From contig NZ_FNIT01000003.1 in the NCBI RefSeq assembly GCF_900104035.1, forward strand, positions 186,001 to 250,000: a DNA stretch of 64,000 nt, read 5' to 3'. The DNA comes from Aureimonas jatrophae (GTDB lineage Bacteria; Pseudomonadota; Alphaproteobacteria; Rhizobiales; Rhizobiaceae). Positions 1 to 64,000 of this stretch are shown here, piece by piece; position 1 is the stretch's first letter, and every line of letters starts with the position of its first letter. Made by a program: the position numbers and the translations under genes. The notes under the pieces were generated by a model. That model was given only the letters and a program-made list of their open reading frames with translations, did no database searches and was not told where the DNA came from.

Positions 1-738
1 AACGAGGAGGTTCGCCGGGAACGGATGGAGCGCCTCGGCAAGCGTTATGGCCTGTTCGCCATCGCTGCGGCTGTGGTGATCGTGCTCGGCGTTGGCGGCT
101 ACGTGGCGTGGGAGCGATACCGCGAAGGTCTCGAGGCCGCTGACGGGACACGTTTCGTCGAAGCCGGTGCGTTGATCGAAGCCGGCAAGCCCGACGAGGC
201 TCGATCCATCCTCGAAGCCATGGCATCCGACGGGGTGGCGACCTATCCGACGCTGGCCCGCCTGCGCTTGGCCGATGTCGCTCAGACCAACGACGCCGCT
301 TCTGCCGTTCCATTGTTCGATGCTGTGGCGAACGACGGGTCTGCTCCGCAGAACCTGCGCGACGCAGCGGCCATCCGAGCAGCCTACATTCTCGTGGATA
401 CCGGAACGCTGGCGGACGTGCGGGCCCGTGTCGAACGGTTGACCGGCGAGGGCGAGCCCATGCGCTACGCGGCGCGCGAGGCGGTGGCGCTATCAGCCTT
501 CAAGGCCGGCGATATCGAAACGGCGCGTCCGTTGTTTGCACAGCTTGCCGAGGATCTCGGGACGCCGCGAGGCATCAAGCAGCGTGCCGGCCTGATGGCG
601 GAGACGATCGCCGCTTCGACGCCTGCGGCGGAGCCTGCCGCGCCGGCAACCAGCGAGCCATCAGCCGGCGCCGCCGCGCCGACGGACGGTGCTACCCCCG
701 CAACGCCCGCTCCCGCCGCCGGGCAGCCGCCCGCATGA
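1..738 (+). CDS. TPR-type membrane-anchored protein upstream of der (5' truncated by window edge)
   Basis: The reading frame is open from base 1, and the residues before the first ATG (base 25; NEEVRRER) look like the usual N-terminus of this family, so the true start lies outside the window. One transmembrane helix ([18 protein letters not shown]) is followed by helical repeat-like sequence of the TPR_21/YfgM type and a low-complexity Ala/Pro/Thr tail. YfgM-type proteins are bitopic periplasmic-facing factors in envelope protein handling; that role is inferred from the family. The TGA overlaps the ATG of der, so the two genes are probably translationally coupled. Confidence 0.75.
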
Positions 739-2156
739 CGCGCCCTGTCACGATCGCTCTCGTCGGCCGCCCGAACGTCGGCAAGTCGACCTTGTTCAAC
801 CGGTTGGTCGGTAAGCGCCTCGCACTGGTGGATGATCGCCCGGGCGTGACGCGCGATCGACGCGAGGGCGAGGCCAAGCTGCAGGACATCGAGTTCCGCG
901 TCATCGATACCGCCGGTCTGGAGGAGGCAGGCGCCGAGACGTTGGAAGGGCGTATGCGAGCCCAGACCGAGGCGGCCATCGATCAGGCCGACCTCTCGCT
1001 CTTCATCGTGGATGCGAAGGAAGGCTTGGCACCTCACGACGAGATTTTCGCGGAGCTTCTGCGTCGTCGCAACAAGCCGGTCGTGCTGGTGGCCAACAAG
1101 TCCGAGGCGCGAGGCTCCGATGCGGGCTTCTACGACGCGTATTCGCTGGGTCTGGGAGAGCCGTGCCCGATCTCGGCCGAGCATGGCGAGGGTATGAGCG
1201 ACCTGCGCGATGCGATCGTGGAGGCGCTAGGCTACGAGGTCTTCGCCGACGACGAAGATGATTCCGCCGCGGATACCGCCGTGGATGTGGAATTGGACGA
1301 GAACGGCGAGCCCGTCGAGCGTTACGATGCCACCAAACCTCTCAACATCGCGATTGTCGGGCGACCGAATGCCGGCAAGTCGACCCTGGTCAACCGGTTC
1401 CTCGGCTCCGACCGTCTCCTGACGGGACCGGAAGCCGGCATTACGCGCGATTCCATTTCCGTCGAATGGGAATGGCGCGGTCGCCGTATTAAGATGTTCG
1501 ACACGGCCGGATTGCGCCGTAAGGCACGCATCCAGGAGAAGCTGGAAAAGCTGTCAGTCGCCGATGCTTTGCGAGCCATCAAGTTCGCCGAGGTCGTGAT
1601 TGTCGTGTTCGACGTGACCGTGCCGTTCGAGAAGCAGGACCTCTCGATCGCGGATCTCATCGCGCGCGAGGGGCGCGCGCCGGTTCTCGCGTTCAACAAA
1701 TGGGATCTCGTGAACGATCGGCAGGAGGTTCTGGCCGACCTGCACGAGAAGACGGAGCGGCTGCTGCCGCAGTTGCGCGGCGTACGCACGGCGACGGTTT
1801 CGGGCGAGACGGGTGAGGGCCTCGATCGTCTGATGCAGGGCGTCGTTCAGGCACATGAAACGTGGAATCGCCGAATCTCGACCGCCAAGCTCAACCAGTG
1901 GCTTGAGCGCATGGTCGCGCATCATCCGCCTCCGGCGGTCGCCGGGCGGCGCGTGAACGTCAAGTACATGACGCAGATCAAGACCCGGCCGCCGACCTTC
2001 GTCATGTCGACGACCCGACCGGAAGCGATCACGCCTGCGTATCAGCGCTACCTGATCAACGGGTTGCGCGATCATTTCCAGCTAACCGGCGTTCCCGTGC
2101 GCATCCACATGCGCAAGCCCGACAATCCCTATGCGGGCTCGCGCAAGCGCTCGTGA
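735..2156 (+). CDS. der: Ribosome biogenesis GTPase Der (EngA)
   Basis: The 473-residue protein has two tandem GTPase domains, with P-loops GRPNVGKST (residues 11-19) and GRPNAGKST (209-217), switch sequences DTAGL in each domain, NKSE and NKWD specificity motifs, and a C-terminal KH-like domain. This double-G-domain architecture is unique to Der, a cytoplasmic GTPase that acts in maturation of the 50S subunit. An acidic linker (about 175-195) joins the domains, as is common in alphaproteobacteria. The start overlaps the preceding stop (ATGA). Confidence 0.97.
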
Positions 2157-2174
2157 TTGCGGCGGGTTGGGGCG

Positions 2175-2189
2175 TTAATGTCTCGCTAA
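2175..2189 (+). promoter_or_regulatory. Possible CtrA-like site upstream of the wall hydrolase gene
   Basis: TTAA-TGTCTCG-CTAA matches seven of the eight fixed bases of the CtrA consensus TTAA-N7-TTAA, and another TTAA follows at 2192-2195. It lies in the 82-base gap between der and the SleB-like hydrolase gene. CtrA commonly controls envelope and division genes in alphaproteobacteria. A single near-match in a short gap is weak evidence. Confidence 0.3.
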
Positions 2190-2238
2190 GGTTAATAGGA
2201 GATGTTCAGGCCTCGACCGCAACGATCGAGGCCGGGAC

Positions 2239-3372
2239 ATGCCGATCATTTCCAGGACTGCCGATCGTCGTGCCGTGCGATCGCTCCGCCGCCGTTTGCT
2301 GCGGAATGCGGCGGGTGTCGCCGCCTTCGGAACGGCGATGCTCGTCGCGCCGGCCCATCACGAAGGGCTCCTTGCCGGCGTCGAGACGGAGCTCGCGTCC
2401 CTTTCCGCTCTCGCGGACGTTCCCGACTTCGGCGATGAGCCGGATATCGCTTCTCCCAGCGCACCTGCCGCTCTTTACGTGGTGGACAACGGTCGTTCCT
2501 TGATGGCCGAGCGGGGCGGACGCGTCGCGCCGCGCCGCTTGGCACCGGTGCAGCCGCGCTTTGCTGCCGGCAGCCTGGGAGCCGTGTCGGGCCTCCTGCG
2601 CGCAGGAATGGCGCTCGGTGACAACGAGATGCGAACCGCGCTCGCAGGTCCGCAGCCGTTCAGCGAGCGGATGCAACTCGCCGCTCAGTTCCGAGATCCA
2701 TCGCAATCGACACTTATGGCTGAGGTCGCTCGAGCAAGCGGCCCGGTGCCGATCCTGCACGACGTCGCGGTCGCAGAACGGGTCGACGCGTCGCCGGCCT
2801 CGCTGGCCGCTATGGCCGCCTATGCGCCGAGCCAGGAAACGGGTACCGCGAGCCTGTTCGACAAGGTGCTCGCACCCAAACCGGAGGGCGGAGCCTTCGT
2901 GCCGCCGATCGGCGGCAAGGACCATGCCTGGGCCGCGGCTACGCTTCCGCCGTCGGTCTTCAGCGCAACCGAACAGAAATGCCTGGCGACAGGCATCTAC
3001 TTCGAGGCGCGTGGCGAGTCCGAGCAGGGGCAGGCGGCCGTCGGACAGGTCATCCTCAACCGCGTTCGCAATCCGACCTATCCCAAGACGATCTGCGGTG
3101 TGGTCTACCAGAATGCCAACTGGCGGAACCGCTGCCAGTTCTCGTTCGCCTGCGATGGCATCAAGGACGTGATCTGGAATCGCCGCGCCTACCAGACCGC
3201 GGAACGGATCGCGGACGACGTGACGCGCGGCAAGACGTGGATCCCTGAAGTCGGTTCAGCGACGCATTACCATGCCACTTACGTCAAGCCGCGTTGGGCT
3301 CGAGCCATGGAGAAGGTCGACAAGATCGGTCTCCATATCTTCTACCGTACCTTTAACGGCGGTTGGAACTAG
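2239..3372 (+). CDS. SleB-like cell wall hydrolase (Hydrolase_2 family)
   Basis: The 377-residue protein has a basic N-terminus with a weak hydrophobic stretch, about 200 residues of unrecognised linker, and a C-terminal Hydrolase_2 domain from about residue 245. That domain has the signature CLATGIYFEARGE, with the likely catalytic Glu256, followed by QVILNRVRNPTYP and CQFSFACDG. SleB/CwlJ-type enzymes cut peptidoglycan glycan strands. In non-sporulating alphaproteobacteria they are taken to remodel the wall. The ATG follows a GA-rich stretch (GAGGCCGGGAC). The gene is isolated between der and the atp operon. Confidence 0.85.
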   Translation: MPIISRTADRRAVRSLRRRLLRNAAGVAAFGTAMLVAPAHHEGLLAGVETELASLSALADVPDFGDEPDIASPSAPAALYVVDNGRSLMAERGGRVAPRRLAPVQPRFAAGSLGAVSGLLRAGMALGDNEMRTALAGPQPFSERMQLAAQFRDPSQSTLMAEVARASGPVPILHDVAVAERVDASPASLAAMAAYAPSQETGTASLFDKVLAPKPEGGAFVPPIGGKDHAWAAATLPPSVFSATEQKCLATGIYFEARGESEQGQAAVGQVILNRVRNPTYPKTICGVVYQNANWRNRCQFSFACDGIKDVIWNRRAYQTAERIADDVTRGKTWIPEVGSATHYHATYVKPRWARAMEKVDKIGLHIFYRTFNGGWN

Positions 3373-3415
3373 GTCGCCGGGCCTCTATCATTCCCTGCAT
3401 CATGACCCCGATCCG

Positions 3416-3429
3416 GCGGTCGCGACCGC
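3416..3429. repeat. Palindrome GCGGTCGCGACCGC immediately before atpI
   Basis: This is a perfect 14-base palindrome whose last base lies 9 bases before the atpI start codon. It shares the core GGTCGCG/CGCGACC with the palindromes between atpB and atpE and in the terminator after atpF. It could be a protein-binding dyad or a small RNA hairpin over the ribosome-binding site. Function is unknown. Confidence 0.4.
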
Positions 3430-3438
3430 AGGACCGAT

Positions 3439-3768
3439 ATGAGCGATCCCGAGCCCCACGATTCGCGCAGCGATGCCGAGCTAGCGCGCGATCGCGCCTC
3501 GCTTCAGGCCAGATTGGATGCGCTCAAGTCCAGTCGCGCAGCGGAGGAGGGCCCGGAACCGTCGCGTGCGGCGAAGGGTATGGCCGAGGGCTTCAAGATT
3601 GCGAGCGAGTTCATTGCGGGCATCGTCGTCGGTGCGGTGATCGGTTACGGCATCGATCAACTGTTCGGCACCACGCCATTCGGCCTGATCGTGTTTCTCC
3701 TGTTTGGCTTCGCCGCCGGGGTTCTGAATGTCGTCCGGACGGCGGGACGCAAGCCGACCGCACCTTGA
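3439..3768 (+). CDS. atpI: ATP synthase accessory protein AtpI
   Basis: The 109-residue protein has a charged N-terminal half (residues 1-50) and two transmembrane helices (about 53-75 and 80-100), including GIVVGAVIGYGIDQLFGTTP, typical of AtpI. AtpI assists assembly of the F0 c-ring and may bind Mg2+. It is the first gene of a rhizobial-type F0 operon. The start was chosen 9 bases after the palindrome, where the N-terminus (MSDPEPHDSR) is of normal length. Confidence 0.9.
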   Translation: MSDPEPHDSRSDAELARDRASLQARLDALKSSRAAEEGPEPSRAAKGMAEGFKIASEFIAGIVVGAVIGYGIDQLFGTTPFGLIVFLLFGFAAGVLNVVRTAGRKPTAP

Positions 3769-3892
3769 ACGAGGCAACCGGAGCGAAGTCTCTCCAACAT
3801 CATCCAAATCGCCCGGTGGAGGTTGCGAAGCAAGGATCGTGACGCTATGGCAGTGGCGCCCGGAACGGGCTCCGCATTAAAAGGGTGAGACG

Positions 3893-4642
3893 TTGGCGAA
3901 CGATCCGCTTCATCAGTTCCAGATTTCTCGGATCGTTCCGATCGAGATCGGCGGCCTCGACTTTTCCTTCACGAATTCTTCACTGTTTATGGTCGCGACG
4001 GTCGCCGTGACCACCGGCTTTCTCTACTGGTCGACCCGCAATCGCGGTCTGGTGCCCAACCGCTCCCAGTCGGTATCGGAACTGTCCTACGAGTTCATCG
4101 CCAAGATGCTGCGCGATGCGACGGGTTCGGCGGGGATGCAGTTCTTCCCGCTCGTGTTCTCGCTGTTCAGCTTCATTCTGGTCGCGAACCTGATCGGAAT
4201 GTTCCCATACTTCTTCACGGTCACCAGCCATATCATCGTGACGTTCGCGCTGGCGATTCTCGTGATTGGCACGGTCGTTTACTTCGGTATCAAGAAGAAC
4301 GGCACGGGCTGGTTCGGCATCTTCGTGCCGTCAGGCGTTCCGGGCGTCATTCTGCCCTTCGTCGTGCTGATCGAGATCATCTCGTTCCTGTCGCGTCCGA
4401 TCTCGCTTTCGGTTCGTCTCTTCGCCAACATGCTGGCGGGTCACATCACGCTCAAGGTCTTCGCAGGCTTCGTGGTGTCGCTCAGCAGCCTCGGCGCCTT
4501 CGGCGTCCTTGGCTCCATCCTGCCTCTCGTCATGACGGTCGCCATCACCGCGCTCGAATTCCTCGTGGCCTTCCTTCAGGCCTACGTCTTTGCGGTCCTG
4601 ACCTGCATGTACCTGAACGACGCGGTCCACGCTCACCACTGA
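3893..4642 (+). CDS. atpB: F0F1 ATP synthase subunit a
   Basis: The 249-residue polytopic inner-membrane protein contains the conserved helix [17 protein letters not shown] with the essential arginine (Arg175) that faces the c-ring carboxylate. The C-terminal helix has [16 protein letters not shown]. Subunit a forms the two proton half-channels of the motor. The start is TTG, preceded by AAAAGGGTGAGACG as ribosome-binding site; the N-terminus [11 protein letters not shown] fits the alphaproteobacterial family. Confidence 0.96.
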
Positions 4643-4656
4643 CCGCGCCCGCCATT

Positions 4657-4674
4657 CGCGACCGGCCGGTCGCG
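4657..4674. repeat. Perfect palindrome/hairpin in the atpB-atpE gap
   Basis: CGCGACCGG followed directly by CCGGTCGCG is an 18-base perfect palindrome. As RNA it can fold into a 7-bp GC-rich stem with a GGCC loop. It lies 14 bases after the atpB stop and 39 bases before atpE. With no T-tract it is not an intrinsic terminator. Together with the hairpin after atpE it brackets the c-subunit message. Confidence 0.6.
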
Positions 4675-4713
4675 GATCACCGATCCCGCACGATCCAATC
4701 AAAGGAGTATCCC

Positions 4714-4941
4714 ATGGACGCGGAAGCTGCACGTTACATCGGCGCTGGTCTGGCCTGCTTCGGCATGGCGGGAACCGCTCTCGGCCTCGGCAACATGTTC
4801 GCCCAGTTCCTGTCGGGCGCGCTGCGCAATCCCTCGGCTGCTGACGGTCAGTTTGGCCGTCTGATCTTCGGCTTCGCCGTCACCGAGGCTCTCGGCATCT
4901 TCTCGCTGCTGATCGCCCTTCTGCTGCTGTTCGCCGTCTAA
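4714..4941 (+). CDS. atpE: F0F1 ATP synthase subunit c
   Basis: The 75-residue hairpin protein has two transmembrane helices, the polar loop RNP (residues 38-40), which contacts the central stalk, and the proton-carrying Glu58 in the second helix ([10 protein letters not shown]). It forms the rotating c-ring. AAGGAG, 7 bases before the ATG, is the best ribosome-binding site in the operon, and stable hairpins flank the gene on both sides. Both fit the need for many copies per complex. Confidence 0.97.
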
Positions 4942-4968
4942 GACTGCGACTGGCAGGGATTGTGCCGC

Positions 4969-4998
4969 CCGGCCGCGCCCGATCCGGGGCGCGGCCGG
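4969..4998 (+). repeat. 12-bp GC hairpin between atpE and atpF'
   Basis: Left arm CCGGCCGCGCCC (4969-4980) and right arm GGGCGCGGCCGG (4987-4998) are perfect complements around a 6-base loop. No T-run follows. A hairpin here would protect the upstream atpE message from 3' exonucleases or give partial termination, either of which would favour subunit c over b and b'. The function is inferred; the fold is read directly. Confidence 0.7.
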
Positions 4999-5020
4999 TC
5001 CCATATGATCGAGGATCGAG

Positions 5021-5635
5021 ATGTTCGTGACGCAAGCGCTTGCGCAAGACCATGCAACCGGCACCGACCATTCGGCGCCCCCGAACGCCGTTCCCGTGAT
5101 GCCGACCAATGCCGAGACCGTCGCTCACGAGGGCGGTCACGATGCGGCGCCATTCCCGCCGATGAACCCGGAATATTTCGCGTCCCAGCTCCTGTGGCTC
5201 GCGATCACGTTCGGTGTCTTCTACTACGTTCTTTCGAAGATCATTCTCCCGCGTCTGGGAGAGATCATCGAGAACCGTCAGGCTCGTATCACGACCGACC
5301 TGTCCGCCGCCGAGCGTATGCGGGCTGACGCGGACGAAGCGCAGGCGGCCTATGAGCAGGAACTCGCTTCGGCCCGCGAAAACTCGCACCGCATCGCGAT
5401 CGAGGCACGCGATGCGGCCCGCACCGATGCGGACGCCCAGCGCAAGCGCATCGAAGCGGAACTCGATGGTCGTCTCGAGTCCGCGCAAGCTCGTATCGAG
5501 GATATCAAATCGAAGGCTTTGGCTGATGTCGATGCGATCGCCGAGGAGGCGACCGACGCCATCATGACCGAGCTGACCGGTCAGCAGGTGCCGCGCGAGG
5601 ACGTCTCCCGCGCCGTGCGTTCCGTTCGGGCCTGA
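5021..5635 (+). CDS. atpF': F0F1 ATP synthase subunit b'
   Basis: The 204-residue protein has a long Ala/His/Pro-rich N-terminal extension (residues 1-50), one transmembrane helix (about 56-75, LLWLAITFGVFYYVLSKIIL) and a charged coiled-coil stalk (80-180). This is the b' paralogue found in photosynthetic bacteria and rhizobia, where b and b' form the heterodimeric peripheral stalk. The long extension before the membrane helix is usual for rhizobial b'. Confidence 0.93.
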   Translation: MFVTQALAQDHATGTDHSAPPNAVPVMPTNAETVAHEGGHDAAPFPPMNPEYFASQLLWLAITFGVFYYVLSKIILPRLGEIIENRQARITTDLSAAERMRADADEAQAAYEQELASARENSHRIAIEARDAARTDADAQRKRIEAELDGRLESAQARIEDIKSKALADVDAIAEEATDAIMTELTGQQVPREDVSRAVRSVRA

Positions 5636-5645
5636 GAGGACACCC

Positions 5646-6128
5646 ATGGCGTTCGACAACAGTTTCTGGGCCCTGATCGGCCTCATCCTTTTCTTCGTCC
5701 TGGTCGCCTATCTCAAGGCGCCGTCGAAGCTGACGCAGACCCTCGACCGTCGCGCCCAGCGCATCCGTAACGAACTGGCGGAAGCGCAGGCGTTGAAGGA
5801 AGAGTCCAAGCGTCAGCTGGCGGAGTATCAGCGCCGCCGTCGCGAGGCCGAAACCGAGGCGCGCGACATCGTCGCGGCCGCCCAGCGCGAGGCTGCCGCG
5901 CTCGTCGACGAAGCCCGACAGAAGAGCGAGGACTACGTGGCGCGCCGTACGCAGATCGCCGAGCAGAAGATCGCTCAGGCGGAGGCAGACGCCATCGCCG
6001 AAGTCCGCTCGACCGCGGTCGACATCGCAGTGAACGCGGCGACCCGGATCATCGCGGAGCGCAACGTCGGTGGCGATACGCGGCTGCTCGACCAGTCGAT
6101 CGAGGATGTCCGCCGCCGCTTGAACTGA
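5646..6128 (+). CDS. atpF: F0F1 ATP synthase subunit b
   Basis: The 160-residue protein begins with a membrane helix (FWALIGLILFFVLVAYLKA), followed by a long Arg/Glu/Ala coiled coil. It is the second strand of the peripheral stalk, paired with b'. It starts 10 bases after atpF' and ends the operon. The F1 genes (atpHAGDC) are not here, as is normal for Hyphomicrobiales. Confidence 0.95.
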   Translation: MAFDNSFWALIGLILFFVLVAYLKAPSKLTQTLDRRAQRIRNELAEAQALKEESKRQLAEYQRRRREAETEARDIVAAAQREAAALVDEARQKSEDYVARRTQIAEQKIAQAEADAIAEVRSTAVDIAVNAATRIIAERNVGGDTRLLDQSIEDVRRRLN

Positions 6129-6151
6129 GCAGCGACGTTTAGGAATGGATC

Positions 6152-6185
6152 AAGAGCCGGTCGCGAAACTCCGCGACCGGCTCTT
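6152..6185 (+). terminator. Intrinsic terminator of the F0 operon (also facing rnhB)
   Basis: A perfect 14-bp stem pairs AAGAGCCGGTCGCG (6152-6165) with CGCGACCGGCTCTT (6172-6185) around a 6-base loop. A short T-rich end (CTCTTT) follows on the plus strand. It sits between convergent atpF and rnhB, so it probably stops transcription both ways. Confidence 0.85.
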
Positions 6186-6190
6186 TGCGT

Positions 6191-6823
6191 TCAGGGACCA
6201 CCGTTGGCGCGCCAGGACTTGAGCGGGCCGAAGGTCATCCGGTGGTATGGCGATGGACCGTGACGCTCCAGCGCCAGACGATGCTCCACCGTCGGATACC
6301 CCATATGACGGGCGAAGCCGTAGCGCCCATCCTGGCGATCGATCTCCCGCATCACCCGATCGCGCATGACCTTTGCGACGATCGAAGCTGCACCGATCGA
6401 CAGGGACAGGGCATCGCCACCCACCACGGCACGTGCTGGCTGCATCAGGCCTGGCGGCGTATCGCGCCCATCGACCAGAACCATGGCAGGCCTCCGGGGC
6501 AGGGCTGCAACCGCGCGACGCATCGCCAGCAGGGTCGCCCGCCGAATGTTTAACCTGTCGATCTCGGAGGCGGAGACGTACGCGAAGCCGACCTCCGCAT
6601 GCCGGAGGATGTCGCGAAAGACGGCTTCCCGCTGCGATGCCGTCAGCGTCTTCGAGTCTCCGATCCCGTCGGGAACGATCTGGCGGTCCAGAATTACCGC
6701 CGCTGCCACGACCGGTCCGGCTAGAGGACCGCGACCCGCTTCATCGACGCCACAGACCGGTGATGGTCCTGCGTCTTCGATCTCGAAGCTGGGGGAGATG
6801 ATGGTTCGGGCAAGGCGCGGCAT
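6191..6823 (-). CDS. rnhB: Ribonuclease HII
   Basis: RNase HII removes ribonucleotides from DNA and RNA primers. The 210-residue protein has CGVDEAGRGPLAGP with catalytic Asp27 and Glu28, the VDG and GDALSLSIGAASIVAKV region and GYPTVEHR, all typical of RNase HII. The frame stays open further upstream into the neighbouring radical SAM gene, but that part (Arg-rich, antisense-like) does not resemble the family. The start MPRLARTIISPSFEIE gives the normal length. Confidence 0.93.
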   Translation of the reverse strand: MPRLARTIISPSFEIEDAGPSPVCGVDEAGRGPLAGPVVAAAVILDRQIVPDGIGDSKTLTASQREAVFRDILRHAEVGFAYVSASEIDRLNIRRATLLAMRRAVAALPRRPAMVLVDGRDTPPGLMQPARAVVGGDALSLSIGAASIVAKVMRDRVMREIDRQDGRYGFARHMGYPTVEHRLALERHGPSPYHRMTFGPLKSWRANGGP

Positions 6824-6882
6824 CGGCCAGGCATGCCGGACCAGAGGCTCCGACTCAAGAGGCCGGGACGTCGCTCCGTCGT

Positions 6883-8031
6883 CTACAGAAGCGCCAACTG
6901 GACGCCGGCACCGCGCGGAGCGCGGAACAGATCGGTGCGCAGCTTCGTCCGCTCGAGGTTGAGATCCAGCCGCTTGGCCGCGATCTCGAAACGACGTCGG
7001 ATCTGCATTGCATAGGGTCCCTTGCCGGACATGCGGCGACCCCACTCGGCATCGTAGTCCTTGCCGTCCCGCATGGAACGTAGCAGGGCCATCACGTGCC
7101 TGTAGCGGTTCGGATAATGCTGCTGCAGCCAGTCGTGAAACAACGGTGCGACCTCCAGCGGGAGCCGCAGGAGGACGTAGCCGACCTCCTTTGCACCCGC
7201 GGTCGCAGCCGCTTCCAGGAGGCGTTCGATCTCGGCATCCGTCAGCCCCGGAATGATGGGAGCCGTCATCACCATGGTCGGAACGCCCGCCTCGTTCAGT
7301 TGGCGAACCGTGTCCAGACGGCGCGCAGGTGTTGCGGCTCGCGGCTCCAGCAGACGCGCCATCGTGCGATCGAGGGTCGTGATCGACAGGGCGACCTTGG
7401 CAAGACCCTTCGACGCCATGCGCGTCAGAATATCGAGGTCACGCAGGACGAGTGCGGACTTGGTGACGATGCCGACCGGGTGGTTGGCAGCTTCCAGGAC
7501 CTCGAGAATCTCACGCATGATCCGCTCGCGCTTCTCGATCGGCTGATACGGATCCGTATTGGCGCCGATCGCAAGAGCCTTGGGCTGGTAACCGGGTTTC
7601 GAGATCTCGGCTTCCAAGAGTTCAGCGGCATTGCGCTTGGCAAAGAGCTTCGATTCGAAATCGACGCCGGCCGACAGGCCCATGTAGGCATGGGTCGGAC
7701 GCGCGAAGCAGTAGACGCAACCGTGCTCGCAACCCCGATAGGGATTGACGGATTGCTCGAACGAGATGTCCGGAGAGTCATTGCGGCTGATGATCGTACG
7801 CGCGGACTCACCTTGAACCTCTGTGCGGAAGGCCGGGAGATCTTCCAATGAGTTCCAGCCATCGTCGAACGCCGAACGCGAGAACGGCTCGAAACGCCCC
7901 GACGGGTTGAGGCCGGCGCCGCGACCGCGCCGTCGTTCGAACCCGACCCGTAACCCAGCGTCCGACAAGAGACGCTGGGCCAGATCGGTTGAACCGGTCA
8001 CGCTCGGCAAGCTGGTCGCGAATTCCGGCAT
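6883..8031 (-). CDS. PA0069-family radical SAM protein (spore photoproduct lyase-like, SplB superfamily)
   Basis: The 382-residue protein carries the radical SAM cluster motif CEHGCVYC (Cys101, Cys105, Cys108) followed by FARPTHAYMGLSAG, and conserved blocks AIGANTDPYQPIE and VTKSALVLRDLDIL of COG1533. Spore photoproduct lyase is the best-known member and repairs UV thymine lesions. The substrate of the PA0069 group is not established to my knowledge. A LexA-type box overlaps the predicted promoter, which suggests a DNA-damage link. It lies 59 bases upstream of rnhB on the same strand and could be cotranscribed with it. Confidence 0.88.
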   Translation of the reverse strand: MPEFATSLPSVTGSTDLAQRLLSDAGLRVGFERRRGRGAGLNPSGRFEPFSRSAFDDGWNSLEDLPAFRTEVQGESARTIISRNDSPDISFEQSVNPYRGCEHGCVYCFARPTHAYMGLSAGVDFESKLFAKRNAAELLEAEISKPGYQPKALAIGANTDPYQPIEKRERIMREILEVLEAANHPVGIVTKSALVLRDLDILTRMASKGLAKVALSITTLDRTMARLLEPRAATPARRLDTVRQLNEAGVPTMVMTAPIIPGLTDAEIERLLEAAATAGAKEVGYVLLRLPLEVAPLFHDWLQQHYPNRYRHVMALLRSMRDGKDYDAEWGRRMSGKGPYAMQIRRRFEIAAKRLDLNLERTKLRTDLFRAPRGAGVQLALL

Positions 8032-8069
8032 AGGGCTGCAATCCTGATCGTCTACGGTTCTGCAGGTGG

Positions 8070-8098
8070 AATCTACGATCGGATGGAGAACAATACAA
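8070..8098 (-). promoter_or_regulatory. Predicted sigma70-type promoter of the SPL-family gene
   Basis: On the minus strand TTGTAT (8098-8093) and TAGATT (8075-8070) are separated by exactly 17 bases, placing the start of transcription about 30 bases before the radical SAM start codon at 8031. The -35 hexamer lies inside the LexA-type box. Pattern match only. Confidence 0.5.
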
Positions 8099-8102
8099 GA
8101 AC
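8088..8102 (-). promoter_or_regulatory. LexA (SOS) box, alphaproteobacterial type
   Basis: GAAC-AATACAA-GAAC (minus strand GTTC-TTGTATT-GTTC) is an exact match to the alphaproteobacterial LexA direct-repeat consensus GTTC-N7-GTTC, with the AT-rich centre usual for functional boxes. It covers the -35 region of the predicted minus-strand promoter in the 119-base divergent gap, so LexA bound here would block transcription of the SPL-family gene and possibly of the opposite gene. Confidence 0.7.
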
Positions 8103-8150
8103 AAACTGATTCGCTGGCTTTCGTCGGTTTGAACGGCTAAGCGGCAGACC

Positions 8151-8633
8151 ATGCTGACCGCTATCGTCTGGGGCGTTTCCTCACCGCGTCCGTTCGCCGC
8201 CACCCTGGCTGACCTCGTACCTGCGGCTGTCGACGGCGCGTTGCGGGACGTTGTTGTCGTGGGCCTTCGCGACGAAGGAACGTGCCGTGCCATTGCGGAT
8301 CAGGCGGGCTGTCGTTTGCTCGCAGACAGTGCGCCAGCAGTGCACAGCTCGTCGCTCAAAGGGCGCTGGATACTTCTGTTGCAAAGCGGAGATCGTCTGC
8401 CTGTCGACTGGCTCAGTGCCATCGACCGGCACATGAGCGATCAAGACGGGGCGGCGCGTCTCGTCGTCGAGCGATCGCACTGGCCGGCATGGAAGCGCCT
8501 CATCGGTCGCCATCCGGTGGCGCCGTTGATTGCGCGCAATGAGATCGCGCGCAGTCAGGCCCGCAGTTGGCTGGAGCTCGCATCAGCGTCGCACGGCCCT
8601 CGGCTTCGCGCCGGACGACCGCATCGCGACTAG
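8151..8633 (+). CDS. Glycosyltransferase family 2-like short protein
   Basis: The 160-residue protein resembles a short GT2-like protein I recall from rhizobia: MLTAIVWGVSSPRPFAATLADLVPAA, then a VVVVGLRD strand and WILLLQSGDRLPVDWLSAI, which resembles the second half of a GT-A fold. It lacks a clear DxD metal site and is about half the length of a working GT2 enzyme, so catalytic function is doubtful. It shares a divergent gap with the SPL-family gene and converges on moaB with 17 bases between the stops. Confidence 0.6.
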   Translation: MLTAIVWGVSSPRPFAATLADLVPAAVDGALRDVVVVGLRDEGTCRAIADQAGCRLLADSAPAVHSSSLKGRWILLLQSGDRLPVDWLSAIDRHMSDQDGAARLVVERSHWPAWKRLIGRHPVAPLIARNEIARSQARSWLELASASHGPRLRAGRPHRD

Positions 8634-8650
8634 TCATCCGAGCATTCGGA

Positions 8651-9193
8651 TCAGGCGCTTGCGCCACCACGTCGAAGATGCTCGTCGAGCCTCGGCATGA
8701 TCTCGACGAAGTTGCAGGGCTTGTGTCGGTAGTCGAGTTGCGCGGCGAGGATGTGGTCCCAGGCATCCCGGCAAGCACCTGGGGAACCCGGCAGCACGAA
8801 CACAAACGTCGCGTTGACGACACCTCCCGTCGCGCGGCTCTGTATCGTCGATACACCTATCTTTTCGAACGAGACCCGGTGGAAGACCGCCGAAAAACCG
8901 TCCATTCTCTTTTCGAAGATCGGCTCCAAGGCGTCTGGCGTCACGTCGCGACCGGTGAAGCCGGTTCCTCCCGTCGTAATGACGACATCCACCGCCGGGT
9001 CCCGCGACCATGCGAGAACCGTGTCACGAATATCCAAGCGCTCATCGCCGACGATCCTACGATCCGCGAGATGATGACCGGCTGCTGCGATGCGCTCGAC
9101 CAGCGTGTCGCCCGATCGGTCGTCGGAAAGGGTGCGCGTATCGGAAACGGTGAGAACCGCAATGCGGAGTGGAACGAAACGACGGTCAGACAT
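8651..9193 (-). CDS. moaB: Molybdenum cofactor biosynthesis protein B
   Basis: The 180-residue protein of the MoaB/MogA fold (molybdopterin adenylyltransferase) has RIAVLTVSDTRTLSDDRSGD near the N-terminus, the binding loop TTGGTGFTGRDVTPDAL and a C-terminal FVLPGSPGACRDAWD. It activates molybdopterin for molybdenum insertion. The start overlaps the end of ispE by 8 bases; an ATG one codon upstream (9196) is equally possible. Upstream in-frame residues belong to antisense-like sequence within ispE and were left out. Confidence 0.92.
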   Translation of the reverse strand: MSDRRFVPLRIAVLTVSDTRTLSDDRSGDTLVERIAAAGHHLADRRIVGDERLDIRDTVLAWSRDPAVDVVITTGGTGFTGRDVTPDALEPIFEKRMDGFSAVFHRVSFEKIGVSTIQSRATGGVVNATFVFVLPGSPGACRDAWDHILAAQLDYRHKPCNFVEIMPRLDEHLRRGGASA

Positions 9194-10091
9194 CATGAAT
9201 ACCCGTCGAAACGGCGGTTGCGTGGACCCACCACGAAGGGTGCAGGTGCGCGATACGCTCCGCCGCAAGACGACAGGCGTCTGGGTCCTCGAAGAGCCCG
9301 AAGACCGTGGCACCCGAGCCCGACATGCGAGCAACGAGCGGCGCGGCGCGCTCGACGGCCTCGAGTGCGGTTCCGATCGAGGGAGCGATATTGATGGCTG
9401 GAGCCATCAAGTCGTTGCGGCAGCATTGGAGATAGGTAGCCAACGACGATGCTGAGCTAAAACCGCCGGAAGGTGGTTCGGGAAGCGGTTCGTTGTCCCG
9501 GTGTCGTAAAGCGGAAAACACAGCAGGTGTGGACACTTCAACGCGCGGGTTCACAAGCAGTAAGAACATTGAAGCGGCGATCCGAAGATCGGTGCTCGCC
9601 TCGCCGACACCCCGCACGCGGGCATTCACGCCATCCAGGCACATCGGCACATCCGCGCCGAGGCGCAGAGCCGCGATGCGAAGGTCGGGCAGGCTCGTGG
9701 GATAGCGATCGGCAATCAGCCGGAGCAGTGCGGCCGCGTCGGCGGAGCCGCCACCTATGCCGGACGCCGGCGGAAGGTGCTTCGTCAACCGCATCGCCTG
9801 CGGCGGGAGGTCATGCCCCGCCACGGCCAGGACGTCGCGGGCCGAGCGCAACGCCTTCACGACGATGTTCTCGACACCCGTGGGGAGCAGGTGGCCGAAC
9901 GGGCCCGCTATTTCCAACTGATCACGGTCGCCTGAGACGACCTGAAGCTGGTCTGCGATGCGCGCGAATACGACGAGGCTATCGAGTTCGTGATACCCGT
10001 CGGGCCGTCGTCCCACGACATGGAGGGCGAGGTTGATCTTCGCTCTCGCCAATACCTCGACCGGTCTGGTCGCGGCCAGTACCTCGCCCAC
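9186..10091 (-). CDS. ispE: 4-(cytidine 5'-diphospho)-2-C-methyl-D-erythritol kinase
   Basis: This GHMP-family kinase (301 residues) of the MEP isoprenoid pathway phosphorylates CDP-methylerythritol. AKINLALHVVGRRPDGYHELDS (17-38) and the ATP loop LPPASGIGGGSADAA (106-120) are diagnostic, and MSGSGATVFGLF is the third GHMP motif. It starts 5 bases after the stop of the TPR gene and overlaps moaB, so the three genes form one operon. Confidence 0.95.
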   Translation of the reverse strand: MGEVLAATRPVEVLARAKINLALHVVGRRPDGYHELDSLVVFARIADQLQVVSGDRDQLEIAGPFGHLLPTGVENIVVKALRSARDVLAVAGHDLPPQAMRLTKHLPPASGIGGGSADAAALLRLIADRYPTSLPDLRIAALRLGADVPMCLDGVNARVRGVGEASTDLRIAASMFLLLVNPRVEVSTPAVFSALRHRDNEPLPEPPSGGFSSASSLATYLQCCRNDLMAPAINIAPSIGTALEAVERAAPLVARMSGSGATVFGLFEDPDACRLAAERIAHLHPSWWVHATAVSTGIHDV

Positions 10092-10096
10092 GAGGC

Positions 10097-11926
10097 TCAG
10101 TTTGGCTGGGACGGAGCGGATGAGCGAACATCGTTCGATGCGCGATCACCTGTCGGGGCGGCATCGGGAGCCGTCGCCTTCACGGGGACGGTCCCCGCTT
10201 CCAATCCGTTCGCGACCTTCTGCTTGATGCGCTCGACATCTGCAGCTTCCGGAGCCGGCTGCCCCGCCAACGCCCTGTTCCACTGGAAGCGGGCCTCACG
10301 CGTTCGTCCGACCCGCCAGTAGGCGTCTCCGAGATGATCGTTGATGGTCGGATCGGCAGGCGTGATCAGGACGGCCCGCTCCAGCTGCTCGACGGCATCC
10401 TCGAAGCGACCGAGGCGGTAATAGGCCCAGCCTAGAGAGTCGATGATGTAGCCGTCGTTCGGCCGCAGATCGACGGCGGTCCGGATCATCTCCAGACCCT
10501 CGTCGAGGTTGCGATTCATGTCGACCCATGAGTAGCCGAGATAATTCAGAACCTGCGGTTGATCCGGCGAGAGCTCGAGTGCCTTCTTGAAGTCGAGTTC
10601 CGCCTTTTCCCACTGCTTCAACCGCTCGAAGGCGATGCCGCGCTGATAGTGGATGTTCCACAGCGTCGGGCTGTCGGTCGGCGCAAGCGATAGCGCCTTG
10701 TCGAGCATCTCGACCGCTTCGCCGTAGTTCTTGTCCGCCGAGAGAACGTCGGCGAGAGCCAGCCGGGCCTGCAGGTCGTCGGGATAACGCTCGACGGCCG
10801 TGCGCAGATGTTCGGTCGCCTCCGGCTTGCGCTCGGCCTGCCAGAGATCGAGACCCATCTGCAGTTCCGCGGTTCGGCGGTAGGGGGAGCCGTCGGGAAT
10901 CTGCTCGTAATAGGAGATCGCGAGATCGACCTGCTGCGAACGGTCCGCGATCCCCGCCAGCGCTGTCAGAAGCTTGTCGTCGGGACGATCGGCGACCGCT
11001 TTCGCGAACTGGAAGTACAGGAGGGCGACATCCTGACCGTCACCGCGGTTGATGGCCTGACCGAGGATATAGAGCGCTTCCGCGGCACCGTTGCGGGCAC
11101 TCGCATAAGGAGCATCGACCGGTTTGCCGTCGTCGATCTGCTTGCGCAACTGCGTCAGGGGCTCATAGCTCGGCGCCAAGGCCAGACCCTTGTCGACCGC
11201 CGCCAACGCCTCGGGCTTGCGCTTGGCGCGCGCCTCGATCCGACCGAGCGCTTCTGCGCCCGCCAGATAGGCATCCACCGATGTCTGGGCCGAGCCGTCG
11301 TCATCGAGCAAAGCGTTCAGCGACTTGCGGGCGCGTGGCAGATCGTTGCCAAGCGCAGCGATCAGTCCGGTCTGATACTGGTTGAAGGCTGCGAACCATG
11401 TCGCACCTTGAAGCTTGTCAAGACGGGCGAGGGCGGCCTTGGTTCGTCCGGCACCCACGTCGGCCCACGAGGCGAGCTGAGCGAGAAGCAGGGTGTCGAG
11501 GTCGCTCGTATCGCCGATCTGCCATTCTTCGATCGCGGCGTCGAACCGACCCTGGCGCAGAGCATCGAGACCGAGCGCGATCCGCGCGACCTTGCCGACG
11601 TCCGCGTTGTCGGTGAGCTTGCCCGCCAACGCCACGCCACGGTCGAACCGGCCGTCCGCCAGATAGGCGAACATCGCTTCCTGCTGGAGAACCTCGGAGT
11701 CCGGATCGAGCGCCAGCGCGCGATCGTAGTATTGGGCCGCGATGTCTGGTTGCCGGTTCTCGCGCGCCTGCTTGGCCGCCAGATAGGCGCCTGACAGCGT
11801 TTGGACGGCGGACGGCGCCATCTCCGGCTTCGCGGCGTCTTGGGCGTATGCCACGTGGAGGGGCATGATGAGGACGCCCGCGAGCGCAGCGTGTCGGGCG
11901 ATCCGCGTGATGCGCGTTTTATCCAC
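10097..11926 (-). CDS. Exported tetratricopeptide repeat protein
   Basis: From the GTG start the protein has 609 residues. The SD sequence GGAGGAAAT is well spaced before this GTG, which decides the start over an ATG 25 codons upstream. The first 29 residues form a signal peptide (RHAALAGVLIMPLHVAYAQ). The rest is TPR units, clearest in the C-terminal third (AVEMLDKALSLAPTDS, AELDFKKALELSPDQP, AVEQLERAVLITPADP). TPR arrays bind partner proteins; no partner can be named. It leads the TPR-ispE-moaB operon. Confidence 0.88.
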   Translation of the reverse strand: MDKTRITRIARHAALAGVLIMPLHVAYAQDAAKPEMAPSAVQTLSGAYLAAKQARENRQPDIAAQYYDRALALDPDSEVLQQEAMFAYLADGRFDRGVALAGKLTDNADVGKVARIALGLDALRQGRFDAAIEEWQIGDTSDLDTLLLAQLASWADVGAGRTKAALARLDKLQGATWFAAFNQYQTGLIAALGNDLPRARKSLNALLDDDGSAQTSVDAYLAGAEALGRIEARAKRKPEALAAVDKGLALAPSYEPLTQLRKQIDDGKPVDAPYASARNGAAEALYILGQAINRGDGQDVALLYFQFAKAVADRPDDKLLTALAGIADRSQQVDLAISYYEQIPDGSPYRRTAELQMGLDLWQAERKPEATEHLRTAVERYPDDLQARLALADVLSADKNYGEAVEMLDKALSLAPTDSPTLWNIHYQRGIAFERLKQWEKAELDFKKALELSPDQPQVLNYLGYSWVDMNRNLDEGLEMIRTAVDLRPNDGYIIDSLGWAYYRLGRFEDAVEQLERAVLITPADPTINDHLGDAYWRVGRTREARFQWNRALAGQPAPEAADVERIKQKVANGLEAGTVPVKATAPDAAPTGDRASNDVRSSAPSQPN

Positions 11927-12064
11927 GTCGAATTTCCTCCGGCTGACGGCTCGGCGATGCCACGCTGCGAGCGCGCCATCTAACGGTGGTGCCCGGCACA
12001 CGCCAAGACCGCGAGCGTCCGGTTTGCTGCGGCAGAATGTTTATTTTGCGACCGATGCCGCGCG

Positions 12065-13078
12065 TCAGGAGATGCGGTCGATGCAGAAATCGACGACGGC
12101 GATCAAAGCGTCTCGGCTGGTACCGGCGGGAACCTGTCGCGCCGCTTCCAGGGCCTTGGCCCCATGCTGACGAGCCCGCTCGCGGGTCGCCTGCAGCGCG
12201 CCATGCTGGTCGAGGAGCGCGCGGGCTCGCTCCAGCGCTTCGTCGTCGTTGCGGCCGTTCTCGAGAGCGTCGCGCCAGAAGGCCCTGTCTGCCTCGTTCG
12301 CCGAGCGATGGGCAAGGATGACCGGAAGCGTGATCTTCCCTTCGCGGAAGTCGTCGCCGACATTCTTGCCGAGCTCTCCGGCGGAACCGCCGTAGTCGAG
12401 AACATCGTCCACAAGCTGGAACGCCAGTCCCAGGTGCAGTCCATAATCACGCATCGCTGCCTGCGACGTTTCATCGGCGCCAGCGATGACGGGGCCGACC
12501 TCGGCTGCGGCCGCAAATAGGGCGGCGGTCTTCGCGCCGATCACGGCTGCGTAGTCCTCCTCCGTTGTCGCCAGACTCTTGGCTGCGGAGAGCTGCCAGA
12601 CTTCGCCTTCCGCGATGACCGCGGACGCGTTCGACAGGATCGCGAGGGCCCGCATCGAACCCACCTCGACCATCATCTTGAAGGCCTGACCCAGAAGATA
12701 GTCGCCGACGAGAACGCTTGCCTGGTTGCCCCAGATCGTTCGTGCCGTCTTTCGGCCGCGGCGAAGATTGCTCTCGTCCACGACGTCGTCATGCAACAGG
12801 GTCGCGGTATGGAGGAACTCGACACTGGCGGCGAGCTTGACGTGTCCGTCGCCGCGGTAGCCGAAGGCCAGCGCGGATGCGATCGTCAGCATCGGACGTA
12901 GCCGTTTCCCGCCTGACCCGATCAGGTGTTCGGCGATTTCGGGAATGAGCTCGACGTTCGAGCCGGCCATCGACAGGATCAGATCGTTGACACGCTGCAT
13001 GTCGTCGCGCGTCAAAGCCACGATAGGGTCGATCGAGGCAGCGGGCGAGGCGCGGCCAACCGGGCTAGCGAGGCTCAA
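12065..13078 (-). CDS. Long-chain polyprenyl diphosphate synthase (octaprenyl/decaprenyl type)
   Basis: The 337-residue trans-prenyltransferase has both aspartate-rich motifs, DDVVD (97-101) and DDVLD (224-228), and GGKRLRPML for IPP binding. It makes the ubiquinone side chain. Small residues before the first motif fit a long product, and rhizobia usually make Q10, but chain length cannot be read here. The start is TTG, 7 bases after GGAG, giving MSLASPVGRASP like rhizobial homologues; longer in-frame extensions overlap the divergent DUF2007 gene and look like antisense sequence. Confidence 0.92.
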   Translation of the reverse strand: MSLASPVGRASPAASIDPIVALTRDDMQRVNDLILSMAGSNVELIPEIAEHLIGSGGKRLRPMLTIASALAFGYRGDGHVKLAASVEFLHTATLLHDDVVDESNLRRGRKTARTIWGNQASVLVGDYLLGQAFKMMVEVGSMRALAILSNASAVIAEGEVWQLSAAKSLATTEEDYAAVIGAKTAALFAAAAEVGPVIAGADETSQAAMRDYGLHLGLAFQLVDDVLDYGGSAGELGKNVGDDFREGKITLPVILAHRSANEADRAFWRDALENGRNDDEALERARALLDQHGALQATRERARQHGAKALEAARQVPAGTSRDALIAVVDFCIDRIS

Positions 13079-13219
13079 TGGACTTCTCCGTTCGTTGCGC
13101 GGGCAATAGCTGCCGGCGCTCGCAGCGGCAAGGAGCAAGATGGCGTTCGTAACCCGGAGAGGAAGCCTGACTGCGGGTCCTCGCTTGCTCCGCTGGCCGA
13201 ATGGGGGCAAGTCGCCGGC

Positions 13220-13447
13220 ATGCTCGAATTGATCCGTACGAACGATCCGGTTCTCCTGTCCTTTGCGCAATCGCTCCTGAAGGACGCGGGGATCGCCCAT
13301 TTCTTGGCCGATGCCCACATGAGCGTCCTGGACGGTTCGATAGGCGTGCTGCCACGCCGCCTTCTGGTGGACCGCAATGAGATCGATCGTGCGCGTCGTC
13401 TGCTGCGCGATGCCGAGCTGGGACACGAACTGGCCGATGGCCGCTGA
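13220..13447 (+). CDS. DUF2007 domain protein
   Basis: The 75-residue protein MLELIRTNDPVLLSFAQSLL...FLADAHMS matches the DUF2007 family, small proteins with a ferredoxin-like fold sometimes called putative signal-transducing proteins. Function is unknown. The gene is divergent from the polyprenyl synthase, and its stop overlaps the start of the following methyltransferase, so the two are probably translated together. Confidence 0.8.
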   Translation: MLELIRTNDPVLLSFAQSLLKDAGIAHFLADAHMSVLDGSIGVLPRRLLVDRNEIDRARRLLRDAELGHELADGR

Positions 13448-14195
13448 AACGTCAGAGCCGTCCCTGGACGCCTTTCTGAATGGGCGGTTCCACCTTTGGC
13501 AATCAGCAACGGGATTGCGGGCAGGTCACGACGCGCTCCTGGTCGCGGCTGCCGTGCCGGCGGAAGCTGCGGGCAGGGCGATCGACATGGGGGCTGGCAC
13601 CGGGGCTGTCGGCTTTGCGTCAGCGCTCCGAGCGCCGGCGCTGCATGTCGTGCTGGCTGAGCGCGAGCCAACCCTCCTGCACCTGTTGCGTCGTTCCGTC
13701 GACACGGCACCCGAGCCGCTGGGGGCGCGTCTCAGCGTCGCGGAGATCGACCTCCTGTCCCGCCGACCGGAGCGGGAAGAAGCGGGCTTGTGCGACGGGG
13801 CCTTCGACTGGGTGGTCACCAACCCGCCGTTTCATCCGGCGAACGGACGTCTATCGCCGGACGCCATGCGCGCTCGCGCGCTGACGATGCCGGACCCCGC
13901 ATTCCTCAGCCGCTGGGTCGCCGTTGCCGCCACGCTGCTCCGGTCAGGGGGGCGGTTCATCGCGCTCGGGCGGCCTGAGAACCTCCCTGTGGTCTTGGCA
14001 GCAGCCGACAACCGGTTGGGGTCAATGGCCATTTTGCCTATCCACAACGAGGGTCGGCGGGCCCATCGCGTTCTGGTGACGGCCGTGCGCGGGTCGCGTG
14101 CGCCGCTTCGCATTCTGCCGTCATTCCAGCTCGATGACAGTGCACGTCGCCAACTGTCGGCCGGAGATGCGCTTCCCGTTCCCGTGCTCGAGTAG
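13437..14195 (+). CDS. TrmN6-like SAM-dependent methyltransferase
   Basis: The 252-residue class I methyltransferase has FHLWQSATGLRAGHDALLVAAAVP, the SAM loop DMGAGTGAVGFA and the N6-adenine motif NPPF followed by H. This combination is that of TrmN6 (YfiC), which methylates A37 of tRNA1-Val. Target specificity is inferred. The start (13437) overlaps the DUF2007 stop; upstream in-frame codons lie inside that gene. Confidence 0.85.
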   Translation: MAAETSEPSLDAFLNGRFHLWQSATGLRAGHDALLVAAAVPAEAAGRAIDMGAGTGAVGFASALRAPALHVVLAEREPTLLHLLRRSVDTAPEPLGARLSVAEIDLLSRRPEREEAGLCDGAFDWVVTNPPFHPANGRLSPDAMRARALTMPDPAFLSRWVAVAATLLRSGGRFIALGRPENLPVVLAAADNRLGSMAILPIHNEGRRAHRVLVTAVRGSRAPLRILPSFQLDDSARRQLSAGDALPVPVLE

Positions 14196-14232
14196 GGTCG
14201 CGCCATTTGCTGGCGGTCGAGCCCGTGCCTAC

Positions 14233-15132
14233 ATGCGAAACGATCGTCTATCGCAAGCAAGGCAAACCGTTTCCGTGGCTCGCTTCCTTCGCCGTCTTCT
14301 TCCCAAGCGTTTCCGTTCGCAGGACATCGTGGTGCCGTTGGTGCGGCTCAACGGCGCGATCATGTCGAGCGGAGGTCCGCTGCGGCCGACGCTGTCGCTT
14401 GCTGCCGTCGCACCTCTTCTTGAACGCGCCTTCGCCCAGAAGGACGCGCCGGCGGTCGCGATCAGCGTCAATTCGCCGGGCGGTTCGCCCGTGCAGGCAC
14501 GATTGATCTATCAACGCATTCGCGATCTGGCGCGGGAGAAGAACAAGCACGTGATCGTCGGCTGCGAGGATCTGGCGGCGTCAGGCGGTTACATGATCGC
14601 TTGCGCGGGAGACGAGATCGTCGCGGACCCATCCAGCGTGGTCGGGTCGATCGGCGTCGTGTCCGGCGGGTTCGGCTTCGTGGACCTGATCGGCAAGCTC
14701 GGCATCGAACGCCGGGTCCATACGGCCGGACAAAACAAGGCGACGCTTGATCCCTTCCGTCCCGAGCGACCTGAAGACGTCGAGCACCTGAAGGCGCTTC
14801 AGCTCGACGTCCATGCGACGTTCATCGATCTCGTCAAGGCGCGGCGGGGAACCAAGCTCGCCGATGATCCGAACCTGTTCACGGGGCTCTTCTGGTCGGG
14901 CGTTCGCGGTCTGGAACTCGGTCTCGTCGATCGGCTCGGCGACCTGCGGACGGTCGTGCGCGAGCGCTACGGCGACAAGGCCAAGCTGGGTCTCGTTCAC
15001 CAAAGGCGGGGTCTCTTCGCATTCCGCGCCGGGACGCCGGGTGTAGAGTCCGGTTTCGATCCCGGCAGGATCGGGGCTGGGCTCATAGAGGCGGCCGAAG
15101 AGAGGGCGTTGTGGGCGCGATACGGCTTGTGA
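14233..15132 (+). CDS. S49-family serine peptidase (SppA/SohB-like)
   Basis: The protein is about 299 residues with the S49 signature VAISVNSPGGSPVQA, the serine-containing ASGGYMIACAGDEIVADPSSVVGSIGVVSGGFGF block and a downstream Lys/Arg-rich half. The short SppA type cleaves membrane-embedded peptides at the inner membrane. No clear membrane helix or signal peptide is visible, as in other rhizobial members. The start is uncertain: a GTG at 14275 would give a core of 285 residues. Confidence 0.9.
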   Translation: MRNDRLSQARQTVSVARFLRRLLPKRFRSQDIVVPLVRLNGAIMSSGGPLRPTLSLAAVAPLLERAFAQKDAPAVAISVNSPGGSPVQARLIYQRIRDLAREKNKHVIVGCEDLAASGGYMIACAGDEIVADPSSVVGSIGVVSGGFGFVDLIGKLGIERRVHTAGQNKATLDPFRPERPEDVEHLKALQLDVHATFIDLVKARRGTKLADDPNLFTGLFWSGVRGLELGLVDRLGDLRTVVRERYGDKAKLGLVHQRRGLFAFRAGTPGVESGFDPGRIGAGLIEAAEERALWARYGL

Positions 15133-15182
15133 CGAGCCTTCACATCGCCGCGCTCGGGTCGCATAGTCCCGCTGTATGACCC

Positions 15183-15377
15183 ATGGCGGAACTGATGCCT
15201 CCCTTGATCCTCTTCGGCCTCGTCGGGGCCGCAGCCTATTACGGCTACCAGCGTCTGCAGCGCGAAGCGACGCGTGTCGTCGAACGTAACCGTCGATCCG
15301 AAGCGGAATTGCGGACGGGCGCGCAGGGGACGCTGAAGCGGGGCGAGGACGGGGTATATCGGCTGCACAAGGACTGA
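15183..15377 (+). CDS. Small membrane-anchored hypothetical protein
   Basis: The 64-residue protein has one N-terminal membrane helix (MPPLILFGLVGAAAYYGY) and a basic cytoplasmic tail (REATRVVERNRRSEAELR) ending in LKRGEDGVYRLHKD. I recall similar short proteins between S49 peptidase and glyQ genes in rhizobia. No function is known to me. Confidence 0.65.
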   Translation: MAELMPPLILFGLVGAAAYYGYQRLQREATRVVERNRRSEAELRTGAQGTLKRGEDGVYRLHKD

Positions 15378-15472
15378 TCGCGCCGTCCGTCATGCAGGCT
15401 TGACCCCTCGGGGAGGTGCATGGCAACTCGCCCGGATGCGGCGTTCGTCGCGTCCGACCCAAGGTCCGTTTG

Positions 15473-16411
15473 ATGTCCGAACTTCCGCCCCACATGCGCC
15501 CCGAGCGTTCCTTTCAGGGCCTTATCCTTGCGCTTCATCGGTACTGGGCCGACTACGGTTGCGTGGTGCTCCAGCCCTACGACATGGAGGTCGGCGCCGG
15601 CACGTTCCACCCGGCGACCACCCTGCGGGCGTTAGGTCCCAGGAGCTGGAACGCCGCCTATGTCCAGCCGTCGCGCCGTCCCAAGGATGGCCGCTACGGC
15701 GAGAACCCGAACCGTCTGCAGCACTACTACCAGTATCAGGTCATCCTGAAGCCGAACCCGCCTAACCTTCAGGAACTCTACCTCGGATCGCTCAAGGCGA
15801 TCGGCATCGACATGGCGCTCCACGACATCCGGTTCGTTGAGGACGATTGGGAGTCGCCGACGCTCGGTGCCTGGGGGCTCGGCTGGGAATGCTGGTGCGA
15901 TGGCATGGAGGTGTCGCAGTTCACCTACTTCCAGCAGGTCTGCGGCATCGAATGCGCGCCGGTTGCGGGTGAACTGACCTATGGTCTCGAACGGTTGGCG
16001 ATGTACGTCCAGAACGTCGACAACGTCTACGACCTGAACTTCAACGGACGCGAAGGCGACGAGAAGGTCACCTATGGCGACGTGTTCCTGCAGGCCGAGC
16101 AGGAGTACTCGCGGTACAACTTCGAGCATGCCGATACCGGGATGCTCCTGCGCCACTTCGAGGACGCGGAGCGGGAATGCCGCGCGCTCCTGGACGCCGG
16201 CGCGGACGAAGCGGGACTTCACCGCTGCGTTCTGCCCGCCTACGATCAGGCGATCAAAGCCAGCCACGCCTTCAACCTCCTCGATGCGAGAGGTGTGATC
16301 TCCGTGACTGAACGCCAGAGCTTCATTCTGCGCGTCCGCACCCTAGCCAAGAGCTGCGGAGAGGCCTTCCTTCGCACCGAAGCGGGCGGGGCTTCGAAGG
16401 TCGCGGCGTAG
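15473..16411 (+). CDS. glyQ: Glycine--tRNA ligase alpha subunit
   Basis: The 312-residue class II synthetase subunit has [52 protein letters not shown] and [14 protein letters not shown], which hold the ATP and glycine sites. It works as an alpha2beta2 enzyme with GlyS. The start [13 protein letters not shown] matches the family better than the ATG 19 codons upstream. A zinc-peptidase gene separates it from glyS. Confidence 0.97.
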
Positions 16412-16430
16412 CATCGACGATCGTTTGGGT

Positions 16431-16460
16431 GCATGACTTCATTCCCACCGGAGGTCATGC
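16431..16460. repeat. Inverted repeat in the glyQ-zinc peptidase gap
   Basis: GCATGACTTC (16431-16440) and GAGGTCATGC (16451-16460) pair over 10 positions with one G-U wobble and a 10-base loop. No T-run follows, so it is more likely an operator or an mRNA hairpin than a terminator. It lies 19 bases after glyQ and 46 bases before the next start. Confidence 0.5.
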
Positions 16461-16506
16461 GCCTATCTGTCGCTCGCAGGGATGTGATGCGACCAGGAGA
16501 TGGGCG

Positions 16507-17412
16507 ATGGAATGGCGTGGTCGACGCGAGAGCTCGAATATCGAGGACCGGCGCGGAAGCGGAGGTCTGGGCGGTGGTCTCGGTCGGGGCGGCGGCGGGC
16601 TGCGCATTCCGATCCGGGCCGGAGGCGGTGGCGGCATCGGCCTCATCATCATCCTGGCCATTCTGTGGATCGGCTTCGGCATCAACCCGCTTTCGGTGAT
16701 CGGTCTCGACGACGGATCCCAGCAGACGACCTCGCGGACCGCGTCCAATAATGGGCCGGGGGTCGGCGGTACGGCGGACGAGACCGACAACTTCGTAGCG
16801 GTTGTCCTCGGCGACACCGAAACGGTCTGGGGCAATCGCTTCCAGCAGATGGGCCAGACCTATCGCAACCCGACCCTGGTATTGTTCACGGGACAGGTCT
16901 CGTCGGGTTGTGGCAATGCCTCGGCGGCGACGGGCCCATTCTACTGTCCGCTTGATCAGAAGCTCTATCTCGACACCCGCTTCTTCGACCAGTTGCGCAG
17001 CGATTTGCAGGCTCCCGGCGACTTCGCGCAGGCTTATGTCATCGCGCACGAGGTCGGGCATCATGTTCAGAATCTCGAGGGGACCCTCGAGCGTACGACG
17101 CAGCAGCGCCAACAGGTCTCGGAAGCGGAAGCGAACGCCATTTCGGTCCGGGTCGAGCTGCAGGCAGACTGCTACGCCGGCATCTGGGCGCACGACACGC
17201 AGCAGGCCGGATATCTCGAAGACGGCGATGTCGAGGAGGCGCTGAATGCTGCGAGCCGCATCGGCGATGACACGTTGCAACGGCAGAGTCAGGGCACGGT
17301 GGTCCCCGACAGCTTTACCCACGGAACGTCCGCTCAACGCGTGAGCTGGTTTCGCCGTGGAGCGTCGAGCGGCGACATGGCCCAGTGCGACACATTCAGC
17401 GGTCAGCTTTAG
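16507..17412 (+). CDS. Neutral zinc metallopeptidase, YpfJ/KPN_02809 family
   Basis: The 301-residue protein has an Arg- and Gly-rich N-terminus (GGGLGRGGGGLRIPIRAGGG), one membrane helix (GIGLIIILAILWIGFGI) and a C-terminal metallopeptidase domain with zinc motif HEVGHH (His181, Glu182, His185). FYCPLDQKLYLDT and ELQADCYAGIWA are family hallmarks. The physiological substrate is unknown. AGGAG 7 bases before this ATG fixes the start. It sits between glyQ and glyS. Confidence 0.9.
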   Translation: MEWRGRRESSNIEDRRGSGGLGGGLGRGGGGLRIPIRAGGGGGIGLIIILAILWIGFGINPLSVIGLDDGSQQTTSRTASNNGPGVGGTADETDNFVAVVLGDTETVWGNRFQQMGQTYRNPTLVLFTGQVSSGCGNASAATGPFYCPLDQKLYLDTRFFDQLRSDLQAPGDFAQAYVIAHEVGHHVQNLEGTLERTTQQRQQVSEAEANAISVRVELQADCYAGIWAHDTQQAGYLEDGDVEEALNAASRIGDDTLQRQSQGTVVPDSFTHGTSAQRVSWFRRGASSGDMAQCDTFSGQL

Positions 17413-17461
17413 CGGGAAGCGGTCCGCTCGCTTGCAATCGGCGGGGCGGCATGGTGTGAGG

Positions 17462-17480
17462 CGGGTCGATTGCCGACCCG
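17462..17480. repeat. Short hairpin just upstream of glyS
   Basis: CGGGTCG (17462-17468) and CGACCCG (17474-17480) form a 7-bp stem with a 5-base loop ending 18 bases before the glyS start codon. No T-tract is present. It may influence ribosome access; function is unknown. Confidence 0.35.
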
Positions 17481-17498
17481 TCCGGACCTGACCGCCCC

Positions 17499-19628
17499 AT
17501 GCCCGATCTTCTTCTTGAGCTTCGTTCCGAGGAAATCCCCGCGCGCATGCAGCGCAAGGCCGCGGGTGACCTGCGCCGTATGGTGACCGATGCGATGGTC
17601 GAGGCGGGGCTGACCTACGAGGGCGCGCGCGAGTACTGGACGCCGCGTCGCCTGACGCTCGACATCCGCGGTGTGGACGCCCGTTCCAAGGACGTTCGGG
17701 AGGAACGGAAAGGGCCGCGGACGGATGCCCCCGAGCGGGCGATCGAGGGTTTCCTGCGCGGTGCCGGCCTCTCCGGCATCGAACAGGCGGAGCGGCGAAG
17801 CGACGGCAAGAAGGGGGAGTTCTTCGTCGCCGTCGTCGAGCGTCCCGGTCGTCCGGCCGAAGATATAGTGGCGGAAATCGTGCCGCGGGTCGTGCAGGAT
17901 TTCCCGTGGCCGAAGTCGATGCGCTGGGGTGCCGCCTCCCGGGAGCCGGGATCCCTGCGGTGGGTGCGTCCGCTTCAGTCGATTCTTTGCGTGTTTGGTC
18001 CTGAAAACGGCGAGACGGTCGTTGTCGATTTCGAAGTGAGCGGGATCCGCTCCGGTGATCGGACGGTGGGGCACCGCTTCCATGCTCCGGCCGAGTTCAC
18101 GGTTCGGCGCTTCGACGACTACGTTCGGAAGCTCGAGGCGGCCAAGGTCGTGCTCGACGCTGACCGTCGCAAGGACATCATTCGGACCGATGCCGAGCAC
18201 CTCGCGTTCGCGCAACGCCTGGAGATCGTGCCGGACGACGGTCTTCTCGAGGAAGTGTCGGGTCTCGTCGAGTGGCCGGTGGTGCTGATGGGGGAGTTCG
18301 AGGAAAGCTTCCTCGCCATTCCCGCCGAAATGATCCAGTTGACGATCCGTACCAACCAGAAGTGCTTCGTATGCCGGCGCTCCGGCCATGATGGTTTGAG
18401 CAACCGCTTCGTGCTGGTCTCCAATATCGAGGCCGCGGACGGCGGTGCCGAGATCGCGAGAGGCAACGGCAAGGTCGTGCGGGCTCGCCTGTCGGACGCG
18501 TTGTACTTCTGGCAGACGGATCAGGCCGCGCTACCGGATCTATCCAGCCTACAGGATGCGGCATCCGGATTGGCGCTCGATCTCGCCAAGCCGTTGGACC
18601 AGCGGATGGCCAAGCTCGATGCACTCGGCGTGACGTTCCACGCCAAGCTCGGCACGCAAGGTCAGCGTGTCGCGCGCATTCGCGATCTCGCCATGGTCCT
18701 GGCACCGATGGTCGGCGCCGATCCGCAGGCCACTGGCCGCGCCGCGGTTCTGGCCAAAGCCGATCTGACAACCGAGGCGGTTGGAGAGTTTCCGGAGCTC
18801 CAGGGTTTCATGGGGCGTCGGTATGCGGCCCTCCAGGGCGAGCCGGCGTCGGTTCAGGCCGCGATCGAAGATCACTACAAGCCGCAGGGACCTGGCGACC
18901 GCGTGCCGAGCGACCCGGTAGCGATCGCGGTGGCGCTGGCGGATAAACTCGACACGCTCCTGGGTTTTTGGGCGATCGACGAGAAGCCGACAGGTTCAAA
19001 GGATCCTTATGCGTTGCGTCGCGCGGCGCTCGGCGTGATCCGTATCGTGCTCGACAACGAACTGCGGCTTCCGTTCGATCATTTCCTGACATCCGGCGAT
19101 CTGCTCGCCTTCCTGCACGAGCGTCTGAAGGTCCAGTTGCGCGAGGCGGGCGCACGCCATGATCTTGTCGATGCCGTTCTTGCCGGAAGCGGAGAGGGCG
19201 CACGTCGCGACGATCTGCTGGATGTCTCGCGCCGCGTCGCAGAGCTAGGACGTCTCCTCGACAGTCCGGATGGCGCGAACCTTCTGGCAGCCTACCGTCG
19301 AGCGGCCAATATTCTGGCGGCCGAGGAGAAGAAGGGCACTTCCATCGCGGAGACGGTGAACTCGGCTCTCTTCGAGGACGATGCGGAACGCAAACTCTCG
19401 GCAGCGATCGACGAGGCCGAGGCGAAGCTGGCAGAAGTGCTGGCAGCCGAGGACTACAGCGCGGCGACTGCGGCGCTGGCGCATCTGCGCGAACCTGCCG
19501 ATCTCTTCTTCGAGCGGGTGCTGGTGAACGCGCCGGACACGGCGCTTCGCGCGAACCGCCTGGCCCTGCTCGCACGGATTCGCGCCGCGACAGACAAACT
19601 CGCGGATTTTTCGCGCATCGCCGGCTAG
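17499..19628 (+). CDS. glyS: Glycine--tRNA ligase beta subunit
   Basis: The 709-residue protein begins [18 protein letters not shown], typical of GlyS, with an HD-like central domain and a C-terminal anticodon-binding DALR region. [13 protein letters not shown] and the block [24 protein letters not shown] are strongly conserved. It is the tRNA-binding subunit of bacterial tetrameric glycyl-tRNA synthetase. Length is normal and no frameshift is seen. Confidence 0.97.
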
Positions 19629-19641
19629 GGGCGTCCCGCAT

Positions 19642-20721
19642 TTGAGCGAGACCGTGCCCGTTCGCCTTCCGGCGATCCAGGCCGTGCGAGCCGCCGCCGC
19701 GCTGATGGTGGTAGCTGCTCATGTGAAGATCGCGATCGAGATCGAGCTGTTTCGCATCCCGATTCCGGACCTTCCACTCAGCCCGTTTCCGTTGGTCGCG
19801 GGCGTCGACGTCTTCTTCGTCGTCTCCGGCTTCGTGATGGCCTACGCCTCCGGAAGCCTGTTCGGTCAACAGGGTGCCTGGAAGCGCTTCCTGTGGCGTC
19901 GCCTCGTGCGCATCGTGCCACTCTACTGGCTCATCACGATCGCCTTGCTTGCGCTGATGTTCGCTATCCGGTCGCCGATCTTGGATCATACGACGGCCTG
20001 GCAAATCGCCGCGTCGTTCCTGTTCGTGCCAGCGCTCAATCCGGACGGCTTCCCCGTGCCGTTGCTCGATGTCGGCTGGACGTTGAACTACGAGATGGCG
20101 TTCTACGTCGTCTTCGCGCTCTTTATCGGCTGGCGAAGACCGCTTGCCCTCGCGGCTACGGCGTGCGCGCTTCTGCTGCTGGTCGCCATTCGCCCCTTCG
20201 TCGATCCGTCGGCCACCGCGCTTCGTTTCTGGTCCGATCCGATCGTCATTGAATTCCTGGGCGGCATCCTCCTCCAACTCTTGGTCCGGCGCGGCCTCAT
20301 CCTATCGCCTTGGACCCGCTTGCTGATGATCGGCACAGCCGTCGTCATTTTGGCGACCTTTCCCGCCCTCGACCAGCCATGGCGGTGGCTGCAGTGGGGT
20401 GGTCCGGCGCTATTGGTCGTCGCTGCAGCCGTCTGTGGTCCGGTCGCGTTCGGTCGGTGGACGACAACGGTCGAGCGTCTCGGTGATCTCTCCTACGCTC
20501 TGTATCTCGTGCACTTCTTCGCCATCCGAGCGGTCGCACAGGTCGCCAGACACCTGGAGTGGACGGCTGCGCCGACGACGGTCGGTGCGTTTGCCATCGC
20601 CACCACTGCGATAGCCCTGCTTTTGGCTTGGGTTCTCCACGTGGGCTTCGAGCGGCCGGTGCTGCAGCGATTGAGACGCTACGATCGCGTTCGCACGCCC
20701 CCGGTCGTCCCGACTTCGTGA
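19642..20721 (+). CDS. Acyltransferase 3 family membrane protein
   Basis: The 359-residue protein of about ten membrane helices has the family's N-terminal histidine in LMVVAAHVKIAIE and the second motif VDVFFVVSGFVMAY, followed by LWRRLVRIVPLYWL. Members O-acetylate or acylate exopolysaccharide, lipopolysaccharide or peptidoglycan from the inner membrane. The substrate cannot be told. It starts with TTG 13 bases after glyS and is probably read through from it. Confidence 0.85.
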   Translation: MSETVPVRLPAIQAVRAAAALMVVAAHVKIAIEIELFRIPIPDLPLSPFPLVAGVDVFFVVSGFVMAYASGSLFGQQGAWKRFLWRRLVRIVPLYWLITIALLALMFAIRSPILDHTTAWQIAASFLFVPALNPDGFPVPLLDVGWTLNYEMAFYVVFALFIGWRRPLALAATACALLLLVAIRPFVDPSATALRFWSDPIVIEFLGGILLQLLVRRGLILSPWTRLLMIGTAVVILATFPALDQPWRWLQWGGPALLVVAAAVCGPVAFGRWTTTVERLGDLSYALYLVHFFAIRAVAQVARHLEWTAAPTTVGAFAIATTAIALLLAWVLHVGFERPVLQRLRRYDRVRTPPVVPTS

Positions 20722-20732
20722 TGCAACTGAGT

Positions 20733-20755
20733 CCTCGCGGGATCACCCCGCGAGG
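20733..20755 (+). terminator. Hairpin after the acyltransferase gene (weak terminator candidate)
   Basis: CCTCGCGGG (20733-20741) and CCCGCGAGG (20747-20755) form a 9-bp perfect stem with a 5-base loop, 12 bases after the stop codon. It is followed by TAGGGG rather than a T-run, so termination would be Rho-assisted or weak. The rest of the 282-base gap up to 21003 holds the probable promoter and leader of the GH25 gene, with no other feature I can support. Confidence 0.5.
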
Positions 20756-21003
20756 TAGGGGCAAGTCTCGGCAGGCGTAATAAGCCTCAGTTGCCAGAAA
20801 CGTAATAATTCGTGATCGGCGACGCCCGGAACCCGCCGGAATGGTGAACGAGAGAGGCGGGGAACGGCGAGCAGGGCCAGATGCGGCCCCGCTCAGACTT
20901 GGACAGTTGGAGGGGCGGCCCGTTTGGGCCGTGTCGACAAATCACCGGTCTGCCCGGGCTGAGAAAGCCAACGGGTGGGGACGGCGACGAGGGGACATTC
21001 CGA

Positions 21004-22464
21004 ATGCCGAAGATGAGCGCCGTGACCGCGGCGGCCCTGCGATGGTTTTGCATGCTCGGCGTGACGGCGACGATGATCGGCGCCGCGCCAGCCAAAGCCG
21101 AGTGGGATCGCCCATGGCGCGATGCGGACCGGGCGCTTGTCATCGACGCCTACGAGTTCAATCCGATCAACTGGAAGGAGATGACCGGCGACAAGCGGAT
21201 TGCCGGTTTCATCAACAAGGCTTCCGACGGTCTCCCACCGGATTGGTCCTGCAAGGGCCTCCAGGGGGACGATGAAAAGCTCTGCAAGAACCGTTGGTGG
21301 AAGTACACGGTCACGCAGGAGCTCTATCTCACGCGCCGCGAGATGGCGAAAACGCTTGGGCTGAAGTGGGGGGCCTACCATCTCGCCCGGCCAGGCAATC
21401 CGCGCGAGCAGGCCGACCATTTCATCGACTTCGCGCAGCCTGAAGCGGACGATCTGATCGCCCTCGATATCGAGGACAACACGTCCGAATGGATGTCTCT
21501 CGAGGATGCGGAGACCTTCGCCCGCCAGGTCTTCATCCGTATCGGACGATATCCGGTACTCTACACGAACGGCAACACGGCATCCTACATCGCGAAGAAC
21601 CGTGAGACCTACCCACTGCTGTCGCGTTTGCAGCTTTGGTACGCGCGGTACCGCGAGGACCTGACGGGCGTGTTTCCGCAGGGGAATTGGGACCAGTATG
21701 CACTCTGGCAGTTCTCGTCGATGCACAACTGCAACGCGCGCAAATGCCCCTACCGCGTCGCGGGAGCGCGCAACGACATCGACGTCAACGTTTCACCGCT
21801 CAGCGTCGCGGAATTGCAGAAGGCATGGCCATTCGACGGTCTCGTGGGACCCGATCCTGTCGTGGTCGACCCGGGTAGTCTGATCGCGAAGGTCGACCGA
21901 AACGCGAAGGACCTCGTCGAGGAGGTCGGTCGTGAGGTCGCCGAACTCGCGCTACCCGACGCGCCGGTCTCGGACGCGGACAAGCCCGTCGCCGATACCT
22001 TGGCCGCGGCCTATGGCCCGTCCCGCCATGCGCCGGTCGATCCGTTGCAACTGCTGAACGAGGCAACGCGGCAGGAACATGCGGCGACTCCGGCCCCCGT
22101 TCTCTCCGCGCTGTCACAGGGACCGAAGACCGATCCGACGCCGGGCCAGACGCCGCTGACGTTCCCCGGCAACCTCGAGCGGATGCGGGACGAGATGAGC
22201 ATCGTCCGGTCCGTCGTGGGTGTCCCGACGACCGCCGCGGCGACGCAGGTCGAGAGCGCGCTCGCCAAGCCGACCGGTGCGACGCTGCGATCCCGCATTG
22301 CGGAGATCATGCGTGCGGCAGCCGAGACGATCGAGGGCAAGCCGCCCGAACCGGCGGGCACGCTTGAGCGTCGGTCCGACCTCGTACGCGGCGACTGGAT
22401 GGTCGTCGCGCACCTTGCGCCGATCGATCGGCGCATTACGAAGGCCTTCCGCACGACGAGGTGA
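21004..22464 (+). CDS. Secreted glycoside hydrolase family 25 (lysozyme-like) protein
   Basis: The 486-residue protein has a signal peptide ending near AKA/EW (about residue 32), then a GH25 barrel to about residue 275. VIDAYEF holds Asp48, and LIALDIEDN holds Asp155 and Glu157, matching the acidic active site of GH25 muramidases. Residues 280-486 are Ala/Pro/Asp-rich with no domain I recognise. The start was set by the signal peptide and the GAGGGGA ribosome-binding site; earlier in-frame ATG codons lie in the leader. Confidence 0.85.
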   Translation: MPKMSAVTAAALRWFCMLGVTATMIGAAPAKAEWDRPWRDADRALVIDAYEFNPINWKEMTGDKRIAGFINKASDGLPPDWSCKGLQGDDEKLCKNRWWKYTVTQELYLTRREMAKTLGLKWGAYHLARPGNPREQADHFIDFAQPEADDLIALDIEDNTSEWMSLEDAETFARQVFIRIGRYPVLYTNGNTASYIAKNRETYPLLSRLQLWYARYREDLTGVFPQGNWDQYALWQFSSMHNCNARKCPYRVAGARNDIDVNVSPLSVAELQKAWPFDGLVGPDPVVVDPGSLIAKVDRNAKDLVEEVGREVAELALPDAPVSDADKPVADTLAAAYGPSRHAPVDPLQLLNEATRQEHAATPAPVLSALSQGPKTDPTPGQTPLTFPGNLERMRDEMSIVRSVVGVPTTAAATQVESALAKPTGATLRSRIAEIMRAAAETIEGKPPEPAGTLERRSDLVRGDWMVVAHLAPIDRRITKAFRTTR

Positions 22465-22557
22465 ACCTGCGCCACCCTTGGTGATCGCACATGAGTCTCT
22501 CACGTCGTCGCTGTCGCGAAGCTTTCGCCTCGACAACGGTCGTCCTATGAACCGCCG

Positions 22558-23526
22558 GTGACCCAGACCACCCGACGCCTACCGCTCGACGAGCCCGGAG
22601 CTTTGGATGAAGCCGTCCGCATCTTGCGCGGTGGCGGCCTCGTCGCGGCACACACGGAAACGGTCTACGGACTCTGCGGAGACGCGACCAACGGCGAGGC
22701 CGTTGCCGGCATCTTCGAGGCAAAGGGCCGCCCCAGCTTCAACCCGCTGATCTGTCATGTGGCGTCGTTGGAGATGGCGGGGCGCATCGCCGTCTTGTCG
22801 CCTGAGGCTCTCATATTGGCCGAGCGTTTCTGGCCGGGTCCGCTGACGCTCGTTCTGCCGATGCGTCCGGAGGCGTCGCTGCACCCGCTTGTCACCGCCG
22901 GACTGCCGACCGTCGCGGTTCGCGTTCCGCGTGGGCCGTTGCGCGAACTGGCGGACCGGATGGACCGACCTATCGCGGCACCCAGTGCGAACCGATCCGG
23001 TCGTATCAGTCCAACGACGGCGGAGCATGTTCTCCGCACGCTCGATTCGCGTATCGCGCTCGTTCTCGACGGCGGGGCGACGTCTCATGGGTTGGAGTCC
23101 GCGATTGTCGGCTTCGGACCTGAAGGGCCGGTGCTGTTGCGGCCGGGTCCGATCGAGGTCGAGAAATTGAGCGCCGTTTTGGGCTGCGAGATCCGGGGGC
23201 GAGTTTCGAACGCCGTTCTCAATGCACCGGGACAGATGACGTCGCACTATGCGCCACATGGCGCAGTGCGACTCGACGCCGAGCGACCGCAGAGCGACGA
23301 GTGTTGGATCGGCTTCGGCCCCGATCCCGTCGAGGCTGCGGCCTGCGCCAGCGCGACGAATCTGAGCCCGCGTGGTGACCTTCGCGAGGCAGCCGCCAAC
23401 CTGTTCGCCGCATTGAATCGCTTCGACGACCCGGACATCCCGCGCATCGCGGTCGCCTCCATTCCGCATGTCGGTCTCGGCCATGCCATCAACGATCGCC
23501 TGCGCCGAGCGGCGGCGGATCGCTGA
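22558..23526 (+). CDS. L-threonylcarbamoyladenylate synthase, Sua5 type
   Basis: The 322-residue protein has an N-terminal YrdC domain (GGGLVAAHTETVYGLCGDA, KGRPSFNPLICHV, APSANRSGRISPTTAEHV) and a C-terminal Sua5 domain beginning at SHYAPHG. It makes threonylcarbamoyl-AMP for the t6A37 modification of tRNAs that read ANN codons. The start is GTG, 93 bases after the GH25 gene, and no strong ribosome-binding site precedes it. Confidence 0.93.
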   Translation: MTQTTRRLPLDEPGALDEAVRILRGGGLVAAHTETVYGLCGDATNGEAVAGIFEAKGRPSFNPLICHVASLEMAGRIAVLSPEALILAERFWPGPLTLVLPMRPEASLHPLVTAGLPTVAVRVPRGPLRELADRMDRPIAAPSANRSGRISPTTAEHVLRTLDSRIALVLDGGATSHGLESAIVGFGPEGPVLLRPGPIEVEKLSAVLGCEIRGRVSNAVLNAPGQMTSHYAPHGAVRLDAERPQSDECWIGFGPDPVEAAACASATNLSPRGDLREAAANLFAALNRFDDPDIPRIAVASIPHVGLGHAINDRLRRAAADR

Positions 23527-23563
23527 TCTCGACCGCATCGCGGTTCCATTCTAACGTCCGGGC

Positions 23564-24994
23564 ATGGACACGATCGCTCCCACACCGCTTACCGACGACC
23601 TCCGCACCCGCTTTGCTGCACTGCTGCCCGCGGGACGTGCGTTAACCGAAGCGGAGGCGATTGCACCCTATCTTCGGGAACAGCGCGACCTCTACGAAGG
23701 CCGCAGTCGGCTCGTCCTGCGGCCCAGTTCCGTCGATGAGGTCTCCGCGATCCTCAAGCTGGCGAACGAGACACGCACGCCGGTCGTGCCGCAGGGCGGC
23801 AATACGGGTCTGGTCGGCGGGCAGGTACCGCGTTCGGAGCAGGAGATCGTGCTTTCGCTCTCGCTGATGAACCGAATTCGGGACGTCGATCCGATCGGAC
23901 GTACGATGACGGTCGACGCGGGCGTCGTCCTGCAACGCGTTCAGGAGGCGGCCGATGAGGCGAACCTGTTTTTTCCGTTGTCCCTGGGCTCCGAGGGGTC
24001 CTGCCAAATCGGCGGCAATTTGTCGTCGAACGCGGGTGGCACAGGCGTACTGGCCTACGGTAACAGCCGCGATCTTTGCCTCGGCCTCGAGGCGGTTTTG
24101 CCGGGCGGCGCGATCTTCCATGGTCTGCGGCGGCTGAAGAAGGATAATCGCGGCTACGACATACGTGACCTCTTGATCGGTGCTGAAGGCACGCTTGGCG
24201 TCATCACCGGCGCGGTTCTGAAGCTCTTCCCAAAACCGGCTGCGCGCGAGGTCGCCTATGTCGGTCTGGAAACGCCGGAGCACGCGATTCAGCTCCTACG
24301 CCGAGCAGAAGCGATCGCGGGCTCGCAGCTGACCGCCTTCGAGCTCATGCCGAGGATCGGCATCGAGTTCACCGTCCGTCACACGCAGGGTGCGCGCGAC
24401 CCGCTTGCGTCTCCTCATGCCTGGTATGTGCTTCTCGAAATTTCGTCGGCGCGCTCGGAAGACGACGCACGCTCCGTGCTGGAGCATACGCTGGAAGGCG
24501 CCTTCGAGGCCGGCGAGGTCCAGGATGCGGCGATTGCTCAATCCTTGTCCGACGCCCGCATGTTCTGGCGCATGCGAGAGGAGATGAGCTGGGCGCAGAA
24601 GCCGGAAGGCGGATCCATCAAGCACGACGTATCCGTGCCGGTCGCTCTGGTTCCCGAGTTCCTCCGGCGCGCCGACGAAGCCGTGCTCGAGGCGATCCCG
24701 GATGCTCGCATCGTGTCGTTCGGCCATCTTGGGGACGGTAACATCCACTACAACATCTCGCAGCCGGTCGGCGCAGACACTCAGGTCTTTCTCGGGCGCT
24801 GGCACGAGATCAATCGCCTAGTGCACGCGATCGTCGCCGACTTGAACGGTAGCTTCGCCGCCGAACACGGCATCGGGCAGCTCAAACGCATCGAACTCGC
24901 CGAAACGAAGCCGCCCATGGAGATGGACCTGATGCGAGGCATTAAGACGGTGTTTGACCCTTATGGGATCATGAACCCCGGCAAGCTTCTTTAA
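23564..24994 (+). CDS. FAD-binding oxidoreductase, GlcD/D-2-hydroxyglutarate dehydrogenase family
   Basis: The 476-residue protein has a VAO/PCMH-type FAD domain (VVPQGGNTGLVGGQVP; GSEGSCQIGGNLSSNAGGTGVLAYGNSRDL is spread over 150-180) and an FAD-oxidase C-terminal domain with the metal-binding FGHLGDGNIHYN and EHGIGQLKR. Members oxidise D-lactate, glycolate or D-2-hydroxyglutarate; the exact 2-hydroxyacid cannot be told. It stands as a single transcription unit. Confidence 0.88.
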   Translation: MDTIAPTPLTDDLRTRFAALLPAGRALTEAEAIAPYLREQRDLYEGRSRLVLRPSSVDEVSAILKLANETRTPVVPQGGNTGLVGGQVPRSEQEIVLSLSLMNRIRDVDPIGRTMTVDAGVVLQRVQEAADEANLFFPLSLGSEGSCQIGGNLSSNAGGTGVLAYGNSRDLCLGLEAVLPGGAIFHGLRRLKKDNRGYDIRDLLIGAEGTLGVITGAVLKLFPKPAAREVAYVGLETPEHAIQLLRRAEAIAGSQLTAFELMPRIGIEFTVRHTQGARDPLASPHAWYVLLEISSARSEDDARSVLEHTLEGAFEAGEVQDAAIAQSLSDARMFWRMREEMSWAQKPEGGSIKHDVSVPVALVPEFLRRADEAVLEAIPDARIVSFGHLGDGNIHYNISQPVGADTQVFLGRWHEINRLVHAIVADLNGSFAAEHGIGQLKRIELAETKPPMEMDLMRGIKTVFDPYGIMNPGKLL

Positions 24995-25170
24995 AGTTTT
25001 GTTCTAAGTTACAAATCGAAAACCCTGTTTCAGGTCACAACACCTTAACTGCGTTCCTTAGGCGCCGGGCAATATGGCGCGATTAGTCTTCCAGTATCAA
25101 AGGCCGGGACACATCGGCCCCCAGTCGGATCGGTCAGGTCCGGCGAACAGGAAGGCAAAGAGGAACCGCG

Positions 25171-25746
25171 ATGACCGTCCTCAAGAACCCCCAGGCCGCG
25201 AAGCCCGAATGGGCCAACGACCCCATCCGCCTCGATCCGGCTCTGGCCGACCGCAAGCAGACGTTGGAGATGCTGGATGGGGGCGAGGTCGTCTCCTACC
25301 GTGTCGACCGACGTGGCGCTGTCGTCCGCCGCAAGCTCGAACAAAGCGGCATTCCTGTCGCAGTGGCCCTCTCGCCGCGCGCCTTCAAGGGGGTCGCTGC
25401 CCGGGCGATGGAAGATGGCGACGGCCGTGTGACCGTGACGCTCGAACTGCATCACGAGAACCCGAAGCTTTCGGTACCGCTTCTGGTGGCGAGCGATCTG
25501 TATGATGTCGCAGCCGACTGGCGGGGCTGGGCCGAGATGTTCGCCTTGCCGATGCTGATGGTCGAGGCGGATGGCTCGGTCACCGCGCTGGAGGAGAGCT
25601 TTGGTCAGCTCCGTACAGGCAACGCGAACCGTCGACGCGGGAACAGCCATCGCGGCCGTCGTCCGCGCTTTCTCGCGCGCCGCAAGCCTGGCGGTCTGGG
25701 TATGCGTCTGATCGTTTCGGGCGAGGAGATCATCGCCCGCAACTGA
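25171..25746 (+). CDS. DUF6101 family protein
   Basis: The 191-residue protein is recognised by its position beside ubiA and its central block VRRKLEQSGIPVAVALSPRAFKGVAARAM and VTLELHHENPKLSVPLLVA. No membrane helix or catalytic motif is visible, and the C-terminal 50 residues are Arg-rich. Function is unknown. The 176-base gap before it is AT-richer than its surroundings (around 24990-25040) and presumably holds its promoter. It converges on ubiA. Confidence 0.7.
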   Translation: MTVLKNPQAAKPEWANDPIRLDPALADRKQTLEMLDGGEVVSYRVDRRGAVVRRKLEQSGIPVAVALSPRAFKGVAARAMEDGDGRVTVTLELHHENPKLSVPLLVASDLYDVAADWRGWAEMFALPMLMVEADGSVTALEESFGQLRTGNANRRRGNSHRGRRPRFLARRKPGGLGMRLIVSGEEIIARN

Positions 25747-25752
25747 ACCGGG

Positions 25753-26748
25753 TCAGGCCGGGAAGGACAGCGTCCAAAGGCCCGAGAAGAGCAGGCCGAG
25801 GAAGACGATCCAGCCGAAGAGTGAATTCGACTTGAAGAGTTTCAGGCATTCCTCGCCGTTCTCGATGTCGAGCGTCCAGATCTGCCAGACCATCTGGGCA
25901 CCGCCGACGATCAGGGCAGCATAGGCTGGCCAAGCCGGGCCTGTGGCACCTGTGCCGGTCGCGATGAAGGCTAGACAAAAGAACAGGAGTGTCAGGCCGT
26001 ACAGGACGACGAGGGCCCGGCGCGTATGGTTGCCGAACAGGCGGGCCGTGGAACGCACCCCGACAAGGGCGTCGTCTTCCCGGTCCTGATGCGCATAGAT
26101 CGTATCGTAACCGACCGTCCACGCTACGGATCCCGCGTAGAGCAGGATGGGCGCTGCATCGAGCGTACCCCAGTAGGCCGCCCAGCCCATGAGGGCGCCC
26201 CAAGAGAAGGCGAAGCCCAGGCCGAGCTGCGGCCAGTCCGTAAAACGCTTCAGGAACGGATAGAGCGCGACGACGGCAAGCGATGCAATCCCGAGCAGCA
26301 CGGCGAACAGGTTAAATTGGATCAGGACGAAGAAACCGACCAGAGCCTGACAGACAAGGAACACCTTGGCTTGAAACGGGGTGACGCGACCGGAGGGCAA
26401 CGGGCGAGAGCGCGTTCGGGCCACTCGATCGTCGATGTCCCGGTCCACAAGATCGTTGTACGTGCAGCCCGCGCCCCGCATCGCAATCGAGCCGATCACG
26501 AACAGGGCCATGTGCCAGATGTCGGGCAGACCCGTATGGACCGCCGAAGGAGCCGCCCATTGCGGCGCCAGGGCCGCAGACCAAAGGCAGGGCCATAGTA
26601 GAAGCTGCCAGCCGATCGGTCGATCCCAGCGTGCCAGCTGGGCAAATGGCCACAATCTCCGCGGCAGTATGCGGTAGGACCAGTTGTCGGACGGTGCGTC
26701 GGCAACGCGATCCGTTGCGGTCCAGGACGAGGGGTCGGGGCGCGGCAT
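25753..26748 (-). CDS. ubiA: 4-hydroxybenzoate polyprenyltransferase
   Basis: The 331-residue membrane prenyltransferase has both aspartate motifs, [10 protein letters not shown] and [13 protein letters not shown], plus RSRPLPSG and about eight membrane helices. It attaches the polyprenyl chain (perhaps made by the synthase at 12065-13078) to 4-hydroxybenzoate in ubiquinone synthesis. The ATG at 26748 gives an N-terminus like rhizobial UbiA ([15 protein letters not shown]); an upstream ATG at 26775 is possible. It is divergent from purD. Confidence 0.95.
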
Positions 26749-26881
26749 TGCGTTTGTTGAGCGTGCGCCGTGCATGGCGTCAAGTCGTATCGCGTCCGAT
26801 CCTGCACTTGACCGGCGGATCGCCATCCCACAAAGCCGCAGAAGGTCGCGTCGCGGCCGGCAGGCAATGGTGGAGTATCCC

Positions 26882-28132
26882 ATGGCGACCGATGTTCTCT
26901 TGATCGGTTCGGGCGGACGTGAGCACGCGTTGGCCTGGAAGCTGGCGCAGTCCCCGGAGCTCGGTCGCCTTTATGCTGCGCCGGGCAATCCCGGCATCGC
27001 GCAACACGCCGAAGTCGTTTCCCTCGACGTGACGGACCATGCGGCCGTGATCAGGTTCTGCGAAACCGCTCGGATCGGGCTCGTCGTCGTCGGACCGGAG
27101 GTTCCGCTGGTTGCGGGTCTCGCGGACGCGTTGCGCGCGTCAGACGTTGTGGTCTTCGGCCCCTCTGCCGCGGCTGCGCGCCTGGAGGGATCGAAGGGAT
27201 TCACCAAGGACCTTTGCACCCGCCAGTCCATACCGACGGCCCGTTATCGGCGCTTCACGGATGCTGTCGCCGCGCGCGACTACGTGAGGGAACAGGGAGC
27301 ACCAATCGTCATCAAGGCGGACGGACTCGCGGCCGGGAAGGGGGTGACGGTCGCTCAGCACGTCGACGAGGCGCTCGCCGCCGTCGACGCATGCTTTGCC
27401 GATGGCGTGGGCGCCGAGGTCGTCGTCGAGGAGTGCATGACCGGCCCCGAAGTGTCGCTTTTCTGTCTCTGCGATGGCGAACGCGCGATACCGTTTGGGA
27501 CCGCGCAAGACCACAAGCGGGCATTCGATGGGGATCAGGGACCCAACACCGGTGGCATGGGCGCCTTTTCGCCATCGCCTCTGATGGACGATGCGTTGCT
27601 GGAGCGCGTCATGCGCGAGATCATTCGCCCGACGCTCGCGGACATGCGCGAGATGGGATCACCCTTCGCCGGCGTCCTTTATGCCGGTCTCATGTTGACG
27701 CCCGAGGGGCCCAAACTCGTGGAGTACAACGTTCGTTTCGGCGATCCTGAATGCCAGGTCCTCATGCCCCGGTTGGCGAGTGACCTCCTGCCGATTCTCC
27801 GAGCGGCGGCGGAAGGGGCGCTCGACGGCGTGGATGTCCAGTGGACGGACAATGCTGCGGTGACTGTGGTGCTCGCGTCGCGTGGGTATCCCGGCGGTTT
27901 CGAAAGCGGCACCGTGGTGCGCGTTGCATCCGGCGACCTTCCCGGAACGATTCTGTTCCATGCCGGCACGCGACTGGTCGACGACGAACTGCTAGCCGTC
28001 GGCGGACGGGTGCTGGCTGCAACCGGCGTCGCCGCCACGATCCCCGCTGCCGCAGGGCGAGCCTACGAACTGGCGGCCAGCGTCGAATGGCCGAACGGCT
28101 TCTACCGTCGCGACATCGCAGCGAGCGTTTGA
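26882..28132 (+). CDS. purD: Phosphoribosylamine--glycine ligase
   Basis: The 416-residue ATP-grasp enzyme is the second step of purine synthesis. [33 protein letters not shown] and [14 protein letters not shown] are diagnostic, as is [11 protein letters not shown] for the grasp. GGAG 6 bases before the ATG fixes the start; in-frame codons further upstream lie in the divergent promoter region. Confidence 0.97.
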
Positions 28133-28216
28133 GAGGCGCGGCGATCACGAAGCCTTTGAATGGGAAGGGCAGGCGATCGCGTTAGATATGGTTCGTGACT
28201 GTCTGGGAGTACCGTC

Positions 28217-30472
28217 ATGTCGTTTCGCCGGGATCGCCTGACCCGACCCATCTATCGTTGGGCCAAATCCGTTCTGCCCGCCATATCGGCGACCGAGGCG
28301 AAGGCCATCGAGGCCGGCACAGTGTGGTGGGACGGTGAACTTTTCAGCGGGCAACCGGACTGGGCGAAACTCATCGCGATGCCCGAGGCGACCCTGACCG
28401 AGGACGAGCGCGCGTTCCTCGATGGTCCGACGGAAGAGTTCTGCCGGTTGGTCGACGACTGGAAGATGACGTGGCACGACCGTGACCTCTCGGCCGATGC
28501 CTGGGCCTATCTGAAGGAGCATCGCTTCTTCGGTATGGTGATCCCCAAGGCGTATGGGGGGCTCGGCTTCTCCAATGCCGCCCACTCCGAGGTGGTGCGC
28601 AAGATCTCGTCGGCCAGCGTCGCGGCAGGGGTGACCGTCATGGTTCCCAACTCGTTGGGGCCTGGCGAACTGATGCTGCACTTCGGCACCGAGGAGCAAC
28701 GACAACATTGGTTGCCGAGGCTGGCGGATGGCCGAGAGATCCCATGTTTTGCGCTGACCTCGCTCGAGGCCGGTTCGGATGCCGGCGCTATGACCGACCG
28801 GGGAACGGTCGTCTGGGGAGAGCATGAAGGCCGGCGGACGCTCGGCATCCGGCTGACCTTCTCCAAGCGCTACATCACGCTGGCCCCGGTCGCGACCGTC
28901 ATGGGATTGGCCTTCAAGCTGTTCGACCCGGACCGTCTGCTGGGTGGCGCAGCCGAGCGCGGTATCACGGTCGCGCTCGTTTCCATGTCGACACCGGGCG
29001 TCCGGCGCGGCCCACGCCACATCGCGCAGTTCACCTTCTTCCAGAACGGTCCGGTCGAGGGAGAGGACGTCTTCATCCCGCTCGCATGGGTGCTGGGGGG
29101 GCAGGAGCGGATCGGCGAGGGCTGGTCGATGCTGATGACCGCATTGGCGTCGGGTCGCGGCATCTCGCTTCCGTCCCAGGCAGCGGCGGCTGCCGCGTAT
29201 TCTGCGCGCGTGACAGGTGCTTACGCGCGCGTGCGAACGCAATTCGGCATCTCTATCGGTCAGTTCGAAGGCATTCAGGAAGCGCTGGCGGAACTGGCTG
29301 CCAATGCCTACCAGATCGACGCGGCTCGGCGTCTGACCGTTGCGGCGCTGGACGAGGGGCACCGCCCCTCGGTCATTTCCGCCATCATGAAAAGCAATGC
29401 GACGGAGCGTATGCGTGGGTCCGTCAACCTCTCGATGGATGTTCTCGGCGGCAAGGCCGTAATCGACGGCCCGTCCAACCCGATCGCCGGGCACTACCGC
29501 GCGATACCCATCGGCATTACCGTCGAGGGGGCCAATATCCTGACCCGAAACCTGATGATCTTCGGGCAGGGCGTCATCCGCGCTCATCCCTATATGCTGC
29601 GCGAGATGCAGGCACTCGCAGACCCCGATGAGCAACGCGGACTGGATGCCTTCGACCGGGCCTTCTGGCCCCATATCGGACATGCCCTCGGCGTCGGCGT
29701 GCTGACCCTGCTGACGGGATGGACCGGCGGCTTGGCGGCACCGAGACCGGAGGGCGCGGCCTTCTCCAGCCACTGGCGGCAGATGTCGCGGTTTTGCGCG
29801 GCGTTCGCATTCCTGACCGACCTCTGCCTGGTCACGATGGGCGGAACGTTGAAGCGCCGCGAACTCATCTCCGCACGTATGGGCGACGTTCTGTCCGAAC
29901 TCTATCTCCTGGGCGCGACGTTGCGACGCTTCGAGAAGGATGGTCGACCCGAAGCCGACCGTCCGTTGATCGAGTACGTGATGCAGCGCGGGTTCAATCG
30001 CATCGGCCATGCCTTCAACGGTGCCATCAGCAACCTGCCGTCACGCTGGGCTGCGATGCTGGCACGTGTCGTCACCTTTCCGCTCGGTGTGCCGATGCGG
30101 GCGCCATCCGACGACCTGGTTCGCGAGGTTGCCCTGATCCTCCTAGAGCCGTCCTCCCAGCGCGATCGCATTCTGCCGGACCTGTATCTGGGAGCCGGCC
30201 GACCCGATCACCCCGTCGCTCTGCTGGAGGAAGCGTTGGAACTCGTTGCCGATGCGGCCGTGATCGATCGCCGCCTGAAACAAACTGGCCAAAGCCTCGA
30301 GGCAGCACGAGAGGCCGGGATCATCGACGAGAGGGACATCGCGAAACTTGCCCGGCGCGACGATGCCGTCCGCCGCGTTCTCGCGGTCGATGCCTTCGAT
30401 CCGGCTGACGTTTCCGCCCTTTTCGCACAGCATCGCGGTGTAAGCGACGACCGAAAGGAGGCGGCGGAGTAG
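28217..30472 (+). CDS. fadE: Acyl-CoA dehydrogenase FadE (long FadE type with C-terminal DUF1974-like region)
   Basis: The 751-residue protein carries the acyl-CoA dehydrogenase fold (FALTSLEAGSDAGAMTD for FAD/substrate, IRLTFSKRYITLAP) and a long C-terminal region (about 480-745). This is the FadE architecture of proteobacterial long-chain fatty acid oxidation. It is slightly shorter than E. coli FadE because the N-terminal membrane segments are missing. It lies 84 bases after purD. The next two genes belong to the same pathway but have their own operator. Confidence 0.9.
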   Translation: MSFRRDRLTRPIYRWAKSVLPAISATEAKAIEAGTVWWDGELFSGQPDWAKLIAMPEATLTEDERAFLDGPTEEFCRLVDDWKMTWHDRDLSADAWAYLKEHRFFGMVIPKAYGGLGFSNAAHSEVVRKISSASVAAGVTVMVPNSLGPGELMLHFGTEEQRQHWLPRLADGREIPCFALTSLEAGSDAGAMTDRGTVVWGEHEGRRTLGIRLTFSKRYITLAPVATVMGLAFKLFDPDRLLGGAAERGITVALVSMSTPGVRRGPRHIAQFTFFQNGPVEGEDVFIPLAWVLGGQERIGEGWSMLMTALASGRGISLPSQAAAAAAYSARVTGAYARVRTQFGISIGQFEGIQEALAELAANAYQIDAARRLTVAALDEGHRPSVISAIMKSNATERMRGSVNLSMDVLGGKAVIDGPSNPIAGHYRAIPIGITVEGANILTRNLMIFGQGVIRAHPYMLREMQALADPDEQRGLDAFDRAFWPHIGHALGVGVLTLLTGWTGGLAAPRPEGAAFSSHWRQMSRFCAAFAFLTDLCLVTMGGTLKRRELISARMGDVLSELYLLGATLRRFEKDGRPEADRPLIEYVMQRGFNRIGHAFNGAISNLPSRWAAMLARVVTFPLGVPMRAPSDDLVREVALILLEPSSQRDRILPDLYLGAGRPDHPVALLEEALELVADAAVIDRRLKQTGQSLEAAREAGIIDERDIAKLARRDDAVRRVLAVDAFDPADVSALFAQHRGVSDDRKEAAE

Positions 30473-30482
30473 CCGCACGGAC

Positions 30483-30500
30483 TTTGACGTTTACGTCAAA
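30483..30500. promoter_or_regulatory. Palindromic operator, MerR/LiuR-like
   Basis: TTTGACGT-TT-ACGTCAAA is a perfect 8-bp dyad with a 2-base spacer, 48 bases before the second acyl-CoA dehydrogenase. It covers a candidate -35 (TTGACG, 30484-30489), with TACCTC 17 bases on. The ACGT half-sites resemble, as I recall, sites reported for MerR-family LiuR regulators of branched-chain amino acid and fatty acid breakdown. No regulator gene lies in the window. Confidence 0.6.
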
Positions 30501-30548
30501 ATCCTCTACCTCCTGACCCGATCATACGATCGCGGGGAGGACGCAGCG

Positions 30549-32339
30549 ATGTACCGAGCACCGGTCGCAGATATCAGGCATTCGCTGCTACACGCTGCCG
30601 ATCTGGGCAAGGCGATCGAGAACGGTCGAGCAGGCGATCTGACGATAGATCTTCTGGATGCGATCCTTGCGGAAGCGGCACGGTTCGCCGAGGGCGAGAT
30701 CGTACCGCTCTCATATCCCGGCGAGACGAGCGGTGCTCTGTTCGAGCGCGGTCGCGTGACGATGCCGGATGGCTGGCGGGATCTCTACACGCGTTGGCGC
30801 GAGAACGGCTGGAACGCACTGACCGGTCCGGTCAAATATGGCGGGCAGGAGCTTCCGACCTCGTTGTCCGCTGCCGTCTGCGAGATGTGGAACGGCGCGT
30901 CGATGGCGTTCGGCATCGGACAGACCCTGACGATCGGAGCGGTCGACGCCATCTCTGCGCACGGATCGCAAGCGTTGAAGGACATTTACCTCTCGAAGCT
31001 TGTCAGCGGCGAGTGGATGGGCACGATGAACCTTACCGAGCCGCAGGCGGGATCCGATCTGTCGGACCTGCGCACGCGAGCGGAGCGTCGCGGCGACGGC
31101 ATCTATCGGATCTTCGGACAGAAGATCTACATCACGTTCGGCGAGCACGACCTGACCGACAACATCGTCCATCTCGTGCTTGCACGCTTGCCGGATGCGC
31201 CGGCAGGTGTGAAGGGCATATCGCTATTCCTCGTGCCGAAGTTCTTGCCGGACGAGGAGGGCAGACCGGGGCGTCGTAACGACGTCGTGTGTCACGCCAT
31301 CGAACACAAGCTTGGCATCCATGCCTCGCCGACCTGCACGATGATCTATGGCGACGGCGTTGGTGAAACGGGAGAGCCGGGTGCCATCGGCTGGCTCATC
31401 GGCGAGGAGAATCGCGGTCTCGCCTGCATGTTCACCATGATGAACTCCGCGCGGCTCTATGTGGGCGTGCAGGGCCTGGGCGTGGCCGAAGCTGCCTTTC
31501 AGAAAGCGCTCGATTACGCACGCGAGCGTCGTCAGGGTCGATCGACGCTTCTAGCCAAGGATCGCGCCGAGCCGAATGCGTCGGCGCAGGTTCCGATCAT
31601 CGAACACCCTGACGTGGCTTTGATGCTGTTGCGCATGAAGGTCCTGGTCGGCGCGGCACGGGCCATCGTGCACAACTGCGCGCACGCGCTCGATCGCGCC
31701 GAGACGGATGAGAACGAACGCTGGTGGTCCGAGCGGGCCAACCTGCTGACGCCTCTCGCGAAGTCCTTCCCGACCGATATCGGCGTCGAGGTCGCCTCGC
31801 TCGGTATCCAGGTACATGGAGGAATGGGTTACGTCGAGGAGACGGGCGCCGCCCGACTTCTGCGTGACGCACGAATCGCGCCGATCTACGAGGGGACCAA
31901 CGGCATTCAGGCGATCGATCTTGTTTCCCGGAAGCTTCCGCTTTCGAACGGTGACGCGTTGCGAGACTACCTTGCCGAACTTGACGCCATCGCAGAGCAA
32001 GTTGCGGCGTCGAACCGTGAGGCGTTCGGCGAGACTGCGGCCCGCCTTCGCGAGGCGTTGCAGGGATTGAAGGAAACCAGCGAACACCTGATGAATCTGG
32101 TGCGGAGCGGCGCGCTATCGCAGGCTCTGTCCGGCGCAACATCCTATCAGCGCCAGTTCGCGTTGACGGCCGGCGCCTGCTACCTGACCAAGGCTGCTCT
32201 TGCGGACGCTGCATCCGATACGCGTGCGACTTTGGCACGATTCATGGCCGACAACGTCCTGCCGGAGACGGAGGCGCTGCGGCGGCAGGTTCTCGGCGGC
32301 AGCGAGAGCCTCGTTGCGGCTCGCGAAGCGCTGAATTGA
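30549..32339 (+). CDS. Acyl-CoA dehydrogenase with C-terminal extension (FadE5/DmdC-like)
   Basis: The 596-residue flavoprotein has MNLTEPQAGSDLSDLRTRAE, LRDARIAPIYEGTNGIQAIDL (with the catalytic glutamate in YEGTNGIQ) and an extra C-terminal domain (about 460-590) as in the roughly 600-residue acyl-CoA dehydrogenase subgroup. That subgroup includes DmdC (3-methylmercaptopropionyl-CoA) and FadE5 (broad chain length); the substrate is not decidable. A palindromic operator lies 48 bases upstream. It overlaps the enoyl-CoA hydratase start by one base. Confidence 0.9.
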   Translation: MYRAPVADIRHSLLHAADLGKAIENGRAGDLTIDLLDAILAEAARFAEGEIVPLSYPGETSGALFERGRVTMPDGWRDLYTRWRENGWNALTGPVKYGGQELPTSLSAAVCEMWNGASMAFGIGQTLTIGAVDAISAHGSQALKDIYLSKLVSGEWMGTMNLTEPQAGSDLSDLRTRAERRGDGIYRIFGQKIYITFGEHDLTDNIVHLVLARLPDAPAGVKGISLFLVPKFLPDEEGRPGRRNDVVCHAIEHKLGIHASPTCTMIYGDGVGETGEPGAIGWLIGEENRGLACMFTMMNSARLYVGVQGLGVAEAAFQKALDYARERRQGRSTLLAKDRAEPNASAQVPIIEHPDVALMLLRMKVLVGAARAIVHNCAHALDRAETDENERWWSERANLLTPLAKSFPTDIGVEVASLGIQVHGGMGYVEETGAARLLRDARIAPIYEGTNGIQAIDLVSRKLPLSNGDALRDYLAELDAIAEQVAASNREAFGETAARLREALQGLKETSEHLMNLVRSGALSQALSGATSYQRQFALTAGACYLTKAALADAASDTRATLARFMADNVLPETEALRRQVLGGSESLVAAREALN

Positions 32340-33082
32340 TGTCGGGGGCTTCGCCCGAAAACATCGGGGTCGTGCAACAGGGCTCGGTTCTGACGATCCG
32401 CCTGCAGCGACCCGAAAAGAAGAATGCCATCGACCGCGCGATGTACGCCGCCATGACCCGTTGCCTGCGCGCGGCGACGGCAGACGACACGGTTCGCTGC
32501 GTGCGGTTTGCCGGGGGGCCAGGATCGTTCTCGGCGGGCAATGACATCGCCGACTTCCTGGGGGTTGGCGAGGCCGGTACGCTCGATGAAGTGCAGGCTT
32601 TTCTCGATACGGTCGTCGACTTCCCGAAACCAATCGTAGCGGCAGTCGATGGCATCGCCATCGGCATCGGCACGACGCTGTTGTTTCATTGCGATCAGGT
32701 CGTCGCGTCGCCACGCTCCGTCTTCCGCACGCCCTTTTCGGATCTCGGGCTCGTACCGGAAGCGGGTTCCAGCCTGCTCGCGCCTCGTTTGATGGGCGAG
32801 CGTGAGGCCTTCGCTCTCCTTGCCATGGGCGAGACCTTCGATGCGAACCGTGCCCTACGGACCGGCATCGTCACCCAACTGGCCGATGATGTCGATGGCG
32901 CATCGCTGCACGTCGCCGAGCAATTGGCCGGCAAGCCATCAGAGGCGCTGGCCATCACTCGAACGCTGCTACGCCCGGATCGCGAACAGTTGCGGGAGCG
33001 TATCGGAGTCGAGTCGCGCTTCTTCGCCGAATGCCTGCGCTCACCGGAGGCTCGGACCGCCTTCGCCGCCTTCCTCAGATAA
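32339..33082 (+). CDS. Enoyl-CoA hydratase/isomerase family protein
   Basis: The 247-residue crotonase-fold protein has LTIRLQRPEKKNAIDRAMY, the oxyanion-hole region FAGGPGSFSAGNDIADF and VAAVDGIAIGIGTTLLFHCD. It likely hydrates the product of the preceding dehydrogenase, or isomerises its double bond. Translation is coupled (TGATG). Its last 42 bases overlap the 3' end of the opposite dedA gene. No 3-hydroxyacyl-CoA dehydrogenase or thiolase follows. Confidence 0.9.
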   Translation: MSGASPENIGVVQQGSVLTIRLQRPEKKNAIDRAMYAAMTRCLRAATADDTVRCVRFAGGPGSFSAGNDIADFLGVGEAGTLDEVQAFLDTVVDFPKPIVAAVDGIAIGIGTTLLFHCDQVVASPRSVFRTPFSDLGLVPEAGSSLLAPRLMGEREAFALLAMGETFDANRALRTGIVTQLADDVDGASLHVAEQLAGKPSEALAITRTLLRPDREQLRERIGVESRFFAECLRSPEARTAFAAFLR

Positions 33083-33697
33083 AGGTAGTTCGCCCTCGTC
33101 GGGAAGGTTCTTCAGGCCGCGCCGAAAGCGAAGGATGGTAGCGACCGTCAGACCGAGAAAGACGACTGCGAGTGCCACGTAGGCCCACGGGTTCCCATGC
33201 AGCAGACGGTCGACCTGATTGCCGAACAGGTAGGCACCATAGGTGTAGGTGCCTGACCAGAGCGCGGCACCGAGGGCGTTGAAGAACAGGAATCGCCACC
33301 ACGGGAACCGAAGTGTCCCGGCCGCGGCTCCGCACAATTGTCGCAGGATCAGGATGAACCGAGCGACCAGCACGATGGGCGGACCCCAGCGCCGGAACTC
33401 GCGTTCCACATAGGCATACTTGGCCGGCGTGATACCCAGCCGGCGACCATATCTGAGAATGAAACGATGACCGAAGCGATGCCCGAGGTAGTAACCGCAG
33501 TTGTCGCCTAGGGTGCCCGCGATCCAGGACGCCAGAAAGATCAGATGCACGTCCAGCTGACCGTGGCCTGCCATGATGCCGGCCGCAATCAGGATGCTTT
33601 CCCCGGGAAAGGGCAGGCCCGTCGATTCCAGGAAGATGGAAACGAAGACGAGACCGTAGCCGTACTGTTGCAGGAAGCCGATGAGCTGTTCGGTCAC
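33041..33697 (-). CDS. DedA-family membrane protein
   Basis: The 218-residue inner-membrane protein has FLESTGLPFPGESILIAAG, GDNCGYYLGHRFG and RFILILRQLCGAAAGTLRFPWWRFLFFNALGAALW with the conserved arginine, all typical of DedA (VTT) proteins. The family is proposed to flip lipid carriers such as undecaprenyl phosphate or phospholipids. It ends in an acidic tail encoded by DNA that also encodes the end of the opposite hydratase gene. Confidence 0.9.
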   Translation of the reverse strand: MTEQLIGFLQQYGYGLVFVSIFLESTGLPFPGESILIAAGIMAGHGQLDVHLIFLASWIAGTLGDNCGYYLGHRFGHRFILRYGRRLGITPAKYAYVEREFRRWGPPIVLVARFILILRQLCGAAAGTLRFPWWRFLFFNALGAALWSGTYTYGAYLFGNQVDRLLHGNPWAYVALAVVFLGLTVATILRFRRGLKNLPDEGELPLSEEGGEGGPSLR

Positions 33698-33705
33698 ACG
33701 TGACC

Positions 33706-34932
33706 TCAGCGTTCAAATAGCGCGACGACCTCGACGTGGTGCGTCCATAGGAACTGATCGATCGGTACGATACGCTTGAGCCGATAGCCGCCGTCGATCA
33801 GCAGGCGGGCGTCGCGCGCCAGCGTCGTCGGGTTGCAGGATACGGCCGCGACGAGCGGGACCTCGGATTGACTGAGTTCGCGCGATACCGCCTCGGCCCC
33901 GGCGCGCGGAGGATCGAATACGACACCACCGAAGCGGTTCAGTTCCCTGATCGTCAGCGGCCGCCGGAAGAGATCGCGCCTCTCAATCGTAATCGCCTTC
34001 AATCCCTGCGGTGTTCTTTGAGCGCGATCGAGGCTGGTGAGCGCAGCAGCGTCGCTCTCGACAGCGTGGACCGCATGGTCGCGGGCCAGCCGCGCCGCGA
34101 AGGTGCCTACACCACTGAAGAGATCCGCGACGGCACGGGCGGGTCGCAGGTGCTCTACAACGAGCCTTGCCATGGCCGCTTCCGATTCCGCCACAGCCTG
34201 AAGAAACGCCCCGGGCGGTGGCTCGACAGCAATTCCGTCAAAGAGGATCTGCGGCGGCGCCGATTGAACCGCGATTTCGCCGTCGATCGTGAGGCGTGTC
34301 CAGCCGGCTGCGACGGCGTGCTCGATGGCACTCAACCGATTGCGTGCGTTGAGATCGGCGGCGGCCTCGACCGCAACGTCCAAGCCGTTCTCTGCGGCTG
34401 TCACCGTCAGCCGTAGTTCTCGCTTGCGGTCGATGAGGATCGGAGCGAGCGTGGCGAGCTCAGGCAAGGCACGGACGATGGCAGGGACGGCGATCAGGCA
34501 GGTCTCGATTGGAGCGACACGGTTGCTGTTGGCTTCATGGAAACCGAAGAGCACGCGTGGACCGGCTCGGACCGCCGAGAACACGGCGCGACGCCGTGAG
34601 CCCCTTGGGCATCTGACCAGATCTTCGACGTCGAGTGTCAAACCTTCACGGCGAAATGCCGTGACGACACGATCTCGCTTGAAGGCCGCATAGAGGCGGT
34701 CATCGGCGTGCTGCAGTTCGCAGCCGCCGCAACGGCCAAAATGGGGGCAGGGCGCGTCTACGCGATCCGGCGACCGCTCGACGAGTTCGACAAGTCGCCC
34801 GCGTGAGCCCTTGGTATCCGCCCGAATACGCTCGCCGGGCAGCGTGAGCGGAACATGAACCGGTCCCGCTTCCGTGCGCGCAAACCCGTCGCCCTGTTGG
34901 CCGAGCGACTCGATCGTCAGAACTGCACTCAA
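33706..34932 (-). CDS. Class I RNA (uracil-5-)-methyltransferase, RumA/TrmA family
   Basis: The 408-residue protein has an N-terminal TRAM-like domain, the Fe-S cysteine cluster CPHFGRCGGC (about 62-71), a SAM domain with DLFSGVGTFAARLA, FDPPRAG and the nucleophile motif VSCNPTTLARD. This fits 23S rRNA m5U methyltransferases (RlmD/RlmC). The exact target is not clear. It overlaps tlyA by 4 bases (ATGA) and precedes dedA by 8 bases. Confidence 0.9.
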   Translation of the reverse strand: MSAVLTIESLGQQGDGFARTEAGPVHVPLTLPGERIRADTKGSRGRLVELVERSPDRVDAPCPHFGRCGGCELQHADDRLYAAFKRDRVVTAFRREGLTLDVEDLVRCPRGSRRRAVFSAVRAGPRVLFGFHEANSNRVAPIETCLIAVPAIVRALPELATLAPILIDRKRELRLTVTAAENGLDVAVEAAADLNARNRLSAIEHAVAAGWTRLTIDGEIAVQSAPPQILFDGIAVEPPPGAFLQAVAESEAAMARLVVEHLRPARAVADLFSGVGTFAARLARDHAVHAVESDAAALTSLDRAQRTPQGLKAITIERRDLFRRPLTIRELNRFGGVVFDPPRAGAEAVSRELSQSEVPLVAAVSCNPTTLARDARLLIDGGYRLKRIVPIDQFLWTHHVEVVALFER

Positions 34933-35690
34933 GGCTTGCGGGCCCGAAGCAGGAACTCCTGGTTGCCGTCACCGCCGGGTAGCGGCGAGGGGATCAGGGC
35001 GAGCGAACGCCACGCGGTTTCACGATCGAGCCAATCCGCAAGGCCTTGCGCGACCGTCGGCGCGCTTGCGGGATCGCGAAGCAGACCGCCGCGCCCGATC
35101 GCCTCTCGGCCTGCCTCGAACTGCGGCTTGACGAGAATGACGGCATCGGCTCCGGACGCGATGAGGTCGAGTGCCGGCGGTAAGGCCAGCCGAACCGAAA
35201 TGAAGCTGACGTCACAAACCAGGAGATCGATCACCCGACCATCTAGATGCTCGGCCCGCAACTCGCGGGCGTTCACGCCTTCGAATGCCGTGAGGCGGGG
35301 CTCCTCGCGTAGGGATGCGTGAAGCTGGTCACGGCCGACGTCGATGCCCACGACATGGCGCGCACCGCGTCGAAGGAGAAGCTGGGAGAAGCCACCGGTC
35401 GACAGGCCGACATCCAGACAATCGCGTCCCGCGGGATCGATGCCGAAGGCGTCGAGGCCGGCGGCCAGCTTCAAAGCCGAGCGGGCTACGAAATCCTGTG
35501 CGGGGTCGGTCACCTCGATAGTGGCGTCAATTCGGACCGGCTGGCTCGGTTTCGAGGCGACTTGTCCGTCGATACGAACATGGCCGCGCAGGACGGCGTC
35601 GCGCGCCCGCGCGCGCGAGTCGACGACGCCGCGTTCCGCCATCAGAAGGTCGAGGCGTTGACGCTCTCGCGGGGCGTTCGCGGCGCTCAT
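34929..35690 (-). CDS. tlyA: TlyA-family rRNA methyltransferase (S4 + FtsJ domains)
   Basis: The 253-residue protein has an S4 RNA-binding domain ([31 protein letters not shown], about 11-70) and an FtsJ-like methyltransferase domain ([31 protein letters not shown]). TlyA proteins 2'-O-methylate 16S/23S rRNA and are often labelled haemolysin A. It overlaps dxs by 4 bases at its start and the RumA-like gene at its end, so these form one operon. Confidence 0.92.
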
Positions 35691-37594
35691 GCCTGCATCA
35701 CACGTCGAGCGCCGTCGCCGAGTGCGCGGAACACCGTCTCCACGATGCCGGCCTTGTCGATACCCGACGCACGCAACATCGTCTCCGGCGCGGCGTGATC
35801 GACGAAGCGATCCGGCATCGTGATGGGGCGAACCTTGAGGCCGCGATCGAGCCAGCCACGACGAGCCAGAAGCTCCAGAACCTGAGCCGCGAAGCCGCCA
35901 GAGGCCCCTTCCTCGAGAAGGATCAGCACCTCGTGGTTCTGCGCCAACCGGCGTACGAGATCCTCGTCGAGCGGCTTGGCAAACCGAGCGTCTGCGACCG
36001 TCGTAGACAGACCGAACCCTTCGAGATCCTCGGAGGCGCCGATCGCGTCCGCCAGGCGTGCGCCGAACGAGAGAATGGCGACCTTCGTCCCCTCGCGGAC
36101 GATCCGTCCGCGACCGATCTCCAATGCCTGGCCGCGCTCCGGCAACTCGACGCCCGTCCCGTTGCCGCGCGGATAGCGAAACGAGATCGGGCCATCGTCG
36201 TAGATCGCTGCAGTTCGCACCATGTGGCGTAGTTCCGCCTCGTCGGCTGCCGCCATGACGACCATGCCCGGCAGCGGTACGAGAAACCCGGTGTCGAACG
36301 ATCCGGCATGGGTCGGACCATCCGCGCCGACGAAGCCGGCCCGGTCTATCGCAAAACGGACCGGCAGGTGCTGAATCGCCACGTCATGGACGATCTGATC
36401 GTAGGCCCGCTGCAAGAAGGTCGAATAGATCGCAACGAACGGCTTATAGCCCTCGGTCGCCAGACCCGCCGCGAACGTGACGGCATGCTGTTCGGCGATA
36501 CCGACATCGAAGGTGCGCTTGGGAAACGCTTGGCCGAACAGGTCGAGACCTGTGCCGTCCGGCATCGCAGCGTGAATGGCCACGATGCGTTCGTCCTCGC
36601 GGGCCTCCTGCAGGAGCGTTTCGGCGAAGATGCGCGTATAGCTCGGTGCATTCGCCTTCGGCTTCGACTGAGCACCGGTCACGACATCGAACTTCGCAAC
36701 GCCGTGGTACTTGTCGGCACTGGCCTCGGCAGGCGGGTAGCCCTTGCCCTTCTTGGTCACCACATGAACGAGAACCGGGCCGTCGATCGTGTCCCGTACG
36801 TTCTGGAGCACCGGGAGGAGGTGATCCAGATCATGTCCATCGATCGGACCGACGTAGTGGAAACCGAGTTCCTCGAACAAGGTGCCACCGGTCAGAAGTC
36901 CACGTGCGAGCTCCTCCGTCCGCCGAGCCCCTTCCTGCAGGAAGGGCGGCAGGTGACGAGCAACGGCCTTCGCGCGGTCGCGCAGACCCTTGTAGGCCTT
37001 GCCCGACACCAGGCGCGCGAGATAGGCGCTCATCGCACCGGTCGGCGGGGCAATCGACATGTCGTTGTCGTTGAGGATCACGACCAAGCGAGCGTTCATC
37101 GCACCCGCGTTGTTCATCGCCTCGTAGGCCATGCCTGCGCTGATCGCGCCGTCTCCGATTACCGCAACGACGTTGCGCCGGTGTCCGGCCAAGTCGCTGG
37201 CGACCGCCATTCCGAGGCCGGCGGAAATCGAGGTCGAAGAATGCCCCGCACCGAACGGATCGTATTCGCTCTCGGTCCGCTTCGCGAAACCGGATAGGCC
37301 GTTCTCCTGGCGGACGGTCCGCATCGCATCGCGTCGGCCGGTGAGAATCTTGTGCGGATAGGCTTGATGGCCGACATCCCAGATCAGCCGATCGCGCGGC
37401 GTATCGAAGACATGATGAAGGGCGACCGTCAGTTCCACGACGCCGAGACCCGCACCCAGATGACCGCCGGTGCGCGACACCGCATCGATCAGATCGGCAC
37501 GCAACTCGTTCGCAACTTGCCGGAGATCGCTCTCTGGCAGGCGGCGCAAATCGTCGGGCGACTGGATACGGTCGAGAAGAGGCGTGGACGACAC
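35687..37594 (-). CDS. dxs: 1-deoxy-D-xylulose-5-phosphate synthase
   Basis: The 635-residue thiamine-diphosphate enzyme is the entry step of the MEP pathway. [23 protein letters not shown] at the N-terminus, [18 protein letters not shown] (ThDP motif), [13 protein letters not shown] (glutamate that activates the cofactor) and [18 protein letters not shown] are diagnostic. The GTG start (37594) gives the standard length. A longer ATG frame (37750) would overlap xseB and adds unrelated sequence. Confidence 0.95.
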
Positions 37595-37706
37595 GATAGG
37601 GTTGGCTCCGGAAGCGACGAGCTGACCGCGGCCGACAGGCTCTGCCGGATCAAGGCCTTGGGTTAGAAACGTTTCAATCCGACTTGTCCACCAGCCTGCA
37701 AACTGG

Positions 37707-37976
37707 TCACGCCGGATCGAGCGGCTCGGTTCCGCTCGGCTTCCCGGCACGGTTCAGCTTGATCTTCTCAACTTTGTCCTCGGCGGCGGAAAGCAGCCTG
37801 TCGCAATGGGACTTCAACTTCTCTCCGCGCTCATAGATGCGGATCGACAGTTCAAGCGGCACGTCGCCGCGTTCCAGATCCGAAACGATCTGCTCCAGAG
37901 CTCCAAGCGCTTCTTCGAAGCTCATGCGACGAATATCCGAATCGTCCGCCGGAATGGTCTGCGTAGCATCGGGCAT
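37707..37976 (-). CDS. xseB: Exodeoxyribonuclease VII small subunit
   Basis: The 89-residue protein [37 protein letters not shown] is the classic XseB helical hairpin. Several XseB copies bind the XseA catalytic chain, which is not in this window. It sits 19 bases after the deacetylase-fold gene and 112 bases before dxs; the xseB-dxs neighbourhood is common in proteobacteria. Confidence 0.95.
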
Positions 37977-37995
37977 TGCGGAAACTCCTGCGGAA

Positions 37996-38922
37996 TCAGC
38001 CGACCATCAGTCGCTGTACGTGCGCGGCAACCGACTGGCCGAGACCGCGCAGGTCGTAGCCGCCTTCGAGAAGGCTGACCAGCCTCCCACCGGCGTGCCG
38101 ATCGGCCACGTCGAGGAGCTTGCCCGTCGCCCAGTCGTAGTCCGCTTCGATCAGGTTGAGGTTCGCCAGCGGATCGCGGTGATGGGCGTCGAAGCCGGCC
38201 GAGATGATCACAAGGTCCGGACGAAACGTCTCGAGCGCCGGAAGCACGACGCTGGTGAACGCATCCCGAAATTCGTCCGATCCGTCGTCGGCTCGCAGCG
38301 GAGCGTTGCAGATGTTGCCGACGCCGGTCTCGCTGCGCGCACCGGTGCCGGGGAATAGGGGCATCTCGTGGGTGGAGGCGTAGAACACGCTGGGATCGTC
38401 CTGGAAGATGTCCTGCGTTCCGTTGCCGTGATGGACATCCCAATCGATGATCGCGATACGCTCGAGGCCGTGCACGGCCTGTGCGTGCCGGGCCGCAATC
38501 GCGGCTTGGTTGAAGAGGCAAAAACCCATCGCCGTGTCTCGTTCGGCGTGATGTCCCGGTGGGCGGGACGCCACGAAGACATTGCGAGCCGCTCCGATGA
38601 CAACATCATCCACACCGGCGCAGGCCGCGCCGACGGAGTGCAACGCGGCCGAGAAGGACCGGGCACTGATGACCGTGTCTCCGTCGATCCGCGTCAGTCC
38701 CTCCTCCGGCGTCGCCTTGGCGATCCGTCGGACGAAGTCTGCAGGATGGCATCGATAGACGGCATCGAGCGATCCTTCCGGCGCGAGGACCCGATCGAGG
38801 TTTTGGAAGGCCTCGGCCTCCAACGCGCCAGCGACGGCCGCCATGCGTTCCGGCCGTTCCGGGTGCCCCGGGCCTGTCAGGTGCTCAGCGAAGATCGGGT
38901 GGTGATAGAGGCGCGTCAGCAT
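37996..38922 (-). CDS. Histone deacetylase family protein (acetylpolyamine/AcuC-like)
   Basis: The 308-residue arginase-fold zinc deacetylase has [39 protein letters not shown] and [18 protein letters not shown], which supply the tandem active-site histidines and zinc ligands. Bacterial members act on acetylated polyamines, short amides or acetylated proteins such as acetyl-CoA synthetase. The substrate is unknown here. It is probably cotranscribed with xseB. Confidence 0.92.
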
Positions 38923-38965
38923 CGATTCTGTCTCGGCGGCTGCCCAAACGGGTCAAGCTCGTGGG

Positions 38966-40060
38966 TCAGACGCGTCCCGTCTGTCCGCGGTGACGTAGGT
39001 AATGATCCGCGATTGCACAGGCCACCATCGCCTCGCCGATCGGCACGGCACGAATGCCGACGCAGGGATCATGACGCCCCTTCGTCATGACATCGACCTC
39101 GTTCCCATCGGCATCGACCGATCGGCGCGGGGTCAAAATCGAAGACGTCGGCTTCACGGCAAAGCGGGCGACGATCGGTTGCCCGGTGGCAATCCCGCCG
39201 AGGATGCCGCCCGCATGGTTCGACAGGAACTCGGGCCGGCCGTCCGCTCCCGTTCGGATCTCGTCCGCATTCTCCTCACCCGATAACGCGGCTGAGGCAA
39301 AACCATCGCCGATTTCGACGCCCTTCACGGCGTTGATCGACATCAGGTTAGCAGCGATGTCCGCGTCGAGCTTGCCATAGAGCGGTGCGCCGAGACCCGC
39401 CGGCACGCCTGTCGCTTCGATCTCCACGACGGCGCCGATGGACGAGCCGCGCTTGCGGACGGCATCCAGAAGTTCAGCCCAGTGTTCGGCCGTCCTGGGA
39501 TCGGGGCAGAAGAAGGGATTACGGCGCGTCTCGTCCCAATCGAACCGCGCTCGATCGATCGCGACGTCGCCAATCTGCACGAGGGCGCCTTGTATGCGGA
39601 CGCCCGGTACGACTTGACGCGCGATGGCCCCGGCGGCCACACGGGTCGCAGTTTCGCGAGCCGACGAACGCCCGCCACCACGGTAGTCGCGCACGCCGTA
39701 CTTCATGTCGTAGGTAATGTCGGCATGACCCGGTCGGTAGCGACGAGCGATCTCGGAGTAGTCCTTCGACCTCTGATCGACGTTGCGGATCTCCAATGCG
39801 ATCGGTGTACCGGTCGCGATCAGCTCGCTCTCGCTCTCACCCGGCATCGTCCCTGACAGAATATGGACTTCGTCCGGTTCCTGCCTTTGCGTCGTATAGC
39901 GGGACTGACCAGGACGTCGCTCATCGAGGAAGCGCTGAATGAGCTCGCGGGATAGCCGCGTTCCCGGTGGTGTTCCGTCCACGATGCAGCCGATCGCCGG
40001 ACCATGACTTTCCCCCCATGTCGTCACGCGAAACAGGTGGCCGAAACTATTGTGCGACAT
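38966..40060 (-). CDS. aroC: Chorismate synthase
   Basis: The 364-residue protein begins [24 protein letters not shown] and has [18 protein letters not shown] and [17 protein letters not shown], all signatures of AroC. It is an FMN-dependent lyase (needs reduced FMN) that ends the shikimate pathway. Length is normal. The upstream gap to 40204 is divergent and presumably holds its promoter. Confidence 0.97.
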
Positions 40061-40204
40061 GGCATACGGTCCTGGTGGGCGGGCAGGGGCATGTACGATC
40101 CGAGGGCGAACCGGTCAAATACCGATCGGCTTCGCGATTCTTTCGGCTGGTGCCCATCGATCGTCACAATTCGGCGTGAACCTCGCAGCCAACGCCATCA
40201 GAGC

Positions 40205-40432
40205 ATGAGATCGCCCATGCCGCGTATCGTCGCTTTCTTTGCCTGCTCCGTGGTCTGCGTCGCGTCGAGCCTTCCCGCCCATGCCGAGGAACGGGCGGGC
40301 GTCGTCGAGCAGATCGATGCCGAAAGCGGCACGGTCATGCTAGCGGACGGGACGCGCTATCTCCTTCCGCAAACCCTCGACAGTGCAACGGTGCACCGAG
40401 GAATGGAGGTCCATCTCCTGATCGCATCCTGA
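40205..40432 (+). CDS. DUF1344 small periplasmic protein
   Basis: The roughly 75-residue protein has a signal peptide (FFACSVVCVASSLPAHAEE) and a mature domain of about 48 residues (GVVEQIDAESGTVMLADGTRYLLPQTL), a small beta fold seen in rhizobial DUF1344 proteins. Function is unknown. It is a lone plus-strand gene between minus-strand aroC and the phosphatase gene. The ATG at 40217 is an alternative start. Confidence 0.75.
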   Translation: MRSPMPRIVAFFACSVVCVASSLPAHAEERAGVVEQIDAESGTVMLADGTRYLLPQTLDSATVHRGMEVHLLIAS

Positions 40433-40447
40433 CGGCAGACGGGGTCG

Positions 40448-41047
40448 TCAGATCCAGTCGTAGCGCCCGCTTTCGAAACGCAGGATGAGGTCTTGCGGTA
40501 TGCCGACATGCGCCGCGTCGTCGGCTTCCATGCCGCAAAAAGCATGCAGGAACGATCGCATGACGCCTCCATGCGCGACGACGAGCGTCGGGCGGGCGAG
40601 CGCTCTGAAAAACGGAACCACACGGTCCGTCAGCATGGCGTAACTTTCCGCGCCGTCGCCTGGCGGTAGGAAGCCCCACTTGTCAGCGTCGCGGCGCTCA
40701 ACCGCATCACGATCCAGTCGTCTCAGGTCCGGAACGACGAAGCCTTGCCAATCCCCGAAATGGATCTCGCGTAACCGCTCGTCGGTCGCGAAGTCGCTGG
40801 TAGGCAGCGCCAATTCGCCGCGAACGATCTGCATCGTCTCGACCGCACGCGACATCGGGCTCGCAACGAAGTCGAGTTGACCGATCTCCTCGGAAGCGAG
40901 GTGGTTTCGGAGGACCTGACCGTTGCGTCGAGCCTGCTCGCGACCCCGATCGTTCAGAGGAATGTCGCTCTGACCCTGGAGCCGGCCAACGGCGTTCCAA
41001 TCCGTCTGCCCGTGACGGCAGAGGTAAAGACGCGTCTTGCTCGGCAT
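40448..41047 (-). CDS. Histidine phosphatase family protein (phosphoglycerate mutase-like)
   Basis: The 199-residue protein has the catalytic motif LCRHGQTDWN near residues 7-16, SPMSRAVETM and VVAHGGVMRSF. The fold covers cofactor-dependent phosphoglycerate mutases and small-molecule phosphatases; gene context suggests a phosphatase rather than a glycolytic mutase. It follows fabI by 10 bases and is probably cotranscribed. Confidence 0.9.
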   Translation of the reverse strand: MPSKTRLYLCRHGQTDWNAVGRLQGQSDIPLNDRGREQARRNGQVLRNHLASEEIGQLDFVASPMSRAVETMQIVRGELALPTSDFATDERLREIHFGDWQGFVVPDLRRLDRDAVERRDADKWGFLPPGDGAESYAMLTDRVVPFFRALARPTLVVAHGGVMRSFLHAFCGMEADDAAHVGIPQDLILRFESGRYDWI

Positions 41048-41057
41048 GATGGACCCG

Positions 41058-41876
41058 TCAGTCCTTCACGACCGAGATATCGGGGGCATCGACAGCCTTC
41101 ATTCCGACAACGTGGTAGCCGGAGTCGGCGTGATGGACCTCGCCCGTAACCGATCGTGACAGATCGGACAGGAGGTACAGTCCGACATCGCCCACCTCCT
41201 CGATCGTCACGGTACGCCGCAGAGGCGCGTTGTACTCGTTCCACTTCAGAATGTAGCGAAAGTCGCCGATGCCGCTCGCGGCCAGTGTCTTGATCGGTCC
41301 GGCGGAGATCGCGTTCACGCGGATCTTCTTCGGACCTAGGTCAACGGCGAGGTACTTGACGCTCGCCTCGAGTGCCGCCTTCGCAACGCCCATGACGTTG
41401 TAGTTCGGCATGACCTTTTCCGCGCCGTAGTAGGTCAGCGTCAGCATCGATCCTCCGTCCGTCATCAGCTTCTCGGCGCGCTGTGCGACCGCGGTGAACG
41501 AATAAACGGAAATCAGCATCGTCTTGGTGAAATTGCCCTCGCTCGTGTCGACATATCGACCCGTCAGCTCGTCCTTGTCCGAAAAGCCGATGGCGTGAAC
41601 GAGGAAGTCGATCTTGCCCCAACGCTCCTCGATGGCCGTGAAACAAGCATCGATCGTCGCCGCGTCGCCGACATCGCAATGACCGCAGACGAATGCACCG
41701 AGTTCAGCCGCAAGCGGTTCGACCCGCTTTCGCAGGGCTTCACCTTGATAGGTCAGCGCGATTTCCGCGCCCTGGTCCGCCAGAGCCTTCGCAATTCCGT
41801 ACGCGATCGAGCGGTTGTTCGCGACGCCCATGATGAGGCCGCGCTTGCCCTTCATGAGGCCAACCGAATCCACCAT
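41058..41876 (-). CDS. fabI: Enoyl-ACP reductase (NADH), FabI
   Basis: The 272-residue short-chain dehydrogenase-fold enzyme completes each fatty acid elongation round. GLIMGVANNRSIAYGIAKAL binds NADH, and the YNVMGVAK pattern (Tyr-x6-Lys) is the FabI active site. SD GGAAGG precedes the ATG at 41876, which gives the rhizobial N-terminus MVDSVGLMKGKRG; an upstream frame extension has no family similarity. Confidence 0.95.
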   Translation of the reverse strand: MVDSVGLMKGKRGLIMGVANNRSIAYGIAKALADQGAEIALTYQGEALRKRVEPLAAELGAFVCGHCDVGDAATIDACFTAIEERWGKIDFLVHAIGFSDKDELTGRYVDTSEGNFTKTMLISVYSFTAVAQRAEKLMTDGGSMLTLTYYGAEKVMPNYNVMGVAKAALEASVKYLAVDLGPKKIRVNAISAGPIKTLAASGIGDFRYILKWNEYNAPLRRTVTIEEVGDVGLYLLSDLSRSVTGEVHHADSGYHVVGMKAVDAPDISVVKD

Positions 41877-42009
41877 GAGCTCATTCCTTCCGCCGCTTGG
41901 CATCCTTGGATGCGGCGGCGGTATGGCATAGCGAAAGCAGGCCAGCAAGAAGAAGCCGGCTTCGCAGACGGGCGATCGGGGTTGGTATCCGGCGGGCTCG
42001 CGGTCGTGG

Positions 42010-42942
42010 CTACTCGACCGTCGCCTGTCGCTTTTCCATGAGCGCGATGAGTTCGGCGTCAGGCTCGGCAGGCAGCGAGATTTGCAGCGTCACGAGAATG
42101 TCGCCGCGCGTATTGTCCTTGCGGGTTAATCCCTTGCCCTTAAGCCGAAGCGTTCGGCCCGAATTGGTCCACGGTTGAATGCGTGTCGTGACGCGCCCGT
42201 CGAGCGTCTCGATCATGATGCGGCCGCCCAAAACCGCGTCCGAGAGGTGGACCGATTGGCTGAGTTCCAAATCGTGTCCGGCGACCTTGAAGCGAGGATG
42301 TTCCGCGAAGGCGATCGTCACAAGGGCGTCGCCAGCCGGTCCGCCAGCGAACACGGCAGGTTGACCCTGGCCCCGCAGGCGAATGACCTGGCCGTCCTCG
42401 ACGCCAGGCGGCAACCGGATCGCCAACCGCTTGCCATTCGGAAAGACGGCCTCGACCTTCTCGTCCGAAACGGCATCCTCCAGGCGGATTTTCAGCGTCG
42501 CGCGAATGTCCTCGCCCTTGGACGGCGTATTGCGTGCTGCGTTGAACCCGCTATCCGCCGCCCGGCGACCACCGAACGCCTGATCAAAGAAATCCGAGAA
42601 CAAACCATCGCCGCCGCCAAAACGATTGCCCGACGAACGGAAGTCGAAGCTGCCGCTGCCGGTATTGCGACCCGCCGATGCGAACGGATTCTCTCCACCG
42701 GCAAAGCCTTGGAAGCGCGGCTTGCCCTCGGCATCGATCTCACCTCGATCGAACTGCGCGCGCTTCTCCTTGTCGCTCAAGATCTCGTAGGCCTGGTTGG
42801 CCTCGTTGAAGCGCGCGCTGGCACTTGCGTCATCGCCGTTCGCATCGGGGTGATACTTCTTGGCGAGCTTTCGAAAGGCCGATTTGATGTCCGCGTCGCT
42901 TGCAGATTTGGCGACGCCGAGAACGGTATAGGGGTCGCGCAT
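42010..42942 (-). CDS. DnaJ/CbpA-type co-chaperone without zinc finger
   Basis: The 310-residue protein has an N-terminal J domain with the HPD motif (KYHPDANGD), a Gly/Phe-rich linker (about 75-135) and a DnaJ C-terminal substrate domain (DIRATLKIRLEDAV, LRLKGKGLTRKD). The zinc-finger repeats of DnaJ are absent, so this is a CbpA-type (class B) Hsp40 that stimulates DnaK. It is 133 bases upstream of fabI on the same strand. Confidence 0.9.
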   Translation of the reverse strand: MRDPYTVLGVAKSASDADIKSAFRKLAKKYHPDANGDDASASARFNEANQAYEILSDKEKRAQFDRGEIDAEGKPRFQGFAGGENPFASAGRNTGSGSFDFRSSGNRFGGGDGLFSDFFDQAFGGRRAADSGFNAARNTPSKGEDIRATLKIRLEDAVSDEKVEAVFPNGKRLAIRLPPGVEDGQVIRLRGQGQPAVFAGGPAGDALVTIAFAEHPRFKVAGHDLELSQSVHLSDAVLGGRIMIETLDGRVTTRIQPWTNSGRTLRLKGKGLTRKDNTRGDILVTLQISLPAEPDAELIALMEKRQATVE

Positions 42943-43067
42943 GGACGAACGATCCTGGATGGCGTGAACTCACGGGACATGATGAGAAGGGCCGCCACGG
43001 CGAGCGGCGACCCCATCAGGCGTCCAATATGGCTTTGCGCGCACTGCTTTTGAAGAGGTTCGGCTCC

Positions 43068-43499
43068 TCAGCCGCCTTCCGAGAAGCGCGTCAGCGTCCA
43101 TTCTCCCGCTCCACGGGTGCAAGCCTCGCCTGCGAAAACGGAGACCCCGTCGAAGCGTTGGCGTGACGTGCGGAAGGTCCGGCACGTCTGGTCGCCAGCC
43201 TTGGTCTCGCGAATGTCGGTGATCGCTCCCGTCGCTCCGGTGTCGGTGTTCGACCAGGCAAGCGGTTGCAGTTCGCCGCGCGTCATGTCGGCGGCCGACA
43301 CGGCGTTGCGAACGGTGCGACTGTCAGACAGCGCATCGGCAACGGCGGGTGCGACGGTTGGAACGGAGTTCGTGACCACCGTGCGGTCGACCGCGCTTTC
43401 CTCCAAAGCCGCCCCGTTCATGACCGTGCAACCGGACGCGACCGGCAGGACGGCGAAGATTGTGAGAAGGAAACGGGCGCGTCCTGCCATATCGCTCAT
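43068..43499 (-). CDS. Lipoprotein of the RT0821/Lpp0805 surface-antigen type
   Basis: The 143-residue protein has a lipoprotein-like signal (FLLTIFAVLPVASGC, cysteine at about 24), a spacer, and a compact C-terminal domain (PLAWSNTDTGATGAITDIRE, CRTFRTSRQRFDGVSVFAGEACTRG) like the rickettsial-type 16-kDa surface proteins common beside pdxH in rhizobia. Role in the outer membrane is unknown. The ATG at 43490 is also possible. It is divergent from pdxH. Confidence 0.75.
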   Translation of the reverse strand: MSDMAGRARFLLTIFAVLPVASGCTVMNGAALEESAVDRTVVTNSVPTVAPAVADALSDSRTVRNAVSAADMTRGELQPLAWSNTDTGATGAITDIRETKAGDQTCRTFRTSRQRFDGVSVFAGEACTRGAGEWTLTRFSEGG

Positions 43500-43567
43500 A
43501 CTTCTTTACCGCCCGAAGGCTCCCACCTTAGGAGGCGGAACGGCTGCAAACGGAGACTTTCGCAATC

Positions 43568-44182
43568 ATGGACAAGACCGCCTTAATGGACGATGAAGCG
43601 GTGAAGCACAGGGACCCGAATGAGCTGTTCCGAGACTGGATGGCCGATGCCGAGAAGAGCGAGGTCAACGATCCCGGCGCGATGTCGCTGGCGACGGTCG
43701 ACGGCGACGGGCTTCCGGACGTCCGCATGGTCCTCCTCAAAGAATATGATGATCGAGGCTTTGTCTTCTACACCAATTTCGAAAGCCGCAAGGGACATGA
43801 ACTCCTCGCTCATCGCAAGGCGGCTCTCTGCCTGCATTGGAAATCGCTTCGGCGGCAGGTCCGGGTTCGCGGTTCCGTCGAGGTCGTGAGCGACGCGGAG
43901 GCGGACCGCTACTTCGCCAGCCGGCCGAAGGGTAGCCGGATCGGCGCCAAGGCGTCGGACCAGTCGAGGCCGCTCGACTCGCGAGCGACCCTGGAAAGAC
44001 GTGTCCACGATTTGGAGGCCCAGTACGGAGATGGCGACGTTCCGCGCCCGCCGAACTGGTCCGGTTTTCGGGTAATCCCCAGCGAGATCGAATTCTGGCG
44101 CGACGGCGAGTTCCGCCTTCACGACCGGTTCCGCTTCACGCGGAACGACGACGGTTGGCAGGCGGTACGCCTGTATCCCTGA
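43568..44182 (+). CDS. pdxH: Pyridoxamine 5'-phosphate oxidase
   Basis: The 204-residue FMN enzyme makes or recycles pyridoxal 5'-phosphate. [56 protein letters not shown] and the C-terminal [10 protein letters not shown] define PdxH. Length is normal. It converges on tldD with a 26-base gap. Confidence 0.95.
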
Positions 44183-44208
44183 CGGTGCTCCAGCAGTGAG
44201 GGACGGAA

Positions 44209-45624
44209 TCAGGCTTCCGTCCCTCCGACCGTCATCGCATTCATGCGCAGATGCGGCTGGCCGACGCCCACGGGAACCCACTGGCCGGCCTTGCCGCAGT
44301 TGCCGATCCCGGTATCGAGGGCCGCATCGTTCCCGACCATCGTCACGCGGTGCATCGCCTCGGGCCCATTGCCGATGAGCATGACGCCCTTGAGGGGTTC
44401 CGAGACGATACCGCCGCGGATGCGGTAGGCTTCGGTACAACCGAAGACGAACTTGCCGCTGGTGATGTCGACCTGTCCGCCGCCGAAGGACACCGCGTAG
44501 ATGCCGTCCGAAACCGACGAGATGATCTCCTCGGGTGCGTGCGGACCGTTCAGCATCATCGTGTTCGTCATGCGCGGCATCGGAACATGCGCGTGCGACT
44601 GGCGACGCCCGTTGCCGGTCGGGGCCATGTTCATGAGCCGCGCGTTCTGCCGGTCATGCATATAATTGACGAGCTTGCCGTCCTCGATCAGCACCGTCCG
44701 GTTGGTCGGGGTGCCCTCGTCGTCGATCGTCAGCGACCCCCGGCGTTCGGTGATCGTTCCGTCGTCGACGACGGTCACGCCCTGCGCTGCGACCTGCTGT
44801 CCCATGAGGCCCGCAAAGGCAGAGGTCTTCTTTCGGTTGAAGTCGCCTTCCAGACCGTGGCCAACCGCCTCGTGCAGCATGACGCCCGGCCAGCCCGACC
44901 CGAGCACGATATCGAATGTTCCAGCCGGTGCCGCGACGGCCTCGAGGTTGATCTTGGCCTGCCGGAGCGCCTCGTCGGCGATACGGCGCCAGTTGTCCTC
45001 GACCATGAACTCGCCGAAGCCCGTGCGACCTCCGGCTCCCGAAGAACCGCTCTCCTGCCGGTCGCCCTGACCCGCGACCACCGAAACGTTGAGCCGTACG
45101 AGCGGGCGGACGTCCTGTGCCAACTGCCCATCGGCACGCAGGATCTCGACGACCTGCCATTGCGTCGCAAGGGAGACCGAAACCTGCCGGACGCTGGGAT
45201 CTCGCCCCCGCAGGTAACCATCGATCGTCTCGAGCAATTGGACCTTGGCCTCGAAGCCGGGAGAAGGAATCGGGTTCTCGGCACCGTAGAGGCGCTGGTT
45301 CGTCCCGATCGGCGGCTCGGCAAGGGAGCCACTGTGTCCGCCCTTGACCGCTCCCGCCGCATCGGCCGCGCGCCGCAGTGCCGCTTCCGACATCTCGCCG
45401 GAATGAGCAAAGCCGACCGCTTCACCGGCGACGCAACGCAGACCAAACCCCTGATCGGTCGAGAAATCGCCAGCTTTGAGCCGACCATTGTCGAACACGA
45501 GCGATTCCTGTTCGCGGTACTCCAGATAGAGTTCGCCGTCGTCCGCACCGCGCAGCGTATCGGAAACGATCCCCTGTAGGGTCGCGGTCGAGACGTCGAA
45601 CCGTTCGATGAGGGAATTAGTCAT
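44209..45624 (-). CDS. tldD: Metalloprotease TldD
   Basis: The 471-residue protein has the zinc motif HEAVGHGLEGD (HExxxH), LVNYMHDRQNARLM and GGQVDITSGKFVFGC, all typical of TldD. TldD forms a heterodimeric protease with TldE (PmbA), which degrades unfolded peptides. No tldE lies within the window. GGAG 8 bases before the ATG at 45624 decides the start. Confidence 0.95.
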   Translation of the reverse strand: MTNSLIERFDVSTATLQGIVSDTLRGADDGELYLEYREQESLVFDNGRLKAGDFSTDQGFGLRCVAGEAVGFAHSGEMSEAALRRAADAAGAVKGGHSGSLAEPPIGTNQRLYGAENPIPSPGFEAKVQLLETIDGYLRGRDPSVRQVSVSLATQWQVVEILRADGQLAQDVRPLVRLNVSVVAGQGDRQESGSSGAGGRTGFGEFMVEDNWRRIADEALRQAKINLEAVAAPAGTFDIVLGSGWPGVMLHEAVGHGLEGDFNRKKTSAFAGLMGQQVAAQGVTVVDDGTITERRGSLTIDDEGTPTNRTVLIEDGKLVNYMHDRQNARLMNMAPTGNGRRQSHAHVPMPRMTNTMMLNGPHAPEEIISSVSDGIYAVSFGGGQVDITSGKFVFGCTEAYRIRGGIVSEPLKGVMLIGNGPEAMHRVTMVGNDAALDTGIGNCGKAGQWVPVGVGQPHLRMNAMTVGGTEA

Positions 45625-45695
45625 GGGATCGTCTCCAAGCCAGTCGGGCACTTCAGATAGGAGACGTCGCGCGCTCTGTCATCGCGCCGGCTGGA

Positions 45696-46187
45696 TCAAG
45701 GCAGCGCCGCGAAGCCGTCGGCAAAACCGTTGAGATCGACGGGAATGCCGATACCTTCCTCGGGTGTCTGGAAAACGATGAATGTCGCCGATTTTCCGGA
45801 CGACAGCGTTTGGCGGAGGTTATCCTCGAGGATAACCTCGGCATAGCACCCGTCTTCGAAACAACGCACGAACTGGGCTCGGCCGATATCCTTGTTGTCG
45901 ACGTAGAGCCCCAGACCGTTGGGAAGCAGAATCCCGAGCGGAGCCAGAACGCGCAAGATCTGCGCCCGACCATCCGCCGTCTTCAACGCAAGAACGGAAA
46001 GACCAACCTCCGGGCGATCCTCCGCCACGACGTTTTGCAGCAGTGCACACTGCTCGCCAGCCGCGCCCGCCGGTTGGTCGCAGACGACAGCCCATGCCCC
46101 ATGCTGGGACTTCACGGTTCCGGTCTGCGCCCCGGCGGCCATGACGCTGAGCAGGAGGAGGGCGGTGGCCGCCGAAAAACTCTTCAT
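45696..46187 (-). CDS. Invasion-associated locus B (IalB) family exported protein
   Basis: The 163-residue protein has a signal peptide (FSAATALLLLSVMAAGAQ) and the IalB domain: HGAWAVVCDQP, CALLQNV, LAPLGILLPNGLGLYVD and CFEDGCYAE, with paired cysteines for disulfides. IalB was named in Bartonella, where it aids erythrocyte entry, but the family is widespread in free-living rhizobia, so a virulence role should not be assumed. It shares the upstream region with coxB. Confidence 0.88.
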   Translation of the reverse strand: MKSFSAATALLLLSVMAAGAQTGTVKSQHGAWAVVCDQPAGAAGEQCALLQNVVAEDRPEVGLSVLALKTADGRAQILRVLAPLGILLPNGLGLYVDNKDIGRAQFVRCFEDGCYAEVILEDNLRQTLSSGKSATFIVFQTPEEGIGIPVDLNGFADGFAALP

Positions 46188-46486
46188 GGGTCTGTCCTGA
46201 GAGGCCTGAAAACGGTCGTGGGCATGCTTCCGAGTCCAGGGGTTAGCGCATTCACGGCCGTCCCGTCGAGCAAGGCGACGATGCTTGAAGCCTCACTTGC
46301 AACACCCTCATTATGTCGCAAGTGCGGGCACCGGCGTCGTGTTGCGATAGCGGCGGTTTCATGGTTGAAGCGTTCAAAGGTAGCTGCACATTGGCGGCAT
46401 TCGAATCCGGGCGAATGGCCCACGCTTCGGATCCCGCGATGCGTCCGGCCCACCGGAACAAACCCTGTGCACGAGGGAGAGCATTC
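46188..46486. other. Divergent intergenic region, ialB / coxB
   Basis: This is the largest non-coding stretch of the window (299 bases) and should hold the promoters of ialB (minus) and the cytochrome oxidase operon (plus). The only structure I see is the inverted repeat at 46294-46324; the GAGGGAGAG before 46487 is the coxB ribosome-binding site. A T-loop-like ATTCGAATCC at 46399 is not part of a tRNA. Confidence 0.6.
46294..46324. promoter_or_regulatory. Inverted repeat upstream of coxB
   Basis: CACTTGC (46294-46300) and GCAAGTG (46318-46324) are perfect 7-base arms 17 bases apart, giving half-sites about two helical turns apart. This fits a dimeric regulator of either divergent gene. It does not match the Fnr/FixK pattern TTGAT-N4-ATCAA. 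Weak, purely structural evidence. Confidence 0.3.
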
Positions 46487-49058
<2,572 letters not shown>

Positions 49059-49086
49059 GCGGCGCGAGCCTGACCCGATGACGCGG

Positions 49087-49119
49087 ACGGTCCCGGCTCC
49101 AACCGGGACCGTTGCTTTT
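49087..49119 (+). terminator. Intrinsic terminator/attenuator between ctaD and ctaB
   Basis: ACGGTCCCGG (49087-49096) and CCGGGACCGT (49103-49112) form a perfect 10-bp stem with a 6-base loop, followed by TGCTTTT. It lies 28 bases after ctaD and 38 before ctaB, so it would reduce transcription into the assembly genes relative to the structural subunits. Confidence 0.75.
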
Positions 49120-49157
49120 GCCGAAGGTCATGACGACCGGGCGGCATCCGAAATGGC

Positions 49158-50120
49158 ATGATGATCGACGAGGTACCCTTGAGCACCATCGACCTCACGA
49201 CGACAGACGCTCGTCCGCTGATCAGCCTGGCCGGGCCCGGCGACTACTTCGCCCTGCTCAAGCCGCGCGTCATGTCGTTGGTCGTCCTGACGGCCGTCGT
49301 CGGCTTCCTGGCTGCTCCCGGGGAGATGAACCCGATCCTCGGCTCTGTTTCTCTGCTTGCGATCGCACTGGGCGCAGGTGGAGCAGGGGCCCTCAACATG
49401 TGGTACGACGCCGACATCGACCGGATCATGTCGCGGACGGCGAACCGGCCCGTCCCCGCGGGTCGCATCGCTCGAGAGAGTGCGCTGGCGTTCGGCGTCG
49501 CGCTTTCGGCACTGTCGGTCATGCTGCTCGGTTTGGCGTCCAATTGGTTCGCAGCCGGCTTTCTGGCCTTCACGATCCTGTTCTATGCCGTCTTCTATAC
49601 GATGGGGTTGAAGCGTCGGACCGTGCAGAACATCGTCATCGGCGGTGCCGCAGGCGCGTTCCCACCGATGGTCGCGTGGTCTGCCGTCACCGGCGGTCTG
49701 GCGTGGGAAAGCTTCGCGCTGTTCCTGATCATCTTCCTTTGGACACCGCCGCACTTCTGGGCCTTGGCCCTTTTCAAGATGAAGGATTACGGCGCCGCGG
49801 GTATCCCGATGCTGCCGAACGTCTCGGGCGCCGCATCGACGCGCCGACATATCTTCGTCTACTCGGTGATTTTGGCGCCTGTCGGTGTTCTCCCGTTCTG
49901 GCTGGGCATCGCCGGTCCGATTTACGGCGCCATGGCAACGCTTCTCGGTGTGCAGTTCGTCGTCCATGCCTATCGCGTTCTGCGAATGGCGGACGAGGAC
50001 ATTGCCATGCGTCCAGCCAAGTCGTTGTTCGGCTTCTCGATCGTCTACCTCTTTGCTCTCTTCGGCCTGCTACTCCTGTCCACGATCGCCGCAGCGGAGT
50101 TCGGTATCCATGTCCTCTGA
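49158..50120 (+). CDS. ctaB: Protoheme IX farnesyltransferase (haem O synthase)
   Basis: The 320-residue UbiA-superfamily membrane enzyme has [23 protein letters not shown] with the NxxxDxxxD motif and [26 protein letters not shown]. It converts haem B to haem O, the precursor of haem A for the oxidase. Two adjacent ATG codons (49158, 49161) could serve as start. Its end overlaps coxF. Confidence 0.95.
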
Positions 50121-50256
50121 GCCGGGACCCAATGGCATCCGACTGACGGACGCCGAGCGTCGGGCACAGCGCCGCCGGTCGGTCGCGATTGCCGGCGTCC
50201 TCGTTGCACTCGTTGTGATCTTCTACGTTGTCACCTTGATAAAGATGGGTGGGTGA
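50110..50256 (+). CDS. CoxF-like small membrane protein
   Basis: The 48-residue protein overlaps the end of ctaB by 11 bases and runs into ctaG. It has a basic N-terminal segment ([13 protein letters not shown]) and one membrane helix ([24 protein letters not shown]). Short CoxF proteins at this exact place in rhizobial cox clusters have this layout. Function in oxidase assembly is presumed only. Confidence 0.75.
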
Positions 50257-50260
50257 TCCG

Positions 50261-50857
50261 ATGACCCGACCGAGCCGTCGCACACCAGCGGAAGCCGCCC
50301 GTCGCGCGCGCATGATCGCGCTGTCTTGCCTCTGCTTCACCTTCGCGATGGTCGGCGCTTCCTTTGCGGCGGTCCCCCTCTACCGGATCTTCTGTCAGGT
50401 GACAGGGTATGGTGGCACGACCCAACGCGCCGAGATGGCGTCAGCTCGGGTGACGGATCAGGAGATCAACGTGCGGTTCGACGCCAACGCGTCACCCGGC
50501 GTTCCCTGGAGCTTTCAACCGAACGAACGTCAGGTTCGGGTCCGGCTCGGCGAAACGCGCCAGATCTCCTATCATGTGCGCAACACGTCCGACCGGACGG
50601 TCACGGCGATGGCGACCTTCAACGTCACACCTGACTTGACCGGTGCCTACTTCAACAAGATCCAGTGCTTCTGCTTCAACAATCAGACGCTGAAGCCGGG
50701 AGAGTCGGTCGACATGCCGGTGATCTTCTTCGTTGATCCGGCGATTGCCGACGACGTCGACACGCAGGACGCCCATACGATCACGCTGTCCTACACGTTC
50801 TTCCCGGCGGACCCGCCGGTTGTGAACGTTGCCGCGGCCAAGCCGAGCGGAAGCTGA
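50261..50857 (+). CDS. ctaG: Cytochrome c oxidase assembly protein CtaG (Cox11 family)
   Basis: The 198-residue protein has one membrane helix (MIALSCLCFTFAMVGASFAAVPLYRIFCQVTGYGG region) and a periplasmic Cox11 domain with the copper-binding CFCFNNQTLKPGE and the FFVDP segment. It delivers copper to CuB of subunit I. The ATG at 50261 was preferred; a GTG at 50249 would add four residues and overlap coxF. Confidence 0.95.
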   Translation: MTRPSRRTPAEAARRARMIALSCLCFTFAMVGASFAAVPLYRIFCQVTGYGGTTQRAEMASARVTDQEINVRFDANASPGVPWSFQPNERQVRVRLGETRQISYHVRNTSDRTVTAMATFNVTPDLTGAYFNKIQCFCFNNQTLKPGESVDMPVIFFVDPAIADDVDTQDAHTITLSYTFFPADPPVVNVAAAKPSGS

Positions 50858-50968
50858 TCGCGGGAGCGAGCACGTTCCGAGGTGTTGGGGAACACCCGGG
50901 GGCGCAAGAGTTTTTGTATTGATGCCCGTCTGCTAAGAACGGGTCGACAGGAAGGAGCGGGGCAAGAC

Positions 50969-51859
50969 ATGGCTGACACGACCCATACTGCGCATACCAA
51001 GCACCACGACTATCATATCATCGATCCGAGCCCCTGGCCGTTCCTCGCTTCGCTCGGCGCCTTCATCATGATGATCGGCGCGGTCGCGCTGTTCCGGTGG
51101 AATTCGGGTTCACCGTTCATGCTGTTCGGCGGCAACATCGCGACGCCTTGGATCTTTTTCATCGGCTTGGCGCTCGTGCTCTACACGATGTTCGCCTGGT
51201 GGTCGGATACCATCAAGGAGAGCCACGAGGGCGCACATACGCCGGTCGTGTCGATGCATCTGCGCTACGGCATGATCATGTTCATCGCCTCCGAGGTGAT
51301 GTTCTTCGTCGCGTGGTTTTGGGCGTTCTTCGACGCCAGCTTGTTTCCGGCCGAGGCGATCCAAGCGTCGCGCACGCAGGTGCTTGGCGGTATCTGGCCG
51401 CCGAAGGGGATCGAGGTTCTCGACCCGCTGCATCTGCCGCTTTTCAACACGATCACGCTGCTGCTCTCCGGTACCACGGCGACCTGGGCGCACCATGCCA
51501 TGCTGGAGGACGATCGCAAGTCGCTGATCACCGGTCTCGCGTTGACCGTGTTCCTCGGAGCGATCTTCTCCTACGTCCAGTATTTCGAGTACGCCCACGC
51601 TCCCTTCGCGTTCTCCGGTTCGATCTACGGATCGACCTTCTTCATGGCGACCGGGTTCCATGGCTTCCACGTCATGGTCGGAATCATCTTCCTGGCCGTG
51701 TGTCTGCTGCGTGCCATCCGTGGGCACTTTACCCCGCATAAGCACTTTGGGTTCGAAGCTGCGGCTTGGTACTGGCACTTCGTCGACGTCGTGTGGCTGT
51801 TCCTCTTCTTCGCCATCTATGTCTGGGGTGGCTGGGGCGCTCCGATCCACGCGGGCTGA
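50969..51859 (+). CDS. ctaE: Cytochrome c oxidase subunit III
   Basis: The 296-residue, seven-helix protein has KHHDYHIIDPSPWPFLASLGAF at the N-terminus, LRYGMIMFIASEVMFFVAWFWAFFDASLFP and YWHFVDVVWLFLFFAIYVWGGWG at the C-terminus. It stabilises proton uptake by subunit I. The start was chosen after AAGGAGCGGGGC; in-frame upstream codons have no similarity. The preceding 111-base gap has a small GGTGTT/AACACC hairpin at 50881-50896. Confidence 0.96.
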   Translation: MADTTHTAHTKHHDYHIIDPSPWPFLASLGAFIMMIGAVALFRWNSGSPFMLFGGNIATPWIFFIGLALVLYTMFAWWSDTIKESHEGAHTPVVSMHLRYGMIMFIASEVMFFVAWFWAFFDASLFPAEAIQASRTQVLGGIWPPKGIEVLDPLHLPLFNTITLLLSGTTATWAHHAMLEDDRKSLITGLALTVFLGAIFSYVQYFEYAHAPFAFSGSIYGSTFFMATGFHGFHVMVGIIFLAVCLLRAIRGHFTPHKHFGFEAAAWYWHFVDVVWLFLFFAIYVWGGWGAPIHAG

Positions 51860-51884
51860 TCCGCCAGGACGGTGATCATCAGCG

Positions 51885-51917
51885 AGAGGCGGCCGCGTCT
51901 TCCGGCCGCCTCTTTTT
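51885..51917 (+). terminator. Intrinsic terminator after ctaE
   Basis: AGAGGCGGCCG (51885-51895) and CGGCCGCCTCT (51903-51913) form a perfect 11-bp stem with a 7-base loop and end in a run of five T (51913-51917). It lies 25 bases after the ctaE stop and 17 before the DUF983 start, so the downstream genes are either read through or have their own promoter. Confidence 0.88.
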
Positions 51918-51933
51918 CGTTGCAAGGACGGCC

Positions 51934-52329
51934 ATGAGCGATCGAGCACCATCCTATCCCGGCGTCGATCCCGCAAAGGCGGGGGCGGCGGGCCACTGTC
52001 CGCGATGCGGCAAGGGGCCGTTGTTTCAGGGATTTCTGAAGCTCAGGTCAGCCTGCGGACGTTGCAAGCTCGACTTCCGTCCCCTTGATCAAGCTGACGG
52101 CCCTGCGTTCTTCGTAATGACGGTCGTCGGCTTCGTCGTCGTCGGGCTCGCCCTCTATGTCGAGGTCGCCTACAGCCCGTCGATCGTCGTGCACCTGCTG
52201 CTCTGGATCCCGTTGACGATCATACTATCCTTGCCCCTGATGCGGATCGCCAAAGGCCTGATGGTTGGACTGCAGTACCGCAACAAGGCGGCGGAAGGCC
52301 GGTGGGCCGGTTCGGACGAGTCACCTTGA
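51934..52329 (+). CDS. DUF983 family protein
   Basis: The 131-residue protein has an N-terminal zinc-ribbon-like pair CPRCGKGPLF ... CGRC followed by FRPLDQADGPAFF, and two membrane helices (FVMTVVGFVVVGLALYVEVAY; SIVVHLLLWIPLTIILSLPLM). DUF983 proteins recur next to cytochrome oxidase and surf1 genes in alphaproteobacteria, which suggests an assembly role. Its end overlaps surf1. Confidence 0.88.
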   Translation: MSDRAPSYPGVDPAKAGAAGHCPRCGKGPLFQGFLKLRSACGRCKLDFRPLDQADGPAFFVMTVVGFVVVGLALYVEVAYSPSIVVHLLLWIPLTIILSLPLMRIAKGLMVGLQYRNKAAEGRWAGSDESP

Positions 52330-53108
52330 CGACGGTTGGCCGCGCAAGGCGTGCGGAGCGACGGCCTGCCCTTCGACGTCGCGACGTCGTCATCGGGCTT
52401 GTCGGGTTGTTCGGGATTGCCGTTCTCTGCTCGCTCGGAGCTTGGCAGGTCGAGCGCCTGGCCTGGAAGAACGCTCTCGTTGCTCAGATCCATGAGCGGC
52501 AGAGATGGCCATCGGTTCCGGTCGAGGAGTTGGCATCCGGGAACATAGAGGGGTCGCAGCTCGATTACCGTTCCGTATCGGCGTCAGGCGTGTTCCACCA
52601 CGAGGATGAGCGCGCGTTTCTCTCAACGTTCCGCGGCGCCGCTGGCTGGAACATTTATACACCGCTCGAACTCGCCGATGGGCGCTTCGTCTTCGTGAAT
52701 CGCGGCTTCGTCCCGTACGATCGAAAGGATCCGGCAACACGTGCAGCAGGGCAGATCGTCGGCACTACAGACGTTGTCGGCGTAGCCAGACCCTTTGCGA
52801 CGGAGAAGCCGGGGAGTTTCGTTCCGGACAATGATCCCCGTACCAACGTCTACTTCTGGCGCCACCTTCCCGATCTTCTGGTCGGGTTGGATCTTGGCGA
52901 CAGCGCACGGTTCATTCCCTTCGTCATCGACGCAGGGCCCGGGGCGGCGCCCGGCGGTTATCCCGTGGGTGGAACGACGATCGTCGAGATCCCGAACAAC
53001 CATCTGCAATATGCCATCACGTGGTTCGGTCTCGCCGCGGTGCTCGCGGGAATGCTTGTCGCCGCCGTATTCCGACGCCCTCGATCGTCAGACACGTCGA
53101 CGGCTTGA
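52302..53108 (+). CDS. SURF1 family cytochrome oxidase biogenesis protein
   Basis: The 268-residue protein has membrane helices at both ends ([42 protein letters not shown]) and the SURF1 hallmarks [24 protein letters not shown] and the final [18 protein letters not shown]1 assists haem A insertion into subunit I. The start may be this GTG or the TTG at 52326, which overlaps the DUF983 stop. Confidence 0.92.
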
Positions 53109-53166
53109 CAGGCACGACCGCGGTTCCTTGATGACCTCAGAAGACTGCTTACGGAGTATCCCGACC

Positions 53167-54192
53167 ATGTCGACGACCGCGAAACCGGCGCTCACGATTC
53201 GCCTGTGCGAGCCGCGAGGATTTTGCGCGGGTGTCGATCGGGCTATCCAGATCGTAGTCCTCGCGCTCAAGCGTTTCGGTGCGCCGGTCTACGTGCGGCA
53301 TGAGATCGTCCACAACAAGTATGTCGTGGAAGGATTACGCGGTATGGGCGCGGTCTTCGTGCGCGAACTCGACGCCATCCCGGATGATGGGCAGCCGGTC
53401 GTCTTCTCGGCGCATGGCGTACCGAAGTCCATCCCAGCCGAGGCCGCTCGGCGAGAGATGTTGTATCTCGATGCGACCTGCCCGCTGGTATCGAAGGTCC
53501 ACAAGCAGGCCATGCGGCACATGCGCCTGGGGCGCCAGGTCCTGCTGATTGGCCACCGCGGTCACCCGGAGGTCGTCGGAACCATGGGACAATTGCCGGA
53601 CGGTGCCGTGATCTTGATCGAAACCGAAGAGGACGTCGCAGCGTTCGAGCCGACCGATGCCGCAGCTCTTGGCTTCGTGACCCAGACCACACTGTCGGTA
53701 GATGACACGGCCGGCATACTCGCGGCGCTCCAGCATAAATTCCCGTTGCTGCACGCGCCGTCGTCCGAGTCGATCTGCTACGCGACGACCAACAGACAGG
53801 ATGCCGTCAAGGCGGCGGCGCCCGGGACGTCCCTGTTCCTGATCGTAGGTGCGCCCAACTCGTCGAATTCGAAGCGGTTGGTCGAGGTCGCGGAACGAGC
53901 GGGTGCCTCCGTCGCCGTTCTCGTTCAGGGGCTCCAGGACATGCCTTGGGAGCATGTGATACCGGATACGACAATCGCGCTCTCGGCTGGCGCCTCTGCT
54001 CCCGAAATCCTGACCGACGCCATTCTAGAAGCGTTGCGAACGCGGTTCGAGCTTCGCATCGAACTCGTCCAGACGGCGATCGAGACCGAGAATTTCCCGG
54101 TCATGCGGTCGCTTCGCGATGTTCCATTGGCGAAGGAGGACATGGCCTTCGTCAATGGCCAAGGTGCTGCCGCACAGGCGTTGATCAACTGA
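53167..54192 (+). CDS. ispH: 4-hydroxy-3-methylbut-2-enyl diphosphate reductase
   Basis: The 341-residue iron-sulfur enzyme ends the MEP pathway. [45 protein letters not shown] and [12 protein letters not shown] supply the three cluster cysteines and substrate histidines. An upstream ATG (53131) is possible, but [18 protein letters not shown] is the usual N-terminus. It shares one base with thrB (TGATG). Confidence 0.96.
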
Positions 54193-55157
54193 TGGCGGTC
54201 TATACCGACGTCGGCGAAGCGGAGCTTGCCGGTTTCCTCGGGCGATACGATTGCGGACCGCTTTTGAGCTACAAAGGGATCGCGGAGGGTGTCGAGAACT
54301 CCAACTTCCTGCTGAGAGCGGGGGGAGGTACGTTCATCCTGACGCTCTACGAGAAGCGCGTGGATCGGGACGATCTGCCGTTCTTTGTTGGATTGATGCG
54401 TCACCTGGCTTCCCGCGGTCTGAACTGCCCGCAACCGGTAGTCACGCGGGACGGTGAAACGCTCGGCGAACTGGCGGGACGTCCGGCCGCACTGTTCACC
54501 TTTTTGGAGGGGATGTGGTCGCGTCGACCTCATGCCGACCAATGCCGCGAAGTGGGAGTGGCGCTCGCGCAGCTGCATGACCTCGCATCCGACTTCGACC
54601 TCCGTCGTCCGAATGCGCTCGGCGTCGCGGGCTGGCGGCAGCTTCTCGACGGCTGTGGACCTCGTGCTGACGATGTCGAAGACGGGTTGCGCGACGAGTT
54701 GGACGCGGAACTTCGCTTCCTCGAAGAGAACTGGCCGAAGGGTCTCCCGGCAGGTGTAATTCATGCCGATCTCTTTCCCGACAACGTCTTCTTTCTGTCG
54801 GGCGAGCTGTCAGGGCTGATCGATTTCTATTTCGCCTGCAACGATATCCTTGCCTACGATCTGGCGATCTGCTTGTGCGCCTGGTGCTTCGAGCAGGATG
54901 GCGCCTACAACGTGACCAAGGGGCGCGCGCTCATAGAAGGCTATCGCAGCGCGCGTGTTCTGTCGGCAGCCGAGCTGGCAGCTCTGCCGCTTCTGGCACG
55001 CGGAGCTGCGCTGCGCTTCCTGCTGACCCGCTTGTACGACTGGATTCACGTGCCGGCCAATTCGTTCGTCACGAAGAAGGATCCAAAGGAATATCTCCGT
55101 AAATCCCGCTTTCATCGTAGCGTGCGAAGCATTGCCGATTACGGAGTGCACGAGTAG
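54192..55157 (+). CDS. thrB: Homoserine kinase, APH-fold type
   Basis: The 321-residue kinase has the aminoglycoside-phosphotransferase fold ([22 protein letters not shown]; catalytic [31 protein letters not shown]). This is the alphaproteobacterial ThrB, not the GHMP type of E. coli. It makes O-phosphohomoserine for threonine synthase (thrC, 62503-63912 of this window). Its start overlaps the ispH stop. Confidence 0.94.
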
Positions 55158-55159
55158 GC

Positions 55160-55627
55160 ATGAGCATGAACGAAGCGACCCGCGTCGATATCTTCACGGA
55201 CGGTGCTTGCTCCGGGAACCCTGGACCGGGTGGTTGGGGGGCGATCCTGCGTTCCGGCGACACCGAGCGAGAGTTGTCCGGTGGCGAGGCGCTGACGACC
55301 AACAATCGCATGGAACTGCTGGCTGCCATCGAAGCGCTGGCGGCTCTCAAACGTGCTTGCGCCGTTCATCTCCATTCCGACTCCCAGTACCTTCGGGATG
55401 GGATCACCAAATGGATCCACGGCTGGAAGAGAAACGGTTGGCGTACCGCCGACAAGAAACCGGTCAAGAACACTGAACTTTGGCAACGGCTCGACGCGGA
55501 ACGCGCCAGGCACGACGTCACCTTTCATTGGGTGAAGGGCCATGCTGGGCATGCGGAGAACGAGCGCGCGGACGAACTGGCCCGCGCGGGAATGGCGCCA
55601 TTCAAGAAGCGGCCAACAGCCGCGTGA
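55160..55627 (+). CDS. rnhA: Ribonuclease HI
   Basis: The 155-residue enzyme has the catalytic acids in [42 protein letters not shown] and [11 protein letters not shown] (DEDD pattern), with the lysine-rich basic handle [20 protein letters not shown]. It cuts RNA in RNA-DNA hybrids. The window therefore holds both RNase H types (rnhB at 6191-6823). It starts 2 bases after thrB. Confidence 0.96.
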
Positions 55628-55636
55628 GCCGGACGG

Positions 55637-56143
55637 TCACAAGCTATCGAGCATCGCCTCAGCGGATGAGGTCTCGGCCCGGCCCGGCGAATCCTCGACG
55701 TTGACGGAGCGTACGACACCGTCGTCAACCAACATCGAGTAGCGCTTCGAGCGTGTGCCCATGCCGCCACCGCTCATATCCATCTCAAGCCCGACGGCAC
55801 GCGCGAACTCCGCGTTGCCATCCGCAAGAAACAGGATGCGTCCGGTGGACCCGGTCGCCTCTGCCCACGCTCGCATGACGTGAACGTCGTTGACTGCCGT
55901 GACGGCGATGGTCTCGATACCGCGTTCGCGTAGATCACGCTCATGTTCGAGGTAACCGGGCAAATGGTTCATCGTGCATGTGGGAGTGAAGGCGCCGGGC
56001 ACGGCGAAAAGGACGACCTTCTTGCCTGAGAAGACTTCCGCGGACGTCAACGTTGTCGGGCCATCCGAACCCGGTGAGCGGAAGTTGACGTCAGGAATTC
56101 TATCGCCCGGCCTGATGGTCATGATGGGACTGTCCTTACTCAT
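55637..56143 (-). CDS. Prx5-type peroxiredoxin
   Basis: The 168-residue thiol peroxidase has PGAFTPTCTMNHLPGYLE with the peroxidatic cysteine and the Prx5/AhpE-like SKRYSMLVDDGVV. It removes peroxides using thiols. Its ATG overlaps the stop of the DsbD-alpha-like gene (ATGA), so the two are coupled; an alternative start at 56122 follows AAGGA. It converges on rnhA. Confidence 0.93.
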   Translation of the reverse strand: MSKDSPIMTIRPGDRIPDVNFRSPGSDGPTTLTSAEVFSGKKVVLFAVPGAFTPTCTMNHLPGYLEHERDLRERGIETIAVTAVNDVHVMRAWAEATGSTGRILFLADGNAEFARAVGLEMDMSGGGMGTRSKRYSMLVDDGVVRSVNVEDSPGRAETSSAEAMLDSL

Positions 56144-57030
56144 GGCCGCGCGCCGGCCGGCGACACCGGCGTGACCGGAATGCCCTCATAGGATCGGGCG
56201 GTCTCGCCCGACGTCAACACGACATCAATCGATGACGACACCGCGTTTTCCGCGTTGGAAACGGACGCTGGAAACCGCTGTGTGATCAAACCGTCGATTC
56301 TGGCAGCTGGTCCGTGCGGCGAGCCGATGCTGAACGTGCCGCTGCTGTCCAGGAATACATCGGGTGCATTGCCAACGTCGGCTGCATCGACCTGAACCGT
56401 CAGGCTCGAGCCATCGAAGGAGACGCGGACTGCCGCAGGGTCTCCTGGAACGGGTATGTCGCGCGCAGCGGCCAAAACCAAGGCTTTTGTCGAAAGGCTG
56501 GCGGATGCTTCCGCTTCCAGCCGCGCCGTGATCGGCACGCAGAGTTCGCGACAGAGGCCGAGAGTGAGGTCAACGATCGCTTGTAGCGGCGCGGAACCGA
56601 CGTGGGACGTGGATAAGGGTAACAGCAGGGGTTCGGTGTAACCGACGCTCGCAACGCCTCCTTCGTCGAAACGAACTGGTGCCGGAAAGCGAACGGAGAC
56701 GGGACCAAGCCCTCGGCTTTGGCGGAAATCGAACGACGGTGCGAGTCCGACAGGTCCCGGATCCGTCCAGTAGGTTTTCCACCCGGGTTCGAGATCGATG
56801 GATAGCACGCCCCGAACGAAGCCGTCCGGTTCCGGAGCCATGAGTGACAAGCGCAACGTCGCTCCCGGCAGGCGCACTTGCGACGCATCGTCTCCAGCCC
56901 GCGCCAGGGAATGCCGTCCCGCCGTCAGACACAGAAGGGTAACGGCGAGGAAGCAGATGGCGCCCAACCGAATGACCTGCCAACCGCTGCGAACGCCCGT
57001 GCAATTCTCGCAGGACGTCTCTATCTTCAT
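56140..57030 (-). CDS. DsbD alpha-domain-like (DsbC_N) exported protein
   Basis: The 296-residue protein has a membrane/signal segment (LGAICFLAVTLLCLTAG) and a DsbD N-terminal-type immunoglobulin-like domain with the paired cysteines of GLCRELCVPI, matching the DsbD-alpha/ScsB motif. Unlike full DsbD it has no membrane electron-transfer domain and no thioredoxin domain. It may accept electrons from another transporter. GAGG 8 bases before the ATG supports this start, but a TTG farther in (at the LGAICFL helix) is possible. Confidence 0.85.
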   Translation of the reverse strand: MKIETSCENCTGVRSGWQVIRLGAICFLAVTLLCLTAGRHSLARAGDDASQVRLPGATLRLSLMAPEPDGFVRGVLSIDLEPGWKTYWTDPGPVGLAPSFDFRQSRGLGPVSVRFPAPVRFDEGGVASVGYTEPLLLPLSTSHVGSAPLQAIVDLTLGLCRELCVPITARLEAEASASLSTKALVLAAARDIPVPGDPAAVRVSFDGSSLTVQVDAADVGNAPDVFLDSSGTFSIGSPHGPAARIDGLITQRFPASVSNAENAVSSSIDVVLTSGETARSYEGIPVTPVSPAGARP

Positions 57031-57033
57031 GGC

Positions 57034-57642
57034 ATGGACCTCGAAAAGATGCGCAGCCGACCCGACGAGACGTCGTCTCTGGAGGGTCATTTCCTGATCG
57101 CTATGCCGGGCATGGCCGACGAACGCTTCGCGCGCAGCGTCGTCTATGTCTGCGCCCATTCGTCCAACGGCGCGATGGGCTTCATCATCAACAAGTCGCA
57201 ACCATTGAGCTTCGCGGCTCTTTTGACGCAACTCGAAATCGTCGCCGATCCGGAGGAGATCCGTCTGCCCGACAAGGGGCGAGAAGTGTCCGTTTGTGCC
57301 GGTGGTCCCGTTGAACGAGGTCGAGGGTTCGTTCTCCATTCCGACGACTACGATTCAGAGTCGACCGTTCCGGTCGACGATGGGATTTCGCTGACGCCGA
57401 CCTTGGACATCTTGAGGGCCATCTCCAAGGGCATCGGGCCGCATACGGCGATCATGGTTCTCGGTTATGCCGGATGGGAAGCGGGCCAGCTGGAGTCCGA
57501 GATCGCGGCCAACGGCTGGCTGACCTGCCCGGCGGACCTCGACATCGTTTTCGACGCCGACCTCGACGAAAAGTACGTACGGGCGCTTGGCATCCTGGGC
57601 GTCGACCCGGCGTTTCTAACAAGCGAGGCCGGGCATGCCTGA
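57034..57642 (+). CDS. YqgE/AlgH family protein
   Basis: The 202-residue protein has SSLEGHFLIAMPGMADERFARSVVYVCAHSSNGAMGFIINK, VCAGGPVERGRGFVLHS and VLGYAGWEAGQLESEIAANGWL, all hallmarks of the UPF0301/YqgE family, whose function is unsettled. Its start codon is only 4 bases from the start of the divergent DsbD-alpha-like gene. A later ATG at 57049 could be the true start, since no good ribosome-binding site precedes 57034. Confidence 0.92.
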   Translation: MDLEKMRSRPDETSSLEGHFLIAMPGMADERFARSVVYVCAHSSNGAMGFIINKSQPLSFAALLTQLEIVADPEEIRLPDKGREVSVCAGGPVERGRGFVLHSDDYDSESTVPVDDGISLTPTLDILRAISKGIGPHTAIMVLGYAGWEAGQLESEIAANGWLTCPADLDIVFDADLDEKYVRALGILGVDPAFLTSEAGHA

Positions 57643-57650
57643 AACACGCC

Positions 57651-60545
57651 TCAGCTGGCTCGTTTGACCTGTCGTTCCTGCAGCCGACGTCGCGCCTCTT
57701 CGGCACTCAACGGCGGCGCATACAGATAGCTTTGGGCATACTCGCAGTTAAGTAGCTTCAGTTTCGCGGCATCCGCATCTGTCTCAACGCCTTCCGCGAC
57801 CACCGCCAAGCCGAGTTCGTGGGCCATGTTAACGATCGATTGAACGATGATCGGCCGTTGCGGTTGTGCCTCACCGCGCAGGAAGGTCTGATCGATCTTC
57901 AGCGTGTCGAACGGAAAGCGCATCAGGTAGGATAGCGACGAGTAACCGGTGCCGAAGTCGTCGAGGGATAGGCCGACCCCCATCTCCTTCAACCGGACCA
58001 GGAGCTTTGCAGACCGCTCGGGATTATCCATCACCAACGACTCGGTCAGCTCCAACTTCACGGTCTCGGGGGCGAGGTTGTAGAGTTTCAACGTCTGACG
58101 GACGTCGTTGACGAGATCTTGACGGATCAGCTGCCGACTCGAGATGTTGACCGATACGAAGAGCTTTGCCTGACCCGGCAACTTCTGCCAGTCCGCCAGG
58201 CGACGCGCGGCCTCGTCCAAGGCGAACTGACCGAGTTGGACGATCAGCCCGGTCGATTCGGCAATCGGGATGAATTCCGCCGGCGACACGGGTCCCCGCC
58301 GGACGTGGTTCCAGCGTAGAAGCGCTTCGAAGCCCGCGATCTGACCATCGGCGAGGCGCACGATCGGCTGGTAGGCGAGCGACAGTTCATTGCGGCCGAA
58401 GGCTCGACGCAAATCCGACTCGAGCTCGACCTTTCCCGAACTATGCGTCTTGAACGCCGGGCGGAAGGCCTCGATGCGGTCGCCTCCCAGGCGCTTCGCC
58501 TGATACATGGCGAGTTCGGCTTCGCGTAGAACCTCGTCAGCACCGGCACCCTCGCTCCAACCCGTCAGGCCGATCGAAGCGGTCAGGATGATATCGCGGT
58601 CCGAAAAGGCAATTGGTGCGCGCACAACGTCACGCAAGGTCTGTGCAAAGGCGCCGACGGCATCGACATCGGTTTCGGACATCAAGATCAGACCGAACTT
58701 GTCGCCGGATAGACGAGCCAGCGAGTCCTGTGGCCGAAGCGCGCGCTTGAGCCGGCGGCCCAGGGTCAGCAGAATCGTGTCGCCGGTCGCCATGCCGAAG
58801 TCATCGTTGACCTGCGAAAACCGATCGACATCAATCACGAAGAGCGTCGGCCTCACGTCCCGGCGGGTCGTCGCGAGAGCCGAAATGGAATCAAGTCGGT
58901 CGATGAAGAGTTCCCGGTTGGGCAGGCCGGTCAGCTGATCGTGCAGCGCGTCGTGCAGCAGACGTTCTTCGGCCTTCTTGCGCTCGGTGACGTCCTTCAA
59001 CGTGCCGACGCATCGCACGACCTCGCCGGTCGAACCGAGAACCGGCCGGGCTTGCAGGCTGATCCAGTGATAGTGTCCGTCTTCGGCGCGGACCCGGAAA
59101 TCCTGCGCGATGCGACCGCGACGATGTTCGAGAATCGTGTCGAGCGTGATCTTGAAGCGGTCGCGATCATCCGGGTGCAGGATGGGTAGCCAGTCACGGG
59201 CCGGTCCATTCATCGCGGTGATCGGGATACCGATATTGGTGTCCGCGTCGGAGCCCGCGAAGATGCGGTCGCGAGTGACGTCCCAGTCCCAGACAGCGTC
59301 GCCGGTGCCCGCGAGCGCCAACGATCGGCGCTCCATATCGGACAGCAGGCCCGTTCCAAAACCACCGCCGGCGAAGGCGTGCTGCATCACGGTGAAACCG
59401 ATCAGGAGCACGAGGAGCACCAAACCGCCGCCTAATGCCGGTTGGATGATGTCGTTATCGATGCGCCCGGTCACGGTCAGCCATCCGGCGAACAACCAGA
59501 CCCCGATCAGGATCCAGGTCGGAATGAGCATGATCGCGCGATCGTAGCGTTGCCACGACAGAAACAGGATGAGCAGCAAGCCGGTCCCGACCGTCGCACC
59601 CAGCGACATGCGGGCGATGCCGGACGCCATCGGCGGATCGAACGCAGCCAGGACACCGAGGCCGCCCAAACCTGCCAACCAGAGTGCGGTGAAGGCGGAC
59701 AAAATGCCGTGCCAGCGGTTTAGATTGAGGTAGGCATAGAGGAAAACGACAAGCGTGAAGGCGAGAGCGATTTCGGTACCAGCCCGCCAGATACGCTCTT
59801 CACCGGGCACAAACGGGACGAGCTTCTGCCAAAAATCGAAATCAATGCAGATATACGCCAACACCGCCCAGGCGAGCGCGGCGGTCGCCGGGAACATCGG
59901 CGATCCCTTGACGACGAAGAGGATCGTCAGGAAGACCGCCAGGAGTCCCGCGATGCCCAGAACAATGCCGCGGTACAACGTGAACGCGTTCACCGTGTCC
60001 TTGTAGGCATTCGGCTCCCACAAACGGATTTCGGGGAGTTTCGATGACGCTAGTTCCGCAACGAAGGTGATGGTGGTTCCGGGATCGAGCGTGACAAAGA
60101 AGACATCGGCTTCGGGGCTTTGCTGCCGGTCCAACGCGAAGCCTTCCGATGGCGTGATCGACACGATGCGTTGCGATCCGAGATCGGGCCAAAGGATACC
60201 GGATTCCGCGAGGCGATAGTGGGGCGCCACAACCAAGCGATCGATCTGCTCATCGCTGTTGTTCGCTAACGCGAAGACCGCCCAGTCACCCGACGCCTGC
60301 GCAGAGTTGGACTCGACTTCGATGCGGCGCACGATCCCGTCTGCCCCCGGCACAGTCGACACCTGAAAGCTGGATCCCCGGTCCCGATAGATATCGACCG
60401 CCGGTAGGAGATCGATCGCGATATCGTCTCGTCCGATGCTGACCGGCGATAGCGCGTGGGATGGACCGGTGGCTGCGATCAGAACAAAGAGCGCGATCAG
60501 CCATGCGAAGTAGGATCGAAGCATCGCTTGGCGGGGAGGGGTCAT
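57651..60545 (-). CDS. 7TMR-DISM/PAS/GGDEF/EAL receptor, RgsP-like c-di-GMP phosphodiesterase
   Basis: The 964-residue protein has a signal peptide, a periplasmic 7TMR-DISMED2-like sensor (about 35-180), seven membrane helices (about 190-390), a PAS domain (about 405-525), GGDEF (about 530-700) and EAL (about 710-955). The GGDEF site is degenerate (SGDKF, residues 613-617), while EAL is intact: FEALLRW, VNISSRQL, LELTES, SLDDFGTGYSSL, VAEGVET. It therefore should hydrolyse rather than make c-di-GMP. RgsP of Sinorhizobium, needed for polar growth, has this layout. A start at 60599 is possible. Confidence 0.9.
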   Translation of the reverse strand: MTPPRQAMLRSYFAWLIALFVLIAATGPSHALSPVSIGRDDIAIDLLPAVDIYRDRGSSFQVSTVPGADGIVRRIEVESNSAQASGDWAVFALANNSDEQIDRLVVAPHYRLAESGILWPDLGSQRIVSITPSEGFALDRQQSPEADVFFVTLDPGTTITFVAELASSKLPEIRLWEPNAYKDTVNAFTLYRGIVLGIAGLLAVFLTILFVVKGSPMFPATAALAWAVLAYICIDFDFWQKLVPFVPGEERIWRAGTEIALAFTLVVFLYAYLNLNRWHGILSAFTALWLAGLGGLGVLAAFDPPMASGIARMSLGATVGTGLLLILFLSWQRYDRAIMLIPTWILIGVWLFAGWLTVTGRIDNDIIQPALGGGLVLLVLLIGFTVMQHAFAGGGFGTGLLSDMERRSLALAGTGDAVWDWDVTRDRIFAGSDADTNIGIPITAMNGPARDWLPILHPDDRDRFKITLDTILEHRRGRIAQDFRVRAEDGHYHWISLQARPVLGSTGEVVRCVGTLKDVTERKKAEERLLHDALHDQLTGLPNRELFIDRLDSISALATTRRDVRPTLFVIDVDRFSQVNDDFGMATGDTILLTLGRRLKRALRPQDSLARLSGDKFGLILMSETDVDAVGAFAQTLRDVVRAPIAFSDRDIILTASIGLTGWSEGAGADEVLREAELAMYQAKRLGGDRIEAFRPAFKTHSSGKVELESDLRRAFGRNELSLAYQPIVRLADGQIAGFEALLRWNHVRRGPVSPAEFIPIAESTGLIVQLGQFALDEAARRLADWQKLPGQAKLFVSVNISSRQLIRQDLVNDVRQTLKLYNLAPETVKLELTESLVMDNPERSAKLLVRLKEMGVGLSLDDFGTGYSSLSYLMRFPFDTLKIDQTFLRGEAQPQRPIIVQSIVNMAHELGLAVVAEGVETDADAAKLKLLNCEYAQSYLYAPPLSAEEARRRLQERQVKRAS

Positions 60546-60582
60546 GGAAAACTTTGGATCCTTGCCTTCGCGACTGAAGACG

Positions 60583-61185
60583 TCAAACAGCATGGCCACG
60601 CCGGATCGGACGATCGTCGGTCAAAAGCCCATACAAACGGTGATCCTCCCACACGCCGGCGATCTTGAGATACTGTCGCAGAAGGCCCTCCTGGCGGAAA
60701 CCGGATTTCTCGAGCAGTCGGATGGATCGGGCGTTGCTGGGTAGGCAGGCCGCTTCCAGCCGATGAAGGCCCTCGACATCAAACGCGAAGGTCTTCACGA
60801 GGTCGAGCGCCCGATACATGATGCCCTGTCCGGCATGGATCTGCCCCATCCAGTATCCGATCGTGGCCGTCTGTGCGACGCCTCGTTGGATGCGTCCAAG
60901 GGTGATGCCACCGGCGAGTTGTTCGCCCAATGCATCGAAGATGAAGAAGCTGTAGCCGCACCGCTCGCGCGCTTCTCGTTGATAGCGGCGGAGCCGCATT
61001 CGGAATGCGTGACGCGTCAACTCGTCCGGGGTCCATGCCGGCTCCCAAGGTGTCAGGAAGGCTCGGCTCGCCTCACGCAGATCGCGCCATTGTGCGTAGT
61101 CGCCACTCGCCGGCAGACGCAACAGAACATCGTTGCCATGAAGCATCGGACGCTCCGCGACGTGCATCCAGTCAAAGAAAGCCAC
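60583..61185 (-). CDS. GNAT acetyltransferase, RimJ/RimL-like
   Basis: The 200-residue protein has LTPWEPAWTPDELTRHAF, IGYWMGQIHAGQGIMYRAL and LHRLEAACLPSNARSIRLLEKSGFRQEGLLRQYLKI with the acetyl-CoA loop. RimJ/RimL-type enzymes acetylate the N-termini of ribosomal or other proteins. The GTG start at 61185 gives the rhizobial-type N-terminus (AFFDWMHVAERP); the ATG at 61167 is an alternative. Its end lies 37 bases before the RgsP-like gene start, or overlaps it if that gene begins at 60599. Confidence 0.9.
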   Translation of the reverse strand: MAFFDWMHVAERPMLHGNDVLLRLPASGDYAQWRDLREASRAFLTPWEPAWTPDELTRHAFRMRLRRYQREARERCGYSFFIFDALGEQLAGGITLGRIQRGVAQTATIGYWMGQIHAGQGIMYRALDLVKTFAFDVEGLHRLEAACLPSNARSIRLLEKSGFRQEGLLRQYLKIAGVWEDHRLYGLLTDDRPIRRGHAV

Positions 61186-61201
61186 GGGCGGAAAGCCGGT
61201 A

Positions 61202-62506
61202 TCAGGAGAGCGCGGCGGCCGGCGCCTTTTCCGGCGCAGCGCCCAACAGCGATGCGAGCTCGTCGAGTCTCGGCAACCGGGAGACCGGTCCAATCGCTGC
61301 CAGCGTCGGTCGCGAACCGACAAAGGTGGCCGCCGCAAGGTCTGTAAGCCGCTGAGGCGTGATCGCCGCCAGACGCTCCAGCAACTCAGCGTTGGACAGG
61401 ATCGCTCCTTTGAACATGAGCTGCCGTGCCATCTGTCCCGCGCGGGAGGCCGGGCTTTCCTGACTCATGAGCAGGCTCGCACGCATCTGCGCACCGGCGC
61501 GCTTCACCTCCTGTTCGCCGATGGACTCGGCGGCGCGCATCAACTCCTGCGCGATGACCGGCGCGAGTTCGGCCAGTTCCTCTTCACCCGTCGCGGCATG
61601 CACGCCGAAGATTCCGCTGTCCGAGAAGCTCCAATGAAACGCAGAGATGGCGTAGCAAAGCCCACGTGTTTCACGGATCTCCTGGAACAGCCGGGACGAC
61701 ATGCCTCCGCCGAGAATGATCGAGAGAACCTGGGCGGCGTAGAAGTCGCGCTTGTAGTAAGGGCGTCCCTCAAAGCCGAGAACCATCTGCGCGTCGGCGA
61801 GCTCGCGCTCTTCTCGAAAGTCGCCCCCGGTGTAGGCGGCGGCCGGGCGAGGTGGCCGCTGTGAAGCCGGCAAGGCCGGAAGACCTCCGAACGCACGCGA
61901 GACACGATCCACCACGTCCTGGTGGGAAACCGCACCCGCGGCCGAGACCACCATTTCCCCGGGGGTGTAGTGGCGTTCAAGATAGGTTCGCAGGGTCTCG
62001 GGCGTCATCGATCGAACGCTATCGCGCGTGCCGAGGATCGGTCGACCGATGATCTGGTTCCGAAAGGCGCACGCTTGGAAATGATCGAAGACGATATCGT
62101 CCGGCGTATCCTCAGCCGCTCCGATCTCCTGAAGGATAACCTGCTGCTCGCGCTCGAGCTCCTCGTCGTCGAAACGCGAGTCCAGAAGGATGTCGGACAG
62201 GATATCGATCGCGAGCGGAACGTCGTCCTTCATGACGCGTGCATAGTAGGCCGTCGTCTCGACACTGGTCGATGCGTTCAGTTCGCCACCGACATCCTCG
62301 ATCTCCTCGGCGATACGCCGAGCGGTTCGCTTTGTCGTTCCCTTGAAGGCCATATGTTCGAGCAGATGCGCAATGCCGTGCTCGCTCTCGGTTTCGTCGC
62401 GTGCGCCAGCCTTCACCCAGACACCGAGAGCGGCGCTCTCCAGTTCGGGCATCGTGTCGGTCGCAATCGTCAGTCCATTCGAGAGACGGGTGACCTCGAC
62501 GCTCAC
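61202..62506 (-). CDS. M16 family zinc peptidase (mitochondrial-processing-peptidase-like)
   Basis: The 434-residue protein has RLSNGLTIATDTMPELESAALGVWVKAGARDE, the inverted zinc motif HLLEH followed by MAFKGTTKR, and the downstream glutamate region EDVGGELNAST. It is the bacterial homologue of the mitochondrial processing peptidase beta subunit; substrates in bacteria are poorly known. Its start overlaps the thrC stop by 4 bases, so it is translated from the thrC message. Confidence 0.93.
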   Translation of the reverse strand: MSVEVTRLSNGLTIATDTMPELESAALGVWVKAGARDETESEHGIAHLLEHMAFKGTTKRTARRIAEEIEDVGGELNASTSVETTAYYARVMKDDVPLAIDILSDILLDSRFDDEELEREQQVILQEIGAAEDTPDDIVFDHFQACAFRNQIIGRPILGTRDSVRSMTPETLRTYLERHYTPGEMVVSAAGAVSHQDVVDRVSRAFGGLPALPASQRPPRPAAAYTGGDFREERELADAQMVLGFEGRPYYKRDFYAAQVLSIILGGGMSSRLFQEIRETRGLCYAISAFHWSFSDSGIFGVHAATGEEELAELAPVIAQELMRAAESIGEQEVKRAGAQMRASLLMSQESPASRAGQMARQLMFKGAILSNAELLERLAAITPQRLTDLAAATFVGSRPTLAAIGPVSRLPRLDELASLLGAAPEKAPAAALS

Positions 62507-63912
62507 GCGGCAGCCCCAAGGCGCACCGCACGGGACCGGCTTCGAATGAAGTCCTGCACATGAGCGACGTCGTTCGCGACCGTCTCAAACTGCTCGGGCC
62601 GCTCCATCAGATCGGTATGGTTGGTCGGCAGAGGCGGATGGATGCCACAGGCCTTCTCGACCGAAGCCGGAAATTTCGCCGGATGCGCCGTCCCGAGCGT
62701 GATCATGGGTTCCAAGCCTAGTCGCGCTTCGGCGACGCCGACCCCCACCGCAGTATGGGGATCCAGGAGATAGGACGTGGACTCCAAGGTCCGCCTGATG
62801 ACGTCTGCCGTCGCCGCCTCATCGGTGCGTCCGGCATCGAACTCCGCTCGGATCATCTCGATGGCCTCCGGTGGGACCGTAAAGGCGCGCGACTGCTGTA
62901 GCGTCTGCATCATTCGGACTACGTTGTCCGCGTCGCGTCCGCCGGCCTCAAACAGGAGACGCTCGAAGTTCGACGAGATCTCGATGTCCATGGACGGCGA
63001 CATCGTGGCTTGAACGCCGTTCATCTCGTAGCGGCCCGTCCGCATCGTACGCTCGAGAATGTCGTTCTCGTTGGTCGCGATGATCAGGCGTTCGATCGGT
63101 AGGCCCATCCGCTTCGCGGCGTACCCGGCGAAGACGTCGCCGAAGTTGCCGGTTGGTACTGTGAACGAGACGGGACGGTCCGGCGCGCCGAGCGTCGCCG
63201 CGCTCGTGAAGTAGTAGACGATCTGGGCCATGATCCGAGCCCAGTTGATCGAGTTCACACCCGACAACGCGGTCTCGGCGCGGAACGACGCGTCGTTGAA
63301 CATCGCCTTCACGATGGCCTGACAGTCGTCGAACGTTCCTTCGACAGCGATGGGATGGACGCTCGCCGATCCGAACGTCGTCATCTGCCGCTGCTGGACC
63401 GGCGATACGCGATCCTTCGGGAAGAGGATGAAGACGTCGCAGCGTTCGGACCCACCGAATGCCGCGATCGCAGCGCCACCGGTATCGCCCGACGTGGCGC
63501 CGACGATCGTTGCGCGCCGCGATCGTTCGCGAAGAACGTGGTCCATGAGCCGTGAGAGCAACTGCATCGCGACGTCTTTGAAGGCGAGCGTCGGACCGTG
63601 GAATAGTTCAAGGACGAAGTGCCGGTCGTCGATCTGAACGAGCGGAGCAACGGCCGGATGGCGGAACGTCGCGTAGGCCTCGTGGATCATCGCACGCAGA
63701 GCGGTCGGAGCGATCTCGTCGCCGACGAAGGGTTTGAGAACCTCGTAGGCCACGTCCGCATAGGGTCGTCCAGCGAAGCCACGTATGGTCTCAGGGGACA
63801 AAACGGGCCAGCTTGCGGGAACGTAGAGTCCACCATCGGTCGCCAAGCCGGCCAGAAGAACGTCGGCGAAACCAAGGGTCGGGGCGTCGCCCCGCGTACT
63901 GACATACTTCAC
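62503..63912 (-). CDS. thrC: Threonine synthase
   Basis: The 469-residue PLP enzyme has YVSTRGDAPTLGFADVLLAGLATDGGLYVP at the N-terminus, the PLP-lysine motif HGPTLAFKDVAMQ, GATSGDTGGAAIAAF and FTVPTGNFGDVFAGYAA. It converts O-phosphohomoserine (made by ThrB at 54192-55157) to threonine. The GTG at 63912, 5 bases after GGGGAG, gives the usual N-terminus MKYVSTRG; a GTG two codons earlier is also open. The last 88 bases of the window hold no gene I can see and are presumably its promoter. Confidence 0.95.
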   Translation of the reverse strand: MKYVSTRGDAPTLGFADVLLAGLATDGGLYVPASWPVLSPETIRGFAGRPYADVAYEVLKPFVGDEIAPTALRAMIHEAYATFRHPAVAPLVQIDDRHFVLELFHGPTLAFKDVAMQLLSRLMDHVLRERSRRATIVGATSGDTGGAAIAAFGGSERCDVFILFPKDRVSPVQQRQMTTFGSASVHPIAVEGTFDDCQAIVKAMFNDASFRAETALSGVNSINWARIMAQIVYYFTSAATLGAPDRPVSFTVPTGNFGDVFAGYAAKRMGLPIERLIIATNENDILERTMRTGRYEMNGVQATMSPSMDIEISSNFERLLFEAGGRDADNVVRMMQTLQQSRAFTVPPEAIEMIRAEFDAGRTDEAATADVIRRTLESTSYLLDPHTAVGVGVAEARLGLEPMITLGTAHPAKFPASVEKACGIHPPLPTNHTDLMERPEQFETVANDVAHVQDFIRSRSRAVRLGAAA

Positions 63913-64000
63913 GGCCACTCCCCTCGGCCCATCGCGGGCCGCGTCGTGCGGGCGGATGATCCCGAAGGCGCGCGGTGGAATTTCGCGGCGCCGGCGGTCG

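Follow-up and report, generated by a model that had tools for sequence, protein, structure and literature searches.

Comparative evidence for LexA control of a PA0069-family radical SAM gene in Aureimonas jatrophae

A 64,000-nucleotide stretch of the Aureimonas jatrophae genome (contig NZ_FNIT01000003.1, positions 186,001 to 250,000; the window) carries a GAAC-N7-GAAC pattern directly upstream of a gene for a radical SAM protein. The initial annotation read this pattern as a LexA box lying on the promoter of the gene, which raises two questions. The first is whether the box is a LexA operator or a chance match, and the second is what SOS control would say about the function of the protein. The features concerned, in coordinates of the window, are as follows.

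8088-8102, no strand assigned: putative LexA operator, GAAC-N7-GAAC, reading GTTCTTGTATTGTTC on the strand of the radical SAM gene; exact match, present at 79 of 79 orthologue loci, sixth of 161 scored sites
8093-8098, minus strand: predicted -35 hexamer TTGTAT, within the operator spacer, from the sequence
8070-8075, minus strand: predicted -10 hexamer TAGATT, 17 bases from the -35 hexamer, from the sequence
6883-8031, minus strand: PA0069-family radical SAM protein of 382 residues with a CxxxCxxC motif (101-108), lacking the catalytic Cys (NF033668, 561.6 bits; fold; alignment)
6191-6823, minus strand: rnhB, ribonuclease HII, next gene downstream (NF000595, 227.6 bits against a cut-off of 167, on the longer ORF 6191-7045; start codon inferred)

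The exact match to the alphaproteobacterial LexA box is borne out by the window sequence, in which GAACAATACAAGAAC occupies 8088-8102 and its minus-strand reading, GTTCTTGTATTGTTC, points at the radical SAM gene. The claim that the box covers the -35 element of the promoter was also verified. TTGTAT-N17-TAGATT is present on the minus strand and heads for the radical SAM gene at 6883-8031, and the overlap is conserved in relatives.

The box pattern by itself is weak evidence. The initial annotation had cautioned that a motif with eight fixed bases arises by chance, and the counts agree with this. There are five matches to GAAC-N7-GAAC in the window against 2.4 expected, at least five were reached by 11 of 100 window shuffles, and the whole genome has 165 matches in 4.59 Mb. 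The remaining four matches in the window are all inside long ORFs. These numbers favor the view that the pattern landed on the promoter by chance; however, that view does not fit the conservation of the box. The orthologue set consists of the best 80 of 585 confirmed loci and is skewed to close relatives, the closest named orthologue in it being that of Aureimonas pseudogalii (82% identical). The box is found within 350 bases upstream in 79 of these 80 loci, and the one locus that is box-free (L079) has only 16 bases of upstream DNA; every locus with 350 bp or more of upstream DNA is boxed (79/79). As controls, the box occurs in 6 of 1,791 background 350-bp stretches from the same loci and in 41 of 3,950 shuffled upstreams. 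SOS control was to count as refuted if orthologues in related genera lacked the box, and no such refutation was obtained. Because the box is conserved upstream of orthologues, a chance match is rejected, and its probability is considered negligible.

The second set of comparisons is not skewed to close relatives. In a wider sample of Pseudomonadota (299 genomes), 111 PA0069-family genes exceed the cut-off, all of which were inspected; 72 are alphaproteobacterial (the window gene counted) and 39 are not. A perfect alphaproteobacterial box precedes 68 of the 72 (28/30 in loci L093-L122 and 40/42 in the rest), and the other four have a box with one mismatch only. Those four are weak evidence, since a one-mismatch box is also reached by shuffled upstreams (183 of 2,000). 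The alphaproteobacterial box is upstream of none of the 39 non-alphaproteobacterial genes, of which 29 have an E. coli-type box, CTGT-N8-ACAG. One of the two background matches in the non-alphaproteobacterial loci is probably the E. coli-type box of L193. One further non-alphaproteobacterial gene (L176) has the site TTAGTAATAATACTA, which is close to the TTAGTAGTAATACTACTAA found before lexA in the same genome (L245). Neither box type was found in 9 of the 39 genomes; LexA gave no match in one of these nine and a match below the cut-off in two (these three being G114, G029 and G108), and was over the cut-off in six.

Homologues from further afield were also compared. The Streptomyces homologue, on a plasmid record, has CGAACATGTGTTC upstream, which fits the actinobacterial LexA motif, and the Aeromonas homologue has CTGTATATATAAACAG. 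The Tsukamurella homologue, also on a plasmid record, has no CGAAC-N4-GTTC, only the five-base-spaced GAACGAGATGTTC. Across these lineages the box mostly tracks the predicted local LexA motif, which points to LexA control and would be hard to explain otherwise. The switch of box type with the local motif also argues against a chance origin of the window site.

The rank of the site within its own genome was assessed with a matrix that draws on 52 boxes from the lexA, recA and uvrA genes of relatives, the ranking covering 161 of the genome's 165 matches. The site at 8088-8102 is sixth of the 161, the lexA site is fifth and the uvrA site is 24th. The genome encodes lexA at C13:420364-421065, with GAACACAAGAGGAAC upstream. 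Two sites share first place, one preceding a DNA polymerase III alpha gene and the other an ImuA-like gene, whose ImuA match scores 66.3 bits, under the curated 150. A genome-wide ranking beside recA, lexA and imuA had been suggested as a check. The site stands next to that of lexA, and the ImuA-like site is joint first; the genome's own recA has no perfect box. Rank alone is no proof because of this lack of a perfect recA box, and because the fourth-ranked site is within ORFs with no evident SOS gene. A perfect box is present in relatives (as many as 26 genomes of the family) at 23 of 25 lexA loci, 23 of 25 uvrA loci and 7 of 25 recA loci, the recA count excluding L260, for which orientation was not assignable. 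The rank of the window site does indicate that its spacer, too, fits the LexA matrix, which further speaks against chance.

Two other sites in the genome are recorded here as separate observations. At G000:C17:25902-25971 (L086), two LexA-type boxes, spaced by about 40 bases, occupy the interval between an OsmC-like gene and the DNA polymerase III alpha gene, of which the locus holds 442 aa. At G000:C16:14343-14357 (L084), the LexA-type box ranked third of 161 is just 5' of a DUF3572 gene, with another box about 400 bases off.

The spacer of the box also carries promoter information. TTG is present within the box spacer in 73 of the 80 orthologue loci, and in 64 of the 73 the 17-base spacing leads to TA. 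The best-fitting -10 hexamer, TAGATT in the window gene, is most often TAGGAA in the relatives (54 of the 73 with TTG). Of 27 radical SAM boxes, 23 have the spacer CAA (TTG on the gene strand), compared with 0 of 23 for lexA, 0 of 7 for recA and 0 of 24 for uvrA. Among the gene types compared, TTG in the spacer is therefore peculiar to the radical SAM boxes. The simplest reading is that the -35 element would be built into the operator.

The intergenic region that holds the box is shared with a divergent ORF (8151-8633, 160 aa) that has no Pfam or NCBIfam match. It is thus conceivable that the operator serves mainly this ORF or rnhB, with the radical SAM gene as a bystander. In the best 80 of 585 loci, tblastn matches the divergent ORF in 67 (the 20 matches listed all lie upstream on the opposite strand) and rnhB in 76. 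However, among the 80 loci of the wider set L153-L232, one matches the divergent ORF and seven match rnhB, as judged from some 1.5 kb of upstream and 2 kb of downstream DNA per locus and with tblastn sensitivity falling with distance, and the radical SAM gene is still boxed in most of them. The -35 and -10 hexamers also face the radical SAM gene. Outside the Rhizobiales-rich sets, therefore, the two neighbors are mostly not found nearby and the box persists. Either neighbor as the main target was rejected on these grounds and is regarded as very unlikely.

With the radical SAM gene as the main target, rnhB may still share in the control. Of the 110 loci in the Rhizobiales-rich sets, 101 have an rnhB match close to the radical SAM gene. 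Both genes are present in 108 loci, are on the same strand in 105, and the rnhB match starts at most 300 bases past the radical SAM match in 77. This arrangement suggests that the two genes probably share a transcript and that the box probably also induces RNase HII in many Rhizobiales. If rnhB does share the SOS control, RNase HII would be damage-inducible in many members of that order.

Taken together, the orthologue loci (79/79), the alphaproteobacterial genes of the wider sample (68/72) and the rank within the genome (6/161) lend strong comparative support to the SOS control proposed in the initial annotation. The site at 8088-8102 is very probably a LexA operator over the -35 element of the radical SAM gene's promoter. 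In the undamaged cell, LexA would occupy the direct repeat and RNA polymerase would be blocked. After DNA damage, RecA filaments would provoke the self-cleavage of LexA and the radical SAM gene would be expressed. The repression and derepression steps are both established for LexA. The product would then be an enzyme with a [4Fe-4S] cluster and the fold of spore photoproduct lyase (SPL), whose known role is the repair of UV-damaged DNA. Using S-adenosylmethionine, it would most likely apply radical chemistry to damaged DNA, at a lesion that is not the spore photoproduct.

Regulation of this kind has been described before, and the present site would be a further, well-supported instance. LexA control of splB was predicted for alpha- and betaproteobacteria in 2012 by Sanchez-Alberola et al. 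(PMC3323433). In that paper, the splB product is termed a predicted photolyase and likened to the SPL of B. subtilis. The prediction is the same as the one made here, with LexA boxes before an SplB-like gene in classes of differing LexA motif. Two species of its table, S. meliloti and Paracoccus denitrificans, carry genes whose products share 66.4% and 53.7% identity, respectively, with the window protein; the S. meliloti box is GTTCTTGATTTGTTC (L321) and the Paracoccus denitrificans box is GTTCTCTAAATGTTC (L319). The splB of PMC3323433 probably belongs to the PA0069 family. In comparison with that paper, the present analysis names the family as PA0069 and adds the embedded -35 element, the orthologue counts, the rnhB neighbor and the SPL fold without the catalytic Cys to the published LexA prediction.

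Other sources point in the same direction. SplB (COG1533) is termed SOS-regulated in several species (PMC8565304), and SplB-like enzymes are tied to SOS-type operons (PMC3765255). In S. venezuelae, a radical SAM gene, vnz_31145, is bound by LexA and was 19.97-fold up with mitomycin C in RNA-seq (PMC9380542, Table 1). The literature found did not join PA0069 to radical SAM enzymes or to SOS/LexA, nor Rv2578c to LexA, and passages from one paper naming PA0069 and one naming Rv2578c hold no regulation data.

The function of the protein was considered next to its family and fold. The window protein scores 561.6 bits against NF033668 (rSAM_PA0069), which has a curated cut-off of 360, and 236.8 bits against the model of the Rv2578c family, under the curated 430. 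The Rv2578c-family radical SAM proteins of Actinobacteria are thus a related family, and the Streptomyces homologue shares the presence of an upstream box (CGAACATGTGTTC), but the LexA motif differs and the Tsukamurella member has no perfect box. PA0069 itself is presumably in the LexA regulon of P. aeruginosa, and Rv2578c in that of M. tuberculosis.

The predicted structure of the window protein has a middling mean pLDDT of 70.9. For this predicted model, the closest fold is SPL (Geobacillus SPL, PDB 4fhc, and others) with Z 18.9, an rmsd of 3.5 over 263 residues and 14% identity, the next family reaching Z 14.8. Below SPL, the structural matches include lipoyl synthase, RlmN, TYW1 and viperin. 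The kinship with the SPL superfamily that had been proposed from the sequence is therefore supported by the fold. A PDB profile search gave no SPL match (best E 0.024, to unrelated proteins), a single-sequence search was empty, and the SPL models PF20903 (Pfam) and TIGR04070 (NCBIfam) did not match the window protein at E 0.001. The predicted kinship surfaced through fold comparison only.

That SPL leads the structural matches so clearly raises the possibility that the protein is a true SPL, which would carry out SOS-induced repair of 5-thyminyl-5,6-dihydrothymine, as suggested in PMC3323433. The family alignment (MAFFT) has 188 rows including the window protein, which is 190 proteins minus L193 and L228. 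The three cluster Cys and the Tyr preceding the third Cys are kept in all 188 members, and these residues, like the fold and the CxxxCxxC motif, are common to the family and Geobacillus SPL. However, Geobacillus SPL has Cys140 and the PA0069 family has no equivalent. The corresponding position is Ala157 in the window protein and, in the register of the MAFFT alignment, is Cys in none of the 188 (T 139, A 12, I 11, S 10, G 7, V 6, M 2, P 1). The position of SPL Tyr98 is Phe in 157 members and Tyr in 31, and the next commonest Cys column beyond the cluster is occupied in only 48 of 188. An hhalign comparison of the family with an SPL homologue from the same genome (L254) aligned 98 columns, beginning one residue past the Cys position. 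Since the catalytic Cys is missing in 188 of 188 members, the SPL analogy cannot be extended to the substrate, and the SPL reaction was ruled out as the default.

The SPL homologue just mentioned is a separate gene at G000:C23:600827-601846 that keeps the catalytic Cys, in the motif FEASC. It scores 269.4 bits against PF20903 and 271.5 against TIGR04070 (under the cut-off of 400), and matches Geobacillus SPL at 6.7e-62. No GAAC-N7-GAAC box was found in its 4-kb locus. Among 81 genomes of the family, two, including this one, match the related model TIGR03886, weakly and under the cut-off. The presence of a Cys-bearing SPL homologue with no box in its locus also weighs against the boxed protein being a true SPL, an identity that seems improbable.

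With a true SPL set aside, the DNA-damage role of the radical SAM protein is inferred from its regulation and its fold, the latter taken from the predicted model. On this basis the enzyme is likely to act on DNA, and there is a somewhat better than even chance that its lesion is other than the spore photoproduct. An SOS-regulated enzyme that modifies RNA, protein or a small molecule in the stress response would be a different explanation of the same regulation. The core fold is common to radical SAM enzymes of many functions, such as lipoyl synthase, RlmN, TYW1 and viperin, and the neighboring RNase HII acts on RNA in DNA, both of which are compatible with a non-DNA target. The nearest fold, by about 4 Z units, is nevertheless a DNA repair enzyme, and a non-DNA target is considered unlikely, less so than the SPL reaction.

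A wider interpretation is offered tentatively, at somewhat below an even chance. Across much of Pseudomonadota, the PA0069 family may be an SOS enzyme that has escaped notice. It would reverse a DNA lesion by radical SAM chemistry without the cysteine relay of SPL, with RNase HII co-induced in Rhizobiales. Unrelated LexA box types (alphaproteobacterial, E. coli, and single Xanthomonas- and actinobacterial-type boxes) would have been kept or re-evolved before PA0069 genes and their relatives. The predicted regulation would place the need for the enzyme at the time of DNA damage, in lineages with unrelated LexA motifs, and the missing catalytic Cys makes the textbook SPL reaction unlikely. Together, the regulation and the missing Cys would make this uncharacterised family, present in 111 of the 299 sampled Pseudomonadota genomes, a testable lead to new radical-based DNA repair.
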